In this document: one piece after another, positions 1-36,616 of the stretch
How positions within the stretch are numbered: the first letter of the stretch is position 1
Layout of the letters: each line of letters starts with the position of its first letter
Assembly (NCBI GenBank): GCA_012729725.1
Contig: JAAYCO010000069.1
Coordinates: 1 to 36,616 of the forward strand
Length of the DNA: 36,616 nt
Direction: 5' to 3'
From: Planctomycetota bacterium
Lineage (GTDB): Bacteria; Planctomycetota; Phycisphaerae; SM23-33
Program-made: the position numbers and the translations under genes
Notes under the pieces: generated by a model
What the model saw: the letters and a program-made list of their open reading frames with translations, nothing else
The model's database searches: none
Told to the model about the DNA's origin: nothing

Positions 1-2452
<2,452 letters not shown>

Positions 2453-2560
2453 ACACTTGTCCCCGGTCCGAAGACCCGGTGCAAGTACGGTTGTAAGCCG
2501 CCTTGGCGCTCTCAAGATTCGGTGAACCTCGCTAGCTTTTCTTCACTACCCCTATGCACT

Positions 2561-2571
2561 TGTCAAAGAGC
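2561..2571 (-). promoter_or_regulatory. boxA-like antitermination element upstream of 23S
   Basis: On the minus strand the sequence reads GCTCTTTGACA, close to the rRNA boxA consensus TGCTCTTTAACA recognised by NusB/NusE. It sits about 110 nt before the 23S 5' end, the usual place for a spacer boxA. It supports Rho-resistant transcription of this operon. Confidence 0.6.
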
Positions 2572-2659
2572 CGCTTCGTATCCCGAAAGCCCTATCGGCA
2601 CTTCGGAATCGTCCTTGTTCGCGGGCTTTAGTCCCACGGACACGGATCGTTGTTTCTAT

Positions 2660-2681
2660 TTGATTGTCGTTAAACAATCAA
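2660..2681 (-). repeat. Perfect 8-bp inverted repeat in the rRNA spacer
   Basis: Arms 2660-2667 and 2674-2681 (TTGATTGT and ACAATCAA) are perfect complements around a 6-nt loop. No U-run follows on the minus strand, so it is not an ordinary terminator. A processing stem is possible. Confidence 0.6.
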
Positions 2682-2837
2682 GAACATTCTCAGAATAATC
2701 AGAAAGTTTTTTTTGGCCCGCGAATTCGACCGGCCCGGCCGGTCCGTCCCGCTGGCCCTTGTTTGGTACGCCCTGTCGTGCGATCGGTTCGCACCCGACC
2801 GGCGTATTCTTCGAGCTTTTTAATGCCCGTTGAGGCA

Positions 2838-2910
2838 TGGAGACGACCGGGGTCGAACCGGCAACCCCTAGCTTGCAAAGCTAGTGCTCTCCCAATTGAG
2901 CTACGTCCCC
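2838..2910 (-). tRNA. tRNA-Ala (anticodon TGC)
   Basis: The reverse complement is a 73-nt tRNA. The acceptor stem GGGGACG pairs with CGTCTCC (one G-U), with discriminator A. The D-arm TAGCTCAATTGGGAGAGC, the anticodon loop with TGC, and the T-loop GGTTCGACCCC are all present. The 3' CCA is not encoded. It is 79 nt downstream of tRNA-Ile and 385 nt upstream of 23S, the order found in standard 16S-23S spacers. Confidence 0.97.
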
Positions 2911-2989
2911 GGCTCTTCCAGCACTCCAGCGATCAGCTCGCCGAAACGCCGGCTACTGTCGCCGATTCACTTCCGCGCCGCTGTGCTAC

Positions 2990-3063
2990 TGGGCCTGGTT
3001 GGAATCGAACCAACGACCTTGCCCTTATCAGGGGCACGCTCTAGCCAACTGAGCTACAAGCCC
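2990..3063 (-). tRNA. tRNA-Ile (anticodon GAT)
   Basis: The reverse complement folds as a 74-nt tRNA. The acceptor stem GGGCTTG pairs with CAGGCCC (one G-U). The D-arm TAGCTCAGTTGGCTAGAGC, anticodon GAT in CTGATAAG, and T-loop GGTTCGATTCC are present. CCA is not encoded. It is the first gene of this operon: a 16S gene would be expected upstream, at higher coordinates, but none is there. Confidence 0.97.
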
Positions 3064-3180
3064 GTCCGTCGACACAGACCGCCGCACAAAACCGCAGCCG
3101 GCCCGCGCCGCCAACTTCCTGTATCATTCTGGCTCTTTATGATTTCAAACATCCGCCCGACCGAAACCCGGCCGGCCTAC

Positions 3181-3206
3181 AACAAAACAGCCACCTCTGC
3201 GGTGGC
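3181..3206 (-). terminator. Terminator-like hairpin inside the rRNA leader
   Basis: A perfect 6-bp stem (GCCACC 3190-3195 with GGTGGC 3201-3206, 5-nt loop) is followed on the minus strand by the T-rich tail TGTTTTGTT. It lies between the operon promoter and tRNA-Ile, so it would act as an attenuator unless antitermination overrides it. The fold is seen in the sequence; the function is inferred. Confidence 0.5.
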
Positions 3207-3348
3207 CGGCACTCCAAACCAATAGCGTTTGGACGCTTATGCGATAGACCACCTCAAAGATTCACTACCCAAAATCGTCACCAGGCGTCAGCTCCCGTTC
3301 TGGGCGTCCGCTTAACTGACACAAGCCAGTCGAGCGGCGAGACGTTGT

Positions 3349-3376
3349 ATCCTAGCGACTCGCTCTTTTGTGTCAA
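3349..3376 (-). promoter_or_regulatory. Sigma-70 promoter of the tRNA-Ile/tRNA-Ala/23S operon
   Basis: On the minus strand a consensus -35 TTGACA (3371-3376) is separated by 16 nt from TAGGAT (3349-3354). Transcription would start near 3342, about 280 nt before tRNA-Ile. A full-consensus -35 this far upstream fits an rRNA promoter and supports the idea that the operon begins with the tRNAs. Confidence 0.6.
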
Positions 3377-3555
3377 TCATCTTTTCATCCGAAATCGAAA
3401 AAATCTTGCGATCCTATGCGCCCACATGCTTCATTACGCCCAAAACCACCTTCGGTTCGTGTGTGCAAATGCTTGCGACATCATGATTTACAGATGGTAC
3501 CCCAAAGACGGGCAAAGTGGTCCATCAGCATCTTTATTGTGGGCTGCAACTCGGA

Positions 3556-3561
3556 TATAGT
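3556..3561 (+). promoter_or_regulatory. -10 box for a probably leaderless glycosyltransferase mRNA
   Basis: TATAGT ends six bases before the ATG at 3568, so the predicted transcription start falls on the start codon itself. No Shine-Dalgarno is present. A poor -35 (TTTATT) lies 17 nt upstream. Confidence 0.45.
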
Positions 3562-3567
3562 GCTCGC

Positions 3568-4635
3568 ATGTCGCTAGTCCTCCACATCATAGACCGCACG
3601 ACTCACCGGGACATGCTTGAACTGCTGTCGCTGACGCTCAAAGCCGGCGACAGGGTAATTTGCCTCGGAAGCGAGCCCGATTTAACGGGCCTGCATCTGC
3701 CTGTCGAGCATGCCCATGAGCCGATGTCCATAGCCGCGCTTGGCGGCGCCTACCTTGCGATGCATGAACATGTCTGCGCAGACGTGGTCCATGCATGGTC
3801 GCCTCGCGCCGCACAGGCTTCCGAGGCGTTTGCATCTAAATCGAAATCTCGTGTAGTTGCTTCAATGCCTTACTGCCCGCCCAAGCCAATGCTTCAGCAG
3901 CTTGTCCGCCTGGCCGGGCGGGGGTGCGTTCTGACGTTTCCAACCAGCGCCGCTGTCGAGCAGGCAATCAGGCAGGGAGCCCCCTCCGGCAACGTTCGAG
4001 TGCTGCCTCCCAGCGCCGTTGCCCCGCAGGACAAGCACGCAAGACGATCCCGCCTGAGGGAAAAGCTTGCCGTCGCCGACAACCACCATCTGCTGGTCAT
4101 GATGGGGCAGATCGACCGCGACTGCGGGTTTCGCCTCGGTCCGTGGGTTCAGGCGATACTGCACGAGATACGCGACGATGTGAGACTAATGATAGCCGGC
4201 AGCGGCGATGCATCCGGTTCGCTGGAGCGATTCATCAGTCTTTGCGGCCAGCCGGATGAGGTCTTTGTTGGCGGTTGGCGGTATGATAGCAGCGATGTGC
4301 TGTCGGCTGCGGACGTGATGCTGCATCTTCCGGTGGGCCGCTCAGGTGTCCGGCCCCTCTCTGCCGGTATGGCGGCCGGGTTGCCGGTAGTGTCAAGCTG
4401 CACGGCAGAGGCAGCACAGATCGGCGGCGATGCGGTGCTTTTTGCCCAGGTCAACGATCCGCGGGACTCAGCCGGCGCCGTGCTGCAACTGCTTGACGAC
4501 GCGGATAAGGCCCGCGCCCTGGGACAAGCAGCCGCCCTGCGAGCCAGGATGACGCTGAGCCCACAGGCCGCAAAGGACGTGCTTGATGCGATCTATGAAC
4601 AGGTGCATTATCTCGCCGCCACTGATCCGGCGTAA
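3568..4635 (+). CDS. GT-B fold glycosyltransferase (family 4-like)
   Basis: The predicted protein of 355 aa has the outline of a retaining GT-B glycosyltransferase that transfers a sugar from a nucleotide donor. The N-terminal half begins MSLVLHIID, as do many family-4 enzymes. The C-terminal half has the donor-side pattern: VMMGQIDRD, LMIAGSGDASGSLERF, a GGWRYDSSDVLSAADVMLHLP segment, then RPLSAGMAAGLPVVSS. The usual E-x7-E motif is degenerate here (S and A replace the first Glu), so activity is not certain. The frame is open 17 codons further upstream, but ATG 3568 was chosen because family similarity begins there and a -10 box sits just before it. The substrate cannot be inferred. A LysR gene follows 18 nt downstream on the same strand. 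Confidence 0.75.
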   Translation: MSLVLHIIDRTTHRDMLELLSLTLKAGDRVICLGSEPDLTGLHLPVEHAHEPMSIAALGGAYLAMHEHVCADVVHAWSPRAAQASEAFASKSKSRVVASMPYCPPKPMLQQLVRLAGRGCVLTFPTSAAVEQAIRQGAPSGNVRVLPPSAVAPQDKHARRSRLREKLAVADNHHLLVMMGQIDRDCGFRLGPWVQAILHEIRDDVRLMIAGSGDASGSLERFISLCGQPDEVFVGGWRYDSSDVLSAADVMLHLPVGRSGVRPLSAGMAAGLPVVSSCTAEAAQIGGDAVLFAQVNDPRDSAGAVLQLLDDADKARALGQAAALRARMTLSPQAAKDVLDAIYEQVHYLAATDPA

Positions 4636-4653
4636 GAACGTGGTGAGGACGCC

Positions 4654-5544
4654 ATGAACACGGAAATTTTCAAGACATTCTGCGATCTCATTGATACAGG
4701 CAGCTTTTCCAGGGCAGCCGAGGCAAACTACGTCAGCCAATCGGCGGTGTCTCAACAACTGGCCAAGCTCGAAAAGGAGTTCGGCACGCAGCTAGTCAGC
4801 CGGGGCGGAGGGCTTCTGGCGCCGACCGAAGCGGGAAAGGCGCTGTACCAGGGCGCATCCGAGATTCTGCGCAGGTTCGAGCAACTGGTAGGCGAGGTTC
4901 GATCCGCCGCTGACAGCGTGCGAGGCGTGCTGCGAGTGGGCACGATTTACTCGGTGGGATTCTATCTTCTCGATCCCTTCATCAGGAAGTTCCTCAGGTC
5001 GCACACCGAGGTGACACTGCACGTTGAATATGCCCGGTGGAATCGGATTTACACGGCCGTCGCCAACGGTGAAATGGACCTGGGCGTGGTGGCATGCCCC
5101 GAGAAACACCGCGCGATAGAAATCGTCCCTTTGTCGTCGGAGGAACTGGTAGCGGTCTTCCCGCCAAATCATCCTCTTGCCTCGAAGAGCAGGATCAGCG
5201 CTTCCGACCTTAGGGGCCAAAGATTCGTGGCGTTCGAGGCCAATATTCCCACTCGCCGGCAGATAGACAAGTTGCTGCACGACGCCGGGGTCGAGGTCCG
5301 CCTGGCGATGGAGTTCGACAACATCGAGCTGCTTAAGCGCGCCGTTGCCGTCGGCAGCGGCATAAGCATTCTGCCCCTGGACAACGTGGAACGTGAGGCA
5401 AGCTATGGCGAGCTTGCCTTCGCCCATTTCAAGGACGCCGAGAACTGGGTGCGACCGGTCGGCATTCTCCGGCGGCGAGGCAAGGCGCCCGGCCCGGCCG
5501 AGAGGATATTCCTGGCCATTCTCCGCTCCAAGCCCGAGCAATAA
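4654..5544 (+). CDS. LysR-family transcriptional regulator
   Basis: This 296-aa protein has the normal LysR length and layout. An N-terminal winged helix-turn-helix occupies about residues 1-60 (IFKTFCDLIDTGSFSRAAE, then SQSAVSQQLAKLEKEFG). A linker helix and the periplasmic-binding-like effector domain (about 90-290) follow, with the typical VGTIYSVGFYLLDPFIRKF opening. GAGG six bases before ATG 4654 is a good ribosome binding site. Resemblance is greatest to the CysB/CbbR-like branch, but the effector is not readable. LysR regulators often control a neighbouring divergent gene. Here both neighbours run in the same direction, so the target is unclear. A hairpin (5545-5561) starts right after its stop codon. 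Confidence 0.9.
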   Translation: MNTEIFKTFCDLIDTGSFSRAAEANYVSQSAVSQQLAKLEKEFGTQLVSRGGGLLAPTEAGKALYQGASEILRRFEQLVGEVRSAADSVRGVLRVGTIYSVGFYLLDPFIRKFLRSHTEVTLHVEYARWNRIYTAVANGEMDLGVVACPEKHRAIEIVPLSSEELVAVFPPNHPLASKSRISASDLRGQRFVAFEANIPTRRQIDKLLHDAGVEVRLAMEFDNIELLKRAVAVGSGISILPLDNVEREASYGELAFAHFKDAENWVRPVGILRRRGKAPGPAERIFLAILRSKPEQ

Positions 5545-5574
5545 TCGCCGCAAACCGGCGATCTATTATGATCT
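5545..5574 (+). promoter_or_regulatory. Hairpin after lysR plus -10 box before the DUF72 start
   Basis: TCGCCG (5545-5550) and CGGCGA (5556-5561) form a perfect 6-bp stem with a 5-nt loop directly after the lysR stop codon. No U-run follows. TATTAT (5564-5569) ends five bases before the GTG at 5575, and there is no Shine-Dalgarno. The arrangement suggests transcript-end protection for lysR and a leaderless start for the next gene. Confidence 0.4.
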
Positions 5575-6354
5575 GTGGCTGACAAGAACAAGTACATCAT
5601 CGGAACCAGCGGCTTTTCCTTCAAAGACTGGATAGGCGAGTTCTATCCACCGCAGACCAAGCCAAAAGAGATGTTCGCCCAGTACACGACGTTCTTCTCG
5701 ATGACCGAGCTGAACTACACGTTCTACCGCATGCCGTCGGCAAGGACACTCGCCAGTCTGTCCGAGCACAGCCCGCCGGGCTTCGAGTTCTGGGTCAAAC
5801 TCAACCAGCAGATCAGCCACGAGAGAGATTTGGCCGGGGTTGACGAATTTGTCGACAATCTTGCGCCCCTGATAGAAAGCCGCAAACTGGCCGGCATTCT
5901 TCTTCAGTTTCCCCAATCGTTCAAGCGCACGGTGGAAAACCGCCTGTTTCTGGCCCGCGTGATTGATGCTATCGCCCCCCTGCCCCAGGCGGTGGAATTC
6001 CGCGACTCCTCATGGGAGCATGACTCAACATACCAGGGCCTGAGGGAGAAGTCGGTCGCCCTGGTTGTGCCTGATGCGCCGCCGATTCGGTCGCTGTTTC
6101 ATCCGCCGCCGATAAGCACCTCTCCGATTGCCTACCTTCGGCTGCACTCGCGCAACGCCAGGTATTGGTACAAGGGCGAGGGTATGCGATACGACTACGA
6201 CTACAGCGAAGACGAACTGAAGGACGTCTTGGGGCAATGGTCGGCAATCGAGCAGGAAGTGCAGAAAATCTACACCCTCTTCAACAACTGCAACCGCGGC
6301 CAGGCCGGAAAAAATGCGATGGCCATGCGGCGGATCCTCGGCCAGATCAAGTAG
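5575..6354 (+). CDS. DUF72 (YecE-like) protein
   Basis: The 259-aa protein matches the DUF72/YecE family, a TIM-barrel-like family of unknown function that is usually 240-280 aa long. Hallmarks are the start YIIGTSGFSFKDW, then FYPPQ, the F..ELN.TFYR.P segment near residues 44-55, FWVKLNQQISH near 75-85, an LLQFPQSF block near 110, and AVEFRDSSW near 142. The C-terminal TLFNNCNRGQAGKNA segment corresponds to the family's conserved FNN...G.A..NA motif. The start is GTG, with no ribosome binding site but with a -10 box five bases upstream. The gene converges on top6B, with only two bases between the stops. The biochemical role is unknown. Confidence 0.92.
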   Translation: MADKNKYIIGTSGFSFKDWIGEFYPPQTKPKEMFAQYTTFFSMTELNYTFYRMPSARTLASLSEHSPPGFEFWVKLNQQISHERDLAGVDEFVDNLAPLIESRKLAGILLQFPQSFKRTVENRLFLARVIDAIAPLPQAVEFRDSSWEHDSTYQGLREKSVALVVPDAPPIRSLFHPPPISTSPIAYLRLHSRNARYWYKGEGMRYDYDYSEDELKDVLGQWSAIEQEVQKIYTLFNNCNRGQAGKNAMAMRRILGQIK

Positions 6355-6356
6355 CT

Positions 6357-8072
6357 CTACATGCTTCGGCTGCGTTCAAGGACCGTTTTAAGGTTTTCGC
6401 AGGTTCTCTCTACGTCCTTTTCCTTCAGCTCAAGGATATCCTTCAGCGCCTCGCCGATGGCGGGGATGTATTTCTCGATGTAGCTGCGCTTCTTGAGCTC
6501 ATGCTGCAACTTGGCGCTGCGGCGAAGATGAAGCCCAAGCTGCCTGCCGATTTCCTGAAGGGCCAGGCGCAGCTCTTTAAGTATCTCCGGGTAAGAGGCT
6601 ATCGCTTCCTTTGATTCGCTTGTAAAGGGCACCCAGACAGACGCCATGTGGACCACGATGGTCAAGTCGCCCGACGGCAATGCGCCTCTCGACTGCGGCA
6701 GGTTGTACGCCTTCCAGTTGAGATTCACCACTGCCTTGCAGGTTGCGCAGGCGCTTTGCTGATACAGAAGCGGCACGCGGTTGGCGAAGCGAATCAGGCG
6801 GGCCAGAGACTCGCCGTTGGACCGCTCCTCTTCGCCTTCATCCGCCTGCTCAACTGAAGGCTCGCCGACCGGGGCGGGCTCAGCGGGCGCTTTGCCGTAG
6901 GCCAGCGCCGCCTCGATGATGAACGGGTTGCCGCGATAGACGGCTGGGCTGCGTGAGACAGCGGCGTAGAACTCCGCGTTGACGACCTGTTTTAGACCGG
7001 CGACGAGTTGATCCTTGCCTATGGGAACCACGCAATCCGTCGCTGGCGCCATGATCTTTGTTTTCTGGATGGCCTGGTAGATACGCTGGGCATCCTCCCC
7101 GCCAAGCCTCTTGGGGGTGGCAGACGCGTCAACGCCGGCCGTCGCCAGTATCTCCTGAGCCACGCGCGGCGAAACACGCGAGAACTCGCTGCAAAGGAAC
7201 TGGCTGATCCGCTTGGCTTTGGTCTCCTGAAGCATTTTGATCAGCAGGCCAAGTTCGACGCCCTGCGGGTGCGGGCGAATTTCCTTGGGCTGGGGCGGCA
7301 GGTGCTTGCTTGCCGCCTCGTATCGTTCCACTCTGCCATCCGGGGCGTTGTATATCAGCGTGACGTGAGGGTTGGCCACTGCCGTCTGCTGAAGATAATC
7401 GTCAACGCTGGCCCTTCCCTTCTGGTAGCGAGCTTCAAGCTCTATCTCCACCTGAGTGCCCTGGGGCTGATCCCACTCAACCTGGGCCTGCTTGATGATG
7501 TCCGGCCGGTTGTTTCGGGTGTCTATCTGAAGCTCGTAATACTGGGCCTGGCTTCGCGGGCCGGTTCTCGACGTAATCTTTACGGGCTTTCCCGTCGTCA
7601 GCAGTCCGTACATGCCGGCCGCCGAAATGCCAATACCCTGCTGTCCGCGGCTCATACGCAACCGGTGGAACTTGCTCCCATACAGCAGCCTGCCGAATAT
7701 GTGAGGTATCTGCTGGCGAACTATGCCCGGGCCGTTGTCTCGGACGATCACCTTGAAGTGCGTCTCGCCAAGCTGCCCGACGGTGATTTCCACAACGGGC
7801 AGAATGCCGGCTTCCTCGCAAGCGTCCAGCGAGTTGTCTATCGCTTCCTTGACGGTGGTAAGCAGCGCTTTTCTGGGATTGTCGAAACCGAGCAAGTGGC
7901 GGTTCTTGGCGAAAAACTCGCTAACGGAAATGCTGCGCTGCGCCTTGGCCATCGTCTCGGCAGTGGCGCGACGGACTGCCTTCTTGGGCTCTTTTGCCAC
8001 CGGCGCAGGCTGATCCGCTGGCGCAATTTCAGAGGCTGGTGTTACGATTTTCTTGACGTGCTTGCTCGCCAT
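6357..8072 (-). CDS. top6B: DNA topoisomerase VI subunit B (ATPase subunit)
   Basis: This 571-aa protein is a GHKL ATPase of the topoisomerase VI type IIB family. Topo VI passes one duplex through another as an A2B2 complex with the Spo11-like cleavage subunit. Visible motifs are the N-box EAIDNSLDACEE (about 75-86), G1 RDNGPGI (111-117), G2 SRGQQGIGIS (141-150), and the transducer domain with IGKDQLVAG and a VHMASVWVPFTSESKEAIA block near the C-terminus, the conserved end of the subunit. The N-terminal 45 residues are a low-complexity Ala/Lys/Pro tail. ATG 8072 is preferred because GGAG lies eight bases upstream; a GTG three codons earlier is possible. No top6A is adjacent or elsewhere in the window. 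Topo VI is widespread in Archaea and plants and rare in bacteria. Confidence 0.93.
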   Translation of the reverse strand: MASKHVKKIVTPASEIAPADQPAPVAKEPKKAVRRATAETMAKAQRSISVSEFFAKNRHLLGFDNPRKALLTTVKEAIDNSLDACEEAGILPVVEITVGQLGETHFKVIVRDNGPGIVRQQIPHIFGRLLYGSKFHRLRMSRGQQGIGISAAGMYGLLTTGKPVKITSRTGPRSQAQYYELQIDTRNNRPDIIKQAQVEWDQPQGTQVEIELEARYQKGRASVDDYLQQTAVANPHVTLIYNAPDGRVERYEAASKHLPPQPKEIRPHPQGVELGLLIKMLQETKAKRISQFLCSEFSRVSPRVAQEILATAGVDASATPKRLGGEDAQRIYQAIQKTKIMAPATDCVVPIGKDQLVAGLKQVVNAEFYAAVSRSPAVYRGNPFIIEAALAYGKAPAEPAPVGEPSVEQADEGEEERSNGESLARLIRFANRVPLLYQQSACATCKAVVNLNWKAYNLPQSRGALPSGDLTIVVHMASVWVPFTSESKEAIASYPEILKELRLALQEIGRQLGLHLRRSAKLQHELKKRSYIEKYIPAIGEALKDILELKEKDVERTCENLKTVLERSRSM

Positions 8073-8086
8073 CCCTGGCACTCCAT

Positions 8087-8105
8087 CAGTTTGACAGTCA
8101 AACTG
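8087..8105. promoter_or_regulatory. Perfect 19-bp palindrome upstream of top6B (candidate operator)
   Basis: CAGTTTGAC (8087-8095) and GTCAAACTG (8097-8105) are exact reverse complements around one base. The palindrome is 14 nt upstream of the top6B ATG, in the 71-nt gap to the DUF2203 gene. It also contains TTGAC in both orientations. Its position and symmetry suggest a homodimeric repressor site, but no regulator can be named. Confidence 0.55.
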
Positions 8106-8143
8106 TATGGATTCACGCCTCCGGCGTCAAGATTGACTGAACC

Positions 8144-8602
8144 TCAGCGAGCCGCGGCGGCGACCTGTGCACCTTCGAGCAGCGCGATATCTTTTCTGCC
8201 CGCGAAGCACTCGCCGACCTCATGCCAGAATTCAATGCGGTCTTCGCCGTACCGCCAGCACAGGCGTATCTCCCTGCCGCATGCCCGGGCGGGATAATCC
8301 ACTATTCCCAGCGACCAGTCGCGCACCTCGATGCCAACCGCCTGGGCCTCCTGGAGGCACGAACGTATCTTTTCGACGACGCAAATCATCTCTTTGCGGG
8401 CGCGGAGGGCCTGGCAGCCACGGTCGTTCCGCTGTGAGCTTTCGAGGATTTCCTGAAGCTCTATGAGCCTCTGGTGTGAGTTGATCACATCCTCAACGAT
8501 CCGCCGCACAAGAATCAGCGACCTGTTGGCCTGTTCGACCGAGAAGAAAAGGCGTCTGCCTTCAACGGACCTGTTTGGCCTGAACATCGCAGTTTTTCTC
8601 AT
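8144..8602 (-). CDS. DUF2203 family protein
   Basis: This is a 152-aa protein with the pattern of the DUF2203 family of small soluble proteins of unknown function. It has FSVEQANRSLILVRRIVED near the N-terminus, a long helical and probably coiled central region, then GIVDYPARACGREIRLCWR and the terminal block RIEFWHEVGECFAGRKDI. The family's usual LVDFP...LCW..GE..I.YWH motifs are all recognisable. ATG 8602 is chosen because GAGG lies seven bases upstream; a TTG four codons earlier overlaps that site. It is the first gene of a possible minus-strand pair with top6B and is divergent from truB. The family is common in bacterial genomes, but no function is known to me. Confidence 0.85.
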   Translation of the reverse strand: MRKTAMFRPNRSVEGRRLFFSVEQANRSLILVRRIVEDVINSHQRLIELQEILESSQRNDRGCQALRARKEMICVVEKIRSCLQEAQAVGIEVRDWSLGIVDYPARACGREIRLCWRYGEDRIEFWHEVGECFAGRKDIALLEGAQVAAAAR

Positions 8603-8694
8603 GATTCGCCTCAAGAAATAATACGCGCCTTACTGCCTCGATATCCTTTATCGGCAGATGACGGATTTTTGATGAGCACACGCCCGCCAGTGCG

Positions 8695-8700
8695 TATTCT
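8695..8700 (+). promoter_or_regulatory. -10 box for a probably leaderless truB mRNA
   Basis: TATTCT ends six bases before the truB ATG, placing the expected transcription start on the start codon. There is no Shine-Dalgarno upstream. The spacing equals that seen before the glycosyltransferase gene. Confidence 0.45.
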
Positions 8701-8706
8701 CTAGTC

Positions 8707-9567
8707 ATGTTCGGATTGTTCAACATCAACAAGCCCGTGGGCCTGACCAGCCATGACGTTGTGTTCCGGGTGCGCAAGCAACTGCCCAAGGGCGTGAAGG
8801 TCGGGCATGCGGGCACGCTGGACCCATTTGCCTCAGGGGTTCTGGTTCTCTTCGCCGGCTCGGCGACGCGGCTGGCAAGCTACGTGCAGCAGAAGCCCAA
8901 GCGTTACACCGCCGGAATTACGCTCGGTGCATTCACCGAAAGCGACGATACGGAAACAGCCCCCACCGCAGTCATCGGGGCCAAGGCGCCCGACCAGGCC
9001 GAGGTGCTTGCTGTTCTGAAGGGGTTCATCGGAGAGATCATGCAGCGCCCGCCCGCACACAGCGCGATTTCCATCGGCGGCCAGAGAGCGTACAAGCTGG
9101 CCAGGCAGGGCAAGACCGTCGAACTCGCTCAGCGGCCCGTGCAGATATATAACATAAACATGCTGCAATATGATTATCCACTTCTCAAAGTTGAGGTGTC
9201 TTGCGGCAGCGGGGCCTATTTGCGGTCACTGGCGCGCGACATCGGCTCTGTCCTGAAAGTTGGCGGGTATTGCAGTTCGCTTGTCAGAACTGCCGTTGGC
9301 GGCTTTGCAATTGAAGATGCGGTTGATATTCAGGCTTTCCAGCCCGATAAGCACTTGATCGACGCGCTGCGAGCTGTCGAAGATTTGCCTGTGGTGCAGC
9401 TTGACGACGAGCAAGTCGGCAACATCATCCTTGGCAGACGGGTGCATCATCCGGCAGCCCCTTGCGCCAAAGAATCGGCTTTGGTCGATGCCGCGGGCAA
9501 ATTGGTTGCCATTGCCTCGATCAGTGATGACGCCGTCGTTCAGCCGACGATAGTGCTTCGTAAATAG
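8707..9567 (+). CDS. truB: tRNA pseudouridine(55) synthase TruB
   Basis: The 286-aa protein is TruB, which converts U55 in the T-loop of elongator tRNAs to pseudouridine. The start FNINKPVGLTSHDVVFRVRK is diagnostic. The catalytic motif GHAGTLDPFASGVL (about 38-51) has the nucleophilic Asp. RYTAGITLG, RPPAHSAISIGGQRAYKLAR (about 118-137) and SCGSGAYLRSLARDIG (about 165-180) follow the family in order. The C-terminal extension (about 230-286) corresponds to the TruB C-terminal domain. In many bacteria truB lies in the nusA-infB-rbfA cluster; here it stands alone, 65 nt before rpiB. The start has no ribosome binding site and probably begins a leaderless transcript. Confidence 0.96.
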   Translation: MFGLFNINKPVGLTSHDVVFRVRKQLPKGVKVGHAGTLDPFASGVLVLFAGSATRLASYVQQKPKRYTAGITLGAFTESDDTETAPTAVIGAKAPDQAEVLAVLKGFIGEIMQRPPAHSAISIGGQRAYKLARQGKTVELAQRPVQIYNINMLQYDYPLLKVEVSCGSGAYLRSLARDIGSVLKVGGYCSSLVRTAVGGFAIEDAVDIQAFQPDKHLIDALRAVEDLPVVQLDDEQVGNIILGRRVHHPAAPCAKESALVDAAGKLVAIASISDDAVVQPTIVLRK

Positions 9568-9632
9568 CTTACGGCTCAAGTGCTTGATTTCGCCGGCACA
9601 ATGCCTACAGTTCTATGCTTTCGGGAGACACC

Positions 9633-10067
9633 ATGAAGATTGGATTGGCGAGCGACCACGGCGGCTTCGAGTACAAGGAACGCATCGCGGCGTTTCTCAA
9701 GAAGGCAGGGCATGACGTTAAGGATTTCGGCACATTCAGCAATGAATCCTGCGATTATCCCAAGTTCATCCATCCCTGCGCCAAGGCCGTCGCCGCCGGC
9801 GAGGTCGAGCGCGGCATAATCCTGGGCGGTTCAGGCAACGGCGAGGCGATAGTCGCCAACCGCGTTCGCGGCATCAGGGCTGCCGTCTGCTGGGACAACC
9901 GCTCCGCCAGATACTGCCGTCAGCACAACGACGCCAACATCGTCTCGCTTGGCCAGCGCATGATGTCGATCGAACAGGCGCTTGAGATTGTCGAGATATT
10001 CCTTGCCACCCCCTTCGACGGCGGCAGGCACGAGAAGCGAATCAGGCAGATCGACGAATTGAGCTGA
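9633..10067 (+). CDS. rpiB: Ribose-5-phosphate isomerase B (RpiB/LacAB family)
   Basis: A 144-aa RpiB-family sugar-phosphate isomerase that interconverts ribose 5-phosphate and ribulose 5-phosphate in the non-oxidative pentose phosphate pathway. The protein opens KIGLASDHGGFEYKE, with the conserved SDHGG. The active-site loop is GGSGNGEAIVANRVRGIRAA (about 66-85). Enzymes of the E. coli type have CGTGIG here with a catalytic Cys. This protein lacks that Cys and has the Glu found in mycobacterial-type RpiB. RQHNDANIVSLGQR is also conserved. ATG 9633 has GGAG six bases upstream; the frame is open six codons earlier. The gene is convergent with 10070-10453, and the two stop codons are separated by two bases. 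Confidence 0.93.
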   Translation: MKIGLASDHGGFEYKERIAAFLKKAGHDVKDFGTFSNESCDYPKFIHPCAKAVAAGEVERGIILGGSGNGEAIVANRVRGIRAAVCWDNRSARYCRQHNDANIVSLGQRMMSIEQALEIVEIFLATPFDGGRHEKRIRQIDELS

Positions 10068-10069
10068 GG

Positions 10070-10453
10070 CTACTGCTCGAGGGCGGGGACGATTTCCAGG
10101 CGGTCGATAGATATGCGGACGTATTTGCCGACGAGCGACTCGTCGTTGGTCCAGTTGGCGTCTTCCATCTTCAGCAGGCCGAAGTCTATCACGACCGGCA
10201 TGATGCTCTCCACCCTGCCGTATCCAACGTAGCACCAGTCGCGGACGTGATCGATGGAGCTGCGGCGGGAGGGGTTGCTCCGAGCGGCGTCTTCCCATGA
10301 AACGGGTTCGTCAGTCACGTACACGAACCGGGCCGACTCGATAAGACCGGGCGGGCATCGCTTCTGGCGAGTGCTGATACCGTCGCACACAACAAAAAGC
10401 CTGCCGTCCACCCAGACCTCGGCTTGCTTGCCCAGGCCGGCGGTTTGTTCCAT
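10070..10453 (-). CDS. Conserved-looking hypothetical protein
   Basis: This protein of about 127 aa is not one I recognise. It is soluble and has no signal peptide or membrane segment. The N-terminal part reads as beta strands (KQAEVWVDGRLFVVCDG), the centre holds ARFVYVTDEPVSWEDAAR, and the C-terminus has GYGRVESIMPVVIDFGLL and VGKYVRISIDRLEIV, suggesting a mostly beta fold. It begins 19 nt after the dapL stop (7 nt if the upstream TTG at 10465 is used). It is the last gene of the trpS-scpA-ridA-dapL operon and converges on rpiB. Codon use resembles that of its neighbours. No function is assigned. Confidence 0.7.
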   Translation of the reverse strand: MEQTAGLGKQAEVWVDGRLFVVCDGISTRQKRCPPGLIESARFVYVTDEPVSWEDAARSNPSRRSSIDHVRDWCYVGYGRVESIMPVVIDFGLLKMEDANWTNDESLVGKYVRISIDRLEIVPALEQ

Positions 10454-10472
10454 CCTGATTTCCAAGGACGGC

Positions 10473-11651
10473 TTACCCCTTCAACTTGACCATTCTATTC
10501 ATGGCCTCGGTGAGAATGTCGTCACTGTAGGTGAGCGAGATTCGGAAGAATCCCTCCCCCCACTGCCCGTAACCCAGGCCGGGGGTAACAACAACGCCCG
10601 CCTTCTCGAGCAGTTCGGTGCAGAACTCAGCGGATGACCCGTTGTAACGCTTTGGGACCGGCGCCCAGACATATATCGTTGCCCTGGGCTTTTCCAACGA
10701 CCAGCCATGAGCGTTGAGAGCGTCAATAACCAAGTCGCGCCGACGGCGGTAGACTTCGTTAACCTTCGGCGTAAGCTCATCAGAAAGATTCAGCGCCCGG
10801 GCCGCTGCGAACTGAATGGCTCGCAGGCTGCCGTTATCGGTGTTGTCCTTGACCAGCCTCAACGACTTGACTGCCGAGGCGTTGCCAACCACGCAGCCGG
10901 CGCGCCAGCCCGTCATATTGAAGCCCTTCGACAACGAGAAGAACTCGACGGCGACTTCATCCGCGCCGGGAACCTGGAGAATGCTCGGCGCCTGGTAGCC
11001 GTCATATACGTTTTCGCTGTATGCGCTGTCGTGGGCGATCAGGATGTTGTGCTTTCGGCCGAACTCCACGGCGCGCTTGAAGAAGTCGAGATCCGCAACG
11101 GCCGTTGTCGGGTTGTTCGGATAGTTGAGCCACAGTATCTTCGCCAGCCTGCACACCTCGGCCGGGATCGAATCAAAATCCACAAGGAAGTTGTTCTCTC
11201 TGAGCAGCGGCGTCTGGTATGTGACCGCGCTTGCGAAGGTGTGGCCGATTGCATACGTGGGGTACCCCGGTGAAGGAGCAATGCCAATGTCGCCAGGATT
11301 GAGTATGCCCATGGCGAACTGGGCGATGGCATCCTTCGAGCCGTTTGTCGTAACAATCTGATCATCAGTCAGGTTTACGTTCCATCTGCGCTTGTAGAAC
11401 GCCTTCACCGCCTGCGGAAACTCAACCGTTGGCACATCACACCCATAGCGGTGACGATTCGGATCGGCAGGATCATTAATCGCACGGGTAAGTTCGTCAA
11501 CCACCGCATCAGGCGTGGGCATATCCGGATCGCCGATGCCCAGCGAGATGACTTTCACGCCGCGTTCTCTGGCGGCCGCTATCTTGCGGCGCAGATCGGC
11601 GAAGAGGTACGGCGGCAATTTCTTGAGACGTTCCGATAGTTGAACTTCCAT
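10473..11651 (-). CDS. dapL: LL-diaminopimelate aminotransferase
   Basis: The 392-aa fold-type I, PLP-dependent aminotransferase is closest to LL-diaminopimelate aminotransferase. That enzyme makes LL-DAP from tetrahydrodipicolinate in one step for lysine and peptidoglycan synthesis. Support includes the start SERLKKLPPYLFADLRRKI, GIGDPDMPTPD, RYGCDVPTVEFPQAV, TTNGSKDAIAQ, PSPGYPTYAIG, LNYPNNPT, and the PLP-lysine motif SLSKGFNMTGWRAG (about 240-253). The Arg that binds the carboxylate is in FFRISLTY near the C-terminus. DapL occurs in plants, Chlamydiae and several bacterial phyla lacking the succinylase route. ridA is upstream by 71 nt, and RidA detoxifies enamines made by PLP enzymes. Another aspartate-type aminotransferase specificity remains possible. 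Confidence 0.85.
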   Translation of the reverse strand: MEVQLSERLKKLPPYLFADLRRKIAAARERGVKVISLGIGDPDMPTPDAVVDELTRAINDPADPNRHRYGCDVPTVEFPQAVKAFYKRRWNVNLTDDQIVTTNGSKDAIAQFAMGILNPGDIGIAPSPGYPTYAIGHTFASAVTYQTPLLRENNFLVDFDSIPAEVCRLAKILWLNYPNNPTTAVADLDFFKRAVEFGRKHNILIAHDSAYSENVYDGYQAPSILQVPGADEVAVEFFSLSKGFNMTGWRAGCVVGNASAVKSLRLVKDNTDNGSLRAIQFAAARALNLSDELTPKVNEVYRRRRDLVIDALNAHGWSLEKPRATIYVWAPVPKRYNGSSAEFCTELLEKAGVVVTPGLGYGQWGEGFFRISLTYSDDILTEAMNRMVKLKG

Positions 11652-11722
11652 CGTTGACTACCTTTCATACTGTCAAAAACAAATACCGGATGTAACACCG
11701 TAATCAACGGGAAGCCTTCGGG

Positions 11723-12181
11723 CTACTGAATTTCCGCGATGATGTCCAATTCGACGGGCACATTCAGCGGCAATTCCGCCACGCCGAGCGCACAGCGCGT
11801 GTGGCGTCCGGCATCTCCAAAAACAGACACCAGCAGATCGCTGGCGCCATTGGCAACCTTGGCTTGCTCTACAAAACCGGCTGCAGAGTTCACAAACACG
11901 TTGAGTCTGACGATTTTCGTGACTGCATCCAGAGAACCGACCAGAGTGCGCAAAGCCGCCAGCGCATTAAGAACTGCCTGACGAGCGCATTGCTGCGCCA
12001 CCTCAAGAGGAACCTCGGCGCCGACTTTGCCAGTCGCAACCGGAGTGCCGCCGCGTATGGGCAGTTGGCCGGCGGTGTAAACCAGATGTCCTGTACGCAC
12101 CGCGGGCAGATAGGACCCTACCGGCTTTGGCGCCGCCGGCAGTTCAAGACCCAGTTCCTGCAACTTTTTCTCATAGCTCAT
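11723..12181 (-). CDS. ridA: RidA family enamine/imine deaminase
   Basis: The 152-aa protein belongs to the RidA/YjgF/UK114 family. Members form trimers and hydrolyse reactive enamine/imine intermediates such as 2-aminoacrylate released by PLP enzymes. Visible blocks are PKPVGSYLPAVRTGHLVYTAGQLP (about 18-41), CARQAVLNALAAL near residue 85, and the C-terminal GRHTRCALGVAELPLNVPVELDIIAEI with the conserved substrate-binding Arg. The N-terminus is longer than in the roughly 130-aa canonical RidA, as in the RidA subgroup with an added N-terminal helix. The start ATG overlaps the end of scpA by 11 bases, with GGAG seven bases upstream inside scpA, so translation is probably coupled. Confidence 0.92.
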   Translation of the reverse strand: MSYEKKLQELGLELPAAPKPVGSYLPAVRTGHLVYTAGQLPIRGGTPVATGKVGAEVPLEVAQQCARQAVLNALAALRTLVGSLDAVTKIVRLNVFVNSAAGFVEQAKVANGASDLLVSVFGDAGRHTRCALGVAELPLNVPVELDIIAEIQ

Positions 12182-13010
12182 GTTCGTGCTCCGCTGGTTG
12201 TTCAGAAGATTCTATCGGCGCTGGGGGCTCGTTGGCAGAGGGCTCTTCCTGAGACTCGGCAGTCGGAGACGTGTCTTCTTCGGGCTTAAGCCTTATGTTG
12301 ATCTCGCCGAAGTTGCTTTCCTGCAAGGCGACAATCTTCTTAAGCCTCACAAGCTCAAGTACTGCAATGAACAGACCCACCAGCTCGGTTCGTCTTGTCC
12401 GGCCCTCGAATATCCGCCTGAATGTCAATGATCCCTCGCGGCTCAGGCGGTCCATAATGTCTTCGGCGTGCAGTTCCACCGGCGTGTCATCGTAGATGAC
12501 CTGGTGCTGGCTGGGCCGCTGGCCGATAGACTCCATGAGCTTGCTGAAGGCTTCAAGCAGATCCCAGACCTGCACATCCTCCAGATCCAGTTCAGTCTGC
12601 CGCGCATCAGGCAGCACGGGCCTTCGTGGATGCCGCATCGACTGTTCTTCGCCCACATCCCGCAGATCTCCGGCGGCATCCTTAAACCGCTTGTACTCAA
12701 GCAACTGCCGCACAAGCTCGGCTCGCGGGTCGATTGCCAGGTCCCCCTCGCTCTCGACGCCTTCTTGAGCATTCTGCTGCACGGGCAACAGCATTCTGGT
12801 TTTGATTTCGAGCAGAGTCGCCGCCATGACCAGGAACTCCCCCGCCATGTTGGGGTCGAGTTGATGAAGCACGTCGACGTACTTAAGGTACTGCTCTGTA
12901 AGGCTTGCGACGGGGATGTCGTATATGTCCACCTCGTCGCGCCGGATAAGGTATAGCAGCAGGTCCAGCGGGCCGTTGTATATATCCAGGTTGACGCGGT
13001 ATTCTTCCAT
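12171..13010 (-). CDS. scpA: Segregation and condensation protein A
   Basis: A 279-aa ScpA, the kleisin subunit of the Smc-ScpA-ScpB complex that condenses and segregates chromosomes. The N-terminus YRVNLDIYNGPLDLLLYLIRRDEVDIYDIPVA is diagnostic. It is followed by the helical segment MAGEFLVMAATLLEIKTRMLLP and a central acidic linker. The C-terminal winged helix (about 175-235) contains TFRRIFEGRTRRTELVGLFIAVLELVRLKKI. The last 40 residues are a low-complexity Glu/Pro/Ser tail. ATG 13010 has GGAAGG directly upstream; an earlier ATG at 13031 overlaps the trpS stop by one base. No scpB gene follows: ridA occupies that place, so ScpB must be elsewhere. Confidence 0.95.
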   Translation of the reverse strand: MEEYRVNLDIYNGPLDLLLYLIRRDEVDIYDIPVASLTEQYLKYVDVLHQLDPNMAGEFLVMAATLLEIKTRMLLPVQQNAQEGVESEGDLAIDPRAELVRQLLEYKRFKDAAGDLRDVGEEQSMRHPRRPVLPDARQTELDLEDVQVWDLLEAFSKLMESIGQRPSQHQVIYDDTPVELHAEDIMDRLSREGSLTFRRIFEGRTRRTELVGLFIAVLELVRLKKIVALQESNFGEINIRLKPEEDTSPTAESQEEPSANEPPAPIESSEQPAEHEHEL

Positions 13011-13030
13011 ATGCCTTCCGATTGGGACCA

Positions 13031-14005
13031 TTAGTGCTTGAGAAGACCGCAGGACTGACGCACTCGCTGCATGGTGGCCTCCGCCACTTCGCGAGCCCGC
13101 CTGCCGCCCTCTGCAAGGACGTCATGCACGTAGGACGGGTCCTTCTCCAGCTCGGTGTATTTCTGGCGGGCGGAGTCAAAACGCTCGTTGATAAGTTCGG
13201 CCAGGCGTTTCTTTGCGTGTCCGTACCCATACCCTCCGGCCCTGTATTTGCCGGCAATCTCCTCGATCTCGGCTGGAGAGGCAAAGAGCTTCAGCAGGGC
13301 GAAGACATTGCACTGATCCGGGCTCTTGGGCGATTCAAGCGGAGTTGAATCGGTCACGATCTGCATGCATCGCTTGTGGGTTTCCTTGGGCGTGGCGAAT
13401 AATTCGATGGTGTTGTTGTAGCTCTTGGACATCTTCTGGCCGTCAATGCCCGGCACAACCGCGACCTCAGGGACAATGTGAGCATCGGGCAGCACCAGGA
13501 CTTCCTGGCCGAAGGTCGAGTTGAACTTGGTCGCCAGATCGCGCGTCATCTCTATGTGCTGCTTCTGGTCGGCGCCAACGGGCACAAGGTTGGCGTCATA
13601 TATGACAATGTCGGCTGCCTGGAGCACCGGGTAGTCAAGCAGCCCCATGCTGGCTGGGAGCCCCTTGGCGATCTTGTCCTTATAACTTGTGCCCTTTTCC
13701 ATCAGGCTCACCGGACAGACGCAGTTAAGAATCCAGCAAAGCTCCGCAACCTGAGGCACATCAGATTGCACAAAGAACGTGCTGCGCTGCGGATCGAGCC
13801 CCAGCGCCAGGTACGCAGCCGCCACATGGAACGTTGCATCTTTCAAGCCCGCCTGATCGTGCATGCTTGTCAGAGCATGGTAATTGGCGATGAAGTAGAA
13901 GCAGGTGTGGCCCTTTTCCTGCAATTCGATGTACTGACGAATGGCGCCAAAATAGTTGCCTACGTGAAGGCGGCCCGAAGGCTGGGTTCCTGAAAGTATC
14001 CTCAT
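13031..14005 (-). CDS. trpS: Tryptophanyl-tRNA synthetase
   Basis: The 324-aa class I aminoacyl-tRNA synthetase charges tRNA-Trp. It starts MRILSGTQPSGRLHVGNYFGA, containing the HIGH-like HVGN signature. The centre has FFVQSDVPQVAELCW, MGLLDYPVLQAADIVIYDANLVPVG and DQKQHIEMTRDLA, and the KMSKS loop is present as GQKMSKSYNN near residue 195. The frame stays open 39 codons upstream, but ATG 14005 is clearly correct: AAGGA lies upstream at a good distance and all family similarity begins there. It heads the operon trpS-scpA-ridA-dapL-unknown and has a recognisable promoter at 14060-14088. Confidence 0.97.
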   Translation of the reverse strand: MRILSGTQPSGRLHVGNYFGAIRQYIELQEKGHTCFYFIANYHALTSMHDQAGLKDATFHVAAAYLALGLDPQRSTFFVQSDVPQVAELCWILNCVCPVSLMEKGTSYKDKIAKGLPASMGLLDYPVLQAADIVIYDANLVPVGADQKQHIEMTRDLATKFNSTFGQEVLVLPDAHIVPEVAVVPGIDGQKMSKSYNNTIELFATPKETHKRCMQIVTDSTPLESPKSPDQCNVFALLKLFASPAEIEEIAGKYRAGGYGYGHAKKRLAELINERFDSARQKYTELEKDPSYVHDVLAEGGRRAREVAEATMQRVRQSCGLLKH

Positions 14006-14059
14006 AGTGTTCCTTAGTACGAAACTCGCGCGCCGTAACAGCGCGGAATTGCCCCGGCA

Positions 14060-14088
14060 AGGATACTGCCGCGAGGCGAATTCTTCAA
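14060..14088 (-). promoter_or_regulatory. Sigma-70 promoter of the trpS-scpA operon
   Basis: On the minus strand TTGAAG (14083-14088) and TATCCT (14060-14065) are separated by exactly 17 nt. The start would be near 14053, giving a leader of about 48 nt. The leader contains a GC-rich stem (CGCGC/GCGCG) before the ribosome binding site. Confidence 0.5.
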
Positions 14089-14134
14089 CGAAGCAGGCGC
14101 ATCGTTTTTTCGCCCGGCCCATGCCCCCGGCTGA

Positions 14135-15334
14135 TCATCGTCTCGGCGGGCCGAAGTCCGCGACACGCCGGCCTATCTGACGCAGGCGATCAAAATCCGC
14201 GCCCGGCGGCGTGGTGTCTGAAATGCCCAGGATCAGACGGTCACCGCAATCGATCTCTCTGAAGAACCCGTCAAGAAACTCATCAAATTGCCTGTCATTC
14301 ATGGACGAGCGCACCAGCGCAATCGACGGAATGCCTCCCATGATCGTTATGCCGGCCGGCTTGAGAACTGCTCGTGACTCCGCAAAAGAAAGCTTCGTCA
14401 TGGGATACGGGCAGACCGAATCGGCAACGTCGATTGAACTCTTTGCATAGTGCTCCAGAAGGCCGGTGTTTTCTCCGTCCGTATGCGTCAGCAGATACTT
14501 GCCTCTCTGGTGAAGCATTTGGCCAAACCGCCCAAGCCAGGGGGCGATGTGATCCCGGAAGAAAGGCGGGTAAGTTATCATTGCATCATAGTTCGCGCCC
14601 AGAAGGTATATCCGGGCCGGGCTGTCAACAGCCACTTCGAGCACTCGCTGCCAATACAGCGCTATGCGTTCCGACAGCCGCTCAAGCTCCGCCTGGTGGT
14701 CGCTCATCGCGTAGAAGAACTGGTCAACGGCCATGAGCTCTCGCTGGATCAGATGCATGGGCGAGGCGGCAAGGCTGATGAAGCCCGTAACCAGCCCGCG
14801 CTGGCCAACCCGCTGGATCATCGAGTTGATGCCGTCATAGTTGGGCTCGACTCGCGCATGCTCGAAGATATAGCCGACGGCGGCATAGTCCTTCACATCC
14901 CGGATGGCCGGTTGCTCCACATGGCTGACCGTTACGCCGGCCTTCCGCATATCCTCGGTGTACCGCACAACCGTGTCGACCATGCCTTCCGGCGTGTGGT
15001 ACTCGGTGCGGATTCGATCTCCATCAGTTGTGACGCGACGCTCCACGCCTTCCAGAACGATGTGATACGGCATGGTCGAAAGATTGTACAAACCCAGAGC
15101 GCGATCAAGTTCCGCTTCGGGAGATGGATCACCCTTGAAGTCGGGAATGACGCAGTGCAACCCGGCATTCAGGACGTCGCAGACATCCTCCAGCGATGCG
15201 TCCTCAAGCCCAGGGGGCATGGTTCGGGCAAGCTGATTGGCGCGGAACCACAGATCAAGCCTCGGAACCCAGGGAATGCGATCCACCGGCCGGCCTTCGA
15301 TTGCGGCAATCATGTCGTCGCGGAAATCCCTCAT
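14135..15334 (-). CDS. Uroporphyrinogen decarboxylase superfamily protein lacking the MtaA zinc ligands
   Basis: A 399-aa member of the URO-D/methylcobamide methyltransferase superfamily, with a predicted TIM barrel. The start MRDFRDDMIAAIEGRPVDRIPWVPRLDLW is typical (R...A..G...DR.P). The strand-end motif that is H-x-C-G in the zinc methyltransferases reads HTDGE here, and the later Cys position falls in ISDTTPPG, so the zinc thiolates are absent. It is therefore unlikely to activate a thiol such as coenzyme M. Many such proteins are uncharacterised. It is too long and divergent to be the haem enzyme HemE. Its ATG overlaps the stop of the upstream superfamily member (ATGA), so the pair is co-translated and may form a complex or act sequentially on one C1 substrate. 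Confidence 0.8.
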   Translation of the reverse strand: MRDFRDDMIAAIEGRPVDRIPWVPRLDLWFRANQLARTMPPGLEDASLEDVCDVLNAGLHCVIPDFKGDPSPEAELDRALGLYNLSTMPYHIVLEGVERRVTTDGDRIRTEYHTPEGMVDTVVRYTEDMRKAGVTVSHVEQPAIRDVKDYAAVGYIFEHARVEPNYDGINSMIQRVGQRGLVTGFISLAASPMHLIQRELMAVDQFFYAMSDHQAELERLSERIALYWQRVLEVAVDSPARIYLLGANYDAMITYPPFFRDHIAPWLGRFGQMLHQRGKYLLTHTDGENTGLLEHYAKSSIDVADSVCPYPMTKLSFAESRAVLKPAGITIMGGIPSIALVRSSMNDRQFDEFLDGFFREIDCGDRLILGISDTTPPGADFDRLRQIGRRVADFGPPRR

Positions 15335-16314
15335 GACGCAACCCCCTCTCGGATGGCCTTAAGGTTTTCAATTGGCGTCAGCAGTGGCACTGCGCATTCA
15401 GGCCCAACGATGTCTATGCCGGCCAAGACGGCCTGTCGCGCCATTGCCGAAATCTCCTGCGGCGAACCGCGCAACAGCGTGTAGTTGCTAACGCCGCCCA
15501 TGAGGGCAAGCCCCGGCCCGGCGAGCGATCGCACCTTTTGTGGCGAGCCGGTCTTGGTGTCATAGTGAAACGAATCAAGCCCTGTTTGAGATATCATGCC
15601 GATCCGGTCTGACGTATCGCCGCAGATGTGCAGGATGACGGGAGCGTTAATCTCCTTCGCCAGGCGTGCGTGGACGGGCTTAAGGAATCTCTCGTAGGAT
15701 GCCGGGCTGCACAAGTCGCGGGTCGCATGGTCGCCCAGCAAAATGCAGTCGGCGCCCGCGTCGATCTGGGCGCGGGCAAACGATATCGTGACCGGCATCA
15801 GAGCTTCCATGATTTGCTCCACGGCAGAGGCATCGTCCATGGTGAGCATGAGGAAGTTTTCCACGCCAAAGTAGTGGTACGCTTGTGTCCACGGGCCAAA
15901 CACCTTACCGCAGACAGCGGTGTCTTCGCCCAGTCGGCTGCGCAACAACCCGATGGCTTTTAGGGGAACCTTGCAGCCGGGCCTGTCGAGAAGGTCGGCG
16001 GGAACGTGGATGTCCTCGATCGAAGAGAAGATGGGCCTGCCGCTTTCGGGCATCTGCTCCGGGCCGCCCCAGTGGACGTTGCATCCCATGGCTGACGCTT
16101 CGTGGCAAACTGAAAACAGCGGCATGACGATGTCCATGCCCAGTTCGGTATACCCCGCAATCGCCAGACGGGCCATAGCCTCCGGCTCCATGTGAGCCTG
16201 CGGAAACCACGTATCCAGTTTCGCCATCAGGTCTTTGCAGACGATGGAGGTGCCCGTGCCAACAACCAGACCGCCCTCGCGGCGAAGCGCTTTTAGAACG
16301 CTACTCCTGCTCAT
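15331..16314 (-). CDS. MtaA/CmuA-type methylcobamide methyltransferase-like protein
   Basis: A 327-aa URO-D superfamily protein that keeps the zinc-site pattern of methylcobamide:thiol methyltransferases. HIC occurs near residue 229 and a second Cys in VGPECAVP, 75 residues after the first (H-x-C-x75-C). MtaA and MtbA use this site to activate coenzyme M; in bacteria such homologues act on other acceptors. Other motifs are GYTELGMDIVMPLFSVCHEASAMGC near the N-terminus, FGPWTQAYHYFGVENFL and GADCILLGDHATRDLCSP. No corrinoid protein or activating ATPase is adjacent. ATG 16314 is preferred: GGAG lies nine bases upstream, and the open frame further upstream looks like a non-coding leader. It overlaps the next gene by four bases. 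The substrate is unknown. Confidence 0.8.
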   Translation of the reverse strand: MSRSSVLKALRREGGLVVGTGTSIVCKDLMAKLDTWFPQAHMEPEAMARLAIAGYTELGMDIVMPLFSVCHEASAMGCNVHWGGPEQMPESGRPIFSSIEDIHVPADLLDRPGCKVPLKAIGLLRSRLGEDTAVCGKVFGPWTQAYHYFGVENFLMLTMDDASAVEQIMEALMPVTISFARAQIDAGADCILLGDHATRDLCSPASYERFLKPVHARLAKEINAPVILHICGDTSDRIGMISQTGLDSFHYDTKTGSPQKVRSLAGPGLALMGGVSNYTLLRGSPQEISAMARQAVLAGIDIVGPECAVPLLTPIENLKAIREGVAS

Positions 16315-16632
16315 TCCAGTGTCTCCTTTCAATTTGTCTTGTCCGCGGCCATAGCTACAGCCGCAGGCATGGAACCCGCCTGCGCCGGCAGACAGGCAGT
16401 TGCATGACGATCGCCCTGAAAGATCAACCTGCTGGTTGTCCAATCAGTCCCACAGCCTTTTCCGATCTGTCGGACAAGGCCGGCGAGACAATTGCAACTG
16501 CAACGGATTGCTACCGCCGGGCAATACCGCGCCAAGCAGATTTTGGCATTACCGCATGCTGGGCCAATTGCACCCTTTCATGAGCCGCGCCGTATTGTAT
16601 ATTGTGCCACGATACTACTTCAGGAGAGCAAT
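16315..16632. other. Divergent gap with structured leader of the MtaA-like gene
   Basis: This 318-nt region between divergent genes has no convincing gene. Near the MtaA-like start it holds successive GC-rich inverted repeats: GCGGC/GCCGC (16345-16349 with 16360-16364) and GCAGGC/GCCTGC (16363-16368 with 16378-16383). The arms overlap by two bases, so the two folds compete. On the plus strand TATATT (16598-16603) is a possible -10 box for the helicase gene. I looked for a cobalamin riboswitch because the downstream gene is B12-related and did not find its conserved boxes. Confidence 0.45.
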
Positions 16633-18846
16633 TTGGATCCGCTGGCCGATTTGAACGAACCTCAGCGTCAGGCAGTGACGCACATCGAAGGCCCCCTGCT
16701 GGTGCTGGCCGGCGCGGGCTCCGGAAAGACGCGCGTCATTACCAGGCGCATCGCGTACCTGGTTCAACAGGGCGTGGCGCCTTGGAATGTGCTGGCCCTG
16801 ACCTTCACCAATAAGGCGGCCGGGGAGATGAAACAGCGCGTCGAGGCTATGGGAGTGTCCAGAGGCGCAACCGTCTGCACATTCCACTCGCTCTGCGCAA
16901 GGTTGCTGCGGGAATTCAGTATCGAATCCGGCCTTGGCAGGAATTTCTCGATCTATGATCGCGACGACCAGGTGAAGCTGGTCAAGGAAGCCATGGCCGA
17001 TCTGGAGATTCCTTCCGACAGGATCCCCCCGGGCGCGGTTCACGCAGCCATTTCGCATGCCAAGAATCGTTTGCAGACCGCCGAGATGTTCGCCGAGCAC
17101 GCCCAGGAGTTCTTTGATCGAAAGGTTGCCCAGATATTCATTGAGTATCAGCGCAGGCTCTCTGCTTCAAACGCTGTCGATTTTGACGATTTGCTGATGA
17201 AGATGGCTTCGTTGCTTGGCCACCGCAACGACATTCGACAGGCATTGAGCGACCGGTTCCGCTTCATCCTAATCGACGAGTACCAGGACACCAACCGAGC
17301 CCAGTACATCATCGCCCACGCAATCGCCATGGAGCACGAGAACATCTGCGCAACCGGCGATCCCGACCAGAGCATCTACGCCTGGCGCGGCGCGGATATC
17401 ACCAACATCATGGAGTTCGAGACCGACTACCCGCGCGCCAAGGTGGTTCGCCTTGAAGAGAACTACCGGTCCACGCAACCGATACTGACGGCTGCCTCGC
17501 GGCTCATTGCGCACAACAAGATGCGAAAAGACAAGACCTTGTGGACCCGGCGCGAGGATGGCGCCAATGTCCGCGTCCTGACCTGCCCAGACCAGTATTC
17601 CGAGGCGCGAGAGGTTGCATCAAGAATCTCCGCCGCAAAAAGGGCGGGCAGAGACTATGGCGACATCGCCGTCTTTTATCGCGTGAACAGCCTTTCCCGC
17701 GTAATGGAAGAGGCGCTTCTGCGAACGGCAATACCATATCGCATCGCCCGCGGCGTCGAGTTCTACAACCGCAAGGAAATCAAGGATCTCCTGGCGTATC
17801 TCAAGTTGATGGTCAACCCGGCAGACGATGTGTCGTTCGCCCGGGCGGTGAACACGCCGGCGAGAGGCATCGGCCAGACGACTCTAAAGCGGCTGGCGGA
17901 CTATGCAGCCTCGCAAAATACGCCGATGATGCGGGCGTGCGAAGAGGTGCTTCATTCGCCGCTGCCTGCCGCGGCAGCGAAAAAACTTGCCGGTTTCGCG
18001 GATCTTATTCGCGGCCTCTCGGCGGCGACGTTCGCCGGCGTCAAGAACACGATGGAGGCTGTGCTGGATCGCAGTGGACTTGGGGCCTCGCTTGGCGGAA
18101 AAGACGAGGAAGATCGCCAGGCACTGGCCAACGTGAACGAGTTGATCTCAAGCGCGCAGGAGTTTGACGCCTCGGCGGAGGAGCCTACCCTCGAAGCCTA
18201 TCTGCACCAGGTCGGACTGGTGAGCGACGTGGATCACTTCGAAGGCGCCGGCGGCACCGTCTCTCTGATGACGCTTCATGCCGCAAAAGGCCTTGAGTTC
18301 CCCGTTGTCTTCGTCGTGGGATGCGAGCAGGGCCTGCTGCCGTTTGAACGTGCTGACGAATCTATAGAGCCCGAAGCCGTGCAGAATCGACTTGAGGAAG
18401 AGCGCCGCCTGGCGTTTGTGGGAATGACCAGGGCAATGGACGAGCTGACGCTAAGTCATTCGCGCTCCCGCATGATTCGAGGCCAGACAATGCCAATGGC
18501 CCCATCGCTTTATCTTGAGGAAATAGGAAAAGAAAACATCACCTTCGAATCGCCGTTTGACTCGCAAACTCCGGCGATCAGGCCCATGCGACGCGCAAGC
18601 GGCGGGTTCTATGAGGATGTGGTTCAGCGGGCGGCTATTGAGGAGATGCAGGAACACCCGGAGGCGGCATTCCCTCCGGAGTACGAGGACCTGCAAGTGG
18701 GTTCGCGAGTAAGGCATCCATCCTTCGGCGACGGGCAGGTCACGCGCGTCAGCCAACAGTGGCCAAACACCAGGGTGGATGTCTTCTTTGAGCGCGGCGG
18801 CCCCAAGACGCTGGTGCTTGCATTGTCGAAGCTCAGGGTGCTTTAG
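16633..18846 (+). CDS. pcrA: ATP-dependent DNA helicase PcrA/UvrD (superfamily 1)
   Basis: The predicted 737-aa protein is a 3'-5' SF1A helicase of the PcrA/UvrD family, used in nucleotide excision and mismatch repair and in removing RecA from DNA. The motifs in order are Q-motif LNEPQRQAV, Walker A GAGSGKT (about 27-33), LTFTNKAAGEMKQRV, Walker B IDEYQDTN, GDPDQSIYAWRGA, LEENYRST, MTLHAAKGLEFPVVF and LAFVGMTRAMDEL. The C-terminal 50 residues (VGSRVRHPSFGDGQV...) form the Tudor-like RNA polymerase-binding tail found in PcrA/UvrD. The likely start is TTG 16633: AGGAG lies seven bases upstream and the helicase homology begins at once. The upstream open frame (from 16492) is then non-coding. Length fits PcrA. 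Confidence 0.95.
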   Translation: MDPLADLNEPQRQAVTHIEGPLLVLAGAGSGKTRVITRRIAYLVQQGVAPWNVLALTFTNKAAGEMKQRVEAMGVSRGATVCTFHSLCARLLREFSIESGLGRNFSIYDRDDQVKLVKEAMADLEIPSDRIPPGAVHAAISHAKNRLQTAEMFAEHAQEFFDRKVAQIFIEYQRRLSASNAVDFDDLLMKMASLLGHRNDIRQALSDRFRFILIDEYQDTNRAQYIIAHAIAMEHENICATGDPDQSIYAWRGADITNIMEFETDYPRAKVVRLEENYRSTQPILTAASRLIAHNKMRKDKTLWTRREDGANVRVLTCPDQYSEAREVASRISAAKRAGRDYGDIAVFYRVNSLSRVMEEALLRTAIPYRIARGVEFYNRKEIKDLLAYLKLMVNPADDVSFARAVNTPARGIGQTTLKRLADYAASQNTPMMRACEEVLHSPLPAAAAKKLAGFADLIRGLSAATFAGVKNTMEAVLDRSGLGASLGGKDEEDRQALANVNELISSAQEFDASAEEPTLEAYLHQVGLVSDVDHFEGAGGTVSLMTLHAAKGLEFPVVFVVGCEQGLLPFERADESIEPEAVQNRLEEERRLAFVGMTRAMDELTLSHSRSRMIRGQTMPMAPSLYLEEIGKENITFESPFDSQTPAIRPMRRASGGFYEDVVQRAAIEEMQEHPEAAFPPEYEDLQVGSRVRHPSFGDGQVTRVSQQWPNTRVDVFFERGGPKTLVLALSKLRVL

Positions 18847-18906
18847 AGCCGCCAGGGCTGCAAATCATGGTCGCCATGCTTCCACGGTTCTGATAAGGTA
18901 TTTCAC

Positions 18907-20283
18907 ATGGAGAAGTTAGACAACGTTTCGGCTGACATACTGATTGTTGAAGACGAGGTCGCCCACGCTGACGCGATTCTCGAAGGCCTCGAGCGCATTG
19001 GCCATCGTTGCAGGGTTGCCAACGACGGCGCCACGGGCATTGCCCAGATCAAGAACCACGCCTTTGACATTATCGTGACAGACCTGGTTCTTGGCGGTCC
19101 CCAGGATGGTCTTGCGGTGCTTGCCGCCGCCAGGGAGTTTTCGCCCGGCGCAAAGGTCATTCTGATTACGGCTCATTCTTCGGTGCAAACCTGTCGTGCA
19201 GCGCTGCAGCAAGGGGCTTTTGACTACATAGAGAAGCCGCTTGATCTGGACGAGCTTCGCATGGTCGTACAAAGGGCAGCGGAGGACACCGCACACAGAC
19301 GGGCGATAGTAGAGCTTCGCCAGCGGCTTGACGAGAAATTCGGGTTCGAGAACATCATCGGACAAAGCCCGGCGATGCTGCGCGTGCTTGAAACTGTCAG
19401 GCGCGTGGCTGCCTCAGACATTCCAGTCCTTCTGCTGGGTGAAAGCGGCACGGGAAAAGAACTGCTTGCCAACGCCCTGCACCAGAACTCCCGCCGGTCT
19501 GACGGGCGATTCGTGGCGATAAACTGCGCGGGTCTCAGTGAAACGCTGCTGGAGGACGAGCTTTTCGGCCACGTTAAGGGTGCGTATACCGGTGCCACCT
19601 CTGACCGGTCCGGAAGGTTCGAGCATGCCAACGGCGGAACGCTGTTTCTGGACGAGGTGGGCGACATGCCCCCTGCCATGCAGGCGAAGCTGCTTCGGGT
19701 CCTTGAGAACGGCGAGGTTGTGCGCGTAGGCGCTAACGAGCCCATTCGGGTCAACGTCCGCATTGTCAGCGCCACGAACAGCGACTTGCCCGAAAGGGTG
19801 AAAAACAAGAAGTTCCGCGAGGATCTGTACTTCAGGGTCAAGGGCGCGACGGTTGAAATTCCGCCGCTTCGCCAAAGACGCGAAGACATTGGCCTGCTGA
19901 TAGATCATTTTCTTAAGCAGGCGTCGGCTAATCACGGCACGAAGGTGGACGGCATGTCTTCCGACGCCAGACGTGTTCTGACGGCATATCTCTGGCCCGG
20001 CAATGTGCGCCAGTTGCGCAATGTGGTCGAGAACATGGTCGTGCTCTCGGGCGGCGGCAGGCTGGAAGTTCGAGACATACCGCCGGAGATCCACAAGCAG
20101 CCTGACGACCTTGCCGACGCTCAGTTGGGACACCTGGCGGGCATTAGTCTTGAGCAGGCGGAAAAGGAACTAATCCGCAACACCCTGAAGATGACAAGCG
20201 GAAATCGCGAGCAGGCCGCCGGCATTCTTGGCATTGGCGAACGCACGTTATACAGGAAGATAAAGCAGTACGAGATCGAGTAG
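18907..20283 (+). CDS. NtrC-family sigma-54 activator/response regulator
   Basis: A 458-aa protein with three domains. A receiver domain (about 10-125) has the phospho-acceptor Asp in VTDLVLGG (D59), an acidic pair in VEDE and the Lys in IEKPLD. An AAA+ domain (about 150-385) has Walker A GESGTGKE, Walker B GGTLFLDEVGD, and the sigma-54 contact loop GAYTGA, a Tyr variant of the usual GAFTGA. A Fis-type helix-turn-helix at the end includes NREQAAGILGIGERTLYRKIKQ. It should activate sigma-54 promoters when phosphorylated. No histidine kinase is adjacent, so its partner and targets are elsewhere. It begins 60 nt after the helicase gene; AAGG upstream of ATG 18907 is a fair ribosome binding site. 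Confidence 0.95.
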   Translation: MEKLDNVSADILIVEDEVAHADAILEGLERIGHRCRVANDGATGIAQIKNHAFDIIVTDLVLGGPQDGLAVLAAAREFSPGAKVILITAHSSVQTCRAALQQGAFDYIEKPLDLDELRMVVQRAAEDTAHRRAIVELRQRLDEKFGFENIIGQSPAMLRVLETVRRVAASDIPVLLLGESGTGKELLANALHQNSRRSDGRFVAINCAGLSETLLEDELFGHVKGAYTGATSDRSGRFEHANGGTLFLDEVGDMPPAMQAKLLRVLENGEVVRVGANEPIRVNVRIVSATNSDLPERVKNKKFREDLYFRVKGATVEIPPLRQRREDIGLLIDHFLKQASANHGTKVDGMSSDARRVLTAYLWPGNVRQLRNVVENMVVLSGGGRLEVRDIPPEIHKQPDDLADAQLGHLAGISLEQAEKELIRNTLKMTSGNREQAAGILGIGERTLYRKIKQYEIE

Positions 20284-20315
20284 CAGCTTTCGCCCTGCAT
20301 TCGGCGCCAGAAACG

Positions 20316-20531
20316 TTACGCTGCAACCTCTTCATAGTACTCGATCACTTCCTCCTCTATCTGCGGAGGAACGCAGTTGCTCAAGGCGGCAAGATAGCCA
20401 ATGATGGCTTCTTCGATCTTCACCTTGGCCTCTTCATATGTCTGCCCTCGGCTGGAGCATCCTGGCAAAGATGGACAAACCGATCTGTATGTGCCCCTCG
20501 CCTCATGGATTATACGAATTCCCAGCCTCAT
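20316..20531 (-). CDS. HicB-like (antitoxin-type) small protein
   Basis: The 71-aa protein matches the HicB fold, a partial RNase H-like domain found in HicAB antitoxins and in stand-alone proteins. The pattern YRSVCPSLPGCSSRGQTYEEAKVKIEEAIIGYLAAL corresponds to HicB's Y...P.LPGC...G.T.EEA...I.EAI..YL. It has an acidic tail. ATG 20531 is chosen because GAGG lies eight bases upstream; a GTG three codons earlier is possible. No HicA toxin (about 60-80 aa, dsRBD-like) is next to it: downstream is the converging NtrC gene, and upstream there are only 175 nt before fmdB on the other strand. It lacks the C-terminal DNA-binding domain of long HicB proteins. Confidence 0.8.
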   Translation of the reverse strand: MRLGIRIIHEARGTYRSVCPSLPGCSSRGQTYEEAKVKIEEAIIGYLAALSNCVPPQIEEEVIEYYEEVAA

Positions 20532-20706
20532 GATTACCACCTCACCTGCTCCATTACCTCATTCTATGCGTAGGAGAAGATAGTAGTCACCGTAAGTGCG
20601 CCGCTCTTTCTTGAACACAACCTAAAGCTTTAATAACCATGCATTTACGTTGCGGTTGATTTCCGGTCGCCCCACGGGTAAACTTTATGTTCCGTTAGGA
20701 TTTACT

Positions 20707-20928
20707 ATGCCGATTTTTGAGTACATCTGCGGCAGTTGTGGAAAAACCAGCGAATTTCTTGTCTCCAACAGGGACCAGCAGGTTGTATGTCCTGAATGTG
20801 GAGAGGAGAAGCTTGAGCGGAAGTTTTCCACGTTTTCCGCCCATCAGGGTGGATCATCCCAGCCGCCCTGCGCCGAGAGGTGTCCATCCGGCGGGTCTTG
20901 CTGCAGCAGTTGCCCAATGTCGGGATAG
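20707..20928 (+). CDS. FmdB-type zinc ribbon protein
   Basis: This 73-aa protein begins MPIFEYICGSCGKTSEFLV and continues VVCPECGEEKLERKFSTFSA. The CxxC...CxxC pattern forms a single zinc ribbon of the FmdB/CxxC_CxxC_SSSS regulatory-protein family (usually 60-110 aa). The C-terminus is Ser/Gly/Cys-rich with a second cysteine cluster (CAERCPSGGSCCSSC), as in many family members. AGGA eight bases before ATG 20707 supports the start. It precedes the TPR protein gene by 42 nt. The role in the cell is unknown; the FmdB name comes from a proposed regulator of formamidase genes. Confidence 0.9.
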   Translation: MPIFEYICGSCGKTSEFLVSNRDQQVVCPECGEEKLERKFSTFSAHQGGSSQPPCAERCPSGGSCCSSCPMSG

Positions 20929-20970
20929 CCGATTCGGGCTGCGAGCCACTGGTCGTACGAGAAGGGCGTA

Positions 20971-22224
20971 ATGTCAAGAGCGACCGTGACATGCTGGTTT
21001 CTTTTGCTTTTGACGCCATTGGCCATGGCGGACACGCTCATAACGACCGATGGCAGGGTCTTCACCGGGACAATCACGGACGAGCAAGACACTGTTCGTG
21101 TTGATACTGACCTGGGGGTTGTGCGGCTTGACCGTAGCGAAGTCCGCGAGATCATCTCGCAGGAAGATCCCCGTGCCGAACTCCAGCGCCGCCTGGCCGA
21201 GTTGCCCGACAACGTCATAGAGGCGATTGTCGAGCTTGCACAGTGGGCATCATCAAAAGGCCTTGATGATCAAGCTCGGGATCTGTACCAGCGCGTAATC
21301 AGCATAGAGCCCTCTAATGTCACGGCCCGCCAGGCGCTTGGTTATGTTCTGATACAGGGATCGTGGCTTACTCTCTCTGAGGCAATCGAGGCTGCCGGCG
21401 GAAAGCTGCGTTATGATCAGCACAGAAACGTTCTGAACGATTTCTTGCCCGTACTCGAGCCGTTGGCGAAATCACCGGAGAATCTCGTACTGGTGAAAGA
21501 GTTGCAGGCTCAGGCCCTGCTTCAGGACGGGCAAATCTCTGCTGCCAGGAGAGTCTTCGAAGAGCTTGCCTCATCCTTTGAGGGAACTGAAGGATACCGC
21601 TACAAGGCAGCAGCGGCCATGCTCAGAGAAAATCCAGACGGCATGTATGTGCTGTCCGAGTCGTACCCTCCTGAATTCGAGTTATTCGGCCGGGAAGACG
21701 AGACCATTGGTCCGGGCCCGGTATCGCTGGCCCAGCCGATGGCGCTTGAGGCGGCGCTGCGCGACATGGCCCGGCGAGAGCTGGAAGCCGCTCGCAAGCT
21801 CATGTCCGAGGCACGCGCGCTCGAAACGACCGATCCGCAGCTTGCATCCGCCAGAAATGACGAGGCCCTGGGATCTTTAGACAGGGCAGACGCCATAGTT
21901 CCGTCCATATCACGCAGCTACCGGGTTGAGATGACGCGGCGGCGAATAAACTCTATCCGCTCGGCGATAGATGCCGAGGCCCGCAACTTCGACAGTCAGA
22001 TGGCGACATTGGGCAAGCAATCGCTGGCCCCACCGGCCTTCAGGATGAAGGTCAACGAGTTGGTCCGCCTGTTGGACGGCATAAAGAAACATCTTAACGA
22101 GGTCGTCCGAATCGCCAACCCCTACCAGCGTGATCTGATCCTCGAATTCTCCTGGGCTCAGCGGGATCTGGCCCGGATAGCCGACATGCGTCAGGAACTG
22201 ACGGATGCGCTTGAAGGCAGATAG
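20971..22224 (+). CDS. Secreted TPR-containing protein of unknown function
   Basis: This 417-aa protein has an N-terminal signal peptide (CWFLLLLTPLAMA, cleavage about residue 20). A short beta domain (DTLITTDGRVFTGTITDEQD...LGVVRLDRSEVREI) follows, of a kind often seen at the start of exported planctomycete proteins. Residues about 70-120 form a TPR-like pair (DDQARDLYQRVISIEPSNVTARQ). The rest is helical, with Arg/Glu-rich segments and possible coiled coil (about 255-410). AAGGG five bases upstream of ATG 20971 supports the start. Its last 20 bases overlap the next gene, a secreted peptidase-like protein, so the two probably work together outside the cytoplasm. I cannot name a function. Confidence 0.75.
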   Translation: MSRATVTCWFLLLLTPLAMADTLITTDGRVFTGTITDEQDTVRVDTDLGVVRLDRSEVREIISQEDPRAELQRRLAELPDNVIEAIVELAQWASSKGLDDQARDLYQRVISIEPSNVTARQALGYVLIQGSWLTLSEAIEAAGGKLRYDQHRNVLNDFLPVLEPLAKSPENLVLVKELQAQALLQDGQISAARRVFEELASSFEGTEGYRYKAAAAMLRENPDGMYVLSESYPPEFELFGREDETIGPGPVSLAQPMALEAALRDMARRELEAARKLMSEARALETTDPQLASARNDEALGSLDRADAIVPSISRSYRVEMTRRRINSIRSAIDAEARNFDSQMATLGKQSLAPPAFRMKVNELVRLLDGIKKHLNEVVRIANPYQRDLILEFSWAQRDLARIADMRQELTDALEGR

Positions 22225-23404
22225 GCTTGCCCGCCGGCTGGGTGTGATAGTCTTCGCAGCGTGCTGCAGCGGCGTAGGGGCCGCCCAGACACCAAGCCTT
22301 CGCACTGCCATTGACGCCCTTCAGGCGGGACGTTACGAGGAGGCTCAGGAAATTGCATCCGAGCTGGCGTCCTGCCCCGTTGACCCGATTCATCGCGCTT
22401 GGTTGATAGCGGCTGATGCTCGCGCCGAAATGAAACAGTACAGTTCGGCAGTGCGAGCGTACCGCCTGTACCTTTCGGGCAGCGTGCCGGAGGAATCGCG
22501 AAGATACGTACTGTCGCGGATGCAACAGTGCCGTGCGGCCTTGGCCTCGGCGACGGTTGGCGCCAGGTCCCCCAGCGCCCGGCTCACCGCGCAGGAACTC
22601 GCCGAACTGGGGAGGGTTTATGGCAGATTCTTCACCGAATGCAGCGACAACTTCGTTGTCAAAGCCCTTAATCCGCTGCTTGCGAAACTGATTGCCGCCG
22701 AAGCGCAGTCCTGCCTGCGCCGCATTGTCAGGGATATTCTCGGCGACCAGGAGTTCCCGCACGTCGTCGAGATTCATGTCTGGGGCAGCCAGCGCGAGTA
22801 TCTGGCGAACGCCCGCAATGCCGAAGACTGGTCGGGCGGCCGATTCAGCATTCAGAGCGTCAACGGCTTGCTCACCCGCCGCATAGATCTGACGCAGTGC
22901 GATTCCAAGGGCGCCTTTCTGACGATCATGCTTGATCGCATCCTGCCGCACGAGATGAGCCATTTGGTTATGCAGGAACGGTTTGGCGACGCCCCCTGCC
23001 CACTGTTTCTCAACGAAGGTCTGGCCATGGTCAATGAGTCCGCCGATCATAATGAGCGGATACTCCGCGCGGGCGCCGTTCTTGCCGACGAGGCGGACTA
23101 CTCGCTGGAAAGTCTGCTGCTTCACACGCCCCCCGACGGCGGGCAGGCGGAGGCCTTCTATGCGCTTTCATACAGTTTTACCTCGTATCTCTACTCCCGC
23201 CTGTCCCATCAACGTTTTGATCTTCTGCTCGAGCACATTAAGGAAGGCTGCACCTTTGCCGATGCGCTTCAACGGACCCTGCACGTCGTGCCGCGTGACG
23301 ATTTTCTGCTGGAGCTTTGCCTTGCCTGGCGCAAGCGAGCCGAAGAGGATGCATACTTTGTCAGGTCGCTGATGCAGGCGAGGAACGCCGCCGAGGGGCA
23401 ATAG
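22205..23404 (+). CDS. Secreted peptidase-MA-like metalloprotease (HEMSH)
   Basis: The 399-aa protein has a signal peptide (LGVIVFAACCSGVGAAQ, cleavage about residue 27), a TPR-like helical N-terminal part (TAIDALQAGRYEEAQEIASEL), and a C-terminal gluzincin-type domain. The zinc motif is HEMSH (residues 249-253), and the likely third ligand is Glu271 in FLNEGLAMVNES, giving HExxH-x17-E, the layout of peptidase MA/DUF1570-like proteins. The later YALSYSFTSYLYSR segment is also typical of that family. All three metal ligands and the catalytic Glu are present, so activity is plausible. It overlaps the upstream TPR protein gene by 20 bases in a different frame. The substrate is unknown. Confidence 0.8.
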   Translation: MRLKADRLARRLGVIVFAACCSGVGAAQTPSLRTAIDALQAGRYEEAQEIASELASCPVDPIHRAWLIAADARAEMKQYSSAVRAYRLYLSGSVPEESRRYVLSRMQQCRAALASATVGARSPSARLTAQELAELGRVYGRFFTECSDNFVVKALNPLLAKLIAAEAQSCLRRIVRDILGDQEFPHVVEIHVWGSQREYLANARNAEDWSGGRFSIQSVNGLLTRRIDLTQCDSKGAFLTIMLDRILPHEMSHLVMQERFGDAPCPLFLNEGLAMVNESADHNERILRAGAVLADEADYSLESLLLHTPPDGGQAEAFYALSYSFTSYLYSRLSHQRFDLLLEHIKEGCTFADALQRTLHVVPRDDFLLELCLAWRKRAEEDAYFVRSLMQARNAAEGQ

Positions 23405-23493
23405 ACTTGACTGGCCTGATTGTCCCGCGATAATCGCCATACGTAACAATTGCAGGGGCTTTGCAGGCGGTTATCAACCAGGAGTCAAGCAAC

Positions 23494-26310
23494 ATGCCGG
23501 CCTATGATTTCGGCGGTATTGAGAGTAAGTGGCAGCAATACTGGCGCGACAACCAGACTTTTCGTCAGCCCAACCCGGGCGATGAAGGCTTCCAACCGGA
23601 CAAGCCCAAGTTCTACGTGCTGGACATGTTCCCCTATCCCAGCGGCGCCGGCCTGCACGTGGGGCATCCGGAGGGCTACACGGCAACCGACATCGTCGCT
23701 CGTTACAAGCGGATGAAAGGCTACAACGTCCTGCACCCGATGGGCTACGACTCGTTCGGCCTGCCGGCTGAGCAGTACGCGGTTGAGCACGGCGTTCACC
23801 CACGTGTCACCACCGCCAAAAACATCGAGAACATCGAACGACAGATCAAGATGTTCGGCTTCAGTTACGACTGGAACCGCCGCCTGGCCACCACCGACGT
23901 GAGCTACTACCGCTGGACGCAGTGGATCTTCCTTCAGTTGTACAACAGCTGGTACGACCCGGCCGCCAATGCGGCAAGGCCGGTCAGCGAGTTGGTGGAA
24001 AAGCTCGCCGGCTCGCAATGGGCTGTGGATGCCGAAGGATGCATCGCCCCTGCCGACGGCATGCGCGGTAATATCAGAAAGTGGGACAGCCTGTCGCCCA
24101 AAGAGCAGTCGGCCCTGATCGACTCTCATCGGCTTGCCTATATAGATGAGGTTCCAGTCAACTGGTGCCCGAAATTGGGAACTGTGCTTGCAAACGAGGA
24201 GGTCACCAACGAGGGCAAGAGCGATCGCGGAAACCATCCTGTTTACCGCCGGGCCCTGAAGCAGTGGATGCTTCGCATTACAACGTACGCGCAAAGACTT
24301 CTGGATGACCTCGAGAAGGTCAACTGGCCCGAGCCCATCAAGCTGATGCAGCGCAACTGGATCGGCAAGAGCAGTGGAGCGGAGGTGGATTTCCCGCTCC
24401 AGGAGATCGCATCTGAAGATTGGTTTGCCCAACGGCGAGGCAAGCCGTTCGGCGAGCCGCTCGAAGGCGTGATTCGCGTTTACACCACGCGACCTGACAC
24501 GCTTTTTGGCGCGACCTACATGGTGCTTGCCCCTGAGCATCCGCTTGTCGGCAGGATAGTTACGCCTCAGCAGCGGCAGGCGGTTGAAGCCTACGTCAAT
24601 CAGGCTGTCAACAAAAGCGAGATGGAACGAACCGCCGAGAGCAAAGACAAGAGCGGCATGTTCACGGGCGCCTATGCCGTTAACCCTGTCACTCGCAAGC
24701 CCATTCCAATTTGGGTGGCGGACTATGTCATGATGGGCTATGGAACCGGGGCGATCATGGCAGTGCCCGCACACGATACGAGGGACATGGAATTCGCCCT
24801 CAAGTTCAATCTGCCTGTAATCCAGGTGGTCGAGCCGCCGCGCGGCCAGGACTGGAAGGGTTATGTTGATGACGGCATTGCCGTCAACAGCGGGCAGTAT
24901 GACGGCATGACGACCGCCGATTTCAAGAAGAAGATAACTGAAGATCTTGCGGCTGTGGGGCTGGCGCGTTCCGCCACCAACTACAAACTGCGCGACTGGC
25001 TTTTCAGCAGGCAAAGATACTGGGGAGAGCCGTTCCCGACTATCCACTGCACGAAGTGCGGAACCGTGGCCTTGAGCGAAGATGAACTGCCGCTCGAATT
25101 ACCGGAGATGGAAGACTTCACGCCGGCAGCCAGTGACGATCCCGAAGCGCTGCCTCAGCCCCCTCTGGGTAAGGTCAGGGAATGGTCCTCCACCACGTGC
25201 CCATCCTGCGGCGGCCCTGCAACCCGTGAACTGAACACGATGCCACAGTGGGCTGGAAGCTGCTGGTACTACCTGCGATATCTCGACCCACGGAACGAGA
25301 GCAGTTTCTGCGACGGCAAGATCGAGCGATACTGGATGCAGGCATCGGCGGAGAATCCCTCCGGAGGCGTCGATCTGTATGTCGGCGGCGCGGAGCATGC
25401 GGTCCTGCACCTGCTCTATTCAAGGTTCTGGCATAAGGTTCTCTTTGACCTTGGATATGTCAGCACAAGCGAACCATTCGGCAAGCTGTTCAACCAGGGC
25501 ATGATCCGGAGCTTCGCATATCGAGATTCTCGCGGCGTTCCTGTCGGATACGACGACGTCGATCTCTCTGGGGATGTTCCGCGGCACAAGAAGACGGGCG
25601 AGACGTTGACTGAGACCATCGAGAAGATGTCCAAGAGTCTCAAGAATGTTGTTAATCCCGACGAGGTCATCAGCCAGTATGGAGCCGACACATTCCGGCT
25701 GTACGAGATGTTCATGGGGCCTCTTGAGGCATCCAAGCCGTGGAACACTCGCGACGTGCCTGGCGTGCACCGCTTCCTCAACCGCGTATGGCGAATGATC
25801 TGCGGCGATGAGGATCAGGCAAGGCTGCTTGCTGATGAAGACCATGAGGACCTGGACAAGCCGCTGCACAAGCTGATTCGCAAGGTCGGCGAAGACATCG
25901 AGGCCATGAAGTTCAACACCCCGCTGGCGGCCATGATGGAGTTCGTCAACATCGTTTACCGCTCCGGCAGGATCGGCGTATCGCAGGCGCGTCAGTTCAT
26001 CCTGTTGCTGGCGCCGTTTGCCCCGCACATTTGCGAGGAGCTATGGCAGCAGATGGGCGGCAAAGAGACTCTGGCTTACGAAGCATGGCCGGAGTTTGAG
26101 GCCGACAAGGTTGTTGATGATTCAGTGCAGGTCGCGGTGCAGGTGAACGGCAAGCTCCGTGCGCGCATATGCATTCCCGCGGGAGCGACTGCCGAGCAGA
26201 CAATCGCGGCGGCAATGGCCGATGCCAAAGTCGCATCCGACGTCGCGGGCAGGAAGATAGTCAAAGAGATTATCGTCCCCGGCAAGCTGGTCAACCTGGT
26301 GGTGAAGTAG
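23494..26310 (+). CDS. leuS: Leucyl-tRNA synthetase
   Basis: The 938-aa class I synthetase charges tRNA-Leu and edits misacylated products. The start PAYDFGGIESKWQQYW is typical of bacterial LeuS. The HIGH motif is GLHVGHPEGYTATD (about 45-58). The CP1 editing domain includes VYTTRPDTLFGATYMVLAPEHPL and GTGAIMAVPAHDTRD. CTKCGT and CPSCGG form a zinc-binding insertion. The KMSKS loop is IEKMSKSLKNVVNPDEVI (about 710). The C-terminal domain ends VQVAVQVNGKLRARI...VPGKLVNLVV. It is longer than the roughly 860-aa E. coli enzyme, mostly through insertions near residues 150-200 and 680. ATG 23494 has AGGAG upstream; the frame is open 11 codons earlier from TTG 23461. Confidence 0.97.
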   Translation: MPAYDFGGIESKWQQYWRDNQTFRQPNPGDEGFQPDKPKFYVLDMFPYPSGAGLHVGHPEGYTATDIVARYKRMKGYNVLHPMGYDSFGLPAEQYAVEHGVHPRVTTAKNIENIERQIKMFGFSYDWNRRLATTDVSYYRWTQWIFLQLYNSWYDPAANAARPVSELVEKLAGSQWAVDAEGCIAPADGMRGNIRKWDSLSPKEQSALIDSHRLAYIDEVPVNWCPKLGTVLANEEVTNEGKSDRGNHPVYRRALKQWMLRITTYAQRLLDDLEKVNWPEPIKLMQRNWIGKSSGAEVDFPLQEIASEDWFAQRRGKPFGEPLEGVIRVYTTRPDTLFGATYMVLAPEHPLVGRIVTPQQRQAVEAYVNQAVNKSEMERTAESKDKSGMFTGAYAVNPVTRKPIPIWVADYVMMGYGTGAIMAVPAHDTRDMEFALKFNLPVIQVVEPPRGQDWKGYVDDGIAVNSGQYDGMTTADFKKKITEDLAAVGLARSATNYKLRDWLFSRQRYWGEPFPTIHCTKCGTVALSEDELPLELPEMEDFTPAASDDPEALPQPPLGKVREWSSTTCPSCGGPATRELNTMPQWAGSCWYYLRYLDPRNESSFCDGKIERYWMQASAENPSGGVDLYVGGAEHAVLHLLYSRFWHKVLFDLGYVSTSEPFGKLFNQGMIRSFAYRDSRGVPVGYDDVDLSGDVPRHKKTGETLTETIEKMSKSLKNVVNPDEVISQYGADTFRLYEMFMGPLEASKPWNTRDVPGVHRFLNRVWRMICGDEDQARLLADEDHEDLDKPLHKLIRKVGEDIEAMKFNTPLAAMMEFVNIVYRSGRIGVSQARQFILLLAPFAPHICEELWQQMGGKETLAYEAWPEFEADKVVDDSVQVAVQVNGKLRARICIPAGATAEQTIAAAMADAKVASDVAGRKIVKEIIVPGKLVNLVVK

Positions 26311-26311
26311 A

Positions 26312-26524
26312 GTGGACGAGCGGCTGCAGATTATCGAAGAAAAGATTGCTTACCTCGAGCGCACAATTGGCGATCTGGACGAGGTTGTTCGCAGACTATC
26401 GAGCCAGATTGACAAACTGCAACGCCAATGGAAAGAGGTTCGCGAGGCAGCAACGCCTGTTGATCCCAACCGAACGCAGCAGGACGACGTGCCGCCCCAC
26501 TACGGCCCGCCATCAAGCCGCTAA
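26312..26524 (+). CDS. slyX: SlyX-like coiled-coil protein
   Basis: A 70-aa protein predicted to be mostly one coiled coil with heptad spacing: ERLQIIEEKIAYLERTIGDLDEVVRRLSSQIDKLQRQW. A Pro-rich tail ends DVPPHYGPPSSR; the PPHY motif near the C-terminus is the SlyX family signature. The start is GTG, one base after the leuS stop, with no separate ribosome binding site, so it is translationally coupled to leuS. SlyX function is unknown. Confidence 0.85.
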   Translation: MDERLQIIEEKIAYLERTIGDLDEVVRRLSSQIDKLQRQWKEVREAATPVDPNRTQQDDVPPHYGPPSSR

Positions 26525-26606
26525 GATGGACCGTGCCACAACAAAATCGGCCCCCAGGCGCATTCAACAACGTCTGGCGTCGGCAATTCACGCGTATTAA
26601 CATGAC

Positions 26607-27026
26607 ATGATCATGGATGAAATCTGTCGCAAGTGTAACGCGCTGTGCTGCCGCTACTACAGCTTTCCGATCGACATGCCCGAGACCTATGAGGACTTCG
26701 ATCAGATTCGCTGGTATCTCACCCACGAAGCAACAAGCGTGTACATTGACTGGGACGGCCAGTGGTTCATTCGCATAGATAACCGCTGCCGTTGGCTGAC
26801 GGACACGCCCGAGGGACCGCGGTGCAGCCGGTATGATGAGCGCCCAACAATCTGCCGGCAGTTCTCGCCCGCCACATGTGAATACGCACAGGGACACCAC
26901 GAATGCGAAGAAGTCTTTTCCACAGCCGATGATCTTGATAGCTACGCACGGCGGATGCTCGGCGCGATAGCCTTCGACGCCGCTCGCCAGGCCTCTCGGA
27001 AGGAAGATTCGGGCAACGAAGATTGA
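26607..27026 (+). CDS. YkgJ-type cysteine-cluster protein
   Basis: The 139-aa protein belongs to the YkgJ/UPF0153 cysteine-cluster family, thought to bind zinc or iron. The N-terminal CRKCNALCC cluster and the later CRWLTDTPEGPRCSRYDERPTICRQFSPATC (about 57-88) carry the conserved CxxCxxxCC...C..Y..RP..CR.F...C pattern. All expected cysteines are present. The start is ATG 26607 or 26613, with no strong ribosome binding site. It lies 82 nt after slyX on the same strand and converges on the M48 gene. Function is unknown. Confidence 0.88.
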   Translation: MIMDEICRKCNALCCRYYSFPIDMPETYEDFDQIRWYLTHEATSVYIDWDGQWFIRIDNRCRWLTDTPEGPRCSRYDERPTICRQFSPATCEYAQGHHECEEVFSTADDLDSYARRMLGAIAFDAARQASRKEDSGNED

Positions 27027-27075
27027 CATGCCGTAATCAGACATCGGCAATGGCGCGCTTCAAGCCGGGATTGCT

Positions 27076-27894
27076 CTACGCAAGGCGCTGTCGCATCCGC
27101 AAGAACTGGTCTTGGGCAGGATCCCGCTGGTTTGGATCAGCACTTGCAAACTGCGTCTGAACAGTGTCCAACGCCTCGTCAAGCCGACGGTCGGTGAGCG
27201 GGTGCGTTCGGAAGAATTCGCTCCAGCCGGGTTGATCGCCTTCGAGTCCGTTAAGCGTGGTCAGCAGTTCTATCATCCCGTATGGGTTATACCCTGCCCG
27301 TTCCATATAGCGCATGCCTATTCGGTCGGCCTCTAATTCCTGATCCCTGCTGTAGCTCAACTGGGCCATGCCGGTAACAATCTGTGTTGCCGTGGCGGCG
27401 GCGTCAGATGCATCAGGCCCCACAGCCGCTGCCGCCAATTGAACCAGCAGGCTGGCCCCAAGCTGACGCTGAAGCGCCTGCACGTTGTGCCTGGCGGCAA
27501 CGTGTGCAACCTCGTGGCCTAACACTGCCGCAAGCTCCCGCTCGTTTTCCATCTGCCGCATAAGGCCCGCCGTAATATAGACCTTGCCCCCCGGAAGTGC
27601 GAAGGCGTTGGGCGTATCCGAATTGAGCAGGGCGAACTCGTACGGCATGCTGCGTTCACTCTGTGCAGCCACCGACTGGCCAATCCGGCTTACATATGCC
27701 TGAAGCTCGGCGTCGGCGACCCTGCCGCCAAACTCCTGTTCAAACTGCGGTGCTGCTTCCCGTCCCAGAGCAATCTCCTGTTGAGTGTCAATCAGCACCA
27801 GTTGCCTTTCGCCTGTCACCGGGCTGACCCTGCAACCAACCGCAAGAACAGACAGGCATACAAGCGGCATTACCAAGACGGTGGCGGTCCTCAT
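27076..27894 (-). CDS. M48-family zinc metallopeptidase lipoprotein (Loi/BepA-like)
   Basis: The 272-aa exported lipoprotein has a hydrophobic signal ending in the lipobox LAVGC (Cys21), so it should be lipid-anchored. The M48 peptidase domain has NAFALPGGKVYITAGLM (about 96-112), the zinc motif HEVAH (127-131), and the third ligand Glu in DQELEADRIGMRYMERAGYNP. FFRTHPLTDRRLDEA near the end is also conserved. This is the short, TPR-less M48 type related to YggG/LoiP and the peptidase half of BepA, which act in envelope quality control. ATG 27894 is chosen because AAAGGA precedes it; an ATG nine codons earlier lies at the edge of the structured RNA region. Confidence 0.93.
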   Translation of the reverse strand: MRTATVLVMPLVCLSVLAVGCRVSPVTGERQLVLIDTQQEIALGREAAPQFEQEFGGRVADAELQAYVSRIGQSVAAQSERSMPYEFALLNSDTPNAFALPGGKVYITAGLMRQMENERELAAVLGHEVAHVAARHNVQALQRQLGASLLVQLAAAAVGPDASDAAATATQIVTGMAQLSYSRDQELEADRIGMRYMERAGYNPYGMIELLTTLNGLEGDQPGWSEFFRTHPLTDRRLDEALDTVQTQFASADPNQRDPAQDQFLRMRQRLA

Positions 27895-27971
27895 GATTCG
27901 TCCTTTCAGCAATCTGCGCAAGCTGCTGAATTCTACGCATGGGAGAGGGCATACAGCCCGGGCAGCCGGAT

Positions 27972-28000
27972 TTGAATTCCTGAAACTGCATGCCTAATAT
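27972..28000 (+). promoter_or_regulatory. Sigma-70-like promoter upstream of the hairpin pair
   Basis: TTGAAT (27972-27977) and TAATAT (27995-28000) are separated by exactly 17 nt. The expected transcription start, near 28007, coincides with the first base of the first hairpin (28008). Each hexamer matches consensus at four of six positions. Confidence 0.45.
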
Positions 28001-28007
28001 TGTGCAA

Positions 28008-28076
28008 TGAAGCAGGTAGCAAGTCGAACCGGATTGTCCTATATAGGATGATCTGGATCGAAAGCTACCTGCTTCA
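28008..28076. repeat. Long hairpin repeat, copy 1
   Basis: The outer arms TGAAGCAGGTAGC (28008-28020) and GCTACCTGCTTCA (28064-28076) are perfect 13-bp complements. After a small internal loop, a second 13-bp stretch has one mismatch and three G-U pairs. The centre is the perfect palindrome TCCTATATAGGA (28037-28048). The 69-nt unit is symmetric about 28042. Confidence 0.85.
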
Positions 28077-28137
28077 GTTTGTTGTGGAACTGCCGGCCTG
28101 ATTTGATATCTGGAGCAACCGCGCCTAGTATTAGTTA

Positions 28138-28211
28138 GCTGAAGCAGATGATCTCTCAAATGGGCATATTCGGAGTTCGAGTTGCCGCCTTGAAAGACCA
28201 CCTGCTTCAGC
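28138..28211. repeat. Long hairpin repeat, copy 2
   Basis: The outer arms GCTGAAGCAG (28138-28147) and CTGCTTCAGC (28202-28211) pair perfectly over 10 bp. The interior (ATGATCTCTCAA against TTGAAAGACCAC) pairs with a few mismatches. The outer arms match copy 1, but the interior sequence is different. The unit ends 5 nt before the metF stop codon region at 28217. Confidence 0.8.
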
Positions 28212-28216
28212 GATTT

Positions 28217-29125
28217 TTATAGCCCCGCCGCCTTGACGATTTCGGGCACACAGTGGTCCCAGCCGAGGGTCATAAGGTGAGCCCCCTGGCAGCAGTGCTT
28301 CATCTTCGCCACCAGCTCACCGCAGATTTCGATGGAAACCTTTTGTCTGTCTTCCTTTGCGGCATCGGCCATGCGCTTGATAATCGCGTCCGGCACGTTG
28401 ACGCCGGGGACAGATGAGTTCATGTACTTCGCCATCCCCGCCGTCTTGAGCATGACAATGCCAACCAGCACCGGCGCCTTGAGATGACTGATGCGGTTCA
28501 TGAACTTCTCAAAAGCGGCGGGATCATAGACAGCCTGGGTTTGTATGAACTGCGCCCCCGCCTCGATCTTCTTCTCCAGCTTGATTATCTGCGGCTCGAC
28601 TTCCTCCGCGCAGGGCGTGACACAAGCGCCTTTGAAGAACCTGGGGGCGCCGTCGAGCTGGTTTGGGTTGCCCTTGGTGTCCAGGCCCATGTCTCGGCCG
28701 GCTTCAAGGTTCGTAATTGCGGCCAGCAGGCTCACTGAATCCAGATCGTAGACGGGCTTTGCCGCGGGATGGTCACCCATCGCCACGTGGTCCCCGGTGA
28801 GCGCCAGAACGTTGCGAACGCCCAGAACGTAGGCGGACAGCAGGTCGCTTTGCAGTGCAAGCCGGTTGCGGTCTCGCGTTACCATCTGATAGACCGGCTC
28901 TATTCCCTTGCTCACCAACAGGTGAGAAACCGCCATCGATCCGGTGCGCATGACGGCAGTCTGAATGTCGGTCACGTTGACAGCAGCAACCGAGTTTTTC
29001 AAATAGGCCTCGGCTTCATGCAGGCATTTGTCCACGTTGACGCCCTTGGGAGGGCCAATCTCGCCGGTAACAACGAACTTGCCGCTATCAAGTTGCGACT
29101 GAAGATTGCTTACGGGCTCGGTCAT
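28217..29125 (-). CDS. metF: Methylenetetrahydrofolate reductase (MetF)
   Basis: The 302-aa protein is the flavin-binding TIM-barrel MetF that reduces 5,10-methylene-THF to 5-methyl-THF. Visible motifs are VVTGEIGPPKGVNVDKCL, AVNVTDIQTAVMRTGSMAVSHLL (about 48-70), MVTRDRNRLALQSDLLSAYVLGVRNVLALTGDHV (about 82-115) and FIQTQAVYDPAAFEKFM near residue 195. Its ATG overlaps the metV stop (ATGA). The MetV-MetF pairing is that of anaerobes using the methyl branch of the Wood-Ljungdahl pathway or interconverting methyl-THF, where MetV and a flavoprotein partner supply electrons. The end of the gene abuts the hairpin pair. Confidence 0.95.
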   Translation of the reverse strand: MTEPVSNLQSQLDSGKFVVTGEIGPPKGVNVDKCLHEAEAYLKNSVAAVNVTDIQTAVMRTGSMAVSHLLVSKGIEPVYQMVTRDRNRLALQSDLLSAYVLGVRNVLALTGDHVAMGDHPAAKPVYDLDSVSLLAAITNLEAGRDMGLDTKGNPNQLDGAPRFFKGACVTPCAEEVEPQIIKLEKKIEAGAQFIQTQAVYDPAAFEKFMNRISHLKAPVLVGIVMLKTAGMAKYMNSSVPGVNVPDAIIKRMADAAKEDRQKVSIEICGELVAKMKHCCQGAHLMTLGWDHCVPEIVKAAGL

Positions 29126-29811
29126 TGCCTGGGCTCCTCGTCTATCTGGGACAATTCCTGCCTGCTGAGCCTGCGCACGCCGGAACCGCGATCCTTTCGC
29201 CAGTCCCTGGCAGGGCGAATCTTGCGGTACTCATCAAGCTTTCCAAGCTCCCTGAGACGCTGGTAGATCAGCAACCAGGCGCAGTCCATCTCGGGCTTAA
29301 CCTCACACTTGCCGCCATTGGTGCCGCCGCAAGTTCCGTTTATAAGGCTCTTAGAGCAGCGTGCAATCGGGCATATTCCGCCCGTCCAGGCAAGGACGCA
29401 ATCACCGCAGCCATGGCAGAATTCCTTCCACTCGCCCGGCGCTGTATTTGCGCCGTAGAACGTGGTGTTAAGGCCGGGAAGAATGCGAAGATCAGGCATT
29501 TCGCGGCTCATGAAACCGACGCCCACGCCGCATGCCAGCGAAACCACGGCATCGTAGCCGCGAGGGTCGAACTTGAAATTGTCGAAGAACTCCTTGTCGC
29601 ACTGACGAGTGATGCAATCAACGTCAACCGTGATGTCCATGCCTGTTTGTTGGCTTCGAAGGCGAATCAGCGAGGCGAGTTCCTCGGCCTGTTTCTGACC
29701 TCCAGACAGACATACGGTAACGCAACTACCGCAGCCGAGGACCAACACCTTTCGGCTGCCCGCCAGCATCGCCATGATCTCATCAAACGGTTTAAGTTCA
29801 GCAACTATCAT
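29122..29811 (-). CDS. metV: MetV-type zinc/iron-sulfur partner of methylenetetrahydrofolate reductase
   Basis: The 229-aa protein matches the MTHFR C-terminal-domain family (MetV), the partner that forms MetVF in acetogens. The N-terminal half has VLVLGCGSCVTVCLSGGQKQAEEL (about 22-45), VDCITRQCDKEF and VSLACGVGVGFM. The second half has the cysteine-rich cluster FCHGCGDCVLAWTGGICPIARCSKSLINGTCGGTNGGKCEV, expected to bind zinc or a [4Fe-4S] cluster. Cysteines are complete compared with the family as I know it. It begins 18 nt after the flavoprotein gene, and its stop overlaps the metF start by four bases, so all three genes form one operon. Confidence 0.92.
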   Translation of the reverse strand: MIVAELKPFDEIMAMLAGSRKVLVLGCGSCVTVCLSGGQKQAEELASLIRLRSQQTGMDITVDVDCITRQCDKEFFDNFKFDPRGYDAVVSLACGVGVGFMSREMPDLRILPGLNTTFYGANTAPGEWKEFCHGCGDCVLAWTGGICPIARCSKSLINGTCGGTNGGKCEVKPEMDCAWLLIYQRLRELGKLDEYRKIRPARDWRKDRGSGVRRLSRQELSQIDEEPRQ

Positions 29812-29829
29812 CGTCTTCTCCAGACTCTT

Positions 29830-31902
29830 CTATGGCTGGGACATCTGCGAGATCGCCTGCCTGATTGCCTCGTTGACCCCGGCCAGCCCCTCATGAGCAG
29901 CCAGGGAGATCTGCACCGCGTTGGCATTGAACCCTGCCGACTGCAACAGCCGGCGAGCATGATCCACTCGAAGACTGGTTCTGCCGGCTGACTGCGGATA
30001 TCTGTCGAGACCTTGTCCGCAGCCAACAACCACAACGCCGTCGGCCAGAGTTAATGCATGCAGCATATCCGAGACGGCAAGACGCGTCGTGCTTGCCAGG
30101 TACACTTTCGCCACGCCTTCAACGGACTCTGATTGACCAACCCAGTCGGCTGCGGATGCCTTGAAGCCGCCGATGTAAGCAACAATCTTGCGTCCGGCAG
30201 GCAGCAATTCAACCGCATGCCTGGTTCGCATCTGCACATCGCCCACGGGAAGGCTGCGGGAAATGATGGCGCCGGCTGGGCATTCGGCGATACAGATGCC
30301 GCACGACTGGCAAAGCGCGGAGTCAATTCTCGCCACGTCCGTAACCTTGGGAATTCCGAAGGGGCAGACACGAACGCACGTCATGCATGCGGCGCACTTG
30401 TCGACCATCACTTCCGCGCCGCCGCCGCAACCCATGCAGCGCCTGGCTTCGCCAAGTGCCGCCTCCTCGGTGAGATTATGATCAACCTCGCTCCAGCCCG
30501 CGACGCGCTCATTGGCCGGGGCTATATCAACTGCCTGGCGCTGGAACTTCAGCACCTTGCCGGCCGTGACGGCTGGTATGGTTCCGATCTTCTCCGGCAG
30601 GGCGTCATTAAACCTGATGCTGCCCGTTTGCAGATGCATGTCCACCGCCGCAGCCACACGAACCCCGCTTGCGCAGGCCTCAACAACAGAGCCCGGTGGA
30701 GTTACTATTTCGCCACATGCGAAAATGTTCGGCATGCTTGTCTGCTGAGTCAGGGGGTTGAACGCAAGCCTGCCGCGCGAGTCCATCTCAAGGCCGCTGT
30801 CATGCGTGAAAGCAAAATCAGGAGCCTGGCCGATTGCGAACACCACGGTGTCACATTCCAAGTCCTGGATGTCCGAATCATCGTACTGCGGGTTGAACCT
30901 CTTGTCGGCATCAAAGACGCTCTTGACGCCTCGCGTCCTGAGCGCCCGAATAGAGCCGCCGTCAGTGACGACTTCCACAGGTCCACGACGATGAATGAAC
31001 GTCACGCCCTCTTCGAGGGCCTCGGTCCGCTCCCATTCCCAGGCGGGCATTTCCTGCTCGTTTTCCAGGCAAACTGCTCGCACCCGGCGTGCTCCCAGTC
31101 TGACGGCGGAGCGTGCGGCATCCATTGCGACGTTGCCGCCGCCAACAACCAGCACATCAGAGCCGATGGCGGGCTGACGGTCAAATGCCAGCTCTCGCAG
31201 GAAATCCAGCACCGGGTAGACTCGTGGGTGATTGATGTTCGGCAGAGGCAGCATTCGGCTTGAAGCCAGGCCCGTTGCCAGAATCACCGCCGCGAAACCG
31301 TCCTTGAGCAGTGACGGGAGTGTGCGCTCCTTGCCGATCTCAGCGCCGGTCACAACTTCAACGCCATGCGCGACTATCCAGTCCACGTCCATCTGAAGCA
31401 CATCCCGCGGCAACCGGTATTTCGGTATGGCGGTCATGGGTATTCCGCCCGCGAGGTGGTGCTTTTCAAACACTGTGGGCCGATATCCTTTGCGGGCCAG
31501 TTCAAGCGCCGCCGACATGCCGGCAGGGCCTGAACCGACGATCGCCACACGCGCTTTGTTCTGCGTTTCGGGCCGGGAAACGGTGCAGCCTGAAGAGCCC
31601 ACTTTCTCCGCAACGAAACGCTTAAGCTCTCTTATGGCGACTGCCTCATCAACGTCTTGCCGGCGGCAGTTCTTCTCGCAGGGATGATGGCACACTCGCC
31701 CGCATACGCAAGCGAAAGCCAGCCGATTGCGTATGACATCAACTGATTCTGCAAAGCGACCCTCAGCAACGAGTTGTATGTATGTGCGAACGTCGGCATG
31801 AACGGGACATGCCCAGCGGCATGGCGCGTACTGGTTTTCCATCAAACCCGCGGGGTTCGCCAGCGAGGCTACATCCCTCGACGTCAAGTCGGAATGGGCC
31901 AT
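29830..31902 (-). CDS. GltD-like FAD/NAD(P) oxidoreductase fused to two [4Fe-4S] motifs and an MvhD-like tail
   Basis: A predicted 690-aa fusion. The N-terminal GltD-type cysteine domain has CRWACPVH and CVCGRVCHHPCEKNC (about 30-85). The FAD domain has GSGPAGMSAALELARKGYRPTVFEKH (about 120-145), followed by the NAD(P) site VVGGGNVAMDAARSAVRLGARRV and FAIGQAPD. Two ferredoxin motifs follow: CAACMTCVRVCPFGIP and CQSCGICIAECPAG (about 520-570). The last 100 residues (KIVAYIGGF...DGVVVVGCGQGLDRYP) resemble MvhD/FrhD hydrogenase-delta proteins but lack their paired cysteines. It starts the MetV-MetF operon, so it is probably the electron-input subunit, taking electrons from NAD(P)H or ferredoxin. 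ATG 31902 follows GAGAG; the upstream frame continues but looks non-coding. TATAAC (31927-31932) is a possible -10. Confidence 0.85.
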   Translation of the reverse strand: MAHSDLTSRDVASLANPAGLMENQYAPCRWACPVHADVRTYIQLVAEGRFAESVDVIRNRLAFACVCGRVCHHPCEKNCRRQDVDEAVAIRELKRFVAEKVGSSGCTVSRPETQNKARVAIVGSGPAGMSAALELARKGYRPTVFEKHHLAGGIPMTAIPKYRLPRDVLQMDVDWIVAHGVEVVTGAEIGKERTLPSLLKDGFAAVILATGLASSRMLPLPNINHPRVYPVLDFLRELAFDRQPAIGSDVLVVGGGNVAMDAARSAVRLGARRVRAVCLENEQEMPAWEWERTEALEEGVTFIHRRGPVEVVTDGGSIRALRTRGVKSVFDADKRFNPQYDDSDIQDLECDTVVFAIGQAPDFAFTHDSGLEMDSRGRLAFNPLTQQTSMPNIFACGEIVTPPGSVVEACASGVRVAAAVDMHLQTGSIRFNDALPEKIGTIPAVTAGKVLKFQRQAVDIAPANERVAGWSEVDHNLTEEAALGEARRCMGCGGGAEVMVDKCAACMTCVRVCPFGIPKVTDVARIDSALCQSCGICIAECPAGAIISRSLPVGDVQMRTRHAVELLPAGRKIVAYIGGFKASAADWVGQSESVEGVAKVYLASTTRLAVSDMLHALTLADGVVVVGCGQGLDRYPQSAGRTSLRVDHARRLLQSAGFNANAVQISLAAHEGLAGVNEAIRQAISQMSQP

Positions 31903-32304
31903 GTTGATCTCTCTTAGTGCCACAGAGTTATAACACAAATTGCCGCGGCCTACATTCATTACCGTCCGCCACAACTGCTGATCACATCGTGGGGGAACAC
32001 TCTTTTTACGCTCTAGGGGCAAATATGCAACATCCGACAGGCTGTTGCAGTGACTTTTGATGCAGTAAGCAGTTTTTTATGGAGGCCTGATAATTCCATA
32101 TCTTTTTGAAACGTCGGCGCAAAGCATTATAGGCAAGCCACTTACATTACTGTGGCAAACCGCAGGTGTGTCATGGCTCTTACCATGTCCAGCATCGGAA
32201 AAAGTATGCGCCTAACATGGCTTGAATGGCTCTGGCGGCGGGTGCATGCCGTTGGTGTCCCAAGCCAGAATCCGCTAAACAGCTCAACTAGAAGGAGAAC
32301 TCAA
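31903..32304. other. Divergent intergenic region between the metVF operon and the DUF11 lipoprotein
   Basis: This 402-nt gap has no supported gene. Contents seen are a minus-strand -10 (TATAAC 31927-31932), a plus-strand promoter (32106-32133), and a roughly 165-nt 5' leader with a small hairpin (GCCAC/GTGGC, about 32137-32156). I found no riboswitch whose conserved boxes I recognise. Confidence 0.55.
32106..32133 (+). promoter_or_regulatory. Sigma-70 promoter of the DUF11-repeat lipoprotein gene
   Basis: TTGAAA (32106-32111) is followed after 16 nt by TATAGG (32128-32133). The start would be near 32140, leaving a leader of about 165 nt before ATG 32305. Confidence 0.5.
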
Positions 32305-34596
32305 ATGAAGTGGCGGCTCGTATCGTATCTGGGGCTGATCAGCGCATTGGCTTTGGTAATTACGGGGTGTGCACGTTCTCCCGAATGTGTGCGTCTTGAA
32401 CCTGCAAGCGATGTGAATCCGGTTCGAACGCAGCACGTGCTGATTGCCACTGTGTTGGATCGTGACGGCAACCCCGTCTCCAATCAGCGAGTCGAATGGA
32501 AGATCGTCAGCGGACCTGGCGTGTTTGTTAACGCGGCAGGCGCCAGCGGCAAGGTTAACGACGGCAGCAGGGATGTTGCCACCAGAACGTACGTCTCAGA
32601 CCGCACGATAGAGACCGGCACGGGAAGGAACACCGACTTCCGCGTGGGCCGCGGGCAAACCTGGGCAATCATCACCTCAGCCACCGAAGGCACGACGCAT
32701 GTCCTTGCCTACGTTCCCGCTATTGACAACTGGGACCGCCACAAGACATTCGCCACCAAAACATGGATGGACGTCTGCGTTGAGTTCCCCCCCGCCGCAA
32801 CAAATCCCATCGGAACCGATCATGAACTCGTCACCCGCGTCTGCCGCATGAACGGCAACGGCATGGGCGGCGTTGAAGTGACGTATTGCATCACGGGCGG
32901 CCCAGAGGCCGTCTTCGTGGCAAACAATCAGAACATGATCACCGTTCCTGTTGACGAAAACGGTCTGGCCCGGGCGGTTATGCGCCAAACCCAGCCGAAG
33001 GAAGGCCAGAACAACATCGGCGTCGTGGTCGCTCGCCCGGCGGCGCAGGATCAAGAGCGACTCCAGATAGCCAACGGCGCCACCACCAAGAGATGGGTGG
33101 GGCCGCAGATCAGCCTTTCCAAGCAAGCCCCGGAAAGGGTCGAACTGGGCGAGGACCTCCGTTATCAGTTGGTCGTGCGGAACCCATCTCCAGTGCCGGC
33201 CCCGGATGTTCGGGTGACGGACAATCTGCCAGAGGGCTTGAGATTCGTTCAGTCCAACCCGCAAGCTCAGGTTGAAGGCAATGTGCTGAGATGGAACCTT
33301 GGCGATATCGGCCCCAATGAATCAAGGCAGATAGATGTTATGGTTCAACCGACGCGCACCGGCAGGTTCGACAACACGGCCATCGCGACGTCTGGCGATC
33401 TCAGCAGAGATGCGGCCGTGACTACGCTCGTGGAATCGCCGCAACTGGCCATAAGGAAGACCGGCCCGGCGGAGGCTTTAATCTGCAATAAGGTTCCGTT
33501 CGCCATTATCGTTACGAACACCGGCGAGCGGGCCGCACGAAACGTGCGTGTAACCGACCGCTTGCCTGAAGGAATGACAGCCGGCGAGCAGAATCAGAGG
33601 AATCTCAGCTGGAACCTCGGAACTCTTGAACCGGGCGCATCCAGGACAATCTGCTACGAAGCTCAGCCTTCCCGCGTCGGCAACATGACGAACACCGCGT
33701 CCGTAACGGCACAGAACACCCCGGCGCTTCAGGCAAGCCACACTGTGCTTGTTCGTCAGCCTGTCCTTGAAGTTGTCAAAGAGGCGCCCGCGGTCAGGTA
33801 CCTCAACAACGAGATCCCCTACAGGATAGTGGTTCGAAACACCGGCGACGCCCCATCGGAAAAAACCTTCGTGGTGGACACCCTGCCACAGGGAGTCTGC
33901 TTCCTCAACGCCTCCGGAGACGGACGGCTTGAGAACGGCGAAGTCAGGTGGAGCCTCGGCACGCTTGAGCCCGGCGCTACAGCCGATATGACAGTGACCG
34001 TTCGCGCCGAGCAGCAGGGTATGCTCCAGAACAACGTGGTCGCCACCGGCCTGTGTGCACGCGGAACAGCCCAGGCCACCACCGAGGTTCGCGCCGTCCC
34101 GGCGATTCTGCTTGAGATGATCGACACGGAAGACCCCGTGCCGGTCGGCAACAGCAACGTCTACCGCATCACCGTAACCAACCAGGGTTCCGCGGTTGAC
34201 CGGGACATCAGAATCGAGGCTCTGCTGCCTAACGAGATGCAGTTCATCAGCGGTGCGGGCCCAACCGGGCCGGTGCAGGACGGCCAGTGGGTTCGATTCG
34301 AGCCCTTGCCCTCTCTGGAGGCCGGTGCAAGTGTGGTCTATACGATCACGGCCAGGGCGGAGAATGCAGGCGATGTGCGGTTCGGCGTGCGTCTGACCAG
34401 CAGACAGTTAACCGAGCCGGTGGAAGAAACCGAAGCATCGCGGATCTATGAAAGCGCCGTGGGCGGACTCACCGCCGGTGGCGCTGGAGGCCAGCCCGCC
34501 ACGCGGCCCGCCGGAGGCATGACCGGCGATAGAGGAACTACTCGGCCGGGCAACGCCGCAACAGCTCCCCCCAACAGGCGGCAGTCCAGAAGGTAG
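32305..34596 (+). CDS. Lipoprotein with Ig-like and four DUF11-type repeats
   Basis: The 763-aa exported lipoprotein has a signal peptide with lipobox VITGC (Cys about 23). Residues about 40-110 look like a bacterial Ig-like (Big1) domain (LIATVLDRDGNPVSNQRVEWKIVSGPG). After another beta region come four DUF11-like repeats, each opening ..K..P..V..G....Y.I.V.N.G, with D.LP.G and W.LG.L.PG.....: near residues 272, 385, 490 and 600. The C-terminus is Gly/Pro/Arg/Thr-rich, low complexity. AGGAG eight bases before ATG 32305 fixes the start; a longer frame from 32152 looks non-coding. DUF11 repeats are common in large surface proteins of Planctomycetota and methanogens. An envelope or cell-surface structural role is likely; no enzyme domain is visible. 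Confidence 0.88.
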   Translation: MKWRLVSYLGLISALALVITGCARSPECVRLEPASDVNPVRTQHVLIATVLDRDGNPVSNQRVEWKIVSGPGVFVNAAGASGKVNDGSRDVATRTYVSDRTIETGTGRNTDFRVGRGQTWAIITSATEGTTHVLAYVPAIDNWDRHKTFATKTWMDVCVEFPPAATNPIGTDHELVTRVCRMNGNGMGGVEVTYCITGGPEAVFVANNQNMITVPVDENGLARAVMRQTQPKEGQNNIGVVVARPAAQDQERLQIANGATTKRWVGPQISLSKQAPERVELGEDLRYQLVVRNPSPVPAPDVRVTDNLPEGLRFVQSNPQAQVEGNVLRWNLGDIGPNESRQIDVMVQPTRTGRFDNTAIATSGDLSRDAAVTTLVESPQLAIRKTGPAEALICNKVPFAIIVTNTGERAARNVRVTDRLPEGMTAGEQNQRNLSWNLGTLEPGASRTICYEAQPSRVGNMTNTASVTAQNTPALQASHTVLVRQPVLEVVKEAPAVRYLNNEIPYRIVVRNTGDAPSEKTFVVDTLPQGVCFLNASGDGRLENGEVRWSLGTLEPGATADMTVTVRAEQQGMLQNNVVATGLCARGTAQATTEVRAVPAILLEMIDTEDPVPVGNSNVYRITVTNQGSAVDRDIRIEALLPNEMQFISGAGPTGPVQDGQWVRFEPLPSLEAGASVVYTITARAENAGDVRFGVRLTSRQLTEPVEETEASRIYESAVGGLTAGGAGGQPATRPAGGMTGDRGTTRPGNAATAPPNRRQSRR

Positions 34597-34610
34597 CACC
34601 CTGAATAGAC

Positions 34611-34656
34611 AGCGGGCGGCGCGACTGATGAAGGCGCGCCGCCCGCTTTGTTTTTG
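34611..34656 (+). terminator. Strong intrinsic terminator after the DUF11 lipoprotein gene
   Basis: A perfect 13-bp GC-rich stem (AGCGGGCGGCGCG 34611-34623 with CGCGCCGCCCGCT 34635-34647) and 11-nt loop are followed by TTGTTTTTG. An outer TGAATA/TATTCA pair could extend it. The orientation fits plus-strand termination; the opposite strand lacks a T-run, so ffh is probably not terminated by it. Confidence 0.9.
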
Positions 34657-34661
34657 ATTAT

Positions 34662-36101
34662 TCAGCGACGACCTTTTTTCTTCTGTTTGTTCTTCTTATC
34701 GCGTTCTTTTTTGGTCAGGCGGTGCGACCGCTGCTTCACCTTGAACCTCGGCGTCATGCCGGCCATGCCTGCCTGGCCCATCTGTTGGGCGAAGCGCATC
34801 CTGTCCTTGGTTCCCATGCCCGCCATCTGCTTCATCATCCCGGCAGCCATGCTGAAGCTCTTGACCAGACCGCTGACGTCCTCCGGTTCGGTGCCGCTGC
34901 CTTTGGCGATTCTTCTGCGGCGATTTGCTTCGATCACTGTGGGGTCTTCCCGCTCAGCGACGGTCATGGAGTTGATGACAGCCTCCATGCGCGTAATTTC
35001 ATCGCCGTCCATCTGCATGGCTTCAACCTGCTGGCCCATGCCCGGCATGAGCTTCAGGATTTCCTTCAGCGGACCAAGTTTCCGCATCTGCTTCATCTGG
35101 GCGAGGAAGTCAGTAAGCGTGAACTGGCCCTTGGCCATCTTCTCCTGCATCTTGGCAGCCTGCTCGGCATCAAACTGACCCTGGGCCTTTTCGACCAGAG
35201 TGACAATGTCGCCCATGCCGAGGATGCGGCTGGCCATGCGGTCGGGATGGAACTCCTCAAGATTCTCAAGCTTCTCGCCAACGCCGATGAACTTGATGGG
35301 TTTACCGGTTACGGCCTTGACGGATATCGCAGCGCCGCCGCGAGCGTCGCCATCGAATTTCGTCAGGATCACTCCGTCAAGCTCCAGCCTTTCGTTGAAT
35401 TCCTTGGCTGAATTGACGGCATCCTGGCCGGTCATCGAGTCGCACACGAGGTATATCTGATGAGGATGCACCGCCTGTGCAATGTCGGCTGCCTGCTTCA
35501 TCATCTCTTCGTCAACGTGCAGCCGGCCGGCGGTGTCGATGATCACCACATCCCGGCCCATCGAAACAGCCTGCTGCACACCCTGGCGGGCGACCTTGAC
35601 GGGGTTCTTCTCGCCGTCCATGCGGAAGCATGGCACGCCTACCTGATCTGCGACAACCGTTAACTGGTCCACTGCCGCGGGGCGCTGAAGGTCGCACGCA
35701 ACCAGTAACGGATGCTTGCCCTGACGCATGATGAAGTGCGCCAGTTTGCCGCAGGTGGTCGTTTTGCCGCTGCCTTGAAGGCCCGCCATCATAATCACCG
35801 TTGGCGGCGGCGTGACGTAGTAGATGCGAGTATCAACAGGCCCCATCAGGTTTATCAGTTCGTCCTGGACTATCTTCACCATCAACTGGCCGGGGTGAAG
35901 GGACTTGATAACCTCTGTGCCAAGCGCCTTGGCGACAACGTCGTCGCAGAACTGTCGCACGACCTTGTAATGGACGTCTGCCTCGAGCAGGGCCTGGCGC
36001 ACGTCTCGCATCGCGTCCTTGACGTTCTGCTCGCTGATCCGCCCTCGGCCGGACATCTTGCGGAATACGTCAGTGAATTTGTCTGTCAGTGATTCAAACA
36101 T
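34662..36101 (-). CDS. ffh: Signal recognition particle protein Ffh
   Basis: The 479-aa SRP54 GTPase binds signal sequences and 4.5S RNA and targets ribosomes to FtsY at the membrane. The N domain occupies residues 1-90. The G domain has GLQGSGKTTT (about 108-117), DLQRPAAVDQL, DTAGRLHVDEEM, TKFDGDARGG and GVGEKLENLEEFHPDRMASRILGMGD. The Met-rich M domain (about 330-450) contains LMPGMGQQVEAMQMDGDEI and the RNA-binding INSMT...RRRRIAKGSG motif. The C-terminus ends in a Lys/Arg-rich tail (KKERDKKNKQKKKGRR). The start has no clear Shine-Dalgarno; TATCCT lies 10-15 bases upstream. It lies downstream of mtnP (gap 74 nt) and converges on the lipoprotein gene. Confidence 0.97.
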   Translation of the reverse strand: MFESLTDKFTDVFRKMSGRGRISEQNVKDAMRDVRQALLEADVHYKVVRQFCDDVVAKALGTEVIKSLHPGQLMVKIVQDELINLMGPVDTRIYYVTPPPTVIMMAGLQGSGKTTTCGKLAHFIMRQGKHPLLVACDLQRPAAVDQLTVVADQVGVPCFRMDGEKNPVKVARQGVQQAVSMGRDVVIIDTAGRLHVDEEMMKQAADIAQAVHPHQIYLVCDSMTGQDAVNSAKEFNERLELDGVILTKFDGDARGGAAISVKAVTGKPIKFIGVGEKLENLEEFHPDRMASRILGMGDIVTLVEKAQGQFDAEQAAKMQEKMAKGQFTLTDFLAQMKQMRKLGPLKEILKLMPGMGQQVEAMQMDGDEITRMEAVINSMTVAEREDPTVIEANRRRRIAKGSGTEPEDVSGLVKSFSMAAGMMKQMAGMGTKDRMRFAQQMGQAGMAGMTPRFKVKQRSHRLTKKERDKKNKQKKKGRR

Positions 36102-36175
36102 AAGATAAGAAGGATAACACTACTACGTCGCCCACGAAAGAGCGTTTGCTTCACTTAGCCGCTTGTCATCCATGC

Positions 36176-36616
36176 CTACAGGTACTTGCCGATCAGTAGG
36201 TCAAGCCTGGACCGCGTGTCGTTGCTGATCTGGTCCTTTGCAGACCAAATCGCCAGTTCCAGAGCGTTCATGGCCGGGGAGGGCACGTCGGCTATCGCGT
36301 CAAATCGTGACACGGCGGCTTTTATCAATTCCATCGCGTTGCGTGTCGCCTCGGTCAGGTTGCCGAATATTTCCTTGAGCAACTCATGCTTGCTCAGGTC
36401 CGTCCGGCACGGCCGCCAGCAGTCATAGTCGCTGGGCAGGCACACCAGTGCATAGGCCAACTCGGCCTCACGGGCCAGTTTTGCTTCCGGCATGGCCGTC
36501 ATGCCAATCAAGTCGCCGCCCCAGAGGCGATGCATTTCGCTTTCCGCCCTTGACGAGAAGGCAGGGCCTTCCATGCACACGTACGTGCCTTTGGAGTGGA
36601 TTCTTGTCCCGGAGGA
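36176..36616 (-). CDS. mtnP: 5'-methylthioadenosine phosphorylase, C-terminal part (truncated by window edge)
   Basis: The visible 146 codons are the C-terminal half of an MtnP/purine nucleoside phosphorylase-II family protein, which cleaves methylthioadenosine to adenine and methylthioribose-1-phosphate. The sequence GTYVCMEGPAFSSRAESEMHRLWGGDLIGMTAMPEAKLAREAELAYA is diagnostic and includes the substrate-binding block of the family. The 5' end of the gene lies outside the window, at higher coordinates, so the apparent start codons near 36580 are internal. It links to methionine/SAM salvage, as does metF earlier in the window, though the two are far apart. Confidence 0.93.
   Translation of the reverse strand, partial: SSGTRIHSKGTYVCMEGPAFSSRAESEMHRLWGGDLIGMTAMPEAKLAREAELAYALVCLPSDYDCWRPCRTDLSKHELLKEIFGNLTEATRNAMELIKAAVSRFDAIADVPSPAMNALELAIWSAKDQISNDTRSRLDLLIGKYL

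Follow-up and report, generated by a model that had tools for sequence, protein, structure and literature searches.

The DNA analysed here (the window) has a length of 36,616 nucleotides and is a whole contig of a planctomycete genome of 3.2 Mb in 250 contigs. On its minus strand lie two overlapping genes, as the initial annotation had described. Gene A (positions 15331 to 16314, minus strand) encodes an MtaA-like protein of the uroporphyrinogen decarboxylase (UroD) fold with 327 amino acids, which was assigned using Pfam and NCBIfam profiles, a PDB search and a structural model. Gene B (14135 to 15334, minus strand) encodes a divergent UroD-fold protein of 399 amino acids from a subfamily with an H-x-D...D motif, the assignment being based on Pfam, a structural model, a fold match and a family alignment of 41 rows. 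The stop codon of A and the start codon of B overlap in the four bases ATGA (15331 to 15334, minus strand). The longest frame of gene A starts with TTG at position 16443; however, the ATG at 16314 is preceded by a purine-rich ribosome-binding stretch with the sequence AAAGGAG (16320 to 16329, minus strand), and thus the previously proposed start at 16314 is upheld. On either side of the pair are trpS and a divergent helicase gene of the pcrA/uvrD type. A foreign origin of A and B was rejected based on composition, as their GC and GC3 values are those of the window. The first 3063 positions of the window hold a 23S rRNA gene truncated by the contig edge, together with tRNA-Ala and tRNA-Ile genes, which is an ordinary end of a ribosomal operon.

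The A protein matches the Pfam URO-D profile with 198.7 bits, and a PDB sequence search with A found MtaA (4ay7, titled methylcobalamin:CoM methyltransferase) with E 2.6e-51. Its model (pLDDT 90.4) aligns with this structure at TM 0.94 and with 31-32% identity by structural alignment, a method other than that of Kountz and Balskus (PMC10418091), who count as MtaA-like proteins (Mlps) those that exceed 25% identity to a characterised SCMT. The scores of A are below the NCBIfam cut-offs of TIGR01463 (222.1 versus 235.4) and NF004889 (228.7 versus 244), as well as below that of hemE (49.1, cut-off 302.95). Judged by the two curated MtaA/CmuA cut-offs, the sequence of A is that of an MtaA-like protein and not of a member of the MtaA/CmuA family; the A homologue at locus L099 exceeds both cut-offs. 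The metal-site motif reported for this gene is present exactly as written, H229-x-C231-x75-C307, with HIC starting at residue 229 and PEC at residue 305. The codons for H229-I230-C231 (15622 to 15630, minus strand) and C307 (15394 to 15396, minus strand) specify the predicted zinc ligands, the former placed by the motif and by alignment with MtaA 4ay7, and the third ligand by its motif position. These His, Cys, and Cys residues, which are expected in MtaA-like proteins, are kept in all nine aligned homologues. Among the 22 UroD frames of the genome, the complete set was found in A only, although this is a hint from one rough MAFFT alignment, in which some frames are cut at contig ends.

The B protein scores 27.5 bits against Pfam URO-D (cut-off 23.9), and no NCBIfam family, including hemE (TIGR01464), was matched at E 0.001. 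As a single-sequence query against the PDB it produced chance matches only; with its profile, CdmB, a methyltransferase I, was the only sensible match among solved structures (E 0.004). Structure comparison assigns the UroD fold to the B model (pLDDT 94.6), and the Pfam matches and models of both proteins support the kinship with MtaA and UroD that had been proposed for them. The closest structural matches of B include true uroporphyrinogen decarboxylases at about 10-14% identity, with Z 23.1 and rmsd 3.7 over 314 residues for UROD versus Z 21.3 and rmsd 3.9 over 311 residues for MtaA. CdmB was not among the structural matches listed, an absence that carries no evidential weight. The rank of the decarboxylases, as well as the weak Pfam score, would fit a different kind of UroD-fold enzyme, such as a decarboxylase, encoded beside methyltransferase genes by chance. 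We regard this reading of B as improbable, considering the profile match to CdmB and the gene context of B homologues described below.

According to the initial annotation, B has HTD and SDT in place of the cysteine ligands and is without the zinc site. The replacement was readily seen, with HTD starting at residue 284 and SDT at residue 372 (H284-x-D286-x86-D373), and a profile-profile alignment (probability 95%) placed H284, D286, and D373 in the same columns as the H, C, and C of A. The codons for H284-T285-D286 (14477 to 14485, minus strand) and D373 (14216 to 14218, minus strand) specify predicted carboxylate-type metal ligands, as assigned by the motif, the profile alignment and the family alignment. 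The latter comprises the window protein and homologues from 40 of 42 loci, with L105 (in-frame stop) and L117 (partial) left out. In this alignment, the histidine is present in 41 of 41 rows, the first aspartate in 41 of 41 and the second in 40 of 40, one truncated row being gapped at the last position. The three residues are constant across a family that spans identities down to 27-31%, and therefore they do not represent decay. The loss of the metal site in B was rejected at the sequence level, as both aspartates are invariant and stand in the ligand columns of A, where they are predicted to serve as ligands. Variation of the motif among orthologues had been named as a finding that would speak against the earlier proposal; the opposite was found over the 41 rows. 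The B family is distributed in the Planctomycetota, Acidobacteriota, Bacillota, Actinomycetota, Armatimonadota, Spirochaetota, and Chloroflexota phyla, as well as in two records labelled 'uncultured bacterium'. One homologue (L097) is from the cultured bacterium Acididesulfobacillus acetoxydans. A literature search recognised no paper on this H-D-D family, which does not prove absence; B probably belongs to an uncharacterised subfamily, the A and B enzymes themselves being of a known kind.

In the account of Kountz and Balskus (PMC10418091), His-Cys-Cys is the mark of the S-methyltransferases (S/Se) of the UroD superfamily, and the O-methyltransferases of the superfamily have carboxylates or non-ligands where the cysteines stood. 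Following this published rule, A is predicted to be of the S-type and B of the O-type.

The overlap of the two genes had been taken to suggest a fixed partnership, which should be reflected in their co-occurrence in other genomes. In 149 relatives (own genome excluded), A was found in eight (E<=1e-50), B in seven (at least 40% identity) and both in three, in which they are always on separate contigs. Relatives thus carry either gene alone, or both unlinked, so that a fixed partnership fails and the independent occurrence that was to refute it is what we observed. The co-occurrence in the relatives nevertheless exceeds expectation (Fisher 3e-3), and so it does in a phylum sample of 293 genomes (own excluded; A in three, B in five, both in two; Fisher 7e-4), where scoring was limited to the top 6-7 candidates of each genome, so that the counts of A and B may be low; both tests ignore phylogeny. 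A is also present in 20 of the 42 B genomes (E<=1e-40), a proportion that was not used as a test against the phylum sample, the taxonomy of the two sets being unmatched.

In the tree of A, the window protein groups with six rows, five of them from its own family, and a search for B at E<=1e-20 in its nearest family members found none. The window B protein pairs with that of locus L080, from a genome that carries A on a different contig. The nearest relatives of both A and B mostly lack the other gene, and most B loci have no A nearby. At L089, B and A are neighbours in this order, and at L099 the order is A, another UroD gene, and B. An inherited A-B operon was rejected because the nearest A rows are without B, the L080 genes are unlinked, and the three A-B neighbourhoods differ in gene order. 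A looser functional tie between A and B is real, as evidenced by their proximity in two other lineages (L089 and L099) and by co-occurrence above expectation.

An obligate heterodimer, with A as the catalytic and B as a metal-free substrate-binding subunit, had been put forward for this pair. The four-base overlap and the common fold are in its favour, and it is conceivable because the UroD-fold protein CdmB is described as a homodimer (PMC13222342). The genes do not always occur together, B stands alone in most loci, and its ligand columns hold the invariant H, D, and D; we consider this arrangement highly unlikely.

Another overlapping pair was observed in genome G112, where a B homologue (L076:8084-9157) overlaps a gene (6880-8130) whose start is UroD-like by eye; tandem arrangements within the UroD family may thus recur with a partner that varies. 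In the same genome, two more overlapping genes, UroD-like by eye, are located upstream of an A homologue (L069:1909-4213).

The genomic neighbourhoods of homologues connect both genes to corrinoid proteins. A corrinoid-protein gene was found near the B homologue in five of 43 loci and a further UroD-family gene in 16 of 43, and these counts are lower bounds, as crude gene calling missed or misplaced some genes (e.g., A in L154); L122, with 48 residues matched, was dropped from later B counts, leaving 42 of the 43 loci. In Desulfosporosinus (L098) the set is nearly complete: in addition to B, the locus encodes a regulator of the sigma-54 type, a PF00809 methyltransferase, a DUF1638 protein, another UroD protein, a corrinoid protein, and the transporter component DctP. 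In L154 and L160, the A homologue has a corrinoid-protein gene as its neighbour; the order in L154 is A, corrinoid protein, and the activator RACo, with no transporter.

RACo is encoded in 39 of the 42 B genomes, with no match in the other three, compared with baselines of 90 of 294 genomes in the phylum sample and 88 of 150 relatives. It is also present in all 12 relatives and all six phylum-sample genomes (own excluded) that have A or B. The B family thus has the genomic links of a UroD-fold methyltransferase I, in the window's genome in trans only. Both the operons that combine B with a corrinoid protein and a pterin methyltransferase and the frequency of RACo argue against B being a non-methyltransferase.

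Two further families were noted in these neighbourhoods. The DUF1638 (PF07796) gene of Desulfosporosinus (L098:10015-10770) lies inside the corrinoid methyltransferase operon, and an open reading frame similar to it by eye (L107:10237-11001) is near a corrinoid protein, which suggests that DUF1638 has a function in methyl transfer by corrinoid proteins. The second family, with about 236 residues and no Pfam match (L154:5072-5782 and L160:4612-5319), is encoded in two genomes in the vicinity of A homologues and corrinoid proteins.

As stated in the initial annotation, no corrinoid protein or activator is adjacent to the pair: none was seen among the eight window genes scanned, and these components are encoded on other contigs. 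The search for orphan corrinoid proteins that it proposed yielded two with both B12-binding domains, on contigs C123 (L020:5789-6421) and C232 (L010:990-1679); contig C48 has a third, weak match to B12-binding_2. The genome also encodes RACo (on C40, L022:5199-7046) and a pterin-binding non-DHPS protein (on C174, L124:1486-2268), the latter besides a stronger PF00809 match, and about 20 of its frames match PF01208 over the cut-off. The methyl donor, previously called unclear, is indeed without a local candidate; however, given two corrinoid proteins, RACo and a pterin-binding methyltransferase elsewhere in the genome, the question has an ordinary answer, namely shared corrinoid proteins acting in trans. 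An AraC-type regulator gene (L010:1759-3027) is located upstream of one of the two corrinoid proteins and is a candidate methyl-substrate sensor.

We consider it quite probable that both A and B take part in corrinoid-dependent methyl transfer, with the other components supplied in trans. The more specific assignment, for which we see an even chance, is that they are two catalytic proteins and sequential partners, with B as an H-D-D O-demethylase and A catalysing thiol methyl exchange at H-C-C, both relying on shared corrinoid proteins and activator. B would be a substrate-specific methyltransferase I acting on a small O-methylated compound: its His-Asp-Asp metal site would activate the substrate oxygen, and the methyl group would be passed on to a shared corrinoid protein in its Co(I) state. 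At its His-Cys-Cys site, the MtaA-like A protein would bind a thiol, whose sulfur would exchange the methyl group with the corrinoid protein. The two proteins would act in sequence, not as a fixed heterodimer.

The main doubt concerns the acceptor role of A. In L153, L156, and L157, the A homologues have transporter genes as neighbours, a setting that would be more in keeping with a substrate-specific S-demethylase than with an acceptor enzyme. A and B may then be two substrate-specific methyltransferases I, acting on a methylthio and a methoxy compound, respectively, and feeding a shared corrinoid pool, with the pterin-binding protein on C174 providing the common acceptor step and the overlap reflecting an incidental operon. 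The presence of a pterin-binding non-DHPS protein in the genome and the unlinked positions of A and B in relatives agree with this alternative, but the two genes co-occur, they adjoin or nearly so in three lineages in differing orders, and the A homologue of L154 is beside a corrinoid protein and an activator in a locus without a transporter. We therefore treat the two independent methyltransferases as a possible, less favoured explanation. The second doubt concerns the sequential reading in its B part: CdmB is reported to be metal-free, with no zinc, and neither EDTA nor zinc altered its activity (PMC13222342), and thus the metal site predicted for B is not a requirement for a UroD-fold methyltransferase I.

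The neighbours of B homologues offer a weak hint that the B substrate is sugar-like. A rhamnulokinase-like FGGY kinase is encoded beside Actinomycetota B homologues at L104:9198-12133 (score 402.7, cut-off 527.95), L106:1322-4248, and L112:3906-5405, and a gene of the F6 family (aminotransferase-like) is found beside B homologues in L104 and L106. An MFS-type family is present in seven B loci, one member being confirmed by Pfam. We tentatively suggest that B represents an uncharacterised family, found in seven or more phyla, whose members are UroD-fold O-demethylases with an H-x-D...D site and act on non-aromatic methyl ethers, e.g., O-methylated sugars. The system in this genome could then have a hub-and-spoke organization, in which about 20 UroD-family frames draw on one activator and a pair of corrinoid proteins, and A would be the exit linked to a thiol. 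In sediments, one-carbon metabolism is fed by anaerobes that strip ethers of their methyl groups. If B is a His-Asp-Asp O-demethylase, the rule linking cysteines to sulfur and carboxylates to oxygen could be tested directly on the products of two adjoining genes, and a likely function would be gained for one of the planctomycete UroD-family proteins, many of which are unassigned.

HemE has the UroD fold in common with A and, at Z about 23, with B; its identity to B is about 10-14%, and the gene context of the B family is corrinoid methyl transfer, not haem. A resembles MtaA and MtaA-like proteins (SCMTs, Mlps; 4ay7) in its fold and H-x-C...C site, but differs in scoring under the TIGR01463 and NF004889 cut-offs and in lying outside any type 1 mlp cluster. 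Such a cluster, as characterized in Kountz and Balskus (PMC10418091), combines several Mlps with a corrinoid protein and an activase. The window, which encodes one Mlp-like and one H-D-D protein with neither a corrinoid protein nor an activase encoded locally, does not have this composition; the common features are MtaA-like proteins with H-C-C and the A homologue of L154, which is accompanied by a corrinoid protein and an activase. CdmB, the one UroD-fold methyltransferase I compared with B in sequence, has no H or D at the columns of the invariant H-x-D...D motif in the profile alignment. With CdmB, MtoB, MtvB, OdmB, and VdmB as a group, B shares the fold class and the occurrence in operons with a corrinoid protein and a pterin methyltransferase.
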